Below are positions 1 through 64,000 of a stretch of DNA of 64,000 nucleotides, one piece after another. Positions within the stretch are counted from its first letter, which is position 1. Each line of letters opens with the position of its first letter. The translations under genes were made by a program, and so were the position numbers. The notes under the pieces are model-generated. The model was not told the DNA's origin and ran no database searches. It saw only the letters and a program-made list of their open reading frames with translations. The stretch covers positions 4,092,001 through 4,156,000 of the forward strand of contig NZ_CP009526.1 in the NCBI RefSeq assembly GCF_000969985.1, read 5' to 3'. Source of the DNA: Methanosarcina barkeri str. Wiesmoor. Its GTDB lineage: Archaea; Halobacteriota; Methanosarcinia; Methanosarcinales; Methanosarcinaceae.

Positions 1-1047
1 AGATTCGTACATAATACCTACAGGTAAATAAGACATTACAAGATTAAATGAGAGAGGTAGATTACCATAAAAAAATTTCCCTATGTAATATGCTAACTTC
101 AAGCCTCGAATAATTTCTCTTTGGTATCTTCTTTGTAGTGCTTGGCGATCAAAAATCCCTGATTTTATACTTGAAGAAATCACCTCAGCAGCAATTGTAC
201 CACTTTTTACCGCATAATAAATGCCTTCCCCAGTCCAGTATTCTCCAAAACCGGCAGCATCTCCTACCAGGACACACGGAAAATCGGGTTGCTTATAGTT
301 AATTCCATAATAAGGAATAATATGTCCTTTAAGTTTTTCAGATTCAGGAACAAGCCCAAGCTTTTCAATATAATCAAGAAGATATTTTTGAATATTTTTC
401 ATTTTTCTATTTGTTGTATAGGCTCCAACACAAACGTATTCATCCTTAGGAAAAATCCACAGATAACCATTTGGAACTGTCCCAAAATCAAAAGTCATAT
501 TAAATTTTCCAATATTATCCCTGCTTACGGGACAGTTAATTTCCACCGCAAAACCATAAAGGTCTCTCTCAACAATGTTAAATGTTCTATTAACAATACC
601 GTTAGTACCGTCAGCCCCAATCAAATAATTACATCGGAAAAACTCCGAATCTGTTTTGATACTAAACTCTGCATTCTCCCAGGTAATTTCAGTCACTTTC
701 ATACCATCAAGAAACGTTGCTCCCGAATCAACGGCCTTTTTAATAAGAAAGTCATCGAATTCTTTTCTTTCAATCATTTTAACAAGTGTTTTATTACCTG
801 AAATATTGTGAAAGATCTGGTTTTTGTATGAGGTTACAATAGAATTTGTACTGTATTTTACCTCTTTGGAAATCGGAAAATCAAAGGAATTAAACGCTTT
901 TGCAGTTAAACCTCCTGCACAGGGTTTGTAACGTGGAAAGGAGTATTTATCAATAACAAGCACGTTGATCTTAGACTTAGCTAACATATATGCCGCGTAA
1001 GATCCTGCAGGACCTGCTCCAATAATAACAACATCATATTTTTTCAT
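1..1047 (-). CDS. Geranylgeranyl reductase family FAD-dependent oxidoreductase (3' end cut off by window)
   Basis: The reading frame is open for 349 codons from an ATG at 1047 to the window edge, so the C-terminus is missing. The N-terminus reads MKKYDVVIIGAGPAGSYAA, a Rossmann FAD-binding GxGPAG motif. It is followed by PRYKPCAGGLTA, the hallmark of the geranylgeranyl reductase family, and later by a second FAD-contacting segment (LVGDAAGFGEYWTGEGI). Family members in archaea saturate the isoprenoid chains of membrane lipids (digeranylgeranylglycerophospholipid reductase) or of quinones such as methanophenazine. Which substrate this copy uses cannot be told from sequence. It stands alone, with a 370-bp repeat-bearing gap behind its start. 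Confidence 0.88.
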   Translation of the reverse strand, partial: MKKYDVVIIGAGPAGSYAAYMLAKSKINVLVIDKYSFPRYKPCAGGLTAKAFNSFDFPISKEVKYSTNSIVTSYKNQIFHNISGNKTLVKMIERKEFDDFLIKKAVDSGATFLDGMKVTEITWENAEFSIKTDSEFFRCNYLIGADGTNGIVNRTFNIVERDLYGFAVEINCPVSRDNIGKFNMTFDFGTVPNGYLWIFPKDEYVCVGAYTTNRKMKNIQKYLLDYIEKLGLVPESEKLKGHIIPYYGINYKQPDFPCVLVGDAAGFGEYWTGEGIYYAVKSGTIAAEVISSSIKSGIFDRQALQRRYQREIIRGLKLAYYIGKFFYGNLPLSFNLVMSYLPVGIMYES

Positions 1048-1419
1048 AGAAATCATTATAAAAATAGAATTTTGGCTATAATTGTTATTAATCTTACAAA
1101 AATATTACTAAAAATAGTAAAGAACTCAGCCATATAAAATTAAGTGCTGATAAAATCTGCAATACCTTATTTGAGGCTGACCTTTAAAAGCTGGTTATGT
1201 TTGTTAAAAGCTGGTTATGTTTGTTAAAAGCTAGTTATGTTTGTTAAAAGCTGGCTATGTTTGGGAACATAATCAGGACAAAATAAGAATTAAGCTGGTT
1301 CTCTCAATTGAAAACAATAAGCTCGCTCGTACTCTTACTCTGATCCCGTTAACCGTATACTAATTTCACAAGAGAAAAAAACCTTAAGAAAAAAGCCTTA
1401 TTATTGCCTCAATTATTGC
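1048..1419. other. Non-coding gap with a tandem repeat
   Basis: No convincing gene is seen. The gap holds the upstream region of the geranylgeranyl reductase, the 20-bp tandem repeat at 1183-1264, and an A+T-rich stretch behind the DUF116 gene that ends at 1420. Confidence 0.6.
1183..1264. repeat. 20-bp tandem repeat, four copies
   Basis: Four near-identical copies of a unit reading ttaaaagctggttatgtttg follow one another directly; copies three and four each have a single base change. It lies between two divergently placed genes and is not coding. Function unknown. Confidence 0.9.
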
Positions 1420-2040
1420 TTAATTCTTAAAGATTTCAAAAACATCCAGAACGTTCTGATAATTTACTTCTGTCCCGAAGCAGCCGTCTCTTTCCATAGG
1501 AATACCGTAGCTTACGACTCCCTTACCTTTAAGCGCACGCATGACTTTATTGATTTCGTAATCACAGGCAATCATAAGGACACCATCAGCATCTTCCATT
1601 TTAAGGATGTTTTTTACGTAGGAAGAACCTGTAACAATGAATAATTTATACCCATATTTCTCAGCATCTTTTTTCAACTGAGTAAAGACGCATTTCCCGC
1701 AGGATTTACACTGTATTCCGGTTTGAGTAGAATAAGCCGGGCAGTCAAGACTCCGCATGCAATGCGGCGCCAGGAGAATCCTCTTTTTTGTTTTTGCAAA
1801 ATCAGACTTATAGGCTCGGTTTTTCAGAGATGCCATCCACTTATCCAGAACTCGCGTATCGGAAAATTTAAGGAAAAGGTGTCTCAGAGGCAAATAAAAA
1901 AAATCAAGTATATTTGCGAAAAAACCTGCAAGGTAGACATTTCCTGTGAGACTACGTTTACTGACAACTAGAGCTATGCCAGAAAGAATAAGGGATAAAA
2001 TAACAAAAATGAAAAGAGCTTCCCCAATAATATTATACAT
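1420..2040 (-). CDS. DUF116 family membrane-anchored cysteine-rich protein
   Basis: A 206-residue protein of the uncharacterised DUF116 family. The first 25 residues form a membrane segment, a second hydrophobic patch follows, and the rest is probably cytosolic. Cysteines cluster in the motif C-(x4)-C followed by IQCKSCGKCVF, which looks like an Fe-S or zinc site, and again in MIACDYE and RDGCFG. The ATG at 2040 has GGAG seven bases upstream and overlaps the stop of the paralogous gene 2033-2668 by a few bases, so the two are co-transcribed and probably translationally coupled. The pair could form a heterodimer. The biochemical role of DUF116 is unknown to me. Confidence 0.85.
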   Translation of the reverse strand: MYNIIGEALFIFVILSLILSGIALVVSKRSLTGNVYLAGFFANILDFFYLPLRHLFLKFSDTRVLDKWMASLKNRAYKSDFAKTKKRILLAPHCMRSLDCPAYSTQTGIQCKSCGKCVFTQLKKDAEKYGYKLFIVTGSSYVKNILKMEDADGVLMIACDYEINKVMRALKGKGVVSYGIPMERDGCFGTEVNYQNVLDVFEIFKN

Positions 2041-2668
2041 TGCACATCTCCATTTTTTGAATTATTTCCTCAACATTCGCTTCAGTATTGAAACATCCGT
2101 CCCTTAAAAGAAGAACACCCTGTACGGGGACAAACGATACCGCCTGCATATTCTCGGAAAGCTCGTTATAGCAGGCCACGCCAAGGCAGGCTTCAGGCTT
2201 ATATTCTTTAAAAATCTTTTTGACAAAACTTCCTCCTGGTATTACAAAAACCTGGAAATTGCACCTATCAGCAGCCTCGGAGATTTTTGAAATATCACAT
2301 AGCCCGCAACGCTTGCACTCATAACCATGTACCGGGTCGCATCTGGCCTTACAGTTCGGGTGGCGCAAGCACTGAGGAAGAAGCAGGATTTTCTTGTCTT
2401 TAACACGCCTGAAATCGTTATACGTCACAGCATTTCGGACATCAATAAGAATATCGTCAACAAGGGTGTCCCTTATCCTGAAAGCTTTGCAGATCCATTT
2501 TGCAGGAGAATAGAAAAGATAAAGTGTAAACAACACGAACTCCGGAAAAATTATCCTGCGTTTTTTAACGGAATATGCCCCTATTAGCAGGGCAATCCCT
2601 GTTCCTGCGAGAGCAAAAAGAACCAGATATATAAATATTTTTCCAAGAAATTCGTAAGGAATATGCAT
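2033..2668 (-). CDS. DUF116 family membrane-anchored cysteine-rich protein, paralogue
   Basis: A 211-residue paralogue of the downstream gene (1420-2040), with the same architecture: an N-terminal membrane segment, a second hydrophobic stretch, then a cysteine-rich domain with CLRHPNCKARC and YECKRCGLCD. The later motifs GVACYNE and LLRDGCFNTE match the partner protein. I take the ATG at 2668. There is no Shine-Dalgarno sequence in front of it, but a TATA box is centred about 27 bases upstream, so the message is probably leaderless. A longer start two codons upstream (TTG) is less likely. Function unknown. Confidence 0.85.
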   Translation of the reverse strand: MHIPYEFLGKIFIYLVLFALAGTGIALLIGAYSVKKRRIIFPEFVLFTLYLFYSPAKWICKAFRIRDTLVDDILIDVRNAVTYNDFRRVKDKKILLLPQCLRHPNCKARCDPVHGYECKRCGLCDISKISEAADRCNFQVFVIPGGSFVKKIFKEYKPEACLGVACYNELSENMQAVSFVPVQGVLLLRDGCFNTEANVEEIIQKMEMCNV

Positions 2669-2691
2669 GTTCAAGGGGAGGGAAGTATCGG

Positions 2692-2698
2692 TATTTAA
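2692..2698 (-). promoter_or_regulatory. TATA box of the DUF116 operon
   Basis: TTAAATA on the minus strand, centred about 27 bases before the ATG at 2668. This places the predicted transcription start at or next to the start codon, which fits the absence of a ribosome binding site. Confidence 0.45.
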
Positions 2699-2773
2699 GT
2701 TTTGCTATAAACAATAAAAGAGAGAAAGAAAAAAGAATAAAGAAAGCTGGAAATCCAGCCTTCATTTTCACGC

Positions 2774-4003
2774 TTATGAGGTACTAAGGCCAAGAGCCTC
2801 TGCAACTAGCTCGATGATGTCTTCTACAACAATATCAGATTTGAGAGCATCACGGCCATCCGAGAGGTTCCTCTTACAGAAGGGGCACGCACTCGAGAGG
2901 ATATCTGCATTGGTTTCAAGAGCGTCCTTAACTCTGGACTCTCCCATTGCCACAGCAAGGTCAGGCATTCCTGCTTTTACACCACCGCCAGCTCCACAAC
3001 AACGCTGGAATTCCTTTGACCTGTCCATTTCAACGAACTTAACGCCCGGAATATGGGAAAGCACATACCTGGGAGCATTAAAGACGCCAACGTGGCGGCC
3101 AAGGTGGCAGGGGTCGTGATAGGTAATTGTCTTGTTGATTGGCTTTTCCCATTTAATCTTGTCCGCTTGTATCAGGTCTGCAAGGAACTGTGTAATGTGA
3201 ATAACCTCAAAAGGCAGTTCTTTGCCAAGAAGCCTGGGCCAGTCGATCTTTGCAGCACGGAAACAGCCTGCACATGCAAACAAAACCTTTTTAGCACCTT
3301 TTTTCTGGAGTGCCTCTACATTGTGTCTTGCAAGTTCACGGGCCACATCATCAACATGCACCTGGCCTGTCCTGATAAGGGCTGAGCCACAACACCATTC
3401 CTCTTCGCCAAGCATGGCAAATTTAATTCCCAGCTTGTTGAGCACACGTGATGTTGCAAAGGCCAAAGCGAGTTGATTGTACCCTGCAGTACAGCCAGTG
3501 AAATAGACAATGTCTGCTTTGTCTTCTATTTTCACGTCTGGAGGAACCCAGGCAAGTCTGTCTTTCTGGTCCTTCATGTAAGGGTTATGGTACTGCCCAA
3601 CAAGTTTTGGAAACGCGCTCTGTTTCCCATAAGGACCTATGCCCTTCTTTACAAGGTTTGTCCTTATAGCTTCCCAGATTTCCACAGTGTTAATACCTGC
3701 TTCACAAACTGTTGCACAGACACCGCATGTAGTACAGCCGTGGACATCATCTTTAAATTCTTCAAGCTCTGAAGGAGAAACTTCCTGTGGGCCAAAGAGT
3801 TTTGCTTTAAGTCCATAGGACTTGTTCATGTACTGCCTCCAGCGCAGGATCTTGTCTCTTGGAGCCAATCCTGGTTTCCCGCCGGAAGCGGCATAAGTCG
3901 GACACCATTTTACACACTCACCGCAGCGAACACAGGCATCAAGCTCCATGAGCTGGACTGCAGTAAGATTCTTCGTATCGATTGAAGGGGTACGTTTTGC
4001 CAT
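2774..4003 (-). CDS. hdrD: Heterodisulfide reductase subunit D (catalytic, HdrDE type)
   Basis: HdrD reduces the CoM-S-S-CoB heterodisulfide made in the last step of methanogenesis, taking electrons from membrane-bound HdrE. The protein has two ferredoxin-type [4Fe-4S] motifs near the N-terminus ([12 protein letters not shown] and [12 protein letters not shown]). They are followed by two CCG domains: [11 protein letters not shown] with FACAGC, and [11 protein letters not shown] with SACPFC, which hold the unusual active-site cluster. Length (409 residues) is typical. I place the start at the ATG at 4003 ([12 protein letters not shown]), with GGAGG 11 bases upstream and four bases after the hdrE stop, rather than at the longer frame. 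The order hdrE-hdrD matches the known Methanosarcina operon. Confidence 0.97.
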
Positions 4004-4007
4004 CTTT

Positions 4008-4787
4008 TTATTCGCCTCCTTTATTTGCAAGAAGTGCAAGCGGTATGGCGATTATATGAATATATTTACTGTACGGTATAAATGCAATACAGAAGAGCAG
4101 GGAAAATATGGAATGGAAGAGAGCGGCAGGTGGTGCTACTGAGGGATCAAGCCCAAAGCTCCAGATAAAGCCTGTTCGAATTCCATCGGCGATGAAACCG
4201 GAAATAGTAACTAAGAAAACTATTCCGATCAAAACCCAATCATACATAATGGAAGCTTCCCTGACTTCAGAGACAAACAGTCTTCTTACTAATGCTACAA
4301 GAACTCCGATAAGCAGGATATACCCGAAGATGTAGTTCGGAATTGAGAGAAAATCTCTAAATTCTGCGGGGGTGAACGGAAGTGCGATTCCGATCTTTTC
4401 GGTCATTTCAACTGCAAACATCATTCCTGACAGGGCAAATAGGGTCATCCAGCCCCCAAAAATAAATAGGTGCATGACCCAGCGGAAAGGACTTCTCTTG
4501 AGAATTCTTCTCTGGAAGAGAATATCAAGAATTAGAATTTCCAGAATAGATTCCCCACGATGATGAGATTCTGCGGTTACCTGACTCCACCAGGTTTTTA
4601 AGAATGTAATTGCACTTCCTTTTTTTCCTTCCTGAGGCTCAAGAGCATAACCTGTGACTCCTGTCCCCCATTTTTGAAAGTTGCTTATCAGACCATATAA
4701 GAAAATCACAATAGCTATTGTGCTAAATATCATAATCTGGACAAACGTCATCCTTAGTACATCCGAAAGCCCAGAAAAATAAAGCAT
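4008..4787 (-). CDS. hdrE: Heterodisulfide reductase subunit E (cytochrome b)
   Basis: Integral membrane di-haem cytochrome b of the HdrDE complex. It accepts electrons from methanophenazine and passes them to HdrD, contributing to the proton gradient. About five hydrophobic segments are visible, with histidines on or near several of them ([37 protein letters not shown]), suited to haem binding. The ATG at 4787 is the first in-frame canonical start, but the strong ribosome binding site AGGAGG lies 20 bases upstream of it. A start at an ATC or ATT codon four or five residues earlier would be better spaced. It is the promoter-proximal gene of hdrED. Confidence 0.95.
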
Positions 4788-4807
4788 TTCCTCACTGATA
4801 ATTTATT

Positions 4808-4813
4808 CCTCCT
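4808..4813 (-). promoter_or_regulatory. Ribosome binding site of hdrE, oddly placed
   Basis: AGGAGG on the minus strand is 20 bases from the annotated ATG (4787). It is 8 bases from an in-frame ATC (4799) and 5 from an in-frame ATT (4802). The codons between are ATT ATC AGT GAG GAA, preceded by an in-frame TAA, so any extension must use a non-ATG start. Confidence 0.5.
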
Positions 4814-5503
4814 ATGTATGGATCAAAAACTGGGAATTAATACTGCTTTTACAATTGTCATGTTACAGAACATCAATGATAGTAAAGACAGAATGATAGC
4901 CGTAGCGACTGTCTACATAAGGTTTGTATAGTCTGTTAGTCTTTGTATCTATTATATTTAAACATTATCTTTATTAATCAACAGATTAAAAAGCCCACTG
5001 AATCGCAAAAATGAGTTGAGTGAAAGTAATCAAACGAGAAAGAAAAAAGTGAAAGTATAATAAATAATATTTAAATTATAAAATGGAAAGCATATAAAAA
5101 GAATATAGAATTCTTTTGGACGGTAAAGTAAGAAATTAAGCGATAAAAAAAGTAAAAAGTAAAAGTTCAGGAAAAGAAGAAGTCAATCACAAGCCTTTTC
5201 AAACAATCCTTTTAAAAAAACTGCTTGACTGCAACCCTTTTAAAAAAACTGCTTGACCGCAACCCTTTTAAAAAAAGGCTTGACTGAAAACTCCAGTAAC
5301 GACATAGTCGGCGTGATTAAACGGTACAACGGTTGTGGCACAACCCTTTTCAAAAAAGGCTTGACCGAAAACCCGAGAAATGTTTGAGTTTGAAAATCTT
5401 GTTCCTAAACCCTGTCAAGCGTGATCACAAGCCTTTTCAAAAAAAGGTTTATTAAGAAATATTGGTTTAGGTAAAAAGCACCTTTGAAAATTAAGAGAGC
5501 TTT
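4814..5503. other. Long non-coding gap upstream of hdrED, with dispersed repeats
   Basis: No gene is visible. On the minus strand a TATA-like stretch (TTTAAATATAATAG, about 4950-4963) could be the hdrED promoter, giving a leader of some 120-150 bases. The half nearer 5500 is built of 28-bp repeats and hairpins described separately. Confidence 0.5.
5187..5456. repeat. Dispersed repeat cluster, 28-bp tandem units with hairpins
   Basis: Units such as tgcttgaccgcaaccctttt followed by an A run recur with a 28-bp period. The block then runs into a unique segment (aaaactccagtaacgacata and gtcggcgtgat), and further copies of the aaccctttt / aaaaggctt hairpin follow at about 5342-5378 and 5426-5456. 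Almost the same block is found at 20457-20590, and one unit sits behind pelA at about 31258-31287. The half-arms can form A/T-rich hairpins, so the element may act as a terminator or be a small mobile element. Confidence 0.85.
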
Positions 5504-6181
5504 TTACAACCCCACTTCTTCTTTGAATTTCTCAAGTCCTATCTCGTCGATAACTTCTCCTAGTCTTCGTGGCTTTGGGTACTTTTTGTAAAAGTCGATT
5601 ATCCTTTCGACAAGATCCAGAGCCTGTTCTTCGGTAAGGTCTTTTGCCACTACACTACCAAGTCTCGGACGGGGTCCTGCACTGCCTCCGACAGATAAAG
5701 TAAAGCCTTTTGCAGTGCCCATTAGCCCTATATCTTTTATCATAGGTTCAGAGCACGAATTCTGGCAGCCGGAAACTCCCATTTTAAACTTGGAAGGAAG
5801 CTGCATCCCGTGGTACTTTTCATCAAGTTTTAATCCAAGCCCGACTGAATCCTGTTTGCCTCTCTTGCAAAATGTAGTGCCTGGGCAAATTTTAACGCTA
5901 CGGACACAGAGCCCTATAGCAGCTCCGGGTTTTAGATTTAGCTCGCCCCATGCTGCATCCAGATCTTCTTCTTTTAACCCTACAATTGCAATCCTCTGGG
6001 CCGAAGTGATCTTAAGGGCAGCAGCCCCATACTTTTCTGCAATATCAGCTATTTTTCGAAGAGTTTCCGGGTATACGATTCCTCCAGGAATATGGGGAGC
6101 AATTGCATACGTTTCGCCATCTCTTTGCAGAATTGCAGCTTTTTCGGGAAGATCCCCTTTCACATACTCACGACTTACCAT
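5504..6181 (-). CDS. Small dissimilatory-type sulfite reductase-like protein (group I Dsr-LP type)
   Basis: A 225-residue protein with a nitrite/sulfite reductase ferredoxin-like half-domain followed by the sirohaem-[4Fe-4S] binding domain. The cluster cysteines are visible as CPGTTFC (C-x5-C) and CQNSC (C-x3-C). It is far shorter than assimilatory or dissimilatory sulfite reductases and has no F420 or FNR-like domain. That is the form found in many methanogens as a sulfite reductase-like protein of unproven activity. GGAGGA lies nine bases before the ATG at 6181, which I prefer over the GTG at 6190. No partner gene is adjacent. Confidence 0.85.
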   Translation of the reverse strand: MVSREYVKGDLPEKAAILQRDGETYAIAPHIPGGIVYPETLRKIADIAEKYGAAALKITSAQRIAIVGLKEEDLDAAWGELNLKPGAAIGLCVRSVKICPGTTFCKRGKQDSVGLGLKLDEKYHGMQLPSKFKMGVSGCQNSCSEPMIKDIGLMGTAKGFTLSVGGSAGPRPRLGSVVAKDLTEEQALDLVERIIDFYKKYPKPRRLGEVIDEIGLEKFKEEVGL

Positions 6182-6887
6182 ATTATACACTCCTCCAACT
6201 TAGTCGATTCATGTTTACTTCAGGATTGTTTAGTTTAATTTTTACTCTGAACTTGTTCAATTTAATATTTACTTTCAAAATTTGTTCGATTTGATGTTTG
6301 TTTCACAATTTTATTGCTACTCGCTTTAGATTTTGATAGCATTATTTCACTAAGACCGGCGTCGAAAATCGGAAGCAAAAGCTAAATTCATAGATAAGAG
6401 CCAATCAATTACTGAATCAATTAGCAGACACAGCAAGTCCTGATTCAGCTCCCCTGAAATTAGACCCCCATAAAGAAGGAAAAGAATCCGATATTCTGCC
6501 ACTTTCCTGGATTAAATATACCTAGAATCCAGGAAAAGATTTCAAACCCAAATTATATTGCTCGAGATAATATAAAACTGCATGTATAATATATAGAAAT
6601 ATAATACTGTATGCCTGACGTAATTCAGTTTTTCATAGCTCTACAGAACTTATCATAACATTACAATCTGGAGATAAAATTTTAAAATCTAAAAATAGAA
6701 TTATAAAATCCTGAAATGAAATCTTAAAATCCTGAAATGAAATCTAAAATCCTGAGTAAATTAACCAGCCTAATTACAACAAGTAAAGTAATTTAGCGAT
6801 AAAAATAGCGATAAAAAATAGTTAGAAATTAAAACTGCCGAGATAATAACTTAAAATAGGGAAAAAGGATCGAAAGATCCTTTTTTC
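6182..6887. other. Non-coding gap, A+T-rich with short repeats
   Basis: No gene seen. There are imperfect repeats of a phrase like tgttcaatttaatatttact at 6225-6300 and a tandem repeat around aaaatcctgaaatgaaatct at 6700-6755. The stretch must hold the promoter of the sulfite reductase-like gene, but I see no clear TATA box. Confidence 0.5.
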
Positions 6888-7271
6888 TTATTGCTGTTTT
6901 CTCATCCTTTCCAGGAATCCGTTAAGACCTGCTTTATGCCTGGCTTCATCCAGAGATGCTTTCTCAAAGAAAAGAGCAGCTTTTGTATTGCCTTCCTTCC
7001 TGGCTAATTCTGCAGCTTCAGCTTTCTCAATTTCGGCTTTACCCTCTCCCTCAAACATCATTTCCAGATTTTCAAGAGTTGTTTCTTTCACAAGTCCCAG
7101 GATTTCAGCTACCTCGGTAGCGTGCCAGGCTTCGTCCATGGCGACCTGGCGTAGGTAAACCGCAACATCCGGAAATCCTTCCCGCTCAGCAATCTTTGAC
7201 ATTGCGAGATACCAGCCAACTTCAGTAGTCTCTCCTTTAAATGTGTTTTTTAAAATTTCTTCGAGAGTCAT
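6888..7271 (-). CDS. Rubrerythrin-like ferritin-fold diiron protein without rubredoxin domain
   Basis: A 127-residue four-helix ferritin-like protein. Helices carry the diiron signatures GETTEVGWYLAMSKIA, DEAWHATEVAEILG (ExxH) and, in the second half, SLDEARHKAGL (ExxH). No C-terminal rubredoxin CxxC pairs are present, so it is an erythrin or short-rubrerythrin type. Such proteins reduce hydrogen peroxide or protect anaerobes from oxidative stress, taking electrons from a separate rubredoxin or ferredoxin. It is monocistronic on the minus strand. A direct role in this organism is inferred from the family only. Confidence 0.85.
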   Translation of the reverse strand: MTLEEILKNTFKGETTEVGWYLAMSKIAEREGFPDVAVYLRQVAMDEAWHATEVAEILGLVKETTLENLEMMFEGEGKAEIEKAEAAELARKEGNTKAALFFEKASLDEARHKAGLNGFLERMRKQQ

Positions 7272-7773
7272 TGAATCACCATTTTTTTTTAAATAACTAC
7301 TTTTATAGTTTAACCATAGGGCAGTCTTTGAATTTAAGTTTTAGCCACATTTGAGATCAATGTCAAAACTGGATCTTGTAGTTTGATCTTTCGATCTCAT
7401 CTTTCGATTTCATTTTTATCTCGTTAGCGAACTTAAGGCTAGTCGAACTTAAAGCTAATCGAACTTAAGGCTAATTGAACTTGAGACTAATTGAACTTGA
7501 GACTAATATATTTAGGAGTAACGCGAGGAGAAATAATATTAATTTAAACAGTGAAAAAAACTACAAAGTAGGAAGAACCAAAAAGCAAAAGCTAAAACAG
7601 GAAAGGAATGAAATAGGAAAAAGAAATGACAATAAAACCAAAATAAACCACAATAAGACAGGAGCATAATAAAACCAAAATAAACCACAATAAGACAGAA
7701 GCACAATAAGACCAAAAAATAATAAGACCAACGCATACCACAATGAAATCAGAACACACAGAAAATAATCTGC
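7272..7773. repeat. Gap with two tandem-repeat arrays
   Basis: At 7423-7508 a 16-bp unit (ctaattgaacttgagac and variants) is repeated about five times. At 7631-7725 a 37-bp unit built on aataaaaccaaaataaacca is repeated about two and a half times. The open frames crossing the second array are low-complexity and I do not regard them as genes. Confidence 0.75.
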
Positions 7774-7961
7774 ATGAAAATATATATTGATGAAAAGAAT
7801 GTACAGACTGTGGAAAATGCAAGGCTGCCTACCCTAAAGGCCCAATAGTTTATTCAATAGAAAAAAACGGAGATCTGCGTTTTAAGGGTCCATCTTATTA
7901 CCTGGGTTGCAAAATGTGTGTGGCTGTCTGTATGGAAGATGCAATCACACTTGAAAACTAA
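7774..7961 (+). pseudogene. Frameshifted 2[4Fe-4S] ferredoxin
   Basis: An ATG at 7774 starts MKIYIDEK, then one base is missing in the A-run at 7793-7796. The frame starting at 7797 continues ECTDCGKCKAAYPKGP and ends LGCKMCVAVCMEDAITLEN before a TAA at 7959. Together they make a short two-cluster ferredoxin. Two cluster cysteines are replaced by tyrosine (AAYP for the fourth Cys of cluster one, YYLGC for the first Cys of cluster two), each explained by TGC to TAC. The frameshift plus two lost ligands argue for a decayed gene rather than programmed frameshifting or sequencing error. Confidence 0.75.
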
Positions 7962-7983
7962 TTTTAAAAAAGGATTGAGAAAT

Positions 7984-8706
7984 TTGTCACTTAAGATTCG
8001 TATAGTACTTGTAGAGCCCATGTATCAGGGAAATGTCGGATCTGTTGCAAGAGCAATGAAGAACTTTGGATATACTGATCTGGTGCTTGTAAATCCCTGT
8101 AAACTCGAAGGAGAAGCAAGAGCCATGTCATCGCATGCAAGAGATGTCCTTGAAGGAGCAAGAATTGTCTCAACGCTTGAAGAGGCTGTAAAAGGCGCAA
8201 ACCTGAGGATAGGAACTACAGGGGTAGCAAGCCTGAAAACCGGGGAACACATCCGTCTTCCGCTTTATACCTCCAGAGAGCTCAAAGAGAGACTGAAAGA
8301 TTACAGCGGTACGATTGCAATTCTTTTCGGACGCGAAGACACAGGTTTCCGGAACGATGAGCTAAAAAGTTTTGATATGCTTTTTACGATTCCAACTTCT
8401 GAAATATATCCGATTATGAATCTATCACATGCCGTTGCAGTAGTGCTTTATGAACTTTCGGATATGGAAGGAGGGAACAGTCCACTCGCCGATGGGTTTG
8501 ATCTCCAGCTTTTATACGAGCATATGGAAAAACTGCTGGAAGAAATCGACTATCCTCCACACAAAAAAGACAAAACATATCTGATGCTGCGGAGAATACT
8601 CGGAAGGGCAGGATTAACCCCCAGAGAAGTTCAAACTTTAAGGGGCATAATAAAAAAAACCGAGCGAAAAATGGGATACGAATTAAACGAGCCAGAGAGT
8701 AAGTAA
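7984..8706 (+). CDS. trmJ: TrmJ-type SPOUT tRNA 2'-O-methyltransferase
   Basis: A SpoU/TrmH-superfamily methyltransferase of about 240 residues. The N-terminus IRIVLVEPMYQGNVGSVARAMKNFG is motif 1, LFGREDTGF is motif 2, and IPTSEIYPIMNLSHAVAVVLYEL is the trefoil-knot SAM-binding motif 3. The C-terminal helical extension is as in TrmJ, which methylates position 32 of tRNAs; archaeal TrmJ is known to act on C32. An upstream frame begins at 7918 but overlaps the broken ferredoxin. I choose the TTG at 7984, preceded by an AGGATTGAG ribosome binding site, because it gives the conserved N-terminus. Confidence 0.85.
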   Translation: MSLKIRIVLVEPMYQGNVGSVARAMKNFGYTDLVLVNPCKLEGEARAMSSHARDVLEGARIVSTLEEAVKGANLRIGTTGVASLKTGEHIRLPLYTSRELKERLKDYSGTIAILFGREDTGFRNDELKSFDMLFTIPTSEIYPIMNLSHAVAVVLYELSDMEGGNSPLADGFDLQLLYEHMEKLLEEIDYPPHKKDKTYLMLRRILGRAGLTPREVQTLRGIIKKTERKMGYELNEPESK

Positions 8707-8866
8707 ACAGAAGCTTCGGCCAGCATAGAAAAGTTCATATGAGAATAAACCTGTTTTTTACATCAGAATTTGTGATACATATTATTACTTTTTTTTTAAA
8801 TCCTTTTTTAGACAGAAAACCGTAACGACAAATGAAAATGTTATCTAAAGCCAGATTGAGAACGAT

Positions 8867-10969
8867 ATGACTGAAATAGAAAGCAAGTGGGATGAAAAGC
8901 TAAAGAGGTTTTTTAAAGATTACTACTGGAATGAAATCCTCCAGCTTGCAAACGAGTATCCGGACCAGCGAAGCCTTAGCGTTGATTTTACGGATATAGA
9001 GAAGTTTGACAGAGAGCTTTCAAAAGAGTTTCTTGACCATCCAGAAGAACTTATAAAGGCTGCCGCAGCTGCCCTGAAAGAAATTGACCTTCCTGTAGAA
9101 AAAAGCCTGGAAGAGGCTCACGTAAGGGTAGTAAGAATCCCAAACAGAGTACCTATAAGAGAATTAAGAAGCAAGCACCTCTCGCGCTTTATTGCAATCG
9201 AGGGTATGATAAGGAAAGCAACTGAAGTGAGACCAAGAATTACTAAAGCTGCTTTTGAGTGCCTCAGGTGCGGATATCTGACTTTTGTAGACCAAAATAG
9301 TTTCAAATTCGAGGAGCCCTTTGCAGGTTGTGAAGGCGAGAATTGCGGAAAGAAAGGGCCCTTTAAGATAAGGATAGAAGATTCCACTTTTATCGATGCG
9401 CAGAAACTGCAGATCCAGGAATCACCTGAAAACCTGAAAGGAGGTTCCCAGCCCCAGAGTCTTGAGGTGGACTCCGAAGATGACCTGACAGGAAGTGTTA
9501 CCCCCGGAGATAGGGTTATAATTAACGGAATCCTGAAATCTAGACAGCGCACTCTGAAAGATGGGAAATCTACCTTTTATGACCTTGTTTTAGAAGCAAA
9601 TTCCATAGAGCACCTGGATAAGGATTATGACGAACTCGAAATAACTGCTGAAGATGAAGAAGAGATCCTTGAACTTTCCCGTGATCCTGAAATTTACGGC
9701 AAAATTGTTAGTTCTGTTGCGCCTTCTATCTATGGATACGAGGACATAAAAGAAGCTCTTGTCCTTCAACTTTTTTCTGGAGTTGTGAAAAACCTTCCTG
9801 ATGGTTCCAGAATAAGGGGCGATATACATATTATGCTTGTAGGAGACCCTGGAATTGCAAAATCCCAGCTCCTGCGCTATGTTGTCAAACTCTCCCCGAG
9901 AGGCGTTTTTACTTCAGGGAGAAGTGCGTCAGCAAGCGGTTTGACTGCAGCTGCTGTAAAAGACGAACTCAACGACGGTAGATGGACAATCGAAGGCGGT
10001 GCCCTTGTCATGGCTGATATGGGGATTGCTGCGGTTGACGAAATGGACAAAATGAAAACCGAGGATAAAAGTGCCCTGCACGAGGCAATGGAGCAGCAGA
10101 CGATAAGTATTGCCAAAGCGGGAATTATTGCTACGCTTAAATCCCGCTGTGCCCTTCTGGGAGCTGCAAATCCGAAATACGGGCGTTTTGACCGTTATGA
10201 AGGCCTTGCAGAGCAGATAAGTATGCCGCCCGCACTGCTTTCCCGTTTTGACCTTATCTTTGTTTTGCTTGATACTCCTGACCATAACTTGGACACTAAA
10301 ATTGCAAACCATATTCTGCAGTCTCATTATGCAGGAGAACTCTTTGAGCAGAAGGAAAAACTTCCTGGATCACAGATTAAGGAAGATTTTGTCGAAGCCG
10401 AAATGGAAGTTATCGAGCCTGTCATTCAGCCTGAAATCATGCGAAAATACGTTGCATATGCCCGGAAAAACGTGTTTCCCGTAATGGAGGAGGATGCAAG
10501 AGCTCATCTCATAAATTTCTACACAGATCTCCGAAAAACTGGAGAGAGCAAAAACACCCCTGTGCCCGTAACTGCGAGGCAGCTTGAAGCACTTGTCCGT
10601 CTCTCGGAAGCAAGTGCAAGAGTCCGCCTGAGCAATACGGTCACGCTTGAAGATGCAAAAAGAACTATCAAAATAATGATGAATTGCCTGAAAAACGTAG
10701 GTGTTGACCCCGAAACCGGAGCCCTTGATGCAGATATACTTGCATCGGGCACAAGCATGAGCCAGAGAAATAAAATAAAAATCCTGAGAGATATAATAAA
10801 GAAGGTAAGTGAGAAGCATCCGGGAGCTAAAGCTCCTCTCGAAGAGGTTTATGCTATAGCTGAAAACGAACACGGAATAGATAAAATTCATGCTGAAGAG
10901 AACATTAAGAAAATGAAGCAAAGAGGAGACCTTCTTTCTCCAGATCAGAACCATATAAGGCTTGTTTAA
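8867..10969 (+). CDS. mcm: MCM replicative helicase
   Basis: A full-length 700-residue MCM, the hexameric 3'-5' DNA helicase of archaeal replication. The N-terminal OB domain carries a zinc site with CLRCG near residue 132 and CEGENCGKKG. The AAA+ core has Walker A GDPGIAKSQLL near residue 325, Walker B (AAVDEMDKM) near 390 and the arginine-finger region SRFDLIFVLLD near 458. A C-terminal winged-helix domain ends in HIRLV. The gene is separate from the other replication genes of the window (rfcS, priS, gins). Its stop codon lies inside the first unit of a tandem repeat that copies the last bases of the gene. Confidence 0.97.
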   Translation: MTEIESKWDEKLKRFFKDYYWNEILQLANEYPDQRSLSVDFTDIEKFDRELSKEFLDHPEELIKAAAAALKEIDLPVEKSLEEAHVRVVRIPNRVPIRELRSKHLSRFIAIEGMIRKATEVRPRITKAAFECLRCGYLTFVDQNSFKFEEPFAGCEGENCGKKGPFKIRIEDSTFIDAQKLQIQESPENLKGGSQPQSLEVDSEDDLTGSVTPGDRVIINGILKSRQRTLKDGKSTFYDLVLEANSIEHLDKDYDELEITAEDEEEILELSRDPEIYGKIVSSVAPSIYGYEDIKEALVLQLFSGVVKNLPDGSRIRGDIHIMLVGDPGIAKSQLLRYVVKLSPRGVFTSGRSASASGLTAAAVKDELNDGRWTIEGGALVMADMGIAAVDEMDKMKTEDKSALHEAMEQQTISIAKAGIIATLKSRCALLGAANPKYGRFDRYEGLAEQISMPPALLSRFDLIFVLLDTPDHNLDTKIANHILQSHYAGELFEQKEKLPGSQIKEDFVEAEMEVIEPVIQPEIMRKYVAYARKNVFPVMEEDARAHLINFYTDLRKTGESKNTPVPVTARQLEALVRLSEASARVRLSNTVTLEDAKRTIKIMMNCLKNVGVDPETGALDADILASGTSMSQRNKIKILRDIIKKVSEKHPGAKAPLEEVYAIAENEHGIDKIHAEENIKKMKQRGDLLSPDQNHIRLV

Positions 10970-11100
10970 GTTTAAGGTTTGTTTAAGTTTAAAACTTGTT
11001 TAAGTTTAAGTTGTTTAAGTTTAAGTTGTTTAAGTTTAAGGTTTGTTTAAGTTTAAGTTGTTTAAGTTTAAGACTTGTTTAAGTTTAAGACTTGTTTAAG
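10955..11100. repeat. Tandem repeat derived from the end of mcm
   Basis: The last codons of mcm (CTT GTT TAA) and the following GTTTAAG are repeated about eight times as variants of gacttgtttaagtttaa. The gene end itself is unit one, so the array most likely grew by slippage from the 3' end of the gene. No coding capacity. Confidence 0.85.
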
Positions 11101-11249
11101 CTGAAATGGAGCAACATGCTGAAAGTTCCAGGATCTGTATTTCAGATTCCTTGGAAAGCAAAAAAGCCTACGTAACACCGACATAGCAATTATATGAGGA
11201 CGGTTAAGCTGTAAATACTAAAAGGGCAATATTATTTAAAAGGGAGAGT

Positions 11250-11540
11250 ATGTATATAAAAATCTATAAAAATGGGGAGCATGTGCTTGTTGCGGCCTGC
11301 GATAAGGAAGTGCTCGGAAAGACCCTGAAACACGGCAATACAGTAGTGGAGATCAGCAGGGCCTTTTATGAAGGAGAACACGTTTCCGAAGAAAAATTCA
11401 AGAAAGCCCTTGAAGAAGCCACGACTGCAAATCTCTTTGGAGAAAAAACAATCAAGTTTGGTATAAAATGCGGGTTGATCGATCCAGATTCAGTAATAAT
11501 AATTGATGGCGTACCTCACGCCCAGATCTTCAGGGTTTAA
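11250..11540 (+). CDS. DUF424 family small archaeal protein
   Basis: A 96-residue protein of the archaeal DUF424 family, with the typical start MYIKIYKNGEHVLVAACDKE and the closing VIIIDGVPHAQIFRV. Family members are small, soluble and widely conserved in Euryarchaeota; their function is not established. A GGGAG ribosome binding site precedes the ATG. It lies upstream of two coiled-coil genes on the same strand and may share their transcript, though a 120-base gap leaves room for a separate promoter. Confidence 0.82.
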   Translation: MYIKIYKNGEHVLVAACDKEVLGKTLKHGNTVVEISRAFYEGEHVSEEKFKKALEEATTANLFGEKTIKFGIKCGLIDPDSVIIIDGVPHAQIFRV

Positions 11541-11663
11541 CCCATTTGCTGAATTAATCCCTTGAAAGGCTGAGTCAGCGAAAGCCAAACCACTGGTTTT
11601 CAGGGCTGATTATATACCGGAATAGACAACATACGTATAAAATAAAATGCAGATTGTGATACA

Positions 11664-12287
11664 GTGACTGAGAACATTGACGAAGCCGGAATCAGAGTGC
11701 TGACAGAAGAGGAGCTGATCTCCACAGTTGTGGAAAAACACAGACGGTTTCTGGAAGAATATAAAAAAGAATTTGGAGAACTGGACAGCAGGCTGAGCCA
11801 GGTCGAAGAAAATGTAAAAAATACAAAGAATTTCAGAATCCAGATGGAGGAGAGAAAAGAAGTCCTCAAGGAGAAACGCCAGCAGTTTTACCATCAGACC
11901 GAAGCACTCCTTGAAAAAGAAATCTTTTCTAAGCTGGACCTGATTACTGCAAACAAACTCAAAGAAGAGTTTAAGAAACTAAAAGGGCAGATTGAACCCG
12001 AAGAGGAGCAGAGACTTAAAGACTCACTTATAGAAAACCTGCGTGAAACCATTCTGGCAGCCGGACCTGGAGAAAATGTTCTCCTGCAAGCAGATGCCAG
12101 AATGGAAGAAGCCAGGAATTCAAATATTGAATTAAAAGAAATAATAAAGTCTGAAAAACAGCTTGCAGAGGATGACGGCAACAAAAGTGAAGATATTTCA
12201 AAAAGCAAATCCCAGCATAAATGGCTCAGTACCAAAATAAAGAACCACGAAGAAGCCCTGAATTACTGGGAAAAGTTGAAAGTATAA
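11664..12287 (+). CDS. Uncharacterised coiled-coil protein
   Basis: A 207-residue, highly charged helical protein starting with GTG at 11664 (MTENIDEAGIRVLTEEEL). Long heptad stretches rich in Glu, Lys and Leu predict coiled coil over most of the length; no catalytic motif is visible. The following gene, 30 bases downstream, is another coiled-coil protein, so the two may form a complex. I do not recognise a family with confidence. Similar coiled-coil proteins have sometimes carried phosphoserine phosphatase labels in methanogen annotations, which nothing here supports. Confidence 0.75.
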   Translation: MTENIDEAGIRVLTEEELISTVVEKHRRFLEEYKKEFGELDSRLSQVEENVKNTKNFRIQMEERKEVLKEKRQQFYHQTEALLEKEIFSKLDLITANKLKEEFKKLKGQIEPEEEQRLKDSLIENLRETILAAGPGENVLLQADARMEEARNSNIELKEIIKSEKQLAEDDGNKSEDISKSKSQHKWLSTKIKNHEEALNYWEKLKV

Positions 12288-12318
12288 CCCTTTTTCGAAA
12301 ACACATGGGTGATAGTAC

Positions 12319-13278
12319 ATGACCAACGACGTTTCAAGCACAGAAATTGCAACGGCCGACCTTTCAAACCTTAACGAACGGGAGCTGAAGGGCAAGGTTA
12401 ACGAGCTCAGGAGCAAGATAGAGAAAAGCGAAAGGCAGTTGGCATCGATTTTTAAGGAACTGAAGATTAACAGGACCGATATCGACGAGCTGAAAGAAAA
12501 GAGAGACTCTCTGAACCATCAGGTTAAGGAAAGGGTTGCAAAAGCACAGGAACTAAGAGACAAGCGGGATGAGATTAACAAAGAAATCAGGGAGTACAAG
12601 GGAAAAAGAAGTGATGTAAACTCAAAGACGCAAGAACTGTTTTCAGGAATTGCTGGACTCAAGGAACAGCGAGATAAATACAATAAATGTTCCCACGGAA
12701 GTGTGGAATCCCTCACAAAAGCTTATGAAGCCGAACTTGATGCTTTTTTTAATAAAGAGCTGCCTCTTGCAGTGGAAATAAAAATTTTCCAGAAACTGAA
12801 TGACCTCAATAAACGCTTGCAAGCTGCAAAAAAGGCAAATGCACTGCATACACAAATCCAGGAAAGTTATAAAGAGTCAAAAGGAATCCATAAGAGAGGA
12901 GATGAACTCCATGAAAAGATCCAGGCCCTCTCAGACGAATCTCAAACCTGCCACCTAGAAATGCTCGAAAATTTTAAGTCTGCAGACGAAATCCGAAAAG
13001 AAGCAAATACATATCATGCCCAGCTTACGGATAAAATCACAAACATAAACTCAATTAAAGAAAAAATTGATCCGCTTAAGACCAGCATTGCTAATAACCG
13101 GAAGGAACTTTCCTCATATCTGGACAGGTTAAAAGACCTGCAGCTTACGAAAGAAGAGCATAAAGTAAACCAAAAACACAGCGACGCCCGCGAAAAACTT
13201 CAGAAAAATGCTCGTATGAGCCTTGAAGATCTTAAGCTCCTTATCGAGAAAGGGGACGTTAAATTCTCCAATGAGTAA
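12319..13278 (+). CDS. Archaeal coiled-coil protein (COG1340-like)
   Basis: A 319-residue protein that is almost entirely coiled coil, with heptads from about residue 20 to 300 and a short break around KYNKCSHGSVESLTKAYEAEL. This layout matches the uncharacterised archaeal coiled-coil family COG1340. There are no transmembrane segments and no ATPase motif, so it is not an SMC or Rad50. The upstream neighbour (11664-12287) is also coiled coil and only 30 bases away, which suggests a joint structural or scaffolding role. Function unknown. Confidence 0.78.
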   Translation: MTNDVSSTEIATADLSNLNERELKGKVNELRSKIEKSERQLASIFKELKINRTDIDELKEKRDSLNHQVKERVAKAQELRDKRDEINKEIREYKGKRSDVNSKTQELFSGIAGLKEQRDKYNKCSHGSVESLTKAYEAELDAFFNKELPLAVEIKIFQKLNDLNKRLQAAKKANALHTQIQESYKESKGIHKRGDELHEKIQALSDESQTCHLEMLENFKSADEIRKEANTYHAQLTDKITNINSIKEKIDPLKTSIANNRKELSSYLDRLKDLQLTKEEHKVNQKHSDAREKLQKNARMSLEDLKLLIEKGDVKFSNE

Positions 13279-13761
13279 GAACTGGGGAAACTAGGAAGCC
13301 AATGACAAAAAACAGTCTCAATGAAAATGTCCCAGGTTTATTCCTATAAATGGGTTTAAATGGGTTTTCTTTTTATTATCGAGCCTATCCCAAAACTTAT
13401 TTTATTCTAAATCATCATGAGTTTTCGGGATTATTTTAGTGATTAGGTATTCAATTGATTGTTCCAAATACGAGATTCAACAAATCAAATTCTGAGTTTC
13501 GGGATAGGCTTATCTATTAAAATGACTTTCTATTTACGTTATCAAAATAATTTTATTTTAGGTTATTTTATTTTAGGTTGTTTTATATTAATATATTTTA
13601 TATTAGTGTATTTTATATTATTTATATTGTTTTATATTAATATATTTCATATTATTTATGTTATTTTATATTAAAATATTTCATATTATTTATATTAGTA
13701 CTTGATTAAAACCTTTTGTTACCCCATTTAAATCGATTATTTTATTGTATCGTTAAAACTT
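13279..13761. other. Convergent-gene gap with A+T-rich repeats
   Basis: Between convergent genes. The stretch 13550-13700 is a low-complexity array of ttttatatta-like units, and the small frame through it is not a believable gene. The phrase atcccaaaacttattttatt near 13388 and gagtttcgggataggctta near 13493 form loosely complementary arms, possibly a remnant of a small inverted-repeat element. Confidence 0.5.
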
Positions 13762-14442
13762 TTATTTTTTCTTTCCTTTTCCTGCAAATAAACCTGTCAC
13801 CAGAAGCACGGCCCCTAACCCAAGGAGGAAGAGAGGCATATCAAAGCCCTCAGCTTGAGTTTCCAGTTTAGGGTCTGCGGAAGAGGAAGTATTATTTGAA
13901 GCATTGTCAAAAGATTCGTTTGTCATTTGAGGCACAGGAAGCCGGGGATCAAGATACTGGTATACAGGTGAAAATTTCACAAGTACTCCGTCAGCTCCTT
14001 CGTATATCGTATCTACGGTAAGGTTAAGAATTTCAGTAGAGTTATTAGAATACACAAACTGAGAGCCTTCAGTAACTATGCAATCCTGAAGGGAAACTCC
14101 ATTTCTGCTAAGTTCAATCCAGATTCTTTTGCCTTCGGTATCCGTGCCTTTTATATAAAGCTGATAATTCTGTAAAAAATTATGGGAATAGCCCGACCTG
14201 ATATAAATTTCCTCTCCATTAATAGCAATAACAGAAAGGCTGTCTTTATCGGCAGAAATAATGGAAAGCTTTTCTTTATCGGCAGAAATAATGGAAAGCT
14301 TTTCTTTATCGGCAGCAGCTAAAGCAGGGGATATCGAGTAAAAGACTGAGAAGCATAAGAAGATAAGGAGGAAAAAGAAAAATACAGAAACAAGATTTAC
14401 CTCCTTAATTTCCTTTCTTCTTTGTTTATCTGGAACGAGCAT
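13762..14442 (-). CDS. Secreted, membrane-anchored surface protein with one S-layer-type domain
   Basis: A 226-residue exported protein. A basic N-region and a long hydrophobic core (VFFFFLLIFLCF) form the signal sequence. A threefold repeat of ADKEKLSIIS follows, then a domain resembling half of the Methanosarcina S-layer duplication domain (NGEEIYIRSGYSHNF, YQLYIKGTDTEGKRIWIELS, RNGVSLQD). A Ser/Asn-rich spacer and a C-terminal membrane anchor (MPLFLLGLGAVLLVTGLF) with a GKGKKK tail complete it. The ATG at 14442 lies inside the end of birA; a later start is possible. It is related to the large S-layer protein at 27957-30191. Confidence 0.75.
   Translation of the reverse strand: MLVPDKQRRKEIKEVNLVSVFFFFLLIFLCFSVFYSISPALAAADKEKLSIISADKEKLSIISADKDSLSVIAINGEEIYIRSGYSHNFLQNYQLYIKGTDTEGKRIWIELSRNGVSLQDCIVTEGSQFVYSNNSTEILNLTVDTIYEGADGVLVKFSPVYQYLDPRLPVPQMTNESFDNASNNTSSSADPKLETQAEGFDMPLFLLGLGAVLLVTGLFAGKGKKK
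14223..14315 (-). repeat. 30-bp in-frame tandem repeat in surface protein gene
   Basis: A 30-bp unit encoding ADKEKLSIIS occurs twice in exact form and a third time with changes (ADKDSLSVIA). It is directly behind the signal peptide and can expand or shrink without changing the frame. Confidence 0.85.
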
Positions 14443-15406
14443 AAATGCATCTGCCTGCAATAATTTCTTCTTTAGTATCGTCGGCTTTTTTTATTACAAG
14501 GGCTCCATCTGGGGTTACTCCTACAGCTTTGCCTTCTATAATTCGCGAAGGCGTCGTGACTTTTACCTCTCTTCCAATGGTATCGGAAAGAGCAAGCCAG
14601 TCATTGAGAATATGCGAGAAAGGCTGGGTCTTGAAGAGTATATACTGCTGTTCAAGCTCAAAAAGGAAATCTTGCAGGAACGAAACCCTTTTTATATGCC
14701 TTCCAAGCTCGGCTTTCAAAGTTGTGGAGCCTGCACGGAAAGATTCAGGGATATCCTTCAAATCCATATTTACATTAATCCCTATTCCCAGCACAACATA
14801 ATCTACCTTATCCACTTCAGCCTTCGCCTCGGTAAGAATTCCGCAAACCTTTTTTCCATTAATTCGGACATCATTTGGCCATTTAATGCGAGCATCAAGG
14901 TCCATATTGCGAATAACGTTTGCAACTGCAAGCCCTGCAACCAGGGTAAGCCTTGAAGCATGCCTCAGAGGAATTCCGGGTTTCAGGATTACAGACATCC
15001 AGATTCCGCCATGAGGAGAAATCCATTCCCTGCCCAACCGGCCCCGGCCTCCTTTCTGCACTTCAGCAATTACAAGCGTGCCTTCTTCTTCCGATGCCGC
15101 AATTTCTTTTGCAATACTGTTTGTAGAAGTTACCTCTTCGAAATAGTGGATTTCTTTCCCTAGAAGAGTTGTTTTGAGCCCCATCTGAATTTCTTCAGGA
15201 TACAGGAGCTGGGGCACGGATTTCAGGACATATCCCCTCTTCGGAGATGATTCTATCTCATAACCATCAGCCTGAAGGGACTTGATATACTTCCAGACCA
15301 TTGTCCTGGAGATCCCTAGCTTGAGCCCCAATTCCTCGCCGGAAACAGGACTTTTCTGTGCATCTTTAAGTGCCTTGATAATTCGAGATCTTTTATCTCC
15401 CATCAT
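14426..15406 (-). CDS. birA: Bifunctional biotin-protein ligase / biotin repressor BirA
   Basis: A 326-residue BirA. The N-terminal winged helix-turn-helix (about residues 5-62, GEELGLKLGISRTMVWKYIKSL) is followed by the ligase domain with the biotinyl-AMP loop GRGRLGREW. The sequence IKWPNDVRINGKKVCGIL and a C-terminal SH3-like domain complete it. The ligase attaches biotin to the lysine of pyruvate carboxylase PycB, encoded two genes upstream, and the helix-turn-helix may let it repress transcription. A TATA-like AAAAAATATATACGG lies about 30 bases upstream of the start on the minus strand, so birA may also be transcribed on its own. Confidence 0.95.
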   Translation of the reverse strand: MMGDKRSRIIKALKDAQKSPVSGEELGLKLGISRTMVWKYIKSLQADGYEIESSPKRGYVLKSVPQLLYPEEIQMGLKTTLLGKEIHYFEEVTSTNSIAKEIAASEEEGTLVIAEVQKGGRGRLGREWISPHGGIWMSVILKPGIPLRHASRLTLVAGLAVANVIRNMDLDARIKWPNDVRINGKKVCGILTEAKAEVDKVDYVVLGIGINVNMDLKDIPESFRAGSTTLKAELGRHIKRVSFLQDFLFELEQQYILFKTQPFSHILNDWLALSDTIGREVKVTTPSRIIEGKAVGVTPDGALVIKKADDTKEEIIAGRCIYARSR

Positions 15407-15513
15407 CGTACCCCATACAAATGTATGCGTTCAACCGTATATATTTTTTTAGCTTAAATTGTTTCATATCGAACTGACCTGAATCCTATTCCTGTTTCTC
15501 AGGAGGACACATG

Positions 15514-16995
15514 TCACCGCTGTGTTTTCTGGGCCATGCTCACATAGGCATGCACGGCAGCCGTAATGGCCGCAACTTTCTTGTCTTTTGCTTCAAGAGC
15601 AGAAGCCAGAGTAGCCCCTTTTTCAGCATCTGCTTTGACAACCTCTTCAACGGCTTCCATAATATTATTATCTTCGATAAAAGCCGTTGTCAGGTCGCCC
15701 CTGCGGAAGACTGGATTACGCATGACTGCTTTATGGAAGGGTATATTGGTTTTCACTCCAACAACCACATACTCGTAAAGAGCTCTTTCCATCCTGGCAA
15801 TCGCTGCATCCCTTGTCTTTGCCCAGACGCAGAGTTTCGAAATCATTGAATCGTAGTAAGGAGAAATGGTGTAACCTGTATGTACTCCGCTGTCCACCCT
15901 GACTCCAGGCCCACCTGCTGACCGATATCCCCGGATCTTTCCGGGAGAAGGAGCAAAGTCGTTTAACGGATCTTCTGCGTTGATCCTGCACTCAATAGAA
16001 TGCCCATCAATAACAATATCTTCCTGTTTAAACTCAAGCTTTTTCCCCCAGGCTATCCTGAGCTGCTCTCTTACAATATCGATACCTGTAACCATCTCAG
16101 TTATCCCATGTTCGACCTGCAAGCGAGTATTGACTTCAAGGAAATAGAAGTTGCCCTTTGAATAAAGAAACTCCACTGTCCCAGCATTTACGTAACCAAT
16201 TGTCTTTGCTACCCTGACTGCGGCTTCTCCCATCTTTGCCCTGAGTTCAGGAGTCATGATAGGTGAAGGAGCTTCCTCAATAAGCTTCTGATGCCGTCTC
16301 TGAATGGAGCATTCCCTATCTGAAAGGTAAATCGTGTTTCCATATCCATCTGCTAGAATCTGGATCTCTATGTGCCTGGGCTCCTCGACATATTTTTCAA
16401 TGAAAACCGAGGAGTCACCAAAAGCTGAACCAGCCATTTGCCTGGTAGAGCTAAGTGCAGTGGCGAATTCGTCGCTGGAATTAACTACTTTCATCCCAAT
16501 TCCGCCGCCACCTGCCGAGGCTTTAATCAAAACAGGATAGCCGATCTCTTCTGCAATTTTTACAGCCTCGACCGGATCCTCAACTGCGTCTTTCGTCCCA
16601 GGCACAACAGGAACACCAGCCTTCACCATAAGATTTCTGGCCCTGATCTTGCTTCCCATTTCGGCAATCACATGGCTTGGAGGGCCTATGAAGACGATTC
16701 CTTCTTCCTCACAGCGTTTTGCAAAGACAGGGTTTTCGGAGAGGAAACCATAGCCCGGATGAATTGCTTCAGCTCCTGTGTTTTTTGCAACTGCAAGAAT
16801 AGCTTCCATATTCAGATAGCTCTGGCTGGAAGGGGCCGGGCCTATCAGGTAGGCTTCGTCTGCATATTTGGCAAAGAGGGCGTTTTTATCAGCTTCCGAA
16901 CAGACCGCAACCGTTGAAATCCCAAGTTCACGGCATGCACGCATAACCCTGATTGCAATCTCACCGCGGTTTGCAATGAGTACTTTTTTGAACAT
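15514..16995 (-). CDS. pycA: Pyruvate carboxylase subunit A (biotin carboxylase)
   Basis: A 493-residue ATP-grasp biotin carboxylase, starting [25 protein letters not shown]. Visible motifs are the glycine-rich ATP loop [14 protein letters not shown], the [17 protein letters not shown] segment, [18 protein letters not shown] and [17 protein letters not shown]. It carboxylates the biotin carried on PycB, using ATP and bicarbonate; together they make oxaloacetate from pyruvate, which methanogens use for the incomplete TCA pathway. I start at the second ATG (16995), which gives the conserved N-terminus behind a GGTGG ribosome binding site. It is the middle gene of pycB-pycA-birA. Confidence 0.96.
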
Positions 16996-17016
16996 GATGC
17001 CTTCCACCTCACTAGA

Positions 17017-18738
17017 TTATTCGATTGACATGATTATGTCACCAGGGGATACAGTGTCCCCTTCGGAAACAAAAATCTCTCTTACAACACCTGAATGAGA
17101 AGCATGAACAGCATTTTCCATTTTCATAGCTTCGATGACAGCGATTGTATCGCCTTCTGCAACAGTATCTTCAACCTTGACCTTAAGAGAGAGAACCATG
17201 CCCTGCATTGAGACACACACAGCTCCTTTTACAGATTTAGCACTTGATTTTTTGGGAGAAGCCTCAGATATGGAAACTTCCCCACCAAGAGGTTCAATCC
17301 TGACCTCATAGATTTCTTCGTCTACTTCGACCTTGAAATGAGTTGGAACTTTGTGTTCCTGCTGCACTTCAGGGACAGGGGCAACTACTGCAAGAGATTC
17401 TTCTTCCATTTCTCCTTTCAGGAACTTTGGAGCAATAGCCGGATAGAGGATATAGGTAAGTATGTCTTCTTCAGATTTAGCAATACCCATTTCCTCGGCT
17501 TCCTTTTTCCTTTTCTCATATTCAGGCTTAAGAAGATCGGCAGGACGGCAGTGAATAGGTTCTTCATCCCCGATTATCTTACCTATTATTTCCGGGCTTA
17601 TAGGAGCAGGAGGGCGCCCGTAAAGGCCGCGCACATAATCCTTCACCTCTTTGGGAATAACTTTATAGCGTTCACCCATTAGAACGTTAAGAACCGCCTG
17701 GGTGCCCACAATCTGGCTTGTAGGGGTGACAAGAGGCGGATATCCAAGCTCCTCTCTAACCCTGGGCATTTCACCAAGTACAGTATCATACTTGTCAAGA
17801 GCGTTCTGTTCTTTTAGTTGGGATACAAGGTTAGAGAGCATTCCACCCGGGATCTGGTAGATGAGCACGTTAGTATCGATCTGTTCGGAAATAGGGTCAA
17901 GTATGCCCCGGTATTTCTCTTTCAACATTTTGAAATATTTAACCACTCCTTCAAAAGCATTCAGGTCCAGCCCGGTATCGTAAGGAGTGTCTTTGAGGGC
18001 GGCTATGACTGTTTCAGTCGGAGGCTGAGAAGTTCCCCAGGCCAGGGGAGAAAGTGCAGTGTCTAGAATATCGACCCCTGCTTCACAGGCTGCCATATAG
18101 CTCATTGGAGCCATTCCAGAAGTGCAGTGGCAGTGCAGAGAAATCGGAATGGAGATTTCTTTTTTCATGGCACTGATTATACGTGTGGCATCATTTGGAG
18201 AAAGAAGACCTGCCATATCTTTGATACAGATGGAATCGCACTCCAGTTCTTCAAGCTGTTTTGCAAGTTCAACGTATTTCTCAACGGTATGTACCGGACT
18301 TATAGTGTAGCAAACCGTACCCTGTACGTGCGCACCAAGACCTTTTGCCACTTTGATAGAGAATTCCATGTTCCGGACATCATTAACAGCATCAAAAATC
18401 CGGAAAATGTCAATTCCGTTTTGGTAAGACTTAGTAACGAATTTCTCAACCACATCATCCGAATAGTGCCTGTAACCTACAAGGTTCTGGCCCCTTAGCA
18501 ACATCTGAGCGTAGGTGTCTTTCATTTCTTTTTTGATATCCCTCAGGCGCTGCCAGGGATCTTCATTAAGGTAGCGGATACAGCTGTCAAAGGTGGCACC
18601 TCCCCACATTTCAAGGGAAAAATACCCTATCTGGTCCAGTTGTTCAACCACTTCGAGCATATCTCTTGTCCGCATTCTGGTTGCCAGTAGAGATTGATGT
18701 GCATCCCGGAGGATGGTTTCGGTAATTTTTACACTCAT
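17017..18738 (-). CDS. pycB: Pyruvate carboxylase subunit B (carboxyltransferase plus biotin carrier)
   Basis: A 573-residue protein that starts with the carboxyltransferase TIM barrel. This shows ETILRDAHQSLLATRMRT at the N-terminus, SICIKDMAGLL and the metal-binding HCHCTSG. It ends with a biotinyl domain whose acceptor lysine is in EAMKMENAVHAS. It transfers CO2 from biotin to pyruvate. The subunit split (PycA with biotin carboxylase, PycB with transferase and carrier) is the archaeal type and matches the characterised M. barkeri enzyme. GAGGT stands before the ATG. First gene of the operon; a TATA-like TTATATAC about 260 bases upstream would leave a long leader. Confidence 0.96.
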   Translation of the reverse strand: MSVKITETILRDAHQSLLATRMRTRDMLEVVEQLDQIGYFSLEMWGGATFDSCIRYLNEDPWQRLRDIKKEMKDTYAQMLLRGQNLVGYRHYSDDVVEKFVTKSYQNGIDIFRIFDAVNDVRNMEFSIKVAKGLGAHVQGTVCYTISPVHTVEKYVELAKQLEELECDSICIKDMAGLLSPNDATRIISAMKKEISIPISLHCHCTSGMAPMSYMAACEAGVDILDTALSPLAWGTSQPPTETVIAALKDTPYDTGLDLNAFEGVVKYFKMLKEKYRGILDPISEQIDTNVLIYQIPGGMLSNLVSQLKEQNALDKYDTVLGEMPRVREELGYPPLVTPTSQIVGTQAVLNVLMGERYKVIPKEVKDYVRGLYGRPPAPISPEIIGKIIGDEEPIHCRPADLLKPEYEKRKKEAEEMGIAKSEEDILTYILYPAIAPKFLKGEMEEESLAVVAPVPEVQQEHKVPTHFKVEVDEEIYEVRIEPLGGEVSISEASPKKSSAKSVKGAVCVSMQGMVLSLKVKVEDTVAEGDTIAVIEAMKMENAVHASHSGVVREIFVSEGDTVSPGDIIMSIE

Positions 18739-19360
18739 GGATGAACCTCTTAAAATCGAATCAAGATAACCGGATTTATTAGTTCTATAGCTTTGAAAGA
18801 TTATTCCGGAGGGTTTTATTTGATATTCCGGAATTATCCGGGTTAAGATTTTGATCCGTTTTAGTAAAGTGTATAAGTCCTCAGATTGCGGTTTTGATGC
18901 GATTTTCTACGGTTTTACCAGAAAGAGGAATTTTTCAGTTATATTTAATCGACTTTCCGGAACCGCAACCAGAGGATGTCAATTTTACAGATGTGAACGC
19001 AGTATATAATAGATCTGCGTTGATAAGAATTCTTTAATATTCAATTGTTAACAAGTATATACTTTTCGCCTGTTAACATTAAGAGAGTGGCCTGTGAACT
19101 ACCTCTCCCTGAATTCTTCGCCTTTCGGTTCAGTTTCGAGGGAGAAGTTTCCTGGTTCATTCCTTTCTCTTTTGAGAACAAGTCCCCAGGCCAGTTCTCA
19201 ACGGAAGCTGGCGAGGAAGGGAACTTCAGGCCTGAGAGTTAAAAGCCATTTAAGAAATCATGAGTTAGAAAATAAAAGTTGTTTGAAAGCTGAAAACAAA
19301 AAAAATATACTTGCCTGAATCGGAAAAAATAGCAATTCCATTGAGTTTGCAGTCTCCAGG
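18739..19360. other. Intergenic region upstream of pycB
   Basis: No convincing gene. A TATA-like element on the minus strand near 18998-19005 and several repeats of tccgg/ccgga (18775-18965) are the main features; the latter could be regulatory for the pyc operon. Two small plus-strand frames at 19045-19318 lack ribosome binding sites and family resemblance. Confidence 0.4.
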
Positions 19361-20317
19361 TTAAGCTTTTTGTTTTCTTCCTACAAAGAACCACTGATCA
19401 TAAGTCCCTTCAGAATCGGTGTTATCTACAATCTCACCTTTAACTCCTGCCCTGAGCAGGGCCCCGGCAAGAATTTCAGCCTCAGGCTTGCTGCTAACCG
19501 TAAAAAGCATGAGAGCACCCTCATTTGCGACCGACACCGCCTCTCTCATAATAGTTATCCAGAGAGCTTTATTGAATTCATAGACAAGCCCCAGCATAAA
19601 TCCCATCACGGCGTCAAAACTTCCTGGCTCAAAATATCTGGAAAGAGCCGTTGCATCCATTACAACCGCTCTTTGAGGGTTCAAAACTCCCTGCTCAAGT
19701 CCCTGGCAGACTGTACATTTGTTAATTTCTACAGCCAGTGGGTTAAGCCCAAGCCTGTAGAGGGCAAGCGTGGACATCCCGTTTCCACAGCAGACTTCAA
19801 GAAGCCTGCCTTCAGGGTAAATCCCTTTTTTTTGAAGAACATCGAAGATTTCTGCGACCCTACGCACACGATTTTCAGAAAAAACGCTTCCGTAAGATTC
19901 GGGTTTGACCGCGCAACCCGGGCAGAGATTCCGGTTTACAAGCATGAGAGAATAGTACTCATTAACGGCATCTCGCCAGGTTTCCGAAGAAATTTCAATA
20001 TCTCTTTCAGGAAGATTGGAAGTAAGAAGAGAGTCTATAAGGACCTCAAAATCCTTTTTATAGCTATCTGCCGCAAGAGCTCCTGTAAAAACCGACCAGA
20101 AATCTACAGGGACTTCCTCGTCTGCCGAATTAAAAAGCAAAAGCCCAAGTGTTTGCTCCCCTTCCCTAACCCTCAGGAGCCGCACCTTCCTTGCCTCTGC
20201 AAACTTCCGGACACCATTAAGATAGTCAAGTGTACGCTCAATAGTCCTCTGGGCGAGATAACTTTCCTCTACAAAATAGATGTCTTCATCAATGCCAAAG
20301 AGTTCCTGTAAAAGCAT
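19361..20317 (-). CDS. Class I SAM-dependent methyltransferase, substrate unknown
   Basis: A 318-residue protein. The C-terminal half is a Rossmann-type methyltransferase with motif I GRLLEVCCGNGMSTLAL at about residues 170-185, an acidic residue at the end of strand 2 (LAVEINKCT) and the motif II region GSFDAVMGFML. The N-terminal half (about residues 1-130) is helical, with no recognised family, and may select the substrate. A cluster LCPGCAVKPES between the halves could bind metal. It is monocistronic on the minus strand. The substrate cannot be deduced; a tRNA, protein or small-molecule methylase are all possible. Confidence 0.7.
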   Translation of the reverse strand: MLLQELFGIDEDIYFVEESYLAQRTIERTLDYLNGVRKFAEARKVRLLRVREGEQTLGLLLFNSADEEVPVDFWSVFTGALAADSYKKDFEVLIDSLLTSNLPERDIEISSETWRDAVNEYYSLMLVNRNLCPGCAVKPESYGSVFSENRVRRVAEIFDVLQKKGIYPEGRLLEVCCGNGMSTLALYRLGLNPLAVEINKCTVCQGLEQGVLNPQRAVVMDATALSRYFEPGSFDAVMGFMLGLVYEFNKALWITIMREAVSVANEGALMLFTVSSKPEAEILAGALLRAGVKGEIVDNTDSEGTYDQWFFVGRKQKA

Positions 20318-20456
20318 ATCTTTTTAGATTCGGATAATCTCATATCAATATTTCGAAAAAGAGATCTACACTGAATTTACTCCCACCCGATAACCCCAAA
20401 TTAAAACAGTTATTCTCGTCCATAATTCCTCCTTTTTGACCCACGAGCTTTTCAAG

Positions 20457-20590
20457 AAACTGCTTGAACGCAACCCTTTTAAAAAAACTGCTTGAACGCA
20501 ACCCTTTTAAAAAAACTGCTTGAACGCAACCCTTTTAAAAAAAGGCTTGACCGAAAACTCCAGTAACGACATAGTCGGCGTGATCAAACG
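20457..20590. repeat. Second copy of the 28-bp dispersed repeat cluster
   Basis: Three tandem 28-bp units (tgcttgaacgcaaccctttt plus an A-run) starting at 20461, 20489 and 20517. The block then continues ggcttgaccgaaaactccag, taacgacatagtcggcgtgat and caaacg. The last segment is almost identical to 5268-5320. It lies in the gap between the methyltransferase and histone genes. Confidence 0.88.
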
Positions 20591-20945
20591 ACGCAGCGGT
20601 TACTATAGAGCCGCAACTCTCCCGAAAAGCACCAGTGAAGCTGAGATTTCATCACAACTTTCAGGAAATTCCCGATTCTCTGTGCTCCCTAAGTAGAACT
20701 CGGGTGGATCAGTCTGTTTGAGCAGGCAAAGCGAGAAAAGCGATCATGGATCCCCGAAGTGAAATTCATATCATAAATGAAAACAAATGATAAGGCTCTG
20801 GAAAGTAAAATAAAGGATAAAAAGGTATTAAAAGCTGGAAAGAAAGTAAAAACCCCAATATAAGCAAAGTTATTTATAGAATCTGATTACAAAATCAGGA
20901 GTTATAAGGATATATATAAACAAATAAAGAAGATTGGAGGATAAT
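20591..20945. other. Histone gene upstream region
   Basis: No gene is visible. TATA-like stretches stand at about 20872-20880 (ttatttata) and 20911-20919 (atatatata). The first would give a leader of about 45 bases ending in the GGAGG ribosome binding site at 20936; I cannot tell which one is used. Confidence 0.4.
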
Positions 20946-21155
20946 ATGGCAAAAGTAATACCATTTGCACCAATTGAGCGTTTAATAAGAACTGCAGGTG
21001 CTCATAGAGTTAGTGAAAGCGCAGGAATGGCCCTTACAGAAATTCTGGAAGAATATGGACTTGAGATTTCAAGAGAAGCAATAAAACTTGCAGAACACGC
21101 AGGCAGAAAAACTGTAAAAGCTGAAGACATAAAATTAGCAAAAGAAATGCTGTAA
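20946..21155 (+). CDS. Archaeal histone
   Basis: A 69-residue protein consisting of a single histone fold and no tails: MAKVIPFAPIERLIRTAGAH, then ALTEILEEYGLEISREAIKLA and HAGRKTVKAEDIKLAKEML. It matches the HMf family of archaeal histones, which dimerise and wrap DNA into extendable nucleosome-like particles. The start is at the ATG at 20946, set by GGAGGA ten bases upstream; the TTG farther upstream lies inside that ribosome binding site. Transcribed alone. Confidence 0.97.
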   Translation: MAKVIPFAPIERLIRTAGAHRVSESAGMALTEILEEYGLEISREAIKLAEHAGRKTVKAEDIKLAKEML

Positions 21156-21338
21156 ACTAAGACTGACCACCCTTTAATGCTATTTACCAGTGGCATCTTA
21201 CTTTACGGGACGCAACAGAAAATAAAATGCTGATACCCAGCATTTTCCTATTTTTACGTGAGATTCTATTATGTGGTAGCTGTTTTCGGATTTACTACGG
21301 TTAGATTCCACAGTGCAGATCTTTGAGAAAAAGGGAGA

Positions 21339-21851
21339 TTATGCTCCCAAAATCAGATCAGCGAGACCCAAACCTGTCACAGTAACTCCCGTTACTATAA
21401 TTCCTGCTATCATCACTCCTGCAGCAATTGCAGGCAAAGCATGCCTGAACTTGACCCCAAAGACAAATGCCGCTGCACAGCCGGACCAGGCACCGGTAAC
21501 CGGCAGGGGTATGGCTACGAAGATGGTTAGCGCAAAGAGTCCGTATTTTTCAAAATTCTTGGTATTTTTCCGGCGAGTCTTTGAGAAGAGCCAGGTGAAG
21601 AAAGTATCAAAGATCGAATAACGTCTGAGATAGTTCGAGACCGGCTCAAGAAAGAGCAGAAGGGGGATTACAGGAAGGAGGTTTCCAAGCACTGAGAAGA
21701 AGAAGGCTTCGAAGGGGCCCATTCCATAGATGCCCATTGCAACAGGGATTGCACCTCTCAATTCGGAAACAGGTATAGCTCCCATAATCAAAACTGCAAG
21801 CCAGTGGGGAACAGACCCCAACATTTCTACTAATGATATTTCAATAGACAT
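21339..21851 (-). CDS. Small multidrug export-type membrane protein (COG2426)
   Basis: A 170-residue integral membrane protein with about four to five hydrophobic segments. Motifs are AIPVSELRGAIPVAMG near the N-terminus and FVAIPLPVTGAWSGCAAAFVFG in the second half; the repeated AIP...GA halves suggest an inverted-repeat fold. It belongs to the COG2426 / small multidrug export family (Pfam Sm_multidrug_ex), related to DedA-like membrane proteins. Transport of drugs is a family label rather than a shown function. It is convergent with the histone gene and upstream of nothing on its strand. Confidence 0.8.
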   Translation of the reverse strand: MSIEISLVEMLGSVPHWLAVLIMGAIPVSELRGAIPVAMGIYGMGPFEAFFFSVLGNLLPVIPLLLFLEPVSNYLRRYSIFDTFFTWLFSKTRRKNTKNFEKYGLFALTIFVAIPLPVTGAWSGCAAAFVFGVKFRHALPAIAAGVMIAGIIVTGVTVTGLGLADLILGA

Positions 21852-21970
21852 GATAATCAGGATTTATTAATTCCGTATGATCCTATTAAAAAAGGCTGAA
21901 TTCAAGCCCTTTAAACTGTTCTTGAGATACTCGGGGTGAAAAGAAACCTTATACTGAGTCGTCAAACCCC

Positions 21971-22975
21971 TTAATCTGGATTAGAAAGCGCAAAATGCGC
22001 GAGTAAAGCTTCGAGCTGGATCTTTTCAGTCGCTCCTTCAGTTAGCCTGAAATCAATCTCACCTATTATGTCTACGAGTTCGACAATGCGCTTTTCAGAG
22101 AGCCCAAGATCCAGAATCATCCGGTTATCCATTTCAGAGATTGCCCTGTAAATCTGTCCAACTATGTCTTCTCCGGAAAGCCCCTCTTCGTAGAGCAACC
22201 TATTCAATTCCTTTCGAGCAACCCTGAAATTACCACGCAGAGCAGTTTCAATCAGGTTTCTGATATCTTCCGGATTTGCGGTTGCGGTAGTCCTGTAAAT
22301 GGTCCCTCTGGATATAGATTTATTCGGCTCAACGAAAGCAGCAGCCTGGAGAGAATTCACGGCTTTTCTCATATCTCCCTGAGATACATAAACAAGAGCT
22401 TCATATCCGTCTTCAGTAATGGACAAAACTTGGTCTTTAGCGATGTACTCAAGGCGTTTCCTGATAGCTTCATCGGAAAGTCTCCTGAACCTGAAAACTG
22501 CACAGCGGGACTGGATAGGCTCGATAATCCTGGAAGAATAATTGCAGGATAAAATAAACCGGCAGTTATTGCTGAAACGCTCCATTGTCCGCCGGAGTGC
22601 AGATTGGGCATCTGAAGTCAGTGCGTCGGCTTCATCCAGAAAGATGATCTTGAATTCGGCTCCTCCCATAGGGGCAGTTTTTGCGAAGTTTTTGATTTTT
22701 GTCCGGACAACATCAATTCCCCTCTCATCCGACGCATTAAGCTCGGTAAAGTTTTCACGCCATAGGTCTTCCCCGAAAATTTCTCTTGCAATCGAGACGG
22801 CAGAGGCGGTTTTTCCGACCCCAGGTGGCCCGGAAAACAGCAGATGGGGAAGATTTTTCGTTGCAACATAAGACTTCAGGCGTTCGATTGTTTCTTCCTG
22901 CCCCGCCACCTGATCCAGTCTCACAGGCCTGTACTTCTCAATCCAGATCTCTTCTTTAATCGTAGAGTCCTCCAT
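21971..22975 (-). CDS. rfcS: Replication factor C small subunit
   Basis: A 334-residue AAA+ clamp-loader subunit: IWIEKYRPVRLDQVAGQ (RFC box II), Walker A FSGPPGVGKT near residue 50, Walker B IIFLDEADALT, sensor I CNYSSRIIEPIQSRC with the SRC arginine finger, and a C-terminal collar domain. With RfcL it loads the PCNA ring for DNA polymerase. Genes for RfcL and PCNA are not in the window. A minus-strand TATA box (TTTAAATATC, near 23007) lies about 31 bases before the ATG, so the message has little or no leader. Confidence 0.96.
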   Translation of the reverse strand: MEDSTIKEEIWIEKYRPVRLDQVAGQEETIERLKSYVATKNLPHLLFSGPPGVGKTASAVSIAREIFGEDLWRENFTELNASDERGIDVVRTKIKNFAKTAPMGGAEFKIIFLDEADALTSDAQSALRRTMERFSNNCRFILSCNYSSRIIEPIQSRCAVFRFRRLSDEAIRKRLEYIAKDQVLSITEDGYEALVYVSQGDMRKAVNSLQAAAFVEPNKSISRGTIYRTTATANPEDIRNLIETALRGNFRVARKELNRLLYEEGLSGEDIVGQIYRAISEMDNRMILDLGLSEKRIVELVDIIGEIDFRLTEGATEKIQLEALLAHFALSNPD

Positions 22976-23617
<642 letters not shown>

Positions 23618-24697
23618 ATGGAAGAACAAAATGAAAAATCGAAAACTAAAAACCTAACCGAAGAGCTCAAAGAAATGGCTCTAACCCTTGGAGCCTTTAG
23701 AGTGAGCATCGCAACAACCGAAACCCTTGCAGGCGGTCCGCCTTCTACGGACCTGACATATGTATTACCAGGGGCAAAATCGGCAATTGTTTTTGCCCTT
23801 GCCTTTGATCAGAACCTTATAGAGCCTTACTTTAGAAAAAAAGACCATAAATCCCTTGAAACCAATAAAGTACGAACCACCACCCTCGCCAACGGGATAG
23901 CCCTGGAAATGGCAGGATTCTTACAGCAATATGGGTACAAAGCTACTCCCCAGCTTGCAAATTTCGTTTACCGGCAGGATTCGGAAAACTGGTTGCTAGA
24001 TATGCACCCCCCTATATCCCACAGGTACCTGGCAGTTCGCTCCGGGATAGGACATTTCGGGTACTCAGGAAACATAATTACAAAGGAATACGGATCAGCA
24101 ATTGCCCTAGCATCTGTAGTTACTGATGCGGAGCTTATCCCAACAGAGCCACTGCCGGAAGAAGAAAACTATTGTGACGAATGCAAGATCTGCCTTGCAG
24201 TCTGCTCTTCTGGATATGTTGACCCTCTCGAAAAGGTAACGGTAAATCTTGGAGGAAAGGAGTTTAGCTATGGAAAAAGGAGAAGCAACAGCCGATGTTT
24301 CCTTGTTTGCGGAGGGCTTACAGGCTTAAATGCTTCGGGGAAGTGGTCTACCTGGTCTCCGGCTCGCTTTGAGATTCCCAAAAAAGATGAAGATTTTACC
24401 GCTGCTATGCCCGGTACAATAGAAGCGTACCTCAAGAGGCCAAAGATCAAAGGTGGATTTTTCATATGCCTGATTCCAGGGAACAAAATGGAATACACCT
24501 GTTCAAACTGTCACTTTGTCTGTCATCCTGACAAAGAAATCCGGAAAGCCAGATACAGGATGCTAACAGAAAGCGGCGTGGTCATACAGGAGCCAGACGG
24601 AACACTTAGAGCCGCATCTCCTGAAGAAGCAAAAGAGTATCTCAAGAACATGCCTTTGGAAAGGAGAAAACTGTACGAATCAGTTCCAGAAGAGTAA
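23618..24697 (+). CDS. QueG-like (epoxyqueuosine reductase-type) double-cluster Fe-S protein
   Basis: A 359-residue protein. The N-terminal part resembles the cobalamin-binding region of epoxyqueuosine reductase and reductive-dehalogenase relatives (YVLPGAKSAIVFALAFD, AVRSGIGHFGYSGNIITKEYGSA). A Fe-S cluster motif YCDECKICLAVC follows; a second CSNCHFVCHP is near the C-terminus. Archaea do not make queuosine, so the true substrate is unknown. The family members in methanogens and dechlorinators are probably reductases with corrinoid. Start at the ATG at 23618, six bases after GAGGAG. Cys-rich RCFLVCGGLTG between the clusters is an extra. Confidence 0.72.
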   Translation: MEEQNEKSKTKNLTEELKEMALTLGAFRVSIATTETLAGGPPSTDLTYVLPGAKSAIVFALAFDQNLIEPYFRKKDHKSLETNKVRTTTLANGIALEMAGFLQQYGYKATPQLANFVYRQDSENWLLDMHPPISHRYLAVRSGIGHFGYSGNIITKEYGSAIALASVVTDAELIPTEPLPEEENYCDECKICLAVCSSGYVDPLEKVTVNLGGKEFSYGKRRSNSRCFLVCGGLTGLNASGKWSTWSPARFEIPKKDEDFTAAMPGTIEAYLKRPKIKGGFFICLIPGNKMEYTCSNCHFVCHPDKEIRKARYRMLTESGVVIQEPDGTLRAASPEEAKEYLKNMPLERRKLYESVPEE

Positions 24698-24817
24698 ACG
24701 ATCCAGAGCAGGGAAGTTAACTAAAGATTACAAATATGAGGTGTGCTGCTACCGCACGGAAGAAAGGTCTAAAAAAGAAGGCAGAAATAAGAGGAAAAGG
24801 CAGAAATGTAACGCAGA

Positions 24818-25375
24818 TCAGTCCATGTACACGATGTGCAGAGTTTCATAGATTGGCCCTTTCGGAGTCAGTGTGCTTTTCTTTAAAAGCACTTTATTTA
24901 CCCACATAGTACCAATTTCGATGTCTTTTAATTCCTTTACTATATCTATGAACGTGGTTTTCTGCTCCTTCTTGAGGAACTTTACCCTGGCAAGAGTAGC
25001 ATGGGCAGTAAATTCTCTGTCATCTTTTTCGAATTTAAAAGGTTCCAGTAACTCTTCTACGTTGTCGTGTAATACCCTGAAGTTTCCGGTTGCACCCAGC
25101 CAGAGAACCCTGGGATTAGAAAACTTGGGAAAGACTCCAAGCCCCCCCACCTTTGCTTCGAAAGGCTCGCACGTAATAGAGTCGAGAGCTGCAGAAAGCA
25201 AGGAAACTCTTGATTCGTCCACGTTCCCCAAGAACTTCAGAGTTATGTGAACGAGTTCAGGATCAACAAACTTCAGATCAAAACCAGAAAATCTGGCCTG
25301 AAGCTCTCGAATCTTCTCCGTAAAACTAGGATCTAATTCCACTGCTAGAAATGTCCTGATCAAAGCATTCACCAA
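24818..25375 (-). CDS. thpR: RNA 2',3'-cyclic phosphodiesterase (ThpR / 2'-5' RNA ligase family)
   Basis: A 2H-phosphoesterase of about 185 residues with the two diagnostic motifs VHITLKFLG (HxT) near residue 43 and TAHATLARVKF (HxT) near residue 125. The family opens 2',3'-cyclic phosphates at RNA ends and was first described for ligating tRNA halves with a 2'-5' bond. The start is uncertain: the TTG at 25375, GTG at 25372, or a TTG at 25363 four bases behind GGTGA. The last gives IRTFLAVELD, closest to the common family start. No operon partner. Confidence 0.9.
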   Translation of the reverse strand: MVNALIRTFLAVELDPSFTEKIRELQARFSGFDLKFVDPELVHITLKFLGNVDESRVSLLSAALDSITCEPFEAKVGGLGVFPKFSNPRVLWLGATGNFRVLHDNVEELLEPFKFEKDDREFTAHATLARVKFLKKEQKTTFIDIVKELKDIEIGTMWVNKVLLKKSTLTPKGPIYETLHIVYMD

Positions 25376-25783
25376 TCTTAATTGAAAAGCGAACCAGAAA
25401 AATCTTCCTGTTAATTTTCGTCTGGGAAACTGAGTTTAGATCCCTTTTTCGAATGGATTGTAAACCATTCACAAAATTTTTTCAAAAAATATGAAAAAGA
25501 CAATAATGTAAAAGACCAGGAAGGAAAAAAGGACATATCGAAGGGATTATAGGGTAATTATAATATACAAGAGATAAGTACAGAGAAGGAAATAAGCTTA
25601 AGTATTTATAAATTTGGCCTCAATGTTAACCCGAGGAAGAGAACTTTAGCTCGGAGAAAAACGCTAAGTTAAAAAATAATAACCCTGATTTAAGAAAATA
25701 ATGTTAGTTCAAAAAAATAATAACTCCAAAAATAAAAAGTGGAGCCGCAAATCGGTTGCTGCAAAAAAAAAGCGGTGGATCAT
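25376..25783. other. Intergenic region upstream of dacZ
   Basis: No gene. A TATA-like element (AAGTATTTATAAATTTGG, about 25598-25615) on the plus strand is a candidate promoter for dacZ with a leader of about 140 bases. Confidence 0.4.
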
Positions 25784-26659
25784 ATGGATAGAGCACGTAT
25801 AATTGCAGAGACGGCAGCCCGGATTTCCAGAGAACTTGATGCTGCCGCAATTATGGTTTCCGGAGAGTTGAGTTTTGAAGGAATTGAAACTGGGGGAATT
25901 CCGGTTTACTACATCTCCATGCGTCCTAAAAGCATAATAGACCACCTGGTTTCCACTGGAAAGGATGGAAAAAATCCTCTAAAGGAACTCGGCGACCAGA
26001 TAAACCGTGAGGCTGCAGGCAACTCTGACCAGCTTCAGCAAGCTGCCGCCATAGAATACGTGCTTGGAGAACTGAAAAGTGGGATTGTTGTAGGTGTAGT
26101 TGAAACCCGTAGCTCCAGTTCTATTGTTGTACATAACCTCGAGGAAAATCCTCTTATAAAAGCCATGAAGGAATGTCAGGAAAGGATAAAGCCAGAAGTG
26201 ATGAGTGCAGTTATGAAAATTTCTTTTGATATTGTCCTAACAGGCAGGGAAGGCAAAAAAATAGGGGCTGCCTTCATAATAGGCGATTCCGAAGAGGTTC
26301 TGAAACGCTCTCACCAGCTAATACTGAATCCTTACGCAGGCCACGATGAAGCTTACCGAAATATCCTTGACAAGAGAAACTGGGAATCCATAAAGGAATT
26401 TTCCCAGCTTGACGGAGTTTTTGTGGTAGATGAAAACGGAATAATCCAGGCCGCAGGCCGCTACCTTGACGTTGATGCGAAAAATGTAGATATTGAGAAA
26501 GGACTGGGAGGCAGACACGTTTCGGCAGCCGCAATTAGCAGAGATACAGTTGCGATTGCAGTTACGGTATCCGAGTCTGGTGGAATTATCAGGGTATATA
26601 AAGATGCGAAAGAAATAATCTGCATGGAATGCCTGAAACCTGCAGTAAGATACATCTAA
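25784..26659 (+). CDS. dacZ: Archaeal diadenylate cyclase (DacZ, c-di-AMP synthase)
   Basis: A 291-residue protein with an N-terminal alpha/beta domain (about residues 1-175) and a C-terminal DisA_N diadenylate cyclase domain. The domain shows LDGVFVVDENG, corresponding to the DGA motif, and GLGGRHVSAAAISRDT, corresponding to RHR with Val for the last Arg. It then has AVTVSESGGIIRVYKD. This is the archaeal DacZ layout; the enzyme makes c-di-AMP from two ATP, a signal linked to osmotic and potassium control. The ATG at 25784 follows GGTGGA. It stands next to a DUF1614 membrane protein, possibly separately transcribed. Confidence 0.85.
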   Translation: MDRARIIAETAARISRELDAAAIMVSGELSFEGIETGGIPVYYISMRPKSIIDHLVSTGKDGKNPLKELGDQINREAAGNSDQLQQAAAIEYVLGELKSGIVVGVVETRSSSSIVVHNLEENPLIKAMKECQERIKPEVMSAVMKISFDIVLTGREGKKIGAAFIIGDSEEVLKRSHQLILNPYAGHDEAYRNILDKRNWESIKEFSQLDGVFVVDENGIIQAAGRYLDVDAKNVDIEKGLGGRHVSAAAISRDTVAIAVTVSESGGIIRVYKDAKEIICMECLKPAVRYI

Positions 26660-26796
26660 TCCTGAAAAGCAGAACTTTTTTACTCAGGATTAAAAATTTT
26701 TAGTTATATCCGGGTGTTGAGTTGCTAACTTTTGAAGAGCAAAGGCTTTCAGTAGAACGTGTAAGAAGAAGGGCAGAACATAGACTCATAAATAAA

Positions 26797-26903
26797 GAAA
26801 ATGTATTTCTAAATATGCGGGGAAATAAAGAGAGTATATGCCTAAATATACATGGAAATAAAGAGAATATATGTCTAAATATACGGGGAAATAAACAAAG
26901 TGG
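26797..26903. repeat. 33-bp tandem repeat, three copies
   Basis: A 33-bp unit around taaatatacggggaaataaa is repeated three times just upstream of the DUF1614 gene. The unit length is divisible by three, so a small frame (26722-26916) reads through as repeated 11-mers such as ICLNIRGNKES. I regard that frame as incidental because it has no ribosome binding site and overlaps the next gene. Confidence 0.8.
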
Positions 26904-26912
26904 AGCATTTTC

Positions 26913-27632
26913 ATGAGAAAACAACTTTTTTACATTCCTTTTAGCCTTACATTCCTTCTTCTTTTGATCTTTATTTTGATTTTCGGACTTAGTTCTCTTT
27001 TTTTTGGAATAATTGTTTCCGCCTTTACGAAGATTGGCTTCTCTATAGAGGACGCGCTCCTTATCCTGTTACTATCCCTCCTAGGAAGCGGTATCAATAT
27101 CCCTCTGGCAACCCTCAGATCCGATGCTCCGGTAGTTAGAGATACATATGTCCGTGTTTTTGGCGTATCTTATAGGGTTCCATTCCGGCGTGTGATAAAA
27201 AATGAAACGACAATTGCTGTGAATGTAGGAGGAGCGGTTATTCCGATTCTGATTTCAGTTTACCTTCTTACGAAGTTCCCTTCATCTCTCCTTCTTGCAG
27301 GAGCCGGTATCTTAATAGTTACAATCATAACTCATTCTGTAGCAAAGCCGATTCGTGGCATAGGTATTGCAACCCCGGCGCTGGTCCCACCCCTTGCAGC
27401 TGCCCTTGCTGCAATTTTGCTGACGTCGATAATTCATATCCCGAACTGTCCAATTGACCAGTGTCGCGTTGTCATTGCCTATACTGGAGGAGTGCTCGGA
27501 ACCCTTATTGGAGCCGATCTTCTTAACCTGGGAAAAATTAAGAATCTTGGAGCTCCGGTTGCAAGCATAGGAGGAGCAGGAACCTTTGATGGGATCTTTT
27601 TAAGCGGGTTCATTGCTCTTCTCCTGATCTAA
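26913..27632 (+). CDS. DUF1614 family membrane protein
   Basis: A 239-residue integral membrane protein with about six to seven hydrophobic segments. Conserved features of DUF1614 are GSGINIPLATL after the first two segments, NVGGAVIPILISVYLL in the middle and the glycine-rich end GGVLGTLIGADLLNL and IGGAGTFDGIFLSGF. The pattern suggests a transporter or membrane enzyme, but no function is established. It starts at the ATG at 26913 directly after the repeat array and may follow dacZ on one transcript. Confidence 0.8.
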   Translation: MRKQLFYIPFSLTFLLLLIFILIFGLSSLFFGIIVSAFTKIGFSIEDALLILLLSLLGSGINIPLATLRSDAPVVRDTYVRVFGVSYRVPFRRVIKNETTIAVNVGGAVIPILISVYLLTKFPSSLLLAGAGILIVTIITHSVAKPIRGIGIATPALVPPLAAALAAILLTSIIHIPNCPIDQCRVVIAYTGGVLGTLIGADLLNLGKIKNLGAPVASIGGAGTFDGIFLSGFIALLLI

Positions 27633-27956
27633 CAAAGAATCAGTTAAAGATTAGTTAATAGGGATCAGTTAATGGGGATCAGTTAGGATCAGTTGATAAA
27701 GATTAGTTAATAGGGATCAGTTAATAGAGATCAGTTGATAAAGATTAGTTAATAGGGATCAGTTAATAGAGATCAGTTAATGGGGATCAGTTAATAGAGA
27801 TCAGTTAATGGGGATCAAAAAGTAGTCATAAGGCTAAAAATAAGGCTAAATATGTAAAAAATAAACTGAAAAAGAAAAAGGAAGAAAAAAGGAAGAGAAA
27901 AAGATGAGAACTTAAAAAGACTACTCTTTTTTATTACAACTCTCAAGATATTTCTC
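27633..27956. repeat. Tandem repeat of a 14-bp unit between convergent genes
   Basis: At about 27645-27820 variants of gatcagttaatagg are repeated a dozen times, alternating with gataaagattagttaatagg. The rest is A-rich. It separates the convergent DUF1614 and S-layer genes and could act in termination. Confidence 0.8.
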
Positions 27957-30191
27957 TTAGTCTCTCCTTTTTACAAAATACTGACAAAGAATTATTCCGA
28001 AAACTCCTGCAAGCACCTCGAAACCAGAAGCTTTTGTGGAAGTTTCTATTCCAGTTTTTTCCTCAGGAAGATTACTATTGTTAATATCTTTTAAATCATT
28101 AGCCTTGCTCTCGAGAAGAGGAGCAGAGGATGTAGAAGATGCAGACTCATTAGAGAGAGACTCATTAGAAAGATTTTCAGAATTATTGACACCTGAAATA
28201 GCTGTATCCTCTACAGTAACGTCGGTTGCCGGATAGATAACATACCCTTCAGAAGAAGTGCTTCCCTTTCCTTCATCTGAGGTCTGGAAATACCAGGAAT
28301 CGGTAAAGTAGTTCTTTTTATCTTTGTCAAGGTTCAAAGTGATAGAATTTGAATTCGCAAGGACAATTTCGTTTTCAGAAGCTGTTTTTACCTCAAAACC
28401 CTGATATTCGTCCCCATTTTCAATGACCATCACGTTATCTTTATCGATGAGCCAGGTATACTTGAAGACTGCAAAGGAATCAGTAGCACTCGTGAAGACC
28501 TTATCTACATAGGTTACAAAGTAAAGCTGGTCTTTCTTATCGCCGAAATCCGCAGTTGCAGTAAAGGTTTTATCAGCGACATTTCCACTTGTGTTTACAA
28601 TTCCGGACTCAATTTCTTCCCCGTTTTTATCTAGTGAAAACCAGACCTTTTCGCCATCAACGTCAACCTGGTTAACTACTAGAGAGTAATTGCTCCCGAG
28701 ATCCCAGGAATCTCCGGCCTTTAAGGTTTTTTTATCGCTGGAAGGTTGAGAAATTACAAGTTTTGCAAGCCGGGTGGAGTCGTTTCCAACGGCAACATAC
28801 GATTTTCCAAACCAGGGAAGCTGATAGTAGAACATCCCACCAAGCTCATTAGGAGTTGTACTGGCGTCAAGTTCAAGGTCGGAAACAACTCCATATTTGG
28901 AGGAAAGCGGGCGGGTAGTATACACAAGTTCTCCTTCACCTATCACATGATTTCCGGGATGGCCTTTGCCAAGTTCATTCTGGCCATCTTTTTCGACATA
29001 TTGAAGGCGTTCACCCCACCAGTTTTCAGAAGCTACAAAACTCTTGTGCTTGTTTACAGGATAGGAAAAGCCGCCAAAAGTGGTAGCATTCCAGTAGAAC
29101 CCATCGGAAGAAGTCTCGTTAGTGTCGAATGGCAAACCTCTCAAGGTATAATTTCCAGGGATGTTAAGCTCTTTTGCCAGATAGATAACATATCCTTCAG
29201 GAGAAGTGCTTCCCTTTCCTTCATCTGAGGTCTGGAAATACCAGGAATCGGTAAAGTAGTTCTTATTATCTTTGTCAAGGTTCAAAGTGATAGAATTTGA
29301 ATTCGTAAGGACAATTTCGTTTTCAGAAGCTTCTTTTACCTCAAAATCCTGATATTCGTCCCCATTCTCAATGATCATCATGTTATCTTTATCGATGAGC
29401 CAGGTATACTTGAAGACTGCAAAGGAATCAGTAGCACTCGTGAAGACCTTATCTACATAGGTTACAAAGTAAAGCTGGTCTTTCTTATCGCCGAAATCCG
29501 CAGTTGCAGTAAAGGTTTTATCAGCGACATTTCCACTTGTGTTTACAATTCCGGACTCAATTTCTTCCCCGTTTTTATCTAGTGAAAACCAGACCTTTTC
29601 GCCATCAACGTCAACCTGGTTAACTACCAGAGAGTAATTGCTCCCGAGATCCCAGGAATCTCCGGCCTTTAAGGTTTTCTTACCGCTGGAAGGCTGAGAA
29701 ATTACAAGTTTTGCAAGCCTGGTGGTGTCGTTTCCAACAGCAACATACGGTTTTCCAAACCAGGGAAGCTGATAGTAGAACATCCCACCAAGCTCATTAG
29801 GAGTTGTACCGGCGTCAAGTTCAAGGTCGGAAACAACTCCATATTTGGAGGAAAGCGGGCGGGTAGTATACACAAGTTCTCCTTCACCTATCACATGATT
29901 TCCGGGATGGCCTTTGCCAAGTTCATTCTGGCCGTCTTTTTCGACATATTGAAGGCGTTCACCCCACCAGTTTTCAGAAGTTACAAAACTCTTGTGCTTG
30001 TTTACAGGATAGAAAAAACCGCCAAAAGTGGTCGCATTCCAGCAGAATCCATCGGATAAAGTTTCGTTTGTGTCGAAAGGCAAACCAGAAATAGCTGGAG
30101 CTGGAGCTGCAAAACCCGGAGGAACGATCAACAAACAAACTGTAAGCGAAGCAAGCAAGTAAATTAAAATCCTTTGAATATATGGTCTCAT
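27957..30191 (-). CDS. S-layer glycoprotein with two near-identical S-layer duplication domains
   Basis: A 744-residue exported protein: signal peptide (LIYLLASLTVCLLIVPPGFA), two copies of the Methanosarcina S-layer domain (DUF1608/S_layer_C type) of about 316 residues each, a Ser/Asn-rich stalk and a C-terminal hydrophobic anchor ending FVKRRD. Each copy starts near LPFDTNETxSDGFxWNATTFGGF and ends near WYFQTSDEGKGST. The tandem-domain layout is that of the main Methanosarcina S-layer protein. Several N-x-S/T sequons are present. Whether it is the main sheath protein or a paralogue cannot be said. It is monocistronic. Confidence 0.92.
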   Translation of the reverse strand: MRPYIQRILIYLLASLTVCLLIVPPGFAAPAPAISGLPFDTNETLSDGFCWNATTFGGFFYPVNKHKSFVTSENWWGERLQYVEKDGQNELGKGHPGNHVIGEGELVYTTRPLSSKYGVVSDLELDAGTTPNELGGMFYYQLPWFGKPYVAVGNDTTRLAKLVISQPSSGKKTLKAGDSWDLGSNYSLVVNQVDVDGEKVWFSLDKNGEEIESGIVNTSGNVADKTFTATADFGDKKDQLYFVTYVDKVFTSATDSFAVFKYTWLIDKDNMMIIENGDEYQDFEVKEASENEIVLTNSNSITLNLDKDNKNYFTDSWYFQTSDEGKGSTSPEGYVIYLAKELNIPGNYTLRGLPFDTNETSSDGFYWNATTFGGFSYPVNKHKSFVASENWWGERLQYVEKDGQNELGKGHPGNHVIGEGELVYTTRPLSSKYGVVSDLELDASTTPNELGGMFYYQLPWFGKSYVAVGNDSTRLAKLVISQPSSDKKTLKAGDSWDLGSNYSLVVNQVDVDGEKVWFSLDKNGEEIESGIVNTSGNVADKTFTATADFGDKKDQLYFVTYVDKVFTSATDSFAVFKYTWLIDKDNVMVIENGDEYQGFEVKTASENEIVLANSNSITLNLDKDKKNYFTDSWYFQTSDEGKGSTSSEGYVIYPATDVTVEDTAISGVNNSENLSNESLSNESASSTSSAPLLESKANDLKDINNSNLPEEKTGIETSTKASGFEVLAGVFGIILCQYFVKRRD
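28217..30094 (-). repeat. 948-bp direct duplication inside the S-layer gene
   Basis: The two S-layer domains are direct repeats with a period of exactly 948 bases. Base differences are few: for example the shadow frames at 28754-28939 and 29702-29887 differ at one residue in 61. This points to recent duplication or ongoing gene conversion between the halves. Confidence 0.88.
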
Positions 30192-31224
30192 AAGAAATTA
30201 TCACTCTTTTTTATTTGTTAGCATATAGTTAAGTATAATAATATTTAGACATAATAATATTTAAGCACAATAAGTAAAATAATTTCAGCAATAGTGATAT
30301 TTATTATATGAAAAGTAACAACAAATAAATCTAAGTAGTTAATAAATTTTACTAAATTAATTCATTCCGAAACTCTAAATTGATGTCGAAACTCTAAATT
30401 GATGTTTCGGAGTCTTAACTGCAGCTTTCACTCGGCAATGAGGCCTGTAAACTATCAATTGAGTTTCTTGTCATGGAACGTAATTCTAAAACTTTTATTT
30501 AGGGTTAATGGAACTTTTATTTCTGGAAATTCTTTCATAATCGTCACTCTCATATTTGATAGTTCATAGCGTAGAACTTGTAAATACACAAATTTAGTTG
30601 TGTTCAACTTTATTTTATAATAAAACAAATTTAATTGTTTTAAAATAATGACCAAACGCATATAAAAAAGTTTGTATTCCAACTATCGCGTAATTTATAT
30701 TAATTTATTTAAAACAATTTTATTTGAATTACCTCCATTATACTGTGATGATAAATTATATTTTTAATAGTTCAAAATAAAAAATATTTTACCTTATTCT
30801 TAAGAAAAAATCTGATTCTGGGATGGACTCTGAGATTGACTTCGTAGGAATAACCTTCAAATTTTCCTCAAATTTTTCATAAATTTCGTTAGAAGTTCAA
30901 AGATGAAACTCTCAAACAAAAATTAGTGAGAAATTTGTTTTGAAAGCTTTATCTCTGCCGTTTTATTCATCAATCGACTTTCCTCTACTCTGAACCGATT
31001 GATCAGCTTTAAAGGAAAACGGAATCCTATTTCCTAGAAGATATATAAATATATATGTATTTAAGATTTTCTCAAGACTATGAAGGCTGGACATTTTGTG
31101 GATTCAACAGTAGTTGGAAAAATTTCGTAACCTTCATAGGTTTGACAGAACCAATGAGAGCACTGGGTCAGAAAGAATGTAATAATGAAAATTAGATAGT
31201 TCGTCTGTAGTTCATCTGATTAGA
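30192..31224. other. Long A+T-rich gap, no gene seen
   Basis: About 1 kb without a credible gene. It has a 19-bp direct repeat (cgaaactctaaattgatgt, 30368-30406), repeats of ataataatatttaa near 30235-30265 upstream of the S-layer gene, and a small minus-strand frame at 30455-30682 that lacks a ribosome binding site and resembles nothing I know. A TATA-like ATATATAAATATATATG occurs at about 31040. Confidence 0.5.
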
Positions 31225-31320
31225 TCAGCCCCTCACCTTGAAATGGAGCAGAGCTGCAACCCTTTTAAAAAAAGGATTGACCGAAAATCAGCCTCTCACC
31301 TTGAAACGGAGCAGAGCTGC
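31225..31320. repeat. Duplicated 3' end of pelA flanking a dispersed-repeat unit
   Basis: The 33 bases 31288-31320, encoding the last ten codons and stop of pelA, are repeated at 31225-31257 with two mismatches. Between the copies is a 30-bp unit of the aacccttttaaaaaaagg dispersed repeat. The arrangement looks like a target duplication made when the repeat was inserted or amplified. Confidence 0.88.
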
Positions 31321-32340
31321 GATTCCTCCCAATTTATGAAGCTTTTCTCCAGGCTCAAAGGCTGTGCTGAAAACAACAACCTTTCCCTGAGCTTGTTCGA
31401 CTTCCCTGAGGAGCTTATCGATATCCTCGCCTTTTTCCCTGCCTTCCCGAAGGGTTTCGTCGGCAACAAGCAGGGTTTCAACAGCCCCAAAATTGAGAGC
31501 ATTCTTAACATCGCCAAGGCCGTAGGCAGCTTTGCCATCCATTGAAATCTCACGGATAAGGTCTTCCATAAGGGCGGATTCGCGAGCTATACGTGATTCC
31601 TGCATGATGCGGTCAACTGCCCCTCTACGCAGAACTTCCTGAAAGCCGGACATTCCTATCATGGAGGTATCTTCGATAAGGGCTTTTGAAGCCATAGCCG
31701 GTTCGGTTTCCTGGAAATATTTAATAAAATCTTCTTTAGTAAACCCGGGCCCGGCAATAACTATGGACGCTTCTTCAGGAACTGCGTGCCTTAGCTGTTC
31801 TACAACCTCCCTGAAAAACTCGTTCCTCAAGCCAGTTTCTCGCTTTCCAGAGGACTGCCGAATATGAGAATAGATCTCTATTCCGTAGTGATGCACAAAA
31901 CCAATATCAGCATCGCCCTCCTCTATTGCAACCATAACAACTTTCGGGCGCTTCGAAGCTTCTTCAGCATCCTTGATTCTCTGGAGCTGGTCGTTCTTCC
32001 AGTGTTCCTTGATGACAGAAAGATTGGTTCCAATCTCGATATTGAGAGTATGATAGGAGCCCACATCCATCCCACGTTCTATCATCCCATGTAACCGCAG
32101 ACGATTCGCAAACTTGTGAAACTCGAGATCGTCAACCCTGATTCCGAGCCTGACCTTTACTTTCTCAACTTTTTCTGGACGGATTTTGTCACTTGCCGAA
32201 TCGGCTTTCCTTTTGGTAACCGAAAAAACCAGATCCCCTTTTTCGATTATATACTTAAGGTGCCAGAGGTCATCAAGGGTTTCGGCTGTTACTGCAATTT
32301 CCCCTTCCCTTCCCTTAAGGGAACGATTTGTAACTCTCAT
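31288..32340 (-). CDS. pelA: Pelota (aPelota / Dom34), ribosome rescue factor
   Basis: A 350-residue archaeal pelota: an N-terminal Sm-like domain (MRVTNRSLKGREGEIAVTAE, DDLWHLKYIIEKGDLV), a middle eRF1-like domain and a C-terminal eRF1_3-type domain (VETLLVADE, GGIAALLRFKVRG). It binds stalled ribosomes with aEF1-alpha and splits them together with ABCE1. The ATG overlaps the stop of rqcH by four bases (ATGA), so the two rescue factors are translationally coupled. Length is normal for the family. Confidence 0.96.
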   Translation of the reverse strand: MRVTNRSLKGREGEIAVTAETLDDLWHLKYIIEKGDLVFSVTKRKADSASDKIRPEKVEKVKVRLGIRVDDLEFHKFANRLRLHGMIERGMDVGSYHTLNIEIGTNLSVIKEHWKNDQLQRIKDAEEASKRPKVVMVAIEEGDADIGFVHHYGIEIYSHIRQSSGKRETGLRNEFFREVVEQLRHAVPEEASIVIAGPGFTKEDFIKYFQETEPAMASKALIEDTSMIGMSGFQEVLRRGAVDRIMQESRIARESALMEDLIREISMDGKAAYGLGDVKNALNFGAVETLLVADETLREGREKGEDIDKLLREVEQAQGKVVVFSTAFEPGEKLHKLGGIAALLRFKVRG

Positions 32341-34718
32341 GCCTTTTTACCTCCATGAAGTTCCATTTTCTCTTCCTTTCCATCCCCGGTTTTATTTTCT
32401 GGGATTTTTCCAGCGAGTTTTTCCTCGAATTCCTCTTTAGTTCCCTTTCCGAAGTTTTTTTCGAATTCCTTTTCAATTTCGTCCCCGTTATCTTCAAGTT
32501 CTGTCTCAACTTCCTGAGACTCATGTTCCTCGCCCTCACCCTTGATCTTTTCTCCCTTCCTTTTCGGCTTCTGACTCTTTAAGTCCGATTCTCCGGGTGG
32601 GACCATCATAGCGATCTGGTCAGGAGAAGCAATCTGCTTTACGAAGCGGGGATCGTTGAGTTCGTCGGCATAAATCCTGTAGATCTTTTTAGAGATATCA
32701 TTCTGGTTAAAAGCCCCGGGGACGACTTCGAGGATATAATCCCCATGTTTCCGGACAGCAGAAACAGGCCCACCTATAACCCTTGTCTCGCCTTTGAGTT
32801 CAAGCCCAACTGCAACGCCGAGAGGAATATCCTTAAAGTAATTGCGTTCCCCACGGATGATAAAAGCTCCTTTTTTCACATATTCTCCTGATTCTGGAGT
32901 TTTGCTGACCTGCTCGGCTTTAACCCAGTAGCAGTCCCCACTGAAATGCCCTGCTTTCCAGAGACTGGAATAAGAAACAGCAAACTGTGCCGCTTCCTGC
33001 AAAGTAGATTCAGGAACCTCTTCTCCGCCGGTCTTGATAACTGTGAGAGGAGCCCCTGGTGTTTGAGTATGGAAGACAAGGTCTCTCTTTTCCAGGTATT
33101 TCTTAAATATCTCCTCATTGGTGTCTGCATCCCTACCTCCCACAATAAAAAAGCCGTCTGAGGACACGAACCACCTGAACCTGTCATACCAGTGTTTTTT
33201 CCTGGACGCCCGGAGCTTTCTTCCTGCCTTTGCAACCTTTGCCACGGCCTTTTTCTCCATAGCCTTCCTGGTATCTTCGATAGCTTTGAGAGCTCCGTCT
33301 TTTTTCTTGTTAAATTTCTTGACCTTTTCATAGTATTCCTGAGCATTCTGTGGCACTGTTTTGCGGATGTCAAGACTAATACTCTTTCCGTCAAAATTCA
33401 CAGTTACAGTCCCTGTCCTTGGGTCAATATTTGTGATTTTCTGCGCGGCAGGCACGGTCTTTTTAGCCTGCTTCAGAATGGAGCGGATCTCGTCCCAGGA
33501 ATATCCCGTTGACCTTGCTCCATTGAGCACGGAAAGGAGCTCTTCGATACCCTGGTAGTTTGCATAGACTGTCTCAGCAAGGGTATTATTTTTCTCGATT
33601 TCTTTTTCAAACTTTTTAAGACTCCCTTCCTGTTGAAGAAGCCGCCGTTCATAAACGCCAAGTGTTTTCTCCTTTTTCTTAGCTGCTTTTACCTCTTCGA
33701 TCTGTTCAAGTGCCTTTTTCCCAAAAAATTCATCAAGTGCCGTGTTAAAAGAATCAAAATACTCTTTTTCAAATCCGGAATAGCGAGTAAGATCAAAAGG
33801 AAGTACATCAAAAGTTTCCAGCTTTCCTTTGATTTCCTTTTTCACATGCTGAGGCCTGAGATTAGGAGCCTCGCCTTCAACCCCAACTTCGGGTTTAATT
33901 TTGGTTTCGGGTTTAATCTCGGTTTCGGGTTTAATCTCGGTTTTTGGCTTAGACTCGATATCGGATTTAGGTTCAGTCTCGATTTCGGCTTCTGTGAGAC
34001 CTTTCTCTCCGGCTCCTGTCATCAAAAGCGGAGAAAAGAGATCGTGCATTGCATTGCAGATCATGGAGGCGTCTTCTTCAGTTGCTTCCTTTGAAGGCTT
34101 TGATTTGTCAATTCCTGCCCTGGCACAGACTTCTTCTGCCAAAACTCCACCCAGATTGAACCTTGTGGCAACCGTCCTGACGATATCAGAGGTTGACCTG
34201 GAAAACTCCTTCATAAGGTCAGAATCCTTTACCTTGAGAGGACTTATCTGTGCCTCAGGCAGTTCGTAAATTTCTCCACTCCTAAGCCGCCTATCCTTCA
34301 TTGTTACAGGATTCATAGGCAGAATAATCCTGTTTTCCGAATCGACAATAAGTATGTTCCCAGGGGCGAAAAGCTCCACAATAAGATTACTGTGGACTCC
34401 AGCTCTCTCAATTCCAATTTTCACGATCCTGTCAAAGTCGTGCTGCTCAACAGATACAATCCTGCCTCCCATCAGGTATTTTCTAAGCAGCATCGGAAAA
34501 GCCTGGGGAAGCGTCGGGCTTGCCCTGAGGTATTTGCTAAGATGAATGCGCTTCCCGGCCTCAATAACCAGGTTGTCCCTGCCCTGGTGAAAAACGTAAA
34601 GATTGATGCGAATTTCCTCGTTTGCGGGCTGATAGATCTTCCCGATCTTCGCATCAATTATGGATTTTGGACCTGCTGACAGCTCGGCAACAACTGCAGC
34701 AACGTCGGCGCTTGACAT
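32337..34718 (-). CDS. rqcH: RqcH / NEMF family ribosome quality-control protein (NFACT domains)
   Basis: About 793 residues. The N-terminal NFACT-N domain (SSADVAAVVAELSAGPKSIIDAKIGKIYQ) is followed by helix-hairpin and coiled-coil regions. The NFACT-R domain HWYDRFRWFVSSDGFFIVGGRDADTNE and FHTQTPGAPLTVI comes next, then NFACT-C and a charged tail. RqcH binds split large subunits with peptidyl-tRNA and adds C-terminal tails in bacteria; the archaeal protein is thought to act likewise. A Glu/Lys/Pro linker with repeats of KPETEI occurs at about residues 250-280. I choose the ATG at 34718, because a TATA box lies about 23 bases upstream; the ATG at 34730 would be too close to it. Confidence 0.92.
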   Translation of the reverse strand: MSSADVAAVVAELSAGPKSIIDAKIGKIYQPANEEIRINLYVFHQGRDNLVIEAGKRIHLSKYLRASPTLPQAFPMLLRKYLMGGRIVSVEQHDFDRIVKIGIERAGVHSNLIVELFAPGNILIVDSENRIILPMNPVTMKDRRLRSGEIYELPEAQISPLKVKDSDLMKEFSRSTSDIVRTVATRFNLGGVLAEEVCARAGIDKSKPSKEATEEDASMICNAMHDLFSPLLMTGAGEKGLTEAEIETEPKSDIESKPKTEIKPETEIKPETKIKPEVGVEGEAPNLRPQHVKKEIKGKLETFDVLPFDLTRYSGFEKEYFDSFNTALDEFFGKKALEQIEEVKAAKKKEKTLGVYERRLLQQEGSLKKFEKEIEKNNTLAETVYANYQGIEELLSVLNGARSTGYSWDEIRSILKQAKKTVPAAQKITNIDPRTGTVTVNFDGKSISLDIRKTVPQNAQEYYEKVKKFNKKKDGALKAIEDTRKAMEKKAVAKVAKAGRKLRASRKKHWYDRFRWFVSSDGFFIVGGRDADTNEEIFKKYLEKRDLVFHTQTPGAPLTVIKTGGEEVPESTLQEAAQFAVSYSSLWKAGHFSGDCYWVKAEQVSKTPESGEYVKKGAFIIRGERNYFKDIPLGVAVGLELKGETRVIGGPVSAVRKHGDYILEVVPGAFNQNDISKKIYRIYADELNDPRFVKQIASPDQIAMMVPPGESDLKSQKPKRKGEKIKGEGEEHESQEVETELEDNGDEIEKEFEKNFGKGTKEEFEEKLAGKIPENKTGDGKEEKMELHGGKKA

Positions 34719-34736
34719 ATCCTGCTTCATGAAGTT

Positions 34737-34746
34737 GATATAATAG
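34737..34746 (-). promoter_or_regulatory. TATA box of rqcH-pelA
   Basis: CTATTATATC on the minus strand, centred about 23 bases before the ATG at 34718. No ribosome binding site precedes that ATG. Both facts suggest a leaderless message starting at the second possible start codon. Confidence 0.4.
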
Positions 34747-34903
34747 AGGCTTTTGGTATAAGCATTACTGAAGAATTTAGTGAAATTAGATATAAAGTGA
34801 AGTGGTTCATCGCTCAGGCTCGGCGGCTTCGCACGCTTCGAGCCTTCGGGCTTCGTCGGAATAATTTTTCTATACTCAATGTAAGTGGCAAAGTAGAAAG
34901 TAG

Positions 34904-36667
34904 TTACAGTTTCCTCAGAAGACGGAAGCCAACGTCGTTGAAACGGTCGGCGGAACCGCTCCAGTGGCGGGACGCCGACCGGCAGCCCCTAGCACTGTCT
35001 TCACAGCTGCCGCCCCGAATCTTACGGCCGGAACCATCTCCATCTTCCCAGGCACTGCCATCGGAAGGAGCACCCTCGTATTTATTATGCCATCTGTCCT
35101 GAACCCATTCCGAGACATTCCCATGCATATCATACAAACCCCATTGATTAGGTTTTTTCTGACCAACTGGATGAGTTTTAGAACCTGAATTTTTATCGTA
35201 CCACGCATATTCATTAAGCTTTGACTCATCGTCACCAAAAGAATACCTTGTTTGTGTGCTGGCCCAGCAGGCGTATTCCCATTCAGCTTCTGATGGTAGA
35301 CGATATTTATCAGCGCCTTCTTTTTCATTCAGTACTTTAACAAATTTTTGAATCTTTTCCCAAGAAACATTTTCTACAGGCAAATCATCACCTTTGAATT
35401 TGGAGGGATTGGTACCCATAGCCTTTTTCCATTGTCTCTGAGTGACCGGATATTTGCCCATATAAAAAGGATTGTTAATTGTCACTTTATGGACAGGACC
35501 TTCTTGATCATACCTTCCCTTTTCATCAGAAGGAGACCCCATCATAAATTCTCCGGCTGGGATCAGCACAAATTCCATACCTGTATAAGGGCTGGTGAAG
35601 GTTTTGGGAATATAAGGTTCTTCAGAGTTCACAAGAGGCTCTTTATTTTCACTTATTAAAACAGCAGTATTTGATCTATCAATTTTGTTCATATTTCGAG
35701 AGCTTTCAGAACTTGTACTTATTCCCTTAAGATGCTGTACTGCATCACTATAATTATCAGGTTGAAGCTCACTTTTCAATAGTGAATTAAGCAGACCGTA
35801 TATAGTTTCTTCAACCGACTCAAGAGAAGGAGGAACATCATAGGCTTTTCTCAAGACTGTAAGGGATTCATTTAGTATGAGGGGATGAAGTGTTCTAACA
35901 TATTCATTTAGAAGTTTACTTTTCTTTGAATTGTATTCATTTTCCCTTATCTTTTGAGGATTTGTGCCAATAAATATCGTCCCTTCTATGTTACCTTCCT
36001 TCTTTGGAGATTGGTACCCCTCAGATTTTGTCTTTTTAAAAGCGTAGTCATACAACTCTTCAATGGATATGTAACCATTGCCTTTATCAGCGTAACCTTT
36101 CTCCAGTCCTTCTATCAAATAATTAGTAAAAATTCCGTGCCCGAACTTCTCTTCTTCTCTTGCAGCAGGAGAACCTGTCAACCCGGTTGAAGTAAGAATA
36201 ATTGTTCCTGAACCGGAATGTTTTTTCAAGGCTTCAATCACATCAGAAGTATCCCTTTTTCCAGCAGCACCGCTGTAACAGCAATCAAGGACTATGATTA
36301 CAGATTTTCGAGAAGGATATCGCCTGCATTTGTTAATAAAATCAAAAGTTAATGAGGTTGCCAGTAAGGCGTCTTCTTCTGTATCGTTAAACAGGAGACA
36401 TAAATCATTTTCAAAGTCTTTTTTTCCATGTCCTGAAAAATAGATAAAAACAAGATTGCTGTCTACCTTTTTAAGAATCTTCTCGACTTCAACAAGAGCT
36501 TCTTTACTTGTTCGATCGATCAGATCAATAACTTCATCAAACCCACAAATATCTTTATTCAGCAGAACCTCCTTCATTGCGAGAGCATCAGCTACTGCAA
36601 ACCTCAATTTTTTATCGGAATTTGGATAATTATTTCCAATAACAAGCCCGACTCTTTTGCCAGTCAT
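34904..36667 (-). CDS. Caspase-like protease fused to FGE/sulfatase-modifying-factor domain
   Basis: A 587-residue two-domain protein. Residues 1-245 are a caspase-fold (peptidase C14) domain: it opens KRVGLVIGNNYPN, has the catalytic His in VFIYFSGHGKKD and the catalytic Cys in VIIVLDCCYSGAAG. A helical linker of about 100 residues follows. Residues 360-587 are an FGE-sulfatase/SUMF1-like domain (GMEFVLIPAGEFMMGS, KYRLPSEAEWEYACWAS, MHGNVSEWVQDRW, NDVGFRLLRKL). The start codon is placed at the ATG at 36667, close behind the stop of the EACC1-like gene. Caspases with FGE domains occur in bacterial and archaeal conflict systems, where proteolysis follows a trigger; that role is inferred here. 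Confidence 0.88.
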   Translation of the reverse strand: MTGKRVGLVIGNNYPNSDKKLRFAVADALAMKEVLLNKDICGFDEVIDLIDRTSKEALVEVEKILKKVDSNLVFIYFSGHGKKDFENDLCLLFNDTEEDALLATSLTFDFINKCRRYPSRKSVIIVLDCCYSGAAGKRDTSDVIEALKKHSGSGTIILTSTGLTGSPAAREEEKFGHGIFTNYLIEGLEKGYADKGNGYISIEELYDYAFKKTKSEGYQSPKKEGNIEGTIFIGTNPQKIRENEYNSKKSKLLNEYVRTLHPLILNESLTVLRKAYDVPPSLESVEETIYGLLNSLLKSELQPDNYSDAVQHLKGISTSSESSRNMNKIDRSNTAVLISENKEPLVNSEEPYIPKTFTSPYTGMEFVLIPAGEFMMGSPSDEKGRYDQEGPVHKVTINNPFYMGKYPVTQRQWKKAMGTNPSKFKGDDLPVENVSWEKIQKFVKVLNEKEGADKYRLPSEAEWEYACWASTQTRYSFGDDESKLNEYAWYDKNSGSKTHPVGQKKPNQWGLYDMHGNVSEWVQDRWHNKYEGAPSDGSAWEDGDGSGRKIRGGSCEDSARGCRSASRHWSGSADRFNDVGFRLLRKL

Positions 36668-36683
36668 GATGCTAACGCACAAT

Positions 36684-37127
36684 TTATTTATTGGAGTTCA
36701 TGAAACAACTCAGACCTTCAAAGACTGATAGCTGCGGGTTTTCTTCAAAAAATTGGGATAATTTTGTAAGGGGCAATTTTGAAATCTTAATCGTGCTTCC
36801 GTCAGGGCATTTTAGTTCAATTTTGGCAGTTGGCCTGTACTCTAGCCAGGTTTTCATTGCTTCAAGGATTATCTCTGCAAAGACCTTACCAGTTATGCCG
36901 AAAACTGCAAGTGTGCTGAAAATGGGTGTCAGATCAGCTTTATCTCCTTCAGAACAATCGGATTTTAAAGGTTCTATCCAGCCATCAGGTATATTCATGC
37001 AAATTGAACTATATAGCTGACAACACTGCTCCTGCCAATATTCCGAAAAAGTTTCAACGCCTTCAGACGTGAGTACGATAGAGAAATTAGATGTATCAAG
37101 AACTTGCTGTATTCTACCACCAGCTAT
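36684..37127 (-). CDS. EACC1-like small effector-associated protein, start codon uncertain
   Basis: The frame is open for 147 codons from 37127, but the only ATG is internal, at 36998 (104 residues, MNIPDGWIEPL). Upstream codons read like real coding sequence (QVLDTSNFSIVLTSEGV, TFSEYWQEQ). They are preceded by GGTGGTAGA and an ATA codon, as if ATG had become ATA. Features are a hydrophobic helix (PIFSTLAVFGITGKVFAEIIL), then KTWLEYRPTAKIELKCPDGS, TIKIS and a short C-terminal helix. This order resembles effector-associated constant component 1 proteins encoded beside proteases in conflict systems. That assignment is from pattern only. It is followed within 17 bases by the caspase-FGE gene. 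Confidence 0.6.
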   Translation of the reverse strand: MAGGRIQQVLDTSNFSIVLTSEGVETFSEYWQEQCCQLYSSICMNIPDGWIEPLKSDCSEGDKADLTPIFSTLAVFGITGKVFAEIILEAMKTWLEYRPTAKIELKCPDGSTIKISKLPLTKLSQFFEENPQLSVFEGLSCFMNSNK

Positions 37128-37259
37128 TCAACAATCTAAAACTGATATTTCCTTTAAGGAATATATGATTTAAGATTTTTGTTCAGTAAGAAATACAAGC
37201 TTGAAAAAAGCGAAATTTCTTTGAAAATTTTTTAGATAATTTGAAGTTCAAGCATTGAT

Positions 37260-37428
37260 TGTAAAAAAGAAGAAAGTCATAGTTTCCTTAAAAAAGAAAG
37301 TTATAATTCCATTAAGGAAGAAAGTCATAGTTTCCTTAAAAAAGAAAGTTATAATTCCATTAAGGAAGAAAGTCATAGTTTCCTTAAAAAGAAAGTTATA
37401 GTTCCATTAAAGAAGAAAGTTATAACTC
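37260..37428. repeat. Tandem repeat of about 56 bp between the FGE gene and the EACC1-like gene
   Basis: Units made of aaagaaagtcatagtttcct and aaaaaagaaagttataattc alternate and repeat about three times, ending inside the last codons of the FGE gene. A run of imperfect palindromes (tccttaaaaaa / ttaagga) is built in. The array separates the two island genes. Confidence 0.82.
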
Positions 37429-38223
37429 CCTCAACAGACGGAACCCAAGATTGGCAAGCCGACTTTCAGTTTTGCGCTTGAAACGGCCAGCCGAACGGCA
37501 GAACCCGGTTTCGCAGAGCCAGCTGCACCCACGAGAAACCCGATCAGGGCTACTGTCATCTTCCCACGCGCTCCCATCCAAAGGAGCACCGTTGTAATTT
37601 TCGTGCCACTTATCCTGCACCCATTCCCAGACATTTCCGTTAATATCATAAAGTTCCCAGGGATTTGGTTTCTTGCAGCCAATTACGTGAGTCTTATTGC
37701 CTGAATTTCCAGCATGCCAGACGTATTCACCAAGTATTGACTCATCTTCACCAAAGAAACACCTTGTTTGTGTGCCGGCGCGGCAGGCGTATTCCCATTC
37801 GGCTTCTGAGGGTAAGCGGTATTTGTCAGTTCCTTCCATTTCATTCAGCTTTATTACAAACTCCTGAGCTTCGTTCCAGGAGATCATCTCAACAGGGTGA
37901 TCTTCACCCTTGCAGTATGAAGGATTGTTGCCCATTATCTTTTTCCACTGTTTTTGTGTGACAGCGGATTTACCCAGGTAAAAAGAGTTATTAATTTTTA
38001 CTTTATGAACTGGAGACTCGAAATCTGATCTGTCCTTCTCTTCTAAAGGTGAACCCATCTCGAATTCACCGGCCGGAATCAGTGCAAATTGTATGCCTGT
38101 AAAAGGACTGATAAAGGTTTCAGTATCATCCGGATTATCAGCCAGTTCAAGAATAGACGACTCTTCAGTTTCCTCAGTTTTCAGGTAGTATCGAATTGTA
38201 TTAATGTAAGTCTTTATATTCAT
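37420..38223 (-). CDS. Stand-alone FGE/SUMF1-like domain protein
   Basis: A 267-residue protein whose residues 40-267 form an FGE-sulfatase domain (GIQFALIPAGEFEMGS, KYRLPSEAEWEYACRAG, INGNVWEWVQDKW, ANLGFRLLREL). It is clearly paralogous to the second half of the caspase fusion at 34904-36667. It keeps a C-x4-C pair (SWLCETGFCRSAG) reminiscent of the catalytic cysteines of true formylglycine-generating enzymes, which the fusion lacks. The first 35 residues are a helical tail. The start is at the ATG at 38223 (MNIKTYINTIRYYL). It is first in the predicted transcript of the island. Target and activity unknown. Confidence 0.85.
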   Translation of the reverse strand: MNIKTYINTIRYYLKTEETEESSILELADNPDDTETFISPFTGIQFALIPAGEFEMGSPLEEKDRSDFESPVHKVKINNSFYLGKSAVTQKQWKKIMGNNPSYCKGEDHPVEMISWNEAQEFVIKLNEMEGTDKYRLPSEAEWEYACRAGTQTRCFFGEDESILGEYVWHAGNSGNKTHVIGCKKPNPWELYDINGNVWEWVQDKWHENYNGAPLDGSAWEDDSSPDRVSRGCSWLCETGFCRSAGRFKRKTESRLANLGFRLLREL

Positions 38224-38537
38224 ATTTCCCAAAACCCCACTCCATAAGAATACATATTGAGTTGTCAATTTTTAACTTAGGAGTTCCTATTTTCGATTAT
38301 TGTTTGCCTATTTTCACTTTTAATTCTTATTTCTTTTCGTTTTTAAATTTTTATTTGTCAATTTTCATTTTTCGTTACAATTTTCCAGATATAATTCAAT
38401 TCACAGTTGTCAATTTAAAATTTTGATTTTTACTCATCGATTTACTCATCGATTTTTATATTCAGCTTATCAAATTTAGTGTTGGCATTAGCTCTTATTT
38501 GTTAGATTCTAGTACTGCAATTCCATAATCCTCAATA

Positions 38538-38604
38538 AATCACGGATAAACACAGATAAACACAGACGGTTTCAATTCATGTTTATCCATGTCCATCCGT
38601 GATT
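38538..38604. repeat. Imperfect inverted repeat, hairpin element
   Basis: Arms AATCACGGAT and ATCCGTGATT bracket 67 bases, with a second complementary pair inside (GATAAACA / TGTTTATC). The whole could fold into one long hairpin with a short loop. Its sequence resembles dispersed palindromes seen in many prokaryotic genomes (from memory; not searched). Confidence 0.75.
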
Positions 38605-38906
38605 CTTTTATGAGAAACTCATTAACCAGTGTTGATTTAAAAGTCCAGTTTTATTTCTCATAATTTGGAATCGATGCACTAGAACTCGTCATAATATCGT
38701 TGCATATTGTTGTTCTAGGAGATTAACCCTTGCTGCCACAAAATACATGGATCAAGAGTCTTTATGTATTCTACCGTAATAAAGAGAATTATCTAAACTT
38801 AAATTGACTGTTAAACGTTTTTAAAAAAATCCATATAACCAAAAGTAAAATATGAGATTGATCTATCATAGAAAAAACCAGCCAGATCCTCTTAACTAAA
38901 TCAGCT

Positions 38907-39024
38907 TAGGACTTACGCAGTTGAGGAATAAAATCAATTACTTCAAAAACTGTGGATTAAAATCAAATTTAAGACAATTAACGGCCAGATACTGCTGATT
39001 TTTCAATTAAATTGCTAAGTCCTA
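38907..39024. mobile_element. MITE-like element with terminal inverted repeats
   Basis: A 118-bp segment without coding capacity bounded by inverted TAGGACTTA ends (TAGGACTTACGCA at the left, TTGCTAAGTCCTA at the right). The end sequence resembles the termini of some insertion sequences. No target duplication is clear. Confidence 0.55.
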
Positions 39025-39302
39025 TATATATCAAAGTTGAGAAACCCCAAACCAAAAATTTAATCAAAATCACTGATCGAAATCACTGAACGAAACCCGA
39101 TCAAAATCGTAAACCACAACCCCTGATCAGAATCCATAAATTATACTCCTGATCGGAATTCCTAAAACATAATAATGACCAGACTCTCGGAACAACAATC
39201 CTGATCGGAATTCCTAAAACATAATCCTGATCAGAACCTCGAAACCGTCTTTCTGGTCAGAACTCCTAAATTAAGATCCAAAACCCCAGAAGCCCTGAAA
39301 TT

Positions 39303-40547
39303 ATGGATAATCGAACTGCCCGCTTTTTGAAAACCCGCTTCCAGAAATATTACAAAAATGCCGAAATAGGCCTTCCTGACCACCTGCCTAACAGAGAATG
39401 GGCTTTTATCTTCTTTGACAGTATGCCTGATAAGATGATGCACAGGCACAAGGCCTTCGGCTCACCCGGAGAAGCTCTTGACTATCTTTACGGCATGGCT
39501 CCTGCGCATGTTTACAATTCGACTGCTTATTACGAATATCCTGATGCGCGGAAAATGAATGAGAAAAACTGGCTAGGGGCAGAATTGATTTTTGACCTTG
39601 ATGCAGACCACCTTCCAGACGCCCCAAAAAACTACGCAGATATGCTGGAGCTTGTAAAGAAGGAAACTTTCAAGCTTATGGATTTCCTTTTAGAGGATTT
39701 TGGGTTTTCGGAGCAGGAAATTGAACTGGTATTCTCCGGAGGAAGAGGGTATCATTTCCATGTTAGAAGCCCAAAAGTCCTGAAGCTTGGAAGTGCTGAA
39801 AGAAGGGAAATCGTAAATTATCTCAGCGGGAGAGACCTTGATTTCAAATATTTTTTTAGGGAAGTTGCTATGGATGGAGAATTCGGGACCGGTTCAAAGA
39901 CATTTAAAGGAATGAAAAACGTGCCTTTTAAATGCACACTTGTGGGATATGATTCAGGCTGGGGAAGAAGAATTGCGCTTTATCTTACGGATTATATGAA
40001 GGCCGAATGCGGGAAAAGGTACAAAAAAGATATGTTTCCCGAACTTCGCAGATATGAGAAAGTCGGGGATACTACAATAAAAAAGCTAATCAGTCTTACA
40101 AATAGCGAAAATGGTTTAAAGGATATTCTTGAGAAAGGAAGGCTTGACTTTGACGTCAGAAACTTTAAAGATATTGCTGCCTATTTTATGAGAGAGTCTG
40201 TTGAAGATTTTCTGCACAGATTTGGGACCAGTGTTGACGAACCCGTGACTGCGGACATCAAACGTTTGATCCGGGTGCCTGGCTCATTGCACGGCGGGTC
40301 AGGGATGCTGGTAAAGAAACTTGCCCTGTCCGAGTTAGAGAAGTTTGACCCACTTACCGATGCTGTTGTCTTTGGCGAAAGGCCGGTAAAGGTAACAGTT
40401 TTAAAACCTTTTTCGGTGCAACTAAAGGGCAAGGATTTAAGAGTCGAAGAAGGCATACAGGAAGTTCCTGAGTATGCGGCAGTGTACTTAATTTGTAGAG
40501 GTGTTGCTGAGTATGGACATAGAAGAAATCAGCCAGGTCCTGTATAA
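39303..40547 (+). CDS. priS: DNA primase small subunit
   Basis: A 414-residue archaeal/eukaryotic-type primase catalytic subunit. It shows REWAFIFFDSMPDKMMHRH near the N-terminus, the metal-binding DLDADH near residue 100, SGGRGYHFHVRSPKV, and later RIALYLTD and RLIRVPGSLHGGSGM. It makes primers with PriL for DNA replication. Overlap of its end with the start of the GINS gene ties it to the replisome. It begins at the ATG at 39303; the upstream region is repeat-rich and no clear ribosome binding site is seen. Confidence 0.95.
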   Translation: MDNRTARFLKTRFQKYYKNAEIGLPDHLPNREWAFIFFDSMPDKMMHRHKAFGSPGEALDYLYGMAPAHVYNSTAYYEYPDARKMNEKNWLGAELIFDLDADHLPDAPKNYADMLELVKKETFKLMDFLLEDFGFSEQEIELVFSGGRGYHFHVRSPKVLKLGSAERREIVNYLSGRDLDFKYFFREVAMDGEFGTGSKTFKGMKNVPFKCTLVGYDSGWGRRIALYLTDYMKAECGKRYKKDMFPELRRYEKVGDTTIKKLISLTNSENGLKDILEKGRLDFDVRNFKDIAAYFMRESVEDFLHRFGTSVDEPVTADIKRLIRVPGSLHGGSGMLVKKLALSELEKFDPLTDAVVFGERPVKVTVLKPFSVQLKGKDLRVEEGIQEVPEYAAVYLICRGVAEYGHRRNQPGPV

Positions 40548-41235
40548 GGAAAAAAACCAGACAATAAAGACAATTCCAGCTGATTTTTACCTGGAGGCTG
40601 AGAAATATGTCCGGAAACTCGAAGAAGAGATTGAGAAAATCGGCAATTCCCGTTCTCCGGAGTTCAAAATGCTTCAAGACGAACATGAAAGAGCACTTTC
40701 GGACCTTGAAACTATATTCATGAAACGGATAGGAAAAGCTATAACCAGGGCAACAACTCAGTCTAATGCGAATAAACCTATTTCAAAAGACATCGAAAAA
40801 TTACTTCCTGTAGAAAAGAGGCTTTATGATCTTGTACTGCAAGGAATTAAAGCCGCAAAAATCGAACTTTTAGATCCTATTCTGTACCCTGGTTCCGAGA
40901 ATACTGCAGTCTGGCCTGAAATCGTGGAAAGACAAATCCATGCCGGTTTCAATGAAGAAACGAAAGCAAAAATGAGGATTCCCGTTATTGCAGCCAGCGG
41001 GGAAACAGGAGCAGCCCCAGACAAAAACAATATAAATGATGAATACGTTGTTGTCCGAATACTGAAAGATCTGCCGACCTTCACAGGTGCAGACGGCAGA
41101 AATTATACGGTCAGCGCTGAAGAAGTCGTTGTTTTGCCACAGCTCAATGCTACAGGGCTGATAAAGCGAAACGCAGCTAAACTGATTGTCGGACAGGAAG
41201 ACTCGGGAAAAGACTCATTTCCTGGAAAAAATTAA
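40513..41235 (+). CDS. GINS complex subunit (archaeal Gins51-type)
   Basis: A 240-residue GINS-family protein. The helical A domain fills residues 1-130 (ERALSDLETIFMKRIGKAITRAT, VEKRLYDLVLQGI). After a divergent linker the small beta-rich B domain comes at the C-terminus (EYVVVRILKDLPTFTGADGRNYTVSAEEVVVLP). That A-then-B order is the Gins51 (Sld5/Psf1) layout. GINS binds MCM and primase in the archaeal replisome, and here the gene overlaps priS by 35 bases, a common archaeal pairing. The ATG at 40513 follows GAGGTG. Confidence 0.88.
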   Translation: MDIEEISQVLYKEKNQTIKTIPADFYLEAEKYVRKLEEEIEKIGNSRSPEFKMLQDEHERALSDLETIFMKRIGKAITRATTQSNANKPISKDIEKLLPVEKRLYDLVLQGIKAAKIELLDPILYPGSENTAVWPEIVERQIHAGFNEETKAKMRIPVIAASGETGAAPDKNNINDEYVVVRILKDLPTFTGADGRNYTVSAEEVVVLPQLNATGLIKRNAAKLIVGQEDSGKDSFPGKN

Positions 41236-41395
41236 TTTCCTGAAATTTACAGCTTGTTTTAGCTTGAAAAAGAAAACGGCAGGAGTTTAAAGTGTTGAAG
41301 ATTATAAACTAAGCTATGAAGGCCGGAAAGCATACCAGGCAATAGTATGAGTATTTATATGTGTAGCTATATTTGTGTACCTTAACCTTGTTAGC

Positions 41396-41555
41396 ACCAA
41401 GCTTTTTAAAAAAAAGCTTGAGCAAAAAATAATAGTACTTTAACTTTGCAAGTACCAGGCTTTTTAATAAAAAGCTTGAGCAAAAAATAATAGTACCTTA
41501 ACTTTGCAAGTAACAGGCTTTTTAATAAAAAGCTTGAACAAAAACTAATAGTACC
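41396..41555. repeat. Tandem hairpin repeat of about 59 bp, three copies
   Basis: Three successive units each contain AAGCTTTTT or GGCTTTTT followed by AAAAAGCTT, able to form a strong A/T-rich hairpin, then gagcaaaaaataatagtac. Placed between the GINS gene and the ribosomal operon they could terminate transcription. Confidence 0.85.
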
Positions 41556-41723
41556 TTAATTGTTGACTCTGTGACCTTGTCTTGATAGAAGGTTTTCAAT
41601 CGTGATATCGAGACCGAAAGAGGTTTGAAAAATATCAAGTTCATCCAATCAAAGGCTTCCCAAATAAGATCTTCCCAGGATCTAAACGCTGTACGTAAAC
41701 GCCATACGTATAATTTCCATATG

Positions 41724-41733
41724 TTATATAATG
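41724..41733 (+). promoter_or_regulatory. TATA box of the rpl44e operon
   Basis: TTATATAATG about 65-70 bases before the rpl44e ATG, predicting a leader of about 40 bases. Confidence 0.45.
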
Positions 41734-41795
41734 TCTTTCCGCAAAAGCCGGAGAAGGCAAGCTGAGTACCAATAATCATTAAAAAGGTGTAAAGA

Positions 41796-42074
41796 ATGAA
41801 GATTCCAAAGAAGTTCAGGAGTTACTGCCCTTACTGTAAAACTCATCAGGAAATAGTGGTTGAAAGGGTCAGGAAAGGTCAGGCTTCATCCATGACTCGC
41901 ATTGCAAGACAGAAGAATAGACAGCAAGGCATAGGAAACAGTGGGAAATTCTCCAAGGTGCCCGGCGGCGACAAGCCCACAAAACGCATCTGGCTTAGAT
42001 ACCGCTGCACAGTATGTAAGAAAGCCTACCAGAAACCATGTTTCAGGGCAAAGAAGTTTGAGTTCAAGGAGTAA
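41796..42074 (+). CDS. rpl44e: Large-subunit ribosomal protein L44e
   Basis: A 92-residue zinc-ribbon ribosomal protein: [20 protein letters not shown] with the first CxxC, a basic middle, and [15 protein letters not shown] with the second. It is the first gene of a standard archaeal cluster rpl44e-rps27e-aIF2-alpha-nop10-PAC2, with intergenic distances of a few bases between the first two. The protein lies near the ribosomal E site. Confidence 0.97.
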
Positions 42075-42269
<195 letters not shown>

Positions 42270-42342
42270 CCGAACAGATAAAAGCACTTTGCAGCATTAG
42301 AGTAACAATTAATAAAGAGAGAAAACTAGAGAAGTGGTGCGA

Positions 42343-43149
42343 ATGGGAAACGATAACTGGCCCGAAGTCGGAGAATTTGTTGTCTGTACTGTAAAGAATG
42401 TGACGGATTTCGGAGCCTATGTCGAGCTTGAGGAGTTCGGAGGAAGAGAAGGATTTATTCATATCTCCGAAATTAAAGCAGGCTGGGTCAAGTACGTCAG
42501 GGACTACGTAAGGGAAGGGCAGAAGATAGTCTGCAAGGTTCTTAACGTGGACCCTTCCCGCGGCCACATCGACCTTTCATTGAAAGATGTAAACGAGCAC
42601 CAAAGGCGCGCTAAAATCCAGGAATGGAAAAATGAACAAAAAGCCGCCAAATGGCTCCAGTTCGTGGCTGAAGAGACAAAAACCGATGAGGATAACCTGC
42701 AAACTTTGCACGAAAAACTCGTAGAAGAGTTCGGAAGTGCATATACAGCCTTTGAAGAAGCTGCCATCGAAGGGGAAAAAGCCTTCAAAGGAGTCAAAGT
42801 CAATAAGAAGTACTTAAAAAGCATAATCAAAATTGCAGGGGAAAACATCAAACTGCCTTTTGTAGACATTGCAGGTTATGTGGACCTGACCTGTGACCTT
42901 CCAAACGGCATAGAAGTCATAAAGCAAGCTCTTAGTGCTGCAAACTCTATCAATGACGTTGATGAAAAAGACATAAGGCTCGAAATAAGTTACACAGGGG
43001 CTCCAAGATACCGAATTAAGGTAATTGCCCCGGACTACAAGAAAGCTGAATCAGTCCTTAAAAAATCTGCCCAGACAGCAGTCGATAATATTACCAAACT
43101 TGGCGGACATGGGACTTTCAAGCGGCATATCGAATCGGCAAAGGCGTGA
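42343..43149 (+). CDS. Translation initiation factor 2 subunit alpha
   Basis: A 268-residue aIF2-alpha. An N-terminal S1/OB domain (WPEVGEFVVCTVKNVTDFGA, GFIHISEIKAGW, GHIDLSLKDV) is followed by the helical domain and the C-terminal alpha/beta domain (RYRIKVIAPDYKKAES, GGHGTFKRHIESAKA). Together with gamma and beta it carries initiator Met-tRNA to the ribosome. I use the ATG at 42343; the frame offers GTG codons at 42334 and 42337 that form part of the GTGGTG ribosome binding region. Common gene order next to rps27e. Confidence 0.95.
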   Translation: MGNDNWPEVGEFVVCTVKNVTDFGAYVELEEFGGREGFIHISEIKAGWVKYVRDYVREGQKIVCKVLNVDPSRGHIDLSLKDVNEHQRRAKIQEWKNEQKAAKWLQFVAEETKTDEDNLQTLHEKLVEEFGSAYTAFEEAAIEGEKAFKGVKVNKKYLKSIIKIAGENIKLPFVDIAGYVDLTCDLPNGIEVIKQALSAANSINDVDEKDIRLEISYTGAPRYRIKVIAPDYKKAESVLKKSAQTAVDNITKLGGHGTFKRHIESAKA

Positions 43150-43155
43150 TACCCT

Positions 43156-43311
43156 TTGGGACAAAAGATCCGCAAATGTAAAAATTGCGGCAGGTACACT
43201 TTAAGGGAAATTTGTCCGGTCTGTGGGGGTAAACCTTTTTCCCCAAATCCGGCTCGCTTTTCTCCTAAGGACCCTTATGGCAGGTACCGCAGAATGGCAA
43301 AGAAAGGATAA
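43156..43311 (+). CDS. nop10: H/ACA ribonucleoprotein Nop10
   Basis: A 51-residue protein starting at TTG (43156): MGQKIRKCKNCGRYTLRE, then ICPVCGGKPFSPNPARFSPK, DPYGRYRRMAKKG. The two CxxC pairs form the zinc knuckle. Nop10 is part of the archaeal H/ACA pseudouridylation complex with Cbf5, Gar1 and L7Ae. It is six bases behind aIF2-alpha and nine before the PAC2 protein, as usual in archaea. Confidence 0.93.
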   Translation: MGQKIRKCKNCGRYTLREICPVCGGKPFSPNPARFSPKDPYGRYRRMAKKG

Positions 43312-43320
43312 GGAATTGTT

Positions 43321-44091
43321 ATGCAACAAAGTACACTTGTCCGCCTGAAAGAAAACCTTGAACTCGAAAAACCAATCCTTGTAGTAGGACTTCCAGGAGT
43401 AGGACTCGTAGGCAAGCTAGTGGCAGAGCATCTGGTAGACGAACTTGGGGCTGAAAAAGTAATAGAAGTTTATTCTCCACATTTTCCACCTCAGGTCTTG
43501 GTCAACAAAGACTGTACGGTTCGTCCGGTAAGCAACACTATATACTACGCAAAAGCAAAAGAGAATGACATCCTTTTCCTTGTAGGAGATCATCAGAGTA
43601 CAACTTCACAGGGACATTATGAACTCTGTTCGCTTTATCTTGACATTGCAGAAGAGTTTGGAGTGCAGAGGATTTACACGCTCGGAGGATATCCCACAGG
43701 CAAACTAGCCTATGAGGAAACTGTCCTTGGGGTCGCAAATGACACAAAATTGATCGAAGAAATCAAAGAGTATGGAGTAGAGTTCAGGGAATCCGAACCC
43801 AGCGGAGGCATAGTTGGAGCGTCGGGCTTGCTTGTAGCTTTCAGCAAGATGCGAGGTATTGATGCTGCCTGCCTTATGGGTATGACACCAGGATATTTAA
43901 TGGACCCTAAAAGCGCCCAGTCCCTTCTAAAAGTGCTCTGTAGACTGTTCGGGATTGAAGTAAACATGGAGTCTCTTGAGAAAAAGGCCGAGGAAATGGA
44001 AAGCATCCTTGAGAAGCTAAAGGAAAAAGAAGAGCAACAGACAATCCAGGAAGTCAAACCTACAGAAGAAGACCTGCGCTACATAGGATAA
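43321..44091 (+). CDS. PAC2-family proteasome assembly chaperone-like protein
   Basis: A 256-residue protein of the PAC2 family (COG2047): it opens KPILVVGLPGVGLVGKLVAEH, has YSPHFPPQVLV, YTLGGYPTGKLAYEE and PSGGIVGASGLLVAF. The last 45 residues form a charged helix. Archaeal relatives bind proteasome subunits and can target proteins to the 20S core. It closes the rpl44e cluster. Confidence 0.88.
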   Translation: MQQSTLVRLKENLELEKPILVVGLPGVGLVGKLVAEHLVDELGAEKVIEVYSPHFPPQVLVNKDCTVRPVSNTIYYAKAKENDILFLVGDHQSTTSQGHYELCSLYLDIAEEFGVQRIYTLGGYPTGKLAYEETVLGVANDTKLIEEIKEYGVEFRESEPSGGIVGASGLLVAFSKMRGIDAACLMGMTPGYLMDPKSAQSLLKVLCRLFGIEVNMESLEKKAEEMESILEKLKEKEEQQTIQEVKPTEEDLRYIG

Positions 44092-44195
44092 TATGGTCTT
44101 AGAGATCCAGAGAATTAAGTACAAGTTTAGCTAAGGCTATCTAATTAAATGAACATTAAAAGTTAAAAGTTAGATTTTCCGGTAAAGGGAAGGAA

Positions 44196-45569
44196 ATGAA
44201 AGTCAATACAGACCTCCATCTCCATTCAAAGTACTCCATGGCATCTTCCAGAAGAATGGAACTGCCGACAATTGCCAGGGAGGCTTCAAAAAAAGGGATG
44301 GAATTAATCGGTACTGCGGACTGCACTCATCCGAAGTGGCTAGAAGAGATCAAAAGAGTAGCTGTTTCAGATGAAGAAATCCACATAGATGAGATTTATT
44401 TCATCCCAACTACCGAGATAGAAGACATTAAACGCGTACATCATCTCCTTATTTTGCCTTCGATTTCAAAAGCTGAAGAACTGGCCGAGCGCATTGCTCC
44501 TTTCGGCAACCTTGAAGCCGATGGCCGTCCGAGTGTCAGACTGGACGGCAGTGAAATTGCAGAAATTGCAAAAGACCTTGGAGCCCTTATCGGCCCCTGC
44601 CACGCATTTACCCCCTGGACCGCACTTTACGGCTACCATGACAGCCTGAAAAGTTGTTATGGAGATATGACAGAGTATATTTCTTTCCTGGAGCTTGGCC
44701 TGAGTGCAGACAGCGACTATGCTGACCGGATCGAAGACCTTCACCGCCTGACTTTTCTTTCGAACTCCGATGCCCATTCTCCCTCGACCAATAAACTGGC
44801 AAGGGAGTTTACGCAGTTTGATATGCCTGAGCTTACCTTTGACGGCTTGAAAAAAGCTATTCTCAGGGAACAGGGGTATAAAGCTACTCTGAATGTAGGG
44901 TTCTTTCCCGAAGAAGGTAAATACAACCGGTCAGCCTGCATTAAGTGTTTTACCCAGTATCCGCTGTCTGAAGCCGTAGAGAATAAGTGGCGCTGCCCGG
45001 TCTGCGGAGGGGTCGTAAAGAAAGGGGTTTTCGACCGCGTTAATGAACTCGCAGACTTTAAAGAGCCAAAGCACCCTGACTACCGCCCTCCTTATCTTCA
45101 CCTGATCCCTCTTGCCGAGATTATCCAGATGGCTCTCGGCCATGCAAGCGTTCAGACAAAAGGTGTACAAACGGCCTGGAATAAACTGATAGAACGCTTC
45201 GGAAACGAGATCAAAGCTCTTATTTACTCCGAGCCTGAAGACCTGAAGGTCGTGGGTGATGACAGAATAGTAAACGCAATCCTGGCTTTCAGGAAAGGCG
45301 ATGTCATAATCCATCCCGGTGGAGGAGGCCAGTACGGTTGGCTTGAACTGCCTGAAAGCCTGAAAAATGAAGAAATCCAGCAAACAGGACAGCTTTCATT
45401 TGCAGATCTTGGGAAGATAAATCCCGCGAAAGCAAGCAAACCCGAAAAAAAGAGGGCAAAAAATCTCCGGAAAAAACCCGGCGAAACCGAAAAAGAAAAG
45501 CCAGGTAATCAAGAATCGAATAATACGGAACCGGATGATGCAGGCCAGAGTTCACTTTTCGATTTTTAA
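44196..45569 (+). CDS. Endonuclease Q (EndoQ, PHP-family DNA repair nuclease) with PCNA-binding tail
   Basis: A 457-residue TIGR00375-type protein. The PHP domain is marked by TDLHLHSKYSMAS, IGTADCTHPKW, GALIGPCHAFTPW and FLSNSDAHSPS, which hold the metal-binding His and Asp. It is followed by a zinc finger (SACIKCFTQ and CPVCGGVVKKGV) and a helical HhH-like region (VVGDDRIVNAILAFRKGDV). EndoQ cuts DNA 5' to deaminated bases such as hypoxanthine and uracil. The last residues, GQSSLFDF, fit a PIP box (QxxLxxF), so PCNA should recruit it. A Lys/Glu-rich linker precedes the tail. Confidence 0.9.
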   Translation: MKVNTDLHLHSKYSMASSRRMELPTIAREASKKGMELIGTADCTHPKWLEEIKRVAVSDEEIHIDEIYFIPTTEIEDIKRVHHLLILPSISKAEELAERIAPFGNLEADGRPSVRLDGSEIAEIAKDLGALIGPCHAFTPWTALYGYHDSLKSCYGDMTEYISFLELGLSADSDYADRIEDLHRLTFLSNSDAHSPSTNKLAREFTQFDMPELTFDGLKKAILREQGYKATLNVGFFPEEGKYNRSACIKCFTQYPLSEAVENKWRCPVCGGVVKKGVFDRVNELADFKEPKHPDYRPPYLHLIPLAEIIQMALGHASVQTKGVQTAWNKLIERFGNEIKALIYSEPEDLKVVGDDRIVNAILAFRKGDVIIHPGGGGQYGWLELPESLKNEEIQQTGQLSFADLGKINPAKASKPEKKRAKNLRKKPGETEKEKPGNQESNNTEPDDAGQSSLFDF

Positions 45570-45694
45570 TAAACAGGTTTGGGAATAATAAGATATATAA
45601 GAGAGAAAGTATATTCACTAACCCTGTATCTGAAACACGTTTCATTGAAAACGTCGGGTAGCGCCCGGAAATTTTTATCACTTTAAAACAAAAT

Positions 45695-45778
45695 GCCCAG
45701 GTAGTCTAGTGGTAAGGCGACGGTCTCGAAAACCGTTTCTTCTTTGGGAGAGCGCAGGTTCAAATCCTGCCCTGGGCG
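45695..45778 (+). tRNA. tRNA-Ser (anticodon CGA)
   Basis: A complete type II tRNA. Acceptor stem GCCCAGG/CCTGGGC, discriminator G, D-arm TAGTCTAGTGGTAAGGCGA, anticodon arm ACGGT-CTCGAAA-ACCGT with CGA at positions 34-36, a long variable arm of about 15 bases, and T-arm GCAGGTTCAAATCCTGC. No intron. It reads UCG serine codons. Confidence 0.95.
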
Positions 45779-45961
45779 TGCAGTCAAAAAAAGTTTAAAG
45801 TCTATTTTTGTAGGACTGTGGTTTTGTAGAAGTAGTGTTTAATAAACTGAAATTTCGTGAACTACTGTGAATGCAGAACAAACAAGAAAGATTGAAGCCA
45901 GTTCTTCAGACTGATATTAAACTTGGATGACAGATTGCATTTGAATAAGAAATAAAATTAT

Positions 45962-46645
45962 TTAGTTGGGCTTTTTCAAAGGCGGTTTTCCAAGGTCCTT
46001 CAATTTCTCATTCATAGCATCTTTTTTGCGTTGCGTAATTGCTGGTTGAACATAATAAAAATCAAATAAATCTTCGAGTACATCTAAAGCCCATTCTGCT
46101 TCACCGATTTCAACGTCAACTATTTGTCCGGTAGAAGTGGATTTATTTGGGTGTGCTGCAAAGTTTCCTATATGCCTAATAGCATCGATTGATTCTGCCA
46201 GATACGAAGGTAACGTTTGCATTGCCTCGTCAATTTCTTTTGACAAATCTCCAGGCTTTACGCCTTTATCACGAAGCATGCTCTGCAAACACCTTCTAGC
46301 TAAAGCAGCAGCAGCTTTTTTGCTGTATGGCTCAACCAAACAAGCTTCAATATAGTCTTGACTTATATCCGCTGGCACTTCACTAGGACATGGTGGTCTT
46401 GAAGATCCAGCCGGATATATCATTTCATTATTTAGGAATATTACATTCTTACCACATTCAGCACAACGAGAAACTATCAAAGTAATATATTCACCATTAA
46501 AGCTGTTCTCCAAACTTATATCTTCAAGGATTCTATCTATTTGATAGCCAAACCACTGTCGACTATGCGTATCAATTTGAGTGCTTTCAAATTTATTTAC
46601 AACCAAACAATGTGGGCATTTACCGCGTTCACCAGGAATTATCAT
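45962..46645 (-). CDS. DUF4145 domain protein with N-terminal zinc-ribbon
   Basis: A 227-residue protein. The N-terminal part has CPHC and CAEC pairs that form a zinc ribbon, and the C-terminal part is a DUF4145 helical domain (AAALARRCLQSMLRDKGV, IRHIGNFAAHPNKS), found fused to restriction and other defence or mobile-element proteins. Alone it has no known function. It sits next to a degenerate membrane-protein ORF with amber codons, so this stretch may be an accessory insert. A T-rich promoter region lies upstream. Confidence 0.8.
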   Translation of the reverse strand: MIIPGERGKCPHCLVVNKFESTQIDTHSRQWFGYQIDRILEDISLENSFNGEYITLIVSRCAECGKNVIFLNNEMIYPAGSSRPPCPSEVPADISQDYIEACLVEPYSKKAAAALARRCLQSMLRDKGVKPGDLSKEIDEAMQTLPSYLAESIDAIRHIGNFAAHPNKSTSTGQIVDVEIGEAEWALDVLEDLFDFYYVQPAITQRKKDAMNEKLKDLGKPPLKKPN

Positions 46646-47015
46646 GTAATGAATATATTCAACCAGTACTTATAATAATTTCGAATCATCTTTTGTTTGT
46701 TTTATCCTGAAATTATTTCGCTTTTTTAATTATTTTATTTCAATTATATATCGTATACAGCTGACCTACTATTTTACTCCAACTTCTAACTTGTTTTATT
46801 TTACATGATTATTTCACAATACCAAAATGAAATTGAAACTTACTTAACGTTTAACTTTTTGAGCCGCCTGATGTTGTATCGGGTATTAAACTTTTAAATG
46901 TTTTTGAATCTGCGAAATAATTTCAGGATACAACAAATCATCTTTTATTTAAAATGACAACTTTTATTTCTTCGCAGTTGTGGACTTGTAAACATTTGAG
47001 CTAAAGGCAAGAAGT
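46646..47015. other. A+T-rich gap, no gene seen
   Basis: Between the divergent DUF4145 gene and the amber-interrupted ORF. It contains TATA-like TTTTATTTAAAATG near 46950 for the plus strand and nothing else recognised. Confidence 0.4.
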
Positions 47016-47330
47016 ATGAAACTAAGGGATGCGTATGAGACATACAAGAAATTCAAGGTTCCTTCTTTATTGGAAATTCGTGATACTGCAAGCGAACACT
47101 CAAAAACAAGCCTAGTTATTATCATTCTTCTTGTTGTACTTTTACTTTTGGCACTTTAGTATATTCCTTAGTATCAAGTGGCTCACTTTGGGATTTCAAA
47201 CCCAAAAGGCTTAGCCGATACTGAAAACAGCTATCGTGCTACATTAGCTCAGATATTTGGTGGCGTTGCTATTGCAGTTGGTATTTATTACACATGGCGA
47301 AGAATTTCGTACGCTGAATAGATACTTTGA
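47016..47330 (+). pseudogene. Membrane-anchored ORF interrupted by three in-frame TAG codons (possible pyrrolysine protein or decayed gene)
   Basis: The frame from the ATG at 47016 runs MKLRDAYETYKKFKVPSLLE, a transmembrane stretch (LVIIILLVVLLLLAL), TAG (47157), YIP, TAG (47169), YQVAHFGISNPKGLADTEN, a second hydrophobic helix (ATLAQIFGGVAIAVGIYY), TWRRISYAE, TAG (47319), IL, then TGA. Coding quality is continuous across both inner TAGs. It resembles the N-terminal part of pentapeptide-repeat or related proteins with two membrane helices. Methanosarcina can read UAG as pyrrolysine, so a product may be made. Equally the gene may be a truncated relic, as a +1 frame after the third TAG continues with similar sequence (DTLSLN). 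Confidence 0.6.
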
Positions 47331-47425
47331 GCTTAAACAATGACTTTTCTCTGTTCCTATGGCCCACCACCAATCAGTTGATATTTTTCAATATTTAACT
47401 CACTCTTACTTCTGCTTTATGTACC

Positions 47426-48631
47426 TCAATTTTTTTTACAACCTAATTTTTTCCTGTTTTCTTTCTGCCGGAAAATTTCCAATGGTGAGATATTCGGGAC
47501 TGAAAGGTCCTGCCCTGCCTGATAGCCGTAGAGTTCCTGAAATTCCACAGCAAAGGAATGCATAAAAAGGGCATTTGGGATATCCATTGGGCAGAGTTCT
47601 TCGCATTGTCCGCAGTTGATACAGGAATCTGCAACAAGGGAATATCGTAGTGCATGAAAGGCAAAGGAAGGAGGAACCTTTCCAGGGGTGATAGTAAAGT
47701 CTGATACTTTTGTCCCGGACAGGGCAGGACATACTTCAATGCAGGTATAGCACTTGATACAACGTGAAGTCTCATCCACAAGCTGTTTCAGGCGGGTTTT
47801 TCCCTCCCCTAACGACTGAAAATCTTTCTCTCTCCAGCCCTCGGCCAGCTTCAGCATCGACTTCTCGATTTTCCCCCGAATCTCCACCCCTTTTGGGACA
47901 GGAGGAAAAGTTTCAACCACGCCTGCAGTTTTTGCCTGTTTAAGTAGTTCTGCGCCTTTTGCACTGCATACCTCAACAAAGGTTGCTTCCATACCCATAA
48001 CGCCCCATTCTCCACAGGCAAGGTCAGCCTGCCTTGGGATTTTCAGTTTGCAGCGCCTGCAGTTACTTCTTCTTCCAAAGTTTGCCTCTTCCAATTTGTC
48101 TATGGGTATAGAAAACTCCTCTTCAGGAGTTTCAACGATAAACTTCCCCTTAGCAATCCTTTCCTTTTTAACCGAGTCAGGGTTAACTGAAAATGTTTCT
48201 ACAATCATCTTCCTTGCCATTTCCGGACTGATTGAGCCTCCGCAGTTTAGCCCAAGCATGAGGATATTTTCCAGCCTGACTTCTCCCCGCTTTGCAAGCT
48301 CATAAAGACCCATGACATCGCATCCTTTCAGGGAGACTGCAATTTTCAGGTTATCTGCCTTTTCCAGGTACTTGCTGAAAAGTCTGGACAGAAGAAGGGT
48401 CCCGAAATGCAGGGAACCCGAAATTTCCGAAATTTCTGCCGGGTCCGTAATCAACACAGGTACAGCATCATAGATGTCGGCTCCTTTCCTGACCCCGAGC
48501 ACTGCGTCCACACTTCCGCTTTCCAGTGCAAATTTCAATAGAGCTGAAACCGCACCGCCTGACTCACCTTTTTCCAGTAATTTCTGGTCACAAGCCTGGA
48601 CATAAAACATATCTCCTTCTGACGGTTTCAA
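47426..48631 (-). CDS. fdhB: F420-dependent formate dehydrogenase beta subunit
   Basis: A 401-residue FdhB/FrhB-type F420-binding Fe-S flavoprotein. The flavin/F420 domain is seen as ESGGAVSALLKFALESG, VSLKGCDVMGLYELAKRG and LGLNCGGSISPEM. Cysteines at NCRRCKLKIPRQADLACGEWG and two ferredoxin motifs in the C-terminal half (CIKCYTCIEVCP, CINCGQCEELCP) bind clusters. It transfers electrons between FdhA and F420. It starts with TTG (48631), overlapping the fdhA stop (TTGA) behind a GGAGG site; so fdhA and fdhB are coupled. Confidence 0.93.
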   Translation of the reverse strand: MKPSEGDMFYVQACDQKLLEKGESGGAVSALLKFALESGSVDAVLGVRKGADIYDAVPVLITDPAEISEISGSLHFGTLLLSRLFSKYLEKADNLKIAVSLKGCDVMGLYELAKRGEVRLENILMLGLNCGGSISPEMARKMIVETFSVNPDSVKKERIAKGKFIVETPEEEFSIPIDKLEEANFGRRSNCRRCKLKIPRQADLACGEWGVMGMEATFVEVCSAKGAELLKQAKTAGVVETFPPVPKGVEIRGKIEKSMLKLAEGWREKDFQSLGEGKTRLKQLVDETSRCIKCYTCIEVCPALSGTKVSDFTITPGKVPPSFAFHALRYSLVADSCINCGQCEELCPMDIPNALFMHSFAVEFQELYGYQAGQDLSVPNISPLEIFRQKENRKKLGCKKN

Positions 48632-50715
48632 AGCTTTTCCTCCAAAAGTTTACCTTCTTGAGGTTCTATTTTCTCAATTTTTACCGCACATGCCTTGTAC
48701 TCCGGAATCTTTGCCACGGGATCGAGAGCTCCGTTAGTCAGCAGGTTGGCTGCACATTCCTTAAAATGAAAAGGTATGAAGACAACCCCGGGTTTTATGT
48801 CTTCTGTGACCATTGAAGGGATTTCGATCTTCCCTCTCCGGGAAAGTACGCGGACTGTTTCTCGGTTGCGGATTCCTAACTTTTTCGCATCTTCCGGATG
48901 AAGCTCCACCCAGCCGGTTCTGACTTCGGAAGCAAGGGTTTTCGACCTGCGAGTCATAGTCCCTGTATGCCAGTGCCAGATGTTCCTTCCTGTAGTAAGA
49001 ATGAAAGGATATTCCACATCCGGAACTTCGGCTGGGGGCTTCCATTCAATGCCAGAAAACTCCGCCAGCCCATCAGAGGTGGAAAATTTTTCGGTATGCA
49101 GGATTGGAGTTCCTAGATGAGTTTTATCCGGGCAGGGCCACTGAAGAGAGTCAGGTTTTTCAAGGCGCTCATAACTCATGCCCCCATACTGGGGGGTAAC
49201 CTTTGCGATTTCCTCAAAAATCTCCGCTTCGTTCATGTAGGAAAATTGAGGCCCGTACCCCATACACCCGGCAAGTTCGCAGATGATGCGCCAGTCTGCC
49301 TTAGCATCTCCAGGAGGGTCTACGGCTTTCCTAATCCGCTGTACTCGACGTTCAGTATTGGTCTGGGTCCCGTTCTTTTCTGCATAACAGGCCGCAGGCA
49401 AGACAACATCAGCAAGATTTGCAGTCTCGCTCAGGAAAATATCCTGCACGACCAGAAAGTCCAGTTGCTTCATGGCTTTTCTTACCTTGTTTAGATCCGG
49501 GTCCGAGAGCATGAAATTTTCTCCCATAACATACATGCACTTCACAGTCGATGTTCCTTCTGCAAGCTGTTCCATCAGCTCCGTAACCGTAAGCCCTGGA
49601 GCTTTCGGAAGTCCGCTCACCCCCCAGATAGATTCCATTTTCCTGTGGTTTTCCGGATCTGCAACCTTCTGGTATCCAGGATACACATCCGGCAGGCAGC
49701 CCATATCACATGCTCCCTGTACATTATTTTGTCCCCGCAGGGGGTTGACTCCCCCTCCGGCAACTCCGAGATTTCCAGTTAGAAGCATTAAATTTGCCGT
49801 GGATCTCACGTTGTCAACTCCCACCGTATGTTGGGTGATGCCCATTGAATAAATGAGGGCCGATGGTTTTGATTGGGCAATCCACTCGGCTGCGGTTTTT
49901 AAGTCATTTTCTGGCACCCCTGTGATTTTTGAGACGTTTGGCAGGGAATAGGCCTCCTGTATGACCACGGATCTCATTTCCTCATAATTTTTTGTCCTTT
50001 TTGAGATAAATACCGAATCTTCCCAGCCATTTTCTATAATATGGTGCATGAGTCCATTTAGGAGAGAAACGTCCGTACCTGAATACATAGAAAGATGGAG
50101 GTCTGCCTGTTTTGCTGTGGGCGTGCAACGAGGGTCTGCACAGACTATTTTGGCCCCCTTCTTTTTCGCAAGCATTACTCTCCTTCCGATGAGTGGATGC
50201 TGCTCGAGGGTATTGCTACCGATAATGAAAATGCATTTAGACTCTTCAATGTCCAGGATGGAATTCGTCATGGCTCCCGAGCCAAAAACTGCGGCAAGGC
50301 CAGCGACTGTAGAGGAATGACAGAGCCTTGCGCAATGGTCAACGTTAGAAGTCTTAAGGACAGCACGGGCGAATTTCTGCATAAGGTAGTTTTCTTCGTT
50401 CGAGGTTCTTGCCGAAGAGAGGCAGGCAATTTCTTCAGGGAGAAAAGTCATGAATTTCCCTGCTATAAGGGCCAGGGCTTCTTCCCAACTTGTCTCTACA
50501 AGCTTCCCGTTTTCCCTGACCAGCGGCTTTACAAGTCTATCCTTGCTATGGATGAACTCATGAGCGTATCTGCCCTTTTGACAGAGCTTTCCTGCATTAA
50601 CGGGAGCCCGGTGCCAGGGCTCAATGCCTGCAGCCCTCCCATCTTTTACCACAATGTTAAACCCACATCCTGTCCCACAGTAAGGACAGGTCGTGGGCAC
50701 ATATTTCAATTCCAT
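48628..50715 (-). CDS. fdhA: Formate dehydrogenase alpha subunit (molybdopterin enzyme)
   Basis: A 695-residue Mo/W bis-MGD oxidoreductase: an N-terminal 4Fe-4S motif (TCPYCGTGCGFNIVVKDG...CQKGR), MGD-binding domains and the C-terminal segment (ILTTGRNIWHWHTGTMTRRS, VFIPFHFKECAANLL). The metal ligand is Cys in DHCARLCHSSTVAGLAA, at the place where some FdhA have selenocysteine. It oxidises formate to CO2 and passes electrons to F420 via FdhB. I use the ATG at 50715 (MELKYVPTTCPYC). The upstream gene (50828-52192) is an FmdB paralogue on the same strand. Confidence 0.94.
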   Translation of the reverse strand: MELKYVPTTCPYCGTGCGFNIVVKDGRAAGIEPWHRAPVNAGKLCQKGRYAHEFIHSKDRLVKPLVRENGKLVETSWEEALALIAGKFMTFLPEEIACLSSARTSNEENYLMQKFARAVLKTSNVDHCARLCHSSTVAGLAAVFGSGAMTNSILDIEESKCIFIIGSNTLEQHPLIGRRVMLAKKKGAKIVCADPRCTPTAKQADLHLSMYSGTDVSLLNGLMHHIIENGWEDSVFISKRTKNYEEMRSVVIQEAYSLPNVSKITGVPENDLKTAAEWIAQSKPSALIYSMGITQHTVGVDNVRSTANLMLLTGNLGVAGGGVNPLRGQNNVQGACDMGCLPDVYPGYQKVADPENHRKMESIWGVSGLPKAPGLTVTELMEQLAEGTSTVKCMYVMGENFMLSDPDLNKVRKAMKQLDFLVVQDIFLSETANLADVVLPAACYAEKNGTQTNTERRVQRIRKAVDPPGDAKADWRIICELAGCMGYGPQFSYMNEAEIFEEIAKVTPQYGGMSYERLEKPDSLQWPCPDKTHLGTPILHTEKFSTSDGLAEFSGIEWKPPAEVPDVEYPFILTTGRNIWHWHTGTMTRRSKTLASEVRTGWVELHPEDAKKLGIRNRETVRVLSRRGKIEIPSMVTEDIKPGVVFIPFHFKECAANLLTNGALDPVAKIPEYKACAVKIEKIEPQEGKLLEEKL

Positions 50716-50827
50716 GTTTCCATTTTCTCCTGAATACATTGGTATGTTCTGGTAAAATGATGGTTCATTAATGATAAGCTGATATTTTCAAAACAATTCA
50801 CATACCCATACTGCTTTCTTGAGGACT

Positions 50828-52192
50828 TCATAGTACTCCAGGCAAAATTGCAGGCATTGCTTCCTCTTGCTTAAATGCAGATTGGAGAAAACCAGTATGA
50901 TCGTTTTCTTCTTTTATTTTTTCAAAAAGCTGTTTTAAGGTATCTTCATTACTCTGAGTGAATTTAAATGGAGAATCAAGGAACGGTTCAAAGTAAATAG
51001 GCACATCGTCAAGCCTGTAGAAAGTCCCTTCGCACTCTATGGAGTCAATGACTCCCGGAAGCACAATGTCTGAGATTGACGTAGTTGGACAAGGAACTGT
51101 ATCCAGGCAGATCAAAGGAATTTCTGCAAGGTAATCTGCACAGTCAGTGGGGATCTGACTCAAAAGATCAGAACATATTACAAAAGCTGCATCCACATCC
51201 TTTTCTCGAAGCAAATCTACGGTTGTGAATTCTCCAGGGTTGTAGCGTGGGTGTCCACGCATGAAGTCAAGCCCGAAGGGGTAGCCATACATATAGGAAG
51301 CGACCTGGGTAAAGCCTGCCGCATTGCAGTGACTGCGGATAATTCCAATGGTAAATTTGGAATAATTATTTAGCTCTTTTACAAGGTTCATGGCAATTTC
51401 AATATTCCTGTATTTCCCAAGAGATGAAGACAGTCCAATTCCCACTGAGATAGTCCCAAAATTGCAGTTTTTCATTATACCGAGCATCTCTTCCATAACA
51501 GAAATAGAAACTCCTGTAATCTCCTCTACGGAATGATGAGGAGTTTTTCCATGTAAAAGCGTCAAGAGTGCACTTATTAGCTCATAGTCGGAGCCAGGTT
51601 TAAGCTGCACGTGAAGGTCAGAAGCTCTAGCAGTTAGAGTTTTTCTTGGATCCACAGTAATGATCGTTCTATCAAAACGCCCGCGTTTTGTCCAGTAGCC
51701 TCTGGGAAAAACCCCATATCTTGACATCTGTCTCGGCATAGATTCAAGAGGATTGGCACCCCAGTACACCAAAAGATCAGCTCTGTTTTTCTTCTGTCCT
51801 TCAGTTGCACCGACTCTTCCGGCTTCCTGAGTTCCCATCACTGTGGCCCCATTGCCAACGGTATCAACAATTGCACCCAGATGTTCCCCTATCATAAGTC
51901 CCACTTTATGTGCTTCACAGGAAGTTTCGCTGCCTATGAAAATAAGAGGACGCTTGGCCGAAGACAGGATGTCTGCGGCTATTTGAAGGGCTCCGTCCCA
52001 AGAAACAGGTCTTAGTTTCCCTCCAAACTTTAGAAAGGGCTGTTTAAATCTCCGGGGACTTGTAATCTCATTAAATCTGAAAATTCCCATCTTGCATACA
52101 TTTTTAGCTTCAATCTTTCCATCCTTGATTTCAACCTGGATATCGTCGCAGGCAGCTCCACAAACAGGACAGACTATGTTTTTGTAAATCAT
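50828..52192 (-). CDS. Formylmethanofuran dehydrogenase subunit B paralogue lacking the metal-ligand cysteine
   Basis: A 454-residue FwdB/FmdB-type protein. It begins MIYKNIVCPVCGAACDDIQV, with VCKMG completing a [4Fe-4S] site. Molybdopterin-fold motifs follow (WGANPLESMPRQMSRYGVFPRG, TIITVDPRKTLTARASDLH, IVLPGVIDSIECEGTFYR). In FwdB/FmdB the metal ligand Cys and neighbouring His sit in VCHGPS; here the site reads TVGNGATV, so both are missing. It may have lost formyl-MFR activity and act in assembly, binding or a different role. It precedes fdhA by 112 bases on the same strand and no other fmd gene is present. Start from the ATG at 52192. Confidence 0.82.
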   Translation of the reverse strand: MIYKNIVCPVCGAACDDIQVEIKDGKIEAKNVCKMGIFRFNEITSPRRFKQPFLKFGGKLRPVSWDGALQIAADILSSAKRPLIFIGSETSCEAHKVGLMIGEHLGAIVDTVGNGATVMGTQEAGRVGATEGQKKNRADLLVYWGANPLESMPRQMSRYGVFPRGYWTKRGRFDRTIITVDPRKTLTARASDLHVQLKPGSDYELISALLTLLHGKTPHHSVEEITGVSISVMEEMLGIMKNCNFGTISVGIGLSSSLGKYRNIEIAMNLVKELNNYSKFTIGIIRSHCNAAGFTQVASYMYGYPFGLDFMRGHPRYNPGEFTTVDLLREKDVDAAFVICSDLLSQIPTDCADYLAEIPLICLDTVPCPTTSISDIVLPGVIDSIECEGTFYRLDDVPIYFEPFLDSPFKFTQSNEDTLKQLFEKIKEENDHTGFLQSAFKQEEAMPAILPGVL

Positions 52193-52801
52193 ACGCACTG
52201 CTCTCCGACATAAAATTTTGAGATTATATCTTCGGTGCACTTTTCAGAAAAAATCGATAGTAGCATCTCATCTTGCATTTTACGTACCTCTCAACATTGT
52301 TCTGTGCACTGCACAGCAGTTCGTTTTTATGCTAATGAACAGTGAACAGTAATTTCACAGCACTGTACCATTTTTATGAACTAGTACTTCAATGTCAACA
52401 GGTTTTCAGGAATACGCCTTTTCCCTGCAGCCAGGAAGACGGGTGGGGGAATCCAGTGAAGTCTGTGACCTTCCGGACACCAATAGAAAAAAAACCGTGT
52501 TCAACTTTTTGCTGCTGTTTACAAGTAAGTAGATTTCCAGACCTACATTTGTTACCAGTAAACTGCGTTATCTTTCAAATTCATATGGAATATATAAAGA
52601 ATTTGCATTGGGAAGTAAATTTACAACTTAGATATAAATATATCTTTACTTCACAATATTTAATGGAAATTAGATTTTTCTTTCCACACCTGGACTATAA
52701 ATATAAAGCTAATATTATTAAGCACGTAAGGTTCATATAGAGACATATTTATATAATATTTGGCGGGAGTCTAATTTCCGTATTAAATGGAGGATCAAGA
52801 T
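52193..52801. other. Divergent regulatory region between the fmdB-fdhAB and mop genes
   Basis: About 600 bases without a convincing gene. A small plus-strand frame (52342-52740) has no ribosome binding site or family resemblance. It contains the palindrome at 52302-52316, related half sites (cagcactgtacc near 52356, aacagtgaacag near 52336), and a plus-strand TATA stretch (ATTTATATAATATTTGG, about 52748) serving mop. Confidence 0.5.
52302..52316. promoter_or_regulatory. Perfect palindrome, candidate operator
   Basis: CTGTGCA-C-TGCACAG, seven-base arms round one base, about 110 bases upstream of the FmdB-like start. Sequences with similar half sites follow within 60 bases. A repressor acting on formate or molybdenum genes could bind here; the identity of the regulator is not known. 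Confidence 0.4.
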
Positions 52802-53011
52802 ATGAAACTAAGTGCACGCAACGTATTAAAAGGTAAAGTTAAAAGCATTGTCACCGGAATGGTAAACTCTGAAATCGTAATAGAATTACCAGAAGGGACA
52901 GAAATCACTTCCATCATTACAAAAACATCAGCTGAAAGTCTGGACTTAAAAGTAGGAAGCGAAGTCTACGCAGCATTCAAGGCTTCAAGTGTAATGGTAG
53001 CCGCAGACTAA
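52802..53011 (+). CDS. mop: Molybdopterin/molybdate-binding Mop (TOBE domain) protein
   Basis: A 69-residue single TOBE domain: MKLSARNVLKGKVKSIVTGMVNSEIVIEL, then LDLKVGSEVYAAFKASSVMVA. Mop proteins bind molybdate or tungstate as hexamers and act as storage or delivery proteins. GGAGGATC lies before the ATG at 52802, and the longer frame starts inside that site. It lies 740 bases ahead of modABC on the same strand. Confidence 0.9.
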   Translation: MKLSARNVLKGKVKSIVTGMVNSEIVIELPEGTEITSIITKTSAESLDLKVGSEVYAAFKASSVMVAAD

Positions 53012-53753
53012 TTACTTATTTTCATCATCAACTGATGGGAAGTATAGTCAAAAATAACTAATTTCGCATTCCGCAGAAGTGCAAAAAACTAACTGTTAAT
53101 ACCAACACTCGTTTAAAAAAAATAGAATTATTATATCTGTTGTACATCTGCGTAATGTGTATTTATATTTCCTCAGCATCTTTAAAGGAATTGCATCTTT
53201 AAAGGAATTTTACCTATACTGTCATGTTCTGGATACTTAGGAATAACGAAAATATAATTTCAATCATTATGTACCAATATTATCTTTGAAGGTTATTTGG
53301 AAAATAGAATTATATGGCCATTACCAAAGTGACCAAAGTGAAAACTTGAGTTTATTATTTAATTATTCCTTAACTTTATAATGTAGAAAATTCCACGGAA
53401 AAATTTGCTTCTTGAACATAAGTATTAATAAACTCCGAATAAACTCCTAAAAATAATAGATTGACTTATATGCACTTATATTATATAGGACTTAAGTGAT
53501 TAAGCTTTTTTATAAAAATTATTATTAAATTATCTTCATGCAATAAGAAAAATTAGCCAAAAAATCTTTGAGTTGAAATAATAAATCCATGATAAATAGA
53601 GTAAATATTATTACATCAACTTTACAGGTTTAAGGAAATAAAAATAGAAAAATAAAAAATTTGTTTATGATTCCAAGGGTTCACTGTTATCGATTTTGAA
53701 TGTAACGACGTAAGTACTTAATCATAACAAAAATATTTTGTGCAGGTGAAATT
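53012..53753. other. A+T-rich gap upstream of modA
   Basis: No gene. The stretch TTATATTATATAGG near 53477-53490 is the best TATA-like element for modABC, but would give a leader of about 250 bases. The phrase ctttaaaggaatt is repeated directly at about 53181-53210. Confidence 0.4.
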
Positions 53754-54587
53754 GTGAGAAAAGAACTGATAGTTCTGTTAGTAATATTAGGCGTATTCCT
53801 TGCAATAGGATGTACTGGTAATGGAAATGAAGCTACAAACGAAACTGATAACTCAGTCGTAGCAGAAACTTCGTCTTCCGAGCAGAACCCTGATGCTATA
53901 ACAGTATCTGCAGCTGCCAGTCTTACCGAAGCCTTTACTGACATAGAATCCCAGTTTGAAACCGAAAACCCTGACGTAGATGTGAATTTCAATTTTGCAG
54001 GGTCAGGGAATCTACGCCAGCAGATTGAAGGAGGAGCTCCTGTTGATGTTTTTGCTTCGGCTAACCAGAACCACATGGACATACTTGCCGGTGAGAAACT
54101 GATAGAAAACAGTACAAGGAAAGACTTTGCTCAGAACTCCCTTGTGCTTATAGTCCCTACAAACAGCGACCTCAATATAACTGGAATAAAAGACCTGACA
54201 GCCCCTGAAGTAGAGAAAATCAGTATTGGAAACCCTGAAACTGCCCCGGTAGGCAAATATGCAACCCAGGCATTGACCGAAGCAGGAATCTGGGACCAGA
54301 TAAAAGATAAGACGATACTTGCTGAAGACGTCAAACAAGTACTTACATACGTGGAAAGAGGAGAAGTGGATGCAGGTTTTGTGTACATGACCGATGCAAA
54401 GACCGCAGATCCTGGAACTATAAAAGTCGTTGCCACTGTCCCTGTAAATACTTCTATCAGTTATCCCATAGCCGTGGTTTCTGATTCTGATAACAAAGAA
54501 GAAGCACAGGAATTCGTGGATTTCATAACTGGAGACGAAGGACAGGAAATACTGGAAAAATACGGATTTACTCCCGAATCCGAATAA
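53754..54587 (+). CDS. modA: Molybdate ABC transporter, substrate-binding lipoprotein
   Basis: A 277-residue ModA starting with GTG (53754). The signal ends in a lipobox-like LAIGCTGNG with the Cys as anchor, followed by a Ser/Asn-rich linker. The ModA motifs are ITVSAAASLTEAFTDI, NFAGSGNLRQQIEGGAPVDVFASAN, LNITGIKDL and VGKYATQALTEAGIW. It binds molybdate or tungstate outside the membrane for ModBC. The gene heads modABC. Confidence 0.95.
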   Translation: MRKELIVLLVILGVFLAIGCTGNGNEATNETDNSVVAETSSSEQNPDAITVSAAASLTEAFTDIESQFETENPDVDVNFNFAGSGNLRQQIEGGAPVDVFASANQNHMDILAGEKLIENSTRKDFAQNSLVLIVPTNSDLNITGIKDLTAPEVEKISIGNPETAPVGKYATQALTEAGIWDQIKDKTILAEDVKQVLTYVERGEVDAGFVYMTDAKTADPGTIKVVATVPVNTSISYPIAVVSDSDNKEEAQEFVDFITGDEGQEILEKYGFTPESE

Positions 54588-54609
54588 AAAATAAGCTAAA
54601 AGCATAAAA

Positions 54610-55287
54610 ATGATCCCTATGCTGGACAAGATATGGTTTCCTTTATCTCTTACACTCTGGATAGCAGCCATATCGTCTATTCTCGTACTTTGCAGTGGCG
54701 TAACCATAGCTTATGTGTTTGCAAGACGTGATTTTCGGGGAAAAGGACTTGCGGAGCTATTCGTGACCCTCCCCCTTGTCCTTCCTCCTACTGTAATTGG
54801 TTACCTTCTTGTGATCCTGGTGGGAAGACATGGGTTTCTCGGACAGATGATTTTCAATGCTCTGGGGACCGGGATCATGTTTACCTGGCAGGCAGCAGTT
54901 ATTGCGGCTTATACGGTTTCTCTTCCTCTCATGGTTCATACTGCGAAAGCTGCCATTGAAGGAGTAGACAGGGAAATAGAGTATGCTGCCTATATCCTTG
55001 GAAAAAGTGAACTTGAGACTGTTCTGCAAATAACACTCCCTCTTGCAAAAAAGGGAATACTGGCAGGACTTATACTCAGTTTTGCCAGGGCTATTGGAGA
55101 ATTCGGGGCAACCCTCATGCTGGCAGGAAATATTCCGGGAAAAACTAACACAATGTCGATTTCAATATACAGCGCGTTTCAGGCAGGCAATAACGAACTT
55201 GCCAATCTGCTTGTATTAATCCTGGTATTTATGTCCCTGCTGACCATTGCACTTACCGGCAGATTTGTAGGAAAACTTGAGGTATGA
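54610..55287 (+). CDS. modB: Molybdate ABC transporter permease
   Basis: A 225-residue permease with about five hydrophobic segments and the EAA loop EYAAYILGKSELETVLQITLPLAKKGI near the cytoplasmic contact with ModC, plus FARAIGEFGATLMLAGNIPGKT. Together with ModC it imports molybdate. It starts 22 bases after modA and overlaps modC by four bases (ATGA). Confidence 0.94.
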   Translation: MIPMLDKIWFPLSLTLWIAAISSILVLCSGVTIAYVFARRDFRGKGLAELFVTLPLVLPPTVIGYLLVILVGRHGFLGQMIFNALGTGIMFTWQAAVIAAYTVSLPLMVHTAKAAIEGVDREIEYAAYILGKSELETVLQITLPLAKKGILAGLILSFARAIGEFGATLMLAGNIPGKTNTMSISIYSAFQAGNNELANLLVLILVFMSLLTIALTGRFVGKLEV

Positions 55288-56441
55288 AATTGGGCGTTAA
55301 AGTCGACCTTAAAAAACAGTATAAAGAAGCTGAAATCAATGGAAAAAAAAGTGCTAAGAAAGCTTTTACAAGTACTAAGAAAGCTTTTACGTTAGATATC
55401 AGCTTTGAAATGGGAAACGAACTTGTCGTACTTTTTGGGCCTTCTGGATCAGGAAAGACCACGTTATTCAAATGTATTTCAGGTATCACAGAACCTGATG
55501 ATGGAAAAATAACTGTGGGAAGTAAAGTTTACTACGACAAAAACCAGAAAATTAACCTGCCCATCCAGAAACGCAATCTTGGCTATGTTTTTCAGAACTA
55601 TACCCTCTTTCCTCACATGAATGTTAGAAAAAACATAGAATGCGGCCTCAAAGGCTGGGAAAAAGAGGACAAGGAAGCAAGGGTTGCAGAAATGCTGAAT
55701 CTTCTCCATATTGAAGAACTGGAAACCCGTTACCCGTCGCAGCTCTCAGGCGGGCAGAAGCAGAGAGTTGCTCTGGCAAGGGCTCTTGCCCCCAACCCTG
55801 GGATTCTGCTTCTGGATGAACCATTCTCCGCACTTGATACGGGAATAAGAACCAAACTTGCAGAAAAGATAAAAGATTTGCAAAATAAGATTGGAATACC
55901 TTTGTTGTTCATTACCCATAACTTTGAAGAAGCTTTCCTGCTGGCTGATAAAATTCTTATCTTGCATGGAGGAAAGGCTCAACAGTTTGGAACTCCAGAA
56001 GAAATCTTTTATCATCCTGAAAACCGGCATGTTGCAGACCTCACTGGCCTGTCCAACATTTTTGATGAAGCTAAAGTAGAAAGGTATGATGAAAAGTCAA
56101 AAAATATAATATTAAAAAGTGAGGATATGAGAATAAAAGTAAAATCTCAAAACCTTAAACCTGGAGATAAAGTTTCCTGGGGGATACATCCCGAGAACAT
56201 AACTCTTCTTTCACCGGATTATGGTTCTGAAGATCAGGATGAAAACATCTATTCTGCACATGTCAATAGTATCATCAACAAAGGGCCAAAAAAACGAATC
56301 ACACTTAAGCTTGTCAGACAAAATAAAACCCTTATTGCAGAAGTTCCTGCGCAATTTGTTGATTCCATGAAGCTTTGCGCAGGTGGTTTATGCCTGGTTA
56401 AACTGGAAACGAGTAAAGTGGTGGCATTCCGTAGCTTATAA
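55284..56441 (+). CDS. modC: Molybdate ABC transporter ATP-binding protein
   Basis: A 385-residue ATPase: Walker A FGPSGSGKTT, Q-loop region (QKRNLGYVFQNYTLFPHM), signature LSGGQKQRVALARALAP, Walker B ILLLDEPFSALD and the switch His (FITHNFEEAF). The last 120 residues form a TOBE-like regulatory domain (KPGDKVSWGIHPENITLL). An N-terminal insertion with repeated KKAFTSTKKAFT is unusual and is not part of the ABC fold. Energises ModB. End of the mod operon. Confidence 0.94.
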   Translation: MKLGVKVDLKKQYKEAEINGKKSAKKAFTSTKKAFTLDISFEMGNELVVLFGPSGSGKTTLFKCISGITEPDDGKITVGSKVYYDKNQKINLPIQKRNLGYVFQNYTLFPHMNVRKNIECGLKGWEKEDKEARVAEMLNLLHIEELETRYPSQLSGGQKQRVALARALAPNPGILLLDEPFSALDTGIRTKLAEKIKDLQNKIGIPLLFITHNFEEAFLLADKILILHGGKAQQFGTPEEIFYHPENRHVADLTGLSNIFDEAKVERYDEKSKNIILKSEDMRIKVKSQNLKPGDKVSWGIHPENITLLSPDYGSEDQDENIYSAHVNSIINKGPKKRITLKLVRQNKTLIAEVPAQFVDSMKLCAGGLCLVKLETSKVVAFRSL

Positions 56442-56812
56442 CTCAACAAATAGCACTTTTTTTGATAGGATGTCGGGCATCTGTAATTACAAGGCTTACA
56501 TTTTCAAAGACAAAACGTCAGTAGTTATCCCAACTTTCATCTTGACTCTTTATAGTCCGCATCAATATGTTTACATAAACATATCCAAGTTTCATATTAA
56601 TAAACTAGCAAATAATAACTTTGTAAATTATTTAAATAATGAATTACTCCAGATTGAATATAAATGAGCTTAAAATGCCTATTAAATAATATAAATGATC
56701 TGTTTTTATGTAAACTCTATATATAAGATTTTAGACTTTAGCGAGATTTATTTTTTAAAAAGATCCCTATTGTTAACTTGCAGTGATGAAAAATTATATA
56801 TAATATTAGATA
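56442..56812. other. A+T-rich gap after modC
   Basis: No gene. Plus-strand A+T-rich sequence between the mod and anf operons; nothing recognised apart from the promoter elements that follow at 56813. Confidence 0.4.
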
Positions 56813-56871
56813 GGAAATAGGTTACTGTTTTCCTATATTATAAATACATGTTATGTTTTAGAAAACATAAC
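56813..56871 (+). promoter_or_regulatory. Promoter and palindromic operator of the nifI-anf operon
   Basis: A box GGAA-N13-TTCC (56813-56833), flanked by an outer ATAGGAAA / TTTCCTAT inverted repeat, is followed by a TATA box (CTATATTATAAA, 56833-56844). A perfect inverted repeat GTTATGTTTT / AAAACATAAC with a two-base spacer follows at 56850-56871, overlapping the predicted transcription start (about 25 bases after the TATA box). That position fits an archaeal repressor site. Nitrogen regulators such as NrpR or a molybdenum-responsive repressor are possibilities. The box and TATA sequence recur on the other strand upstream of the anfH remnant at 63327-63361. Confidence 0.65.
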
Positions 56872-57146
56872 GTGATAAAAGTATAAAAGGGGGCTAAAAA
56901 CACACTAGAAGACTATTAAAACTCGGATAATTCGCTACGCGATAGGACAAAATAGTGCAGAAATAAAGTTCAACCTTTTTTGTCGATTACGATGGTCTGT
57001 GTAATCGGGAAAAAGAAGAGGTAAGCTTGCACTTGAAATTATCGAAAAGAAACTGTTGTTGCCACAAAGCTTCTTGATATGAGTTAAACGCAATTTCATT
57101 CACTACACAGCATAAAACTTCATTGTGTACCACAAAACTTCATTTG
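56872..57146. other. Leader of the nif/anf operon; anfH expected here is absent
   Basis: About 330 bases of transcribed but apparently non-coding sequence lie between the promoter and nifI1. The usual first gene of such operons, anfH, is not present. Direct repeats of cataaaacttcatt and cacaaaacttcatt occur at about 57110-57143. Confidence 0.5.
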
Positions 57147-57186
57147 CCGCCGAATGATGTTTCGTATTACAAAGTTTGTTCGGCGG
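57147..57186 (+). promoter_or_regulatory. Hairpin in front of nifI1
   Basis: CCGCCGAA (57147-57154) and TTCGGCGG (57179-57186) pair perfectly, extended by wobble pairs to about 11, round a 24-base loop. Its end is five bases before the AGGAGG site of nifI1, so it may affect translation or mark an RNA processing site formerly located behind anfH. Confidence 0.5.
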
Positions 57187-57202
57187 TGAAAGGAGGACTA
57201 AT

Positions 57203-57520
57203 ATGAAAATGATTAAAGCTTTAATACGTCCTGAAGCCGCTGATGACGTTATAGAAGGACTTGCAGAGGGGGGATTTGTTTCACTAACAAAAATAGATGC
57301 ATTTGGCCGTGGAAAACAAAAAGGAGTCACAGTTGGAACAATACACTATGATGAGCTTCCTAAAACCATGCTTATGCTAGTTGTAGAAAATGAATCTGTT
57401 GAAGAAGTTGTTAAACTCATCAAATACAAAGCGTACACCGGTTATCAAGGAGACGGTAAAATTTTCGTCATTCCCGTTGACAATGCATACACAATACGTA
57501 CCAGGGATGCAGGCCTTTGA
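57203..57520 (+). CDS. nifI1: Nitrogen regulatory PII-like protein NifI1
   Basis: A 105-residue GlnB/PII superfamily protein of the NifI1 type: MKMIKALIRPEAADDVIEGL, FGRGKQKGVTVG, then YTGYQGDGKIFVIPVDNAYTIRTRDAGL. NifI1 and NifI2 bind 2-oxoglutarate and ATP and switch nitrogenase activity off after ammonium addition by binding to the dinitrogenase. The start at the ATG at 57203 is set by AGGAGG; the longer frame overlaps the hairpin. Usual place in the operon is between the reductase gene and the D gene. Confidence 0.92.
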   Translation: MKMIKALIRPEAADDVIEGLAEGGFVSLTKIDAFGRGKQKGVTVGTIHYDELPKTMLMLVVENESVEEVVKLIKYKAYTGYQGDGKIFVIPVDNAYTIRTRDAGL

Positions 57521-57533
57521 GGAGGGTGAAATT

Positions 57534-57911
57534 ATGAAAGAAATAATTGCAATAATCCGTCCAAAAAAAGTTGTGCCTACAAAAGAAGCCCTTGAGAAAC
57601 TTGGTGTTCCGAGTTTAACTGCGATTCCAGTTTTTGGAAGAGGTAAACAAAAAGGTATCGCAACCGAACTTGACATTGAGATTCGCCCTGAAATTCTGGA
57701 TCAGAGCATAAAAGCTGGGAGGAGGATGGAATATATTCCCAAGCGCCTGTTTTCCATAGTTACCCGTAATGAAGATGTTGACACAATAATTGAAACAATT
57801 ATGAAGGTTAACCAAACTGGTGACATCGGTGATGGGAGGATTTTCATCTGTCCTGTTGATGATGCCATTAGAGTAAGAACAGACGAACATGGCGACAACG
57901 CTCTTCTATAA
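57534..57911 (+). CDS. nifI2: Nitrogen regulatory PII-like protein NifI2
   Basis: A 125-residue PII-type protein: MKEIIAIIRPKKVVPTKEALEKLG, VFGRGKQKGIATEL, a longer T-loop region (SIKAGRRMEYIPKRLFSIV) than NifI1 and a C-terminal GDGRIFICPVDDAIRVRTDEHG. It acts together with NifI1 in post-translational shut-off of nitrogenase. The start at 57534 follows GAGGGTGA; a longer overlapping frame exists but reaches into nifI1. Confidence 0.92.
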   Translation: MKEIIAIIRPKKVVPTKEALEKLGVPSLTAIPVFGRGKQKGIATELDIEIRPEILDQSIKAGRRMEYIPKRLFSIVTRNEDVDTIIETIMKVNQTGDIGDGRIFICPVDDAIRVRTDEHGDNALL

Positions 57912-59868
<1,957 letters not shown>

Positions 59869-59883
59869 GGAAAAGGAAATATC

Positions 59884-61272
59884 ATGTCTTGTGAACTAAA
59901 ACAACGAGAACGTCCAGGAATTATCAACCCTATATTCACATGCCAGCCTTGCGGAGCACAGTATGCCAGCGTAGGAATAAAGGATTGTATCGCGATTGTT
60001 CATGGGGGACAGGGATGCGTAATGTTCGTTCGTATGCTATTCGCGCAGCATTTCAAGGATAGCTTCGAGATCGCATCCTCGTCTCTTCACGAGGATGGTG
60101 CAGTATTTGGAGCCCTTAATAGAGTCGAAGAGGCTGTAGATGTTCTTTTGATGAGGTATCCACATGTAAAGGTCATACCTATCATCACAACATGCTCGAC
60201 GGAAGTCATCGGCGATGATATTGATGGTCTTATTAGGAAACTTAACAAAAAGCTTTTGAAAGAGAAATATGCAAATCGGGAAGTACATCTTATTCCGATT
60301 CATACTCCAAGTTTTAAAGGAAGCATGATAACAGGATACGATGTGGCGGTGCATGATATCGTAAAAGAGTTTGCAAAAAAAGATAAACCTAATGGAAAAC
60401 TCAATCTAATTACCGGATGGGTCAATCCGGGAGACGTTACAGCGCTCAAGCACCTTCTATCAGAAATGGACATAGATGCAACAGTCCTTTTCGAAATCGA
60501 AAGCTTTGATTCTCCTTTGATGCCGGATAAAAGTGGATTCGCCCACGGTAGCACAACGATAGAGGACTTGACCGGAACTGCGGATGCACTGGGAACAATT
60601 GCATTGAACAAGTACGAAGGTGGGAAAGCTGCCGAATACCTTAAAAACAAATTTGATGTTCCTGCAATCATAGGACCGACTCCTATTGGAATCCGTAATA
60701 CGGATACGTTCCTGCAAAATTTAAAAAAAATGACCGGAAAACCAATTCCCGAATCACTTGTTCGTGAGAGGGGAATTGCAATCGACGCAATTACCGATCT
60801 TACCCATATGTTTTTTGCCGACAAAAAGGTTGCCATTTACGGAAATCCAGACCTTGTCATAGGTCTTGCTGAATTCTGTCTAGATATGGAGATGAAACCT
60901 GTGGTTCTTCTTCTTGGCGATGACAATAACACATATAAGGATGATCCGCGCATCAAAGAATTCCAGGAAAAAGTCGATTTCGATATGCAGATCATTATGA
61001 ACGCAGATCTGTGGGAACTTGAAAGGCGGATCAAGGATAAGGAAGTTGAACTTGATCTTATCCTGGGACATTCCAAGGGTCGCTGGACTGCTATTGATAA
61101 CAATATCCCGATGGTACGTGTAGGTTTCCCTACATTTGATCGTGCAGGGCTATACCGCCATCCAGTTGTTGGGTATGAAGGTGCTATATGGCTCGCTGAA
61201 CAGATGGCAAACACACTTTTCACCGATATGGAATTCAAAAAGGATAGGGAATGGATATTGAATGTATGGTGA
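59884..61272 (+). CDS. anfK: Fe-only nitrogenase beta subunit
   Basis: A 462-residue AnfK: INPIFTCQPCGAQYASVGIK with the first P-cluster Cys, IVHGGQGCVMFVRML with the second, PIITTCSTEVIGDDIDGLI with the third, and IIGPTPIGIRNTDTFLQNL. The sequence is clearly Anf-like (LILGHSKGRWTAIDNN, GYEGAIWLAEQMANTLF). It forms the catalytic heterohexamer with AnfD and AnfG. It is the last gene of the operon; no anfE or anfN-type gene follows. Confidence 0.95.
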   Translation: MSCELKQRERPGIINPIFTCQPCGAQYASVGIKDCIAIVHGGQGCVMFVRMLFAQHFKDSFEIASSSLHEDGAVFGALNRVEEAVDVLLMRYPHVKVIPIITTCSTEVIGDDIDGLIRKLNKKLLKEKYANREVHLIPIHTPSFKGSMITGYDVAVHDIVKEFAKKDKPNGKLNLITGWVNPGDVTALKHLLSEMDIDATVLFEIESFDSPLMPDKSGFAHGSTTIEDLTGTADALGTIALNKYEGGKAAEYLKNKFDVPAIIGPTPIGIRNTDTFLQNLKKMTGKPIPESLVRERGIAIDAITDLTHMFFADKKVAIYGNPDLVIGLAEFCLDMEMKPVVLLLGDDNNTYKDDPRIKEFQEKVDFDMQIIMNADLWELERRIKDKEVELDLILGHSKGRWTAIDNNIPMVRVGFPTFDRAGLYRHPVVGYEGAIWLAEQMANTLFTDMEFKKDREWILNVW

Positions 61273-61697
61273 AGTTTATTCGGTGATTAAAAATTTTAAT
61301 TAATTGAATATGTAAAATTCAGTTGTTATTTAATTAGGCTCTTCCAGTTCACAGTGTTAATTAATTCTGGCGGAATCAATTGAAAAAGATACAAATTAAA
61401 GTCACGGTGGTGCATCCGATTGCAAATGATGGATATTTCGCTCCTCATTCCCTGGCGAAACAAAAAGATGCAGGGGTGCATCCCTACTGCTTTTATTAGC
61501 TGTCCATTTTATGCTACCTTGCTTAAATAGTAAATTTTAGTAAAAGTATAATTTTACTTAAGATTTAGTCCCTAAGAACTTACGCAAGCGAGTAGATAGT
61601 CTCGAAAGCGAGAAACTGTTTTGACTGTAGTCTAAAGCTATTATAATTTACAATATGAACCTGGCTTTATTGCAGTTTATGAAGAAGAAGGAAGGAA
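61273..61697. other. Gap after the anf operon, no gene seen
   Basis: A short frame reading KKIQIKVTVVHPIANDGYF about 61380-61500 has a possible GGCGGA site before a TTG, but no family. A small hairpin (tctcg-aaag-cgaga) stands at about 61600-61613. Confidence 0.35.
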
Positions 61698-61940
61698 ATG
61701 GAGAGTTTTGAGTCGTTTAGAAAAAAAGTTTGCAATGAGAATAGTATTCCTGCGATACGAATGGCTGTAGAGGACACTGTAAAACATCTTGAAGAAGTAC
61801 TTTTAGAGAATCCTGATTTAAGTTTAAAGAAAGTTTTAATTTTATATCTGAAAAATGGAGAATTTAACAGGCTGGATGTTATTTGCAGCCATGTTCCGAA
61901 GTGGTTTAACATAGAGTTAGAGGTTTTAGGATTTATATAA
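61698..61940 (+). CDS. Small hypothetical protein
   Basis: An 80-residue protein starting MESFESFRKKVCNENSIPAI, followed by DTVKHLEEVLLENPDLSLKK and VLILYLKNGEFNRLDVICSH. It is rich in helix formers, with no membrane segment or metal motif. A GAAGGAAGGAA ribosome binding site precedes the ATG, which makes expression likely. I do not recognise the family. Neighbours are the anf operon upstream and a convergent FMN-binding protein. Confidence 0.5.
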   Translation: MESFESFRKKVCNENSIPAIRMAVEDTVKHLEEVLLENPDLSLKKVLILYLKNGEFNRLDVICSHVPKWFNIELEVLGFI

Positions 61941-62065
61941 GAAGTTGTAAACGAATTGCCGAACAAATTGACCATCAGAATAGTAAATGTGCAAACTCTA
62001 TGAATACCAGCATATCCATATCAGCTGTCACTTCCTTTATCATTTAGGCTCGTACCATAAATGGC

Positions 62066-62088
62066 ATTTTGGGACCTTCTCCCAAAAT
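62066..62088. terminator. Hairpin between convergent genes
   Basis: ATTTTGGGA-CCTTC-TCCCAAAAT, a nine-pair stem with a five-base loop, lies between the small hypothetical gene and the convergent FMN-binding protein. It has the shape of a terminator for one or both, though without a clear T-run. Confidence 0.5.
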
Positions 62089-62117
62089 ACCTTGCTTCGT
62101 GTAACCTTAACATATAA

Positions 62118-62651
62118 TTAGTGAATTTCCGATTTAAACAGTTTTTCAGATTCCACGGAGTTTTCTTTAGCTGTCATTCCCTGCGGTGTTATTTTATAAA
62201 CCGAAACCGGATTTTCGTCAAGTGAAGAGCGATACTTTTCAATAAAATTGCTGGTTAAAGAATTACTGTAATATTCTGGCATATATTTATCAACCAGTTT
62301 CTGGAGAGCTTCAGCAGCTTCTTCGAAGTCGGTTACTTTTTCTGCCTTTCCAAAAAGCATTACGCTCATATATGCCGTATCAACATGGCAGGGTACAGGA
62401 TCAATTACAGTGCCATGCTCCTGATATATTGTGAAACAAACAGGTGGACTTTGGGAAAGAATATCTTCTTTTTTACCAGAACCCATACCATGAAAGTAAA
62501 CTGAACCTTTGTGCCACACATAATTTGTTGGAACAGCATAAGGAAAATTACCGTTTACCATTCCCAGCACACCTGTTCTTTCCTGCAAAAGAAAATTTTC
62601 TATTTTCTCTTTGTCCGTGCAGTCTCTTTGCGTATATCGAACCTGATCCAT
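62118..62651 (-). CDS. Pyridoxamine 5'-phosphate oxidase-family FMN-binding protein (NimA-like)
   Basis: A 177-residue split-barrel flavin protein: MDQVRYTQRDCTDKEKIENFL, GVLGMVNGNFPYAVPTNYVW, VYFHGMGSGKKEDIL and VCFTIYQ form the flavin-binding barrel. Members of the Nim-like group reduce nitro-compounds; some are annotated as 5-nitroimidazole resistance proteins. The physiological substrate in methanogens is unknown. The ATG at 62651 gives the common family start; a longer frame begins ten codons earlier. Confidence 0.83.
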   Translation of the reverse strand: MDQVRYTQRDCTDKEKIENFLLQERTGVLGMVNGNFPYAVPTNYVWHKGSVYFHGMGSGKKEDILSQSPPVCFTIYQEHGTVIDPVPCHVDTAYMSVMLFGKAEKVTDFEEAAEALQKLVDKYMPEYYSNSLTSNFIEKYRSSLDENPVSVYKITPQGMTAKENSVESEKLFKSEIH

Positions 62652-62971
62652 TAGAAAACACCCTATCTTTATACTTAGCATGATAATACAGAATAAAACT
62701 GGCTCCCAATGCTCCTTTTGATTTTCTACTCCTTATCAAATTTAAGCCTTGTATGGCAATTCACTGATTAGTTTAGCGATGGTTTGAAAAACCATAGTTA
62801 GGACAACCTTACTACCCAAGTTAATGACGAGATCGATAGTCAAAGAAAGGATAAAGTAGAGTACTTTCATTTATCTGTGCCTGTTATTCGAAGAATATCA
62901 TGTGTGTTTAGTTATGTAAAAATTATATTTAGTGAAGGTTAGTTGATTTTTTGTCCTTTGATATATCGATG
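62652..62971. other. Gap, no gene seen
   Basis: Sequence between the FMN-binding protein and the anfH remnant. The continuation of the anfH frame (to 62898) is no longer homologous to nitrogenase reductase. No other feature recognised. Confidence 0.45.
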
Positions 62972-63164
62972 CTTCCTTAGAGTATCCCATTATCGTATTT
63001 TGAGGTACACCGCCAAGTACTAAACGAGCACAGTCAGCTTTGGGGGTCACAGCCATGAATGAAAACATTTTTTCCATGATAATATGCCATAGCTGCTGCA
63101 GTATTTTGTTGAGTGGTGAATTATCCAATGCCACCTTTCCATAAAAAGCAATTTTTCGGATCAT
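62972..63164 (-). pseudogene. anfH: Truncated, frameshifted anfH (nitrogenase iron protein) fragment
   Basis: Starting at the ATG at 63164 the strand reads MIRKIAFYGK, then one base is missing (near 63135). In the corrected frame it continues GGIG, a TAA in place of the P-loop Lys codon (63121-63123), TTQQNTAAAMAYYHGKNVFI and HGCDP. An extra C in the run at 63042-63046 brings in KADCARLVLGGVPQNTIM, and a further extra base leads into MDTLRK. Homology then stops after about 72 residues. These are clear N-terminal AnfH motifs, so this is a broken copy of the gene that normally heads the anf operon. Confidence 0.85.
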
Positions 63165-63609
63165 TGGCACTCTTTAAATATTCATAATAATTATTACAAA
63201 ATTCACTTATTTCAGCATTTTATTTTGAGCAACTACTTATTCTAAACAAGTAACAAGTTTCTTTTATGCAGCTTACTCCAGTTCCAGGCCTCCTATATTG
63301 TGTCAGATAACTTTATTTTAGACGAATATAATATAATATAGGAATACACTAACCTAGTTCCGATTTGATAATATAAATAATTATTGGGTATAAAAAATAA
63401 GGACTTTATAGAGCAAGAGTACTCATGCCTGGCAAAGTTATGAGTGAGCGTAATAATGGGACTCTATAAGTTATAACTAAAGAAATAACATAAGTTTTAG
63501 TGGATAATTTACATCCACATCTTTTCAAAAGGTATGCATTTTCCAGAAAAACATTATTTCCTGCCGTTAAGTATTTAAAAGAGAACAGATATTTGAGTAT
63601 CCTTGTAAA
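63165..63609. other. Upstream region of the anfH remnant and of tRNA-Trp
   Basis: No gene. Besides the promoter relic at 63327-63361, a TATA-like GTATTTAAAAG at about 63569-63579 lies 30-40 bases before tRNA-Trp on the plus strand. Confidence 0.4.
63327..63361 (-). promoter_or_regulatory. Promoter relic upstream of the anfH fragment, copy of the anf promoter box
   Basis: On the minus strand the box GGAA-N13-TTCC at 63361-63341 is followed by TATATTATATTATA. It matches the box and TATA region at 56813-56844 in about 26 of 30 positions. It lies about 165-180 bases upstream of the anfH start. The 22-bp palindrome of the live promoter is not repeated here. Confidence 0.65.
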
Positions 63610-63801
63610 GGGGCTGTGGCCTAGCCCGGCATGGCGATGGGCTCCAGCGGATAAATGATGAACAACGGGTATACTGAATCTTTCCCGACGGGGCAAGATA
63701 ATGAGGAACCGTTGGAGCACTGATAGATGCTCACCAGAAAACTGTATAAGCAGTTGTTCGGAGATACCCGTCGATCGTGAGTTCGAATCTCACCAGCCCC
63801 A
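63610..63801 (+). tRNA. tRNA-Trp (anticodon CCA) with an intron
   Basis: Exon one 63610-63647 and exon two 63766-63801 give a 74-base tRNA. It has acceptor GGGGCTG/CAGCCCC, discriminator A, anticodon stem ATGGG/CCCGT, loop CTCCAGA with anticodon CCA (63644-63646), and T-arm GTGAG-TTCGAAT-CTCAC. The intron interrupts after position 37, the standard archaeal place, and will be cut by the splicing endonuclease at a bulge-helix-bulge. Confidence 0.93.
63648..63765 (+). ncRNA. tRNA-Trp intron containing a box C/D guide RNA
   Basis: The 118-base intron has box C (ATGATGA, 63655-63661), box D' (CTGA, 63674-63677), box C' (about TAATGA, 63699-63704) and box D (CTGA, 63720-63723). The sequence before box D, TTGGAGCA, pairs with the anticodon loop; its fifth base upstream of the box (G63715) lies opposite C34 (63644). 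The sequence before D', ACGGGTAT, pairs with ATACCCGT at the start of exon two; the fifth base (G63669) lies opposite position 39 (C63767). So the intron should guide 2'-O-methylation of both sites, as in the known haloarchaeal pre-tRNA-Trp system. Confidence 0.88.
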
Positions 63802-64000
63802 CGTTTTTTCTTTAATTTTGCTTCTTTATATATATTCTTATAAGACTCTTCTCCATACACGCTTTTTAGTGTTCCCTTTTACACTTATTCATTTTAGTCT
63901 TCATGTAATCTATTTTACCGTTCCCCTTTGTACTGATAATTTAATCACTCCTTTTTATACTTATTCGCTTAACACTTAACTACTAATCCGACACTCAAGA

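What the first reader, a model, noticed from the sequence alone, without database searches (positions are those of the whole stretch)
56850..56871. Perfect 22-bp palindrome at the predicted start of the anf transcript
Arms GTTATGTTTT and AAAACATAAC with a two-base spacer sit just after the TATA box, where an archaeal repressor would block transcription initiation. The same site is missing at the anfH relic, so it belongs to the live promoter. It could mediate molybdenum or ammonium repression of the Fe-only nitrogenase.
Basis: partly seen in the sequence, partly recalled or inferred. Interest (0 to 1): 0.65.

Follow-up and report, generated by a model that had tools for sequence, protein, structure and literature searches.

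The report
Molybdenum switch of the iron-only nitrogenase
The palindrome is very probably the docking site of the molybdenum-sensing repressor ModE, which would let this methane-making archaeon switch on its molybdenum-free nitrogenase only when molybdenum runs out; the same site guards nearly every other molybdenum-related gene set in the genome and in its relatives.

Summary
The 22-bp palindrome is exactly where reported. Palindromicity alone is unremarkable here (about 0.9 such palindromes expected per window), but the sequence recurs. In the whole genome GTTATGTTTN4AAACATAAC (≤2 mismatches) has 7 sites and 0 reversed-control sites. All 7 lie upstream of anf, vnf (two sites), a second modABC, fmd (formylmethanofuran dehydrogenase) or two related substrate-binding-protein genes. 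It is absent from nif (0 of 6 genomes) and present in 31/31 Methanosarcina genomes. Across the order it tracks a ModE-like gene (200 sites vs 20 control in 111 modE+ genomes; 8 vs 9 in 39 without). In other genera it lies beside modE or modA. Its dyad register equals the E. coli ModE consensus. Verdict: a Mo-box bound by an archaeal one-Mop ModE, most likely repressing anf when Mo is present. Ammonium control more likely runs through a separate element 38-39 bp upstream (TAGGAAATAGGTTACTGTTTTCC), whose variant occupies the same register in nif promoters; this spacing holds in 15/15 anf/vnf promoters. Mo-boxes in Methanosarcinales are not new; the composite architecture is the fresh part.

The parts
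56850..56871 (.). Mo-box: predicted ModE operator GTTATGTTTTAGAAAACATAAC (proximal site of the anf promoter)
56564..56585 (.). Candidate distal Mo-box AATATGTTTACATAAACATATC (3 mismatches), 286 bp upstream of the proximal one; distal sites are also seen in most vnf and anfH promoters
   Evidence: (2 hits in window vs 0.06 expected); no distal site upstream of anfI1 in G004 or G028 in the stretches examined
56811..56833 (+). Conserved N-type element TAGGAAATAGGTTACTGTTTTCC, probable nitrogen operator, starting 38-39 bp before the Mo-box in 15/15 anf/vnf promoters
56795..56802 (+). Conserved TATA box (TATATATA), starting 16 bp upstream of the N-type element; probable true core promoter
56839..56846 (+).
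57203..57520 (+). nifI1 (PII-like) of the anf operon
57534..57911 (+). nifI2 of the anf operon
57933..59525 (+). anfD (TIGR01861, above cut-off)
59506..59868 (+). anfG
   Evidence: conserved position and sequence between anfD and anfK in relatives
59884..61272 (+). anfK (TIGR02931, above cut-off)
62898..63170 (-). anfH relic (first ~75 residues recognisable, in shifted frames); its promoter has lost the Mo-box
63341..63363 (-). N-type element TCGGAACTAGGTTAGTGTATTCC retained upstream of the anfH relic

Best explanation
The palindrome is a Mo-box: the DNA site of an archaeal ModE dimer. The genome encodes one HTH-plus-Mop protein of this kind (C2:4,493,272-4,493,868, 198 aa). When molybdate (or tungstate) is present, ModE binds it through its Mop domain, sits on the box and blocks transcription of nifI1-nifI2-anfDGK. 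When Mo is depleted it lets go. A separate element 38-39 bp upstream, at the core promoter and of the same kind as in nif promoters, most likely carries the fixed-nitrogen signal. The Fe-only nitrogenase would then be made only when both fixed nitrogen and Mo are scarce. Shown: the site, its recurrence at Mo and alternative-nitrogenase genes, its conservation and spacing, its co-occurrence and gene linkage with modE, and its absence from nif. Inferred: physical binding by ModE, the sign (repression), the exact start site, and the nitrogen role of the upstream element.
For: Own genome: all 7 sites (<=2 mismatches) lie upstream of anf, vnf (2), modABC copy 2, fmd, and two paralogous Peripla_BP_2 genes; reversed control 0. 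Genus: 31/31 genomes; orthologous sites at modA, fmd, vnf, anf and the same Peripla_BP_2 genes in G001, G003 and G004. Order: 200 sites vs 20 control in 111 modE+ genomes, 8 vs 9 in 39 modE- genomes; Fisher p about 3e-11 for presence. Linkage: the site lies between modE and modABC in family f5 (L117, L118), upstream of modA in a modABC-mop-modE operon (L121), and upstream of modA in L243, L244 and L246. Footprint: 15/15 anf/vnf promoters have a box (0-4 mismatches) starting 38-39 bp after the start of the N-type element; TTAT and AACATA columns invariant or nearly so. Regulator: TIGR00637 E=3.5e-18, Mop E=1e-17, PDB hits ModE-type 2ijl and 1o7l plus Mop proteins. Register: CGTTATGTTT-NN|dyad matches the published E. 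coli consensus CGNTATATA-NNN|dyad (PMC545781). No Mo-box (<=3 mismatches) in the nif regions of six genomes. PMC9765008 states that in Methanosarcinales ModE controls modABC and also affects nitrogenase types.
Against: No binding or expression data here. The ModE homologue is divergent (below the TIGR00637 curated cut-off, HTH_1 just below Pfam's cut-off) and has one Mop domain, not two. The site in G017 is weak (4 mismatches). The fmd operon, also preceded by the box, encodes a Mo enzyme that one would expect to be activated, so the sign may differ by promoter. 24 of 111 modE+ genomes have no site at this threshold.
Confidence: 0.88

Rival explanations
1. The palindrome is a nitrogen (ammonium) operator, e.g. 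of NrpR, rather than a molybdenum operator.
For: It lies in a nitrogen-fixation promoter close to the start site.
Against: Absent from the nif promoters of six genomes. Present at modA, fmd and transporter genes that have no obvious nitrogen role. The adjacent element TAGGAAATAGGTTACTGTTTTCC shares GGTTAC(C/T)G..TTCC and the register to TATA with the nif element TAGTACAACGGTTACCGGYTTCC and is the better nitrogen candidate.
Confidence: 0.03
2. The palindrome acts as an RNA hairpin in the 5' leader (attenuator, stability or roadblock structure) rather than as a protein-DNA site.
For: As RNA it folds well (-12.2 kcal/mol, z -6.4), and from the conserved TATA it would be transcribed.
Against: Any perfect DNA palindrome folds. 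Only 3 of 15 orthologous sites keep all ten pairs, and the inner pairs break without compensation. No Rfam family. The same site lies at unrelated operons at different distances from the gene.
Confidence: 0.03
3. ModE binds here but acts as an activator or has mixed effects, as E. coli ModE does at some Mo-enzyme promoters.
For: The box also precedes fmd, an operon for a Mo enzyme.
Against: At anf/vnf the box lies downstream of the core promoter elements, a repressor position. A published title cited in PMC10500019 (Chanderban et al. 2023) says V- and Fe-nitrogenase expression in M. acetivorans is controlled by Mo; that the control is repression is from general knowledge.
Confidence: 0.05
4. 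A chance palindrome in AT-rich intergenic DNA.
For: Bare palindromes of this size are expected about once per window.
Against: Sequence-specific recurrence, conservation at fixed spacing and modE linkage.
Confidence: 0.005

Closest known systems
Mo-box / ModE operator of E. coli modA and of Rhodobacter capsulatus anfA, mopA and morA (MopA/MopB)
   Same: Palindrome with the same dyad register (CGNTAT...ATANCG), upstream of modABC, Mo enzymes and, in R. capsulatus, the control of Mo-free nitrogenase; partner protein with ModE HTH and Mop domain
   Different: Inner half-site GTTT rather than ATA; archaeal TATA promoter; box on the anf/vnf operons themselves rather than on an activator gene (anfA); regulator with one Mop domain
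Archaeal ModE sites predicted by Studholme & Pau 2003 (BMC Microbiol 3:24; paper not held, known here from citations in PMC545781 and PMC9765008)
   Same: Same kind of site, in Archaea; cited for ModE control of modABC and nitrogenases in Methanosarcinales
   Different: Whether this anf site and the fixed spacing to the nitrogen element were described there could not be checked
NrpR-type nitrogen operators of methanogen nif promoters
   Same: Short palindromic repressor sites near the TATA box of nitrogen-fixation operons
   Different: Sequence unrelated to the palindrome; the neighbouring element at 56811-56833 resembles the nif element instead

Membership tests
ModE / Mo-box regulon | Operator in the ModE register (CGNTATATA-N6-TATATANCG, dyad 12 bp from C) | tested here: met
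   CGTTATGTTTNN|dyad; matches CGNTAT at the same distance from the dyad, inner letters differ
ModE / Mo-box regulon | Genome encodes an HTH + Mop-domain ModE homologue | tested here: met
   L015:9273-9869, TIGR00637 E=3.5e-18 (65.5 bits, below curated 98.5), Mop E=1e-17 above cut-off; PDB ModE hits
ModE / Mo-box regulon | Two tandem Mop domains as in E. coli ModE | tested here: not met
   198-aa protein with one Mop stretch; so it is a one-Mop variant, and the claim rests on HTH + Mop rather than on the E. coli two-Mop layout
ModE / Mo-box regulon | Sites upstream of molybdate transport and Mo-enzyme genes, or of their Mo-free substitutes | tested here: met
   modABC, fmd, vnf, anf in several genomes; absent from nif
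ModE / Mo-box regulon | Motif tracks the regulator gene across species | tested here: met
   200 vs 20 control in 111 modE+ genomes; 8 vs 9 in 39 modE- genomes
ModE / Mo-box regulon | Molybdate-dependent DNA binding and repression | not testable with these tools
   needs gel shift and reporter work
NrpR operator (for the palindrome) | Shared with nif promoters | tested here: not met
   best match in 700 bp upstream of nifH has 6-8 mismatches in six genomes
NrpR operator (for the element at 56811-56833) | Shared with nif promoters at the same register to TATA | tested here: inconclusive

The most novel reading that the evidence does not exclude
Alternative nitrogenase promoters of Methanosarcina are a fixed composite module: TATA, nitrogen operator over the start site, then the Mo-box starting 38-39 bp further, entirely inside the transcribed leader. 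ModE would then act as a downstream block on promoter clearance or early elongation in an archaeon, giving an AND-gate in one ~80-bp unit used for both vnf and anf.
Probability: 0.4. Interest if true: 0.5.

Novelty: new member of a known kind. Interest (0 to 1): 0.42.

Why it matters
It names the likely switch, down to the base, by which a methanogen chooses between Mo, V and Fe-only nitrogenase, and identifies the regulator gene to delete. The fixed nitrogen-element plus Mo-box module gives a directly testable two-input promoter in a genetically tractable genus; genome G001, whose chromosome length is that of M. acetivorans C2A as I recall it, has the same module. It also yields a predicted ModE regulon with an uncharacterised metal-type transporter conserved in it.

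Tried and rejected
Bare palindrome statistics: not significant by themselves. A looser ModE-like pattern GTTATNTN8ANATAAC with 1 mismatch is uninformative (39 places vs 41 control), so only the stricter arms were used. RNA hairpin or Rfam element: rejected. NrpR identity of the palindrome: rejected. Two weak matches (C2:2781199, AAA ATPase; C2:3407838) were judged chance because they have 3 mismatches and no relevant neighbour was seen. Placing the start site by sequence alone: two TATA candidates, and no transcript map was available. Papers that would have settled prior art (Studholme & Pau 2003; Chanderban et al. 2023; Chien et al. 2000) are not held. The genome-contig scan gave other Anf loci but not this strain.

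Full report
WHAT IS THERE. Window 56850-56871 is GTTATGTTTT-AG-AAAACATAAC, exactly as reported. Downstream lie nifI1, nifI2, anfD, anfG and anfK. Upstream lie mop (52787-53011) and modABC (53754-56441). Palindromicity as such proves nothing in this AT-rich DNA: three palindromes of this class occur in the window against about 0.9 expected.

RECURRENCE. Searching the whole genome with the exact arms gave seven places at ≤3 mismatches and none for the reversed control. With the arms trimmed to GTTATGTTTN4AAACATAAC and ≤2 mismatches there are again seven sites and no control hit. These are anf; two sites in the intergenic region before vnfH; a second modABC copy; the fmd operon; and two paralogous Peripla_BP_2 substrate-binding-protein genes. 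All seven lie in front of molybdenum, alternative-nitrogenase or metal-type transporter genes. The same pattern is present in 31 of 31 Methanosarcina genomes with almost no control hits. In the genomes where neighbours were inspected it precedes modA, fmd, vnf, anfH, anfI1 and the same Peripla_BP_2 genes. A few sites in G001 and G004 have no obvious Mo-related neighbour (L230, L231, L239, L241).

THE REGULATOR. A TOBE/Mop search of the genome found three proteins: the free-standing Mop in this window, an ATP-binding ModC-like protein, and a 198-aa protein with an N-terminal ModE helix-turn-helix (TIGR00637, E=3.5e-18) and a C-terminal Mop domain with the SARN motif. Its solved relatives are ModE proteins and Mop/ModG molybdate binders. 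It is a divergent, one-Mop ModE, not the two-Mop E. coli form. Across 150 genomes of the order, 111 encode it (≥100 bits). In those the motif has 200 hits against 20 for the control. In the 39 without it there are 8 against 9. In other genera the site lies between modE and modABC (L117, L118), or just upstream of modA in a modABC-mop-modE operon (L121), or upstream of modA alone (L243, L244, L246). The dyad register, CGTTAT with 12 bp from C to the dyad, equals the E. coli consensus ATCGNTATATA-N6-TATATANCGAT as printed in PMC545781.

PROMOTER ANATOMY. Aligning 15 anf, anfH and vnfH promoters from eight Methanosarcina genomes shows one module. It runs: a TATA stretch; 16 bp (14-18) later an element TAGGAAATAGGTTACTGTTTTCC or close variant; then the Mo-box, starting 38 or 39 bp after the start of that element in every case. 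The Mo-box letters TTAT and AACATA are invariant or nearly so. nif promoters of six genomes carry TAGTACAACGGTTACCGGYTTCC (1-2 mismatches) at a similar distance from TATA but no Mo-box. The shared middle element is therefore the better candidate for nitrogen control, and the Mo-box marks only the Mo-free nitrogenases. Genome-wide, the middle element also occurs at the two Peripla_BP_2 operons and before a B12-binding corrinoid-protein gene of a methylamine methyltransferase operon (next to an mtbB PYLIS element), which fits a nitrogen theme. That it binds NrpR is inference from resemblance; the published operator could not be read.

POSITION RELATIVE TO THE START. That stretch decays in the vnf promoters of G004 and G028, whereas the TATATATA at 56795-56802 has a counterpart in all 15. 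Taking archaeal starts about 25 bp after the TATA centre (general knowledge), the conserved TATA predicts a start near 56823-56827, inside the nitrogen element, and the Mo-box at about +25 to +48. The other TATA would put the start inside the box. Both readings allow repression: one by a block on early elongation or promoter clearance, the other by covering initiation. Only transcript mapping can decide.

THE anfH RELIC. The fragment at 62898-63170 (minus) is an anfH relic, its reading frames shifted. Its promoter keeps the TATA-like stretch and the nitrogen element but not the Mo-box.

ALTERNATIVES. An RNA hairpin is unlikely: only 3 of 15 orthologous sites could form the full stem, and the inner pairs break freely. 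Nitrogen control through the palindrome is unlikely because nif lacks it while modA and fmd have it. An activating role at anf is possible but less likely given the position. At fmd the sign is open.

WHAT IS KNOWN. PMC9765008 states, citing Studholme & Pau 2003 and Chanderban et al. 2021, that in Methanosarcinales modABC is under ModE control and that ModE also affects nitrogenase types. The existence of archaeal Mo-boxes is in the title of the 2003 paper. R. capsulatus offers the bacterial parallel, where ModE-like MopA/MopB repress anfA through Mo-boxes (PMC6925177). The kind of switch is therefore known, and this is a new, well-defined member. What I did not find described is the fixed nitrogen-element/Mo-box module and the likely in-leader position of the box. 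The key earlier papers were not readable here, so that statement is limited.

CONFIDENCE. ModE operator: high. Repression by Mo: high by inference. Nitrogen role of the neighbouring element: moderate. Leader position of the box: moderate.

Noticed in passing
L012:10611-11738 (-), L111:6946-8046 (+), L106:391-1494 (-): Two paralogous Peripla_BP_2 substrate-binding-protein genes carry a Mo-box 18-40 bp upstream of the gene and the N-type element ~130-170 bp further up, conserved in several species; one lies beside fmd. Candidate Mo, W or V uptake system of the ModE regulon.
   Followed up: partly
window 53649-55369 vs L011:7941-9662: Two modAB copies share 87% DNA identity from about 105 bp upstream of modA. 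The copy in the window lacks a Mo-box, the other has one.
   Followed up: partly
window 62898-63170: anfH is only a relic although anfDGK look intact, so any Fe-only nitrogenase here must borrow another reductase such as VnfH.
   Followed up: partly
window 31014-31036 (-) and L143:4270-4292 (+): Two further N-type elements precede a small-protein gene: a ~54-aa ORF (MNKMTEKKLSKQISQ...) at L143 and a truncated 15-aa version (MNKTAEIKLSKQISH) in the window. Possible nitrogen-regulated small protein.
   Followed up: partly
L141:3343-3987 (-), N-type element at 4044: The nitrogen-type element lies directly before a B12-binding corrinoid-protein gene next to an mtbB pyrrolysine insertion element, suggesting nitrogen control of methylamine use.
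   Followed up: partly
window 56872-57202: Unusually long, partly conserved leader (about 330 bp) between Mo-box and nifI1, present also in G004 and G028 but much shorter in G001; no RNA family found.
   Followed up: partly
window 47426-50739 (-): fdhB-like and fdhA-like genes (F420-type formate dehydrogenase) beside an fmdB-like gene, mop and modABC.
   Followed up: no
L147 (JAUPKS010000251.1): Contig filed in a Planctomycetota genome bin carries an anf operon with four Mo-boxes matching those of Methanosarcina G002: a misbinned Methanosarcina contig.
   Followed up: partly
L109/L165 (G017), L110 (G002): anfD and anfK read in broken frames in these draft genomes; G017 also has the weakest Mo-box (4 mismatches). 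Sequencing error or decay.
   Followed up: no
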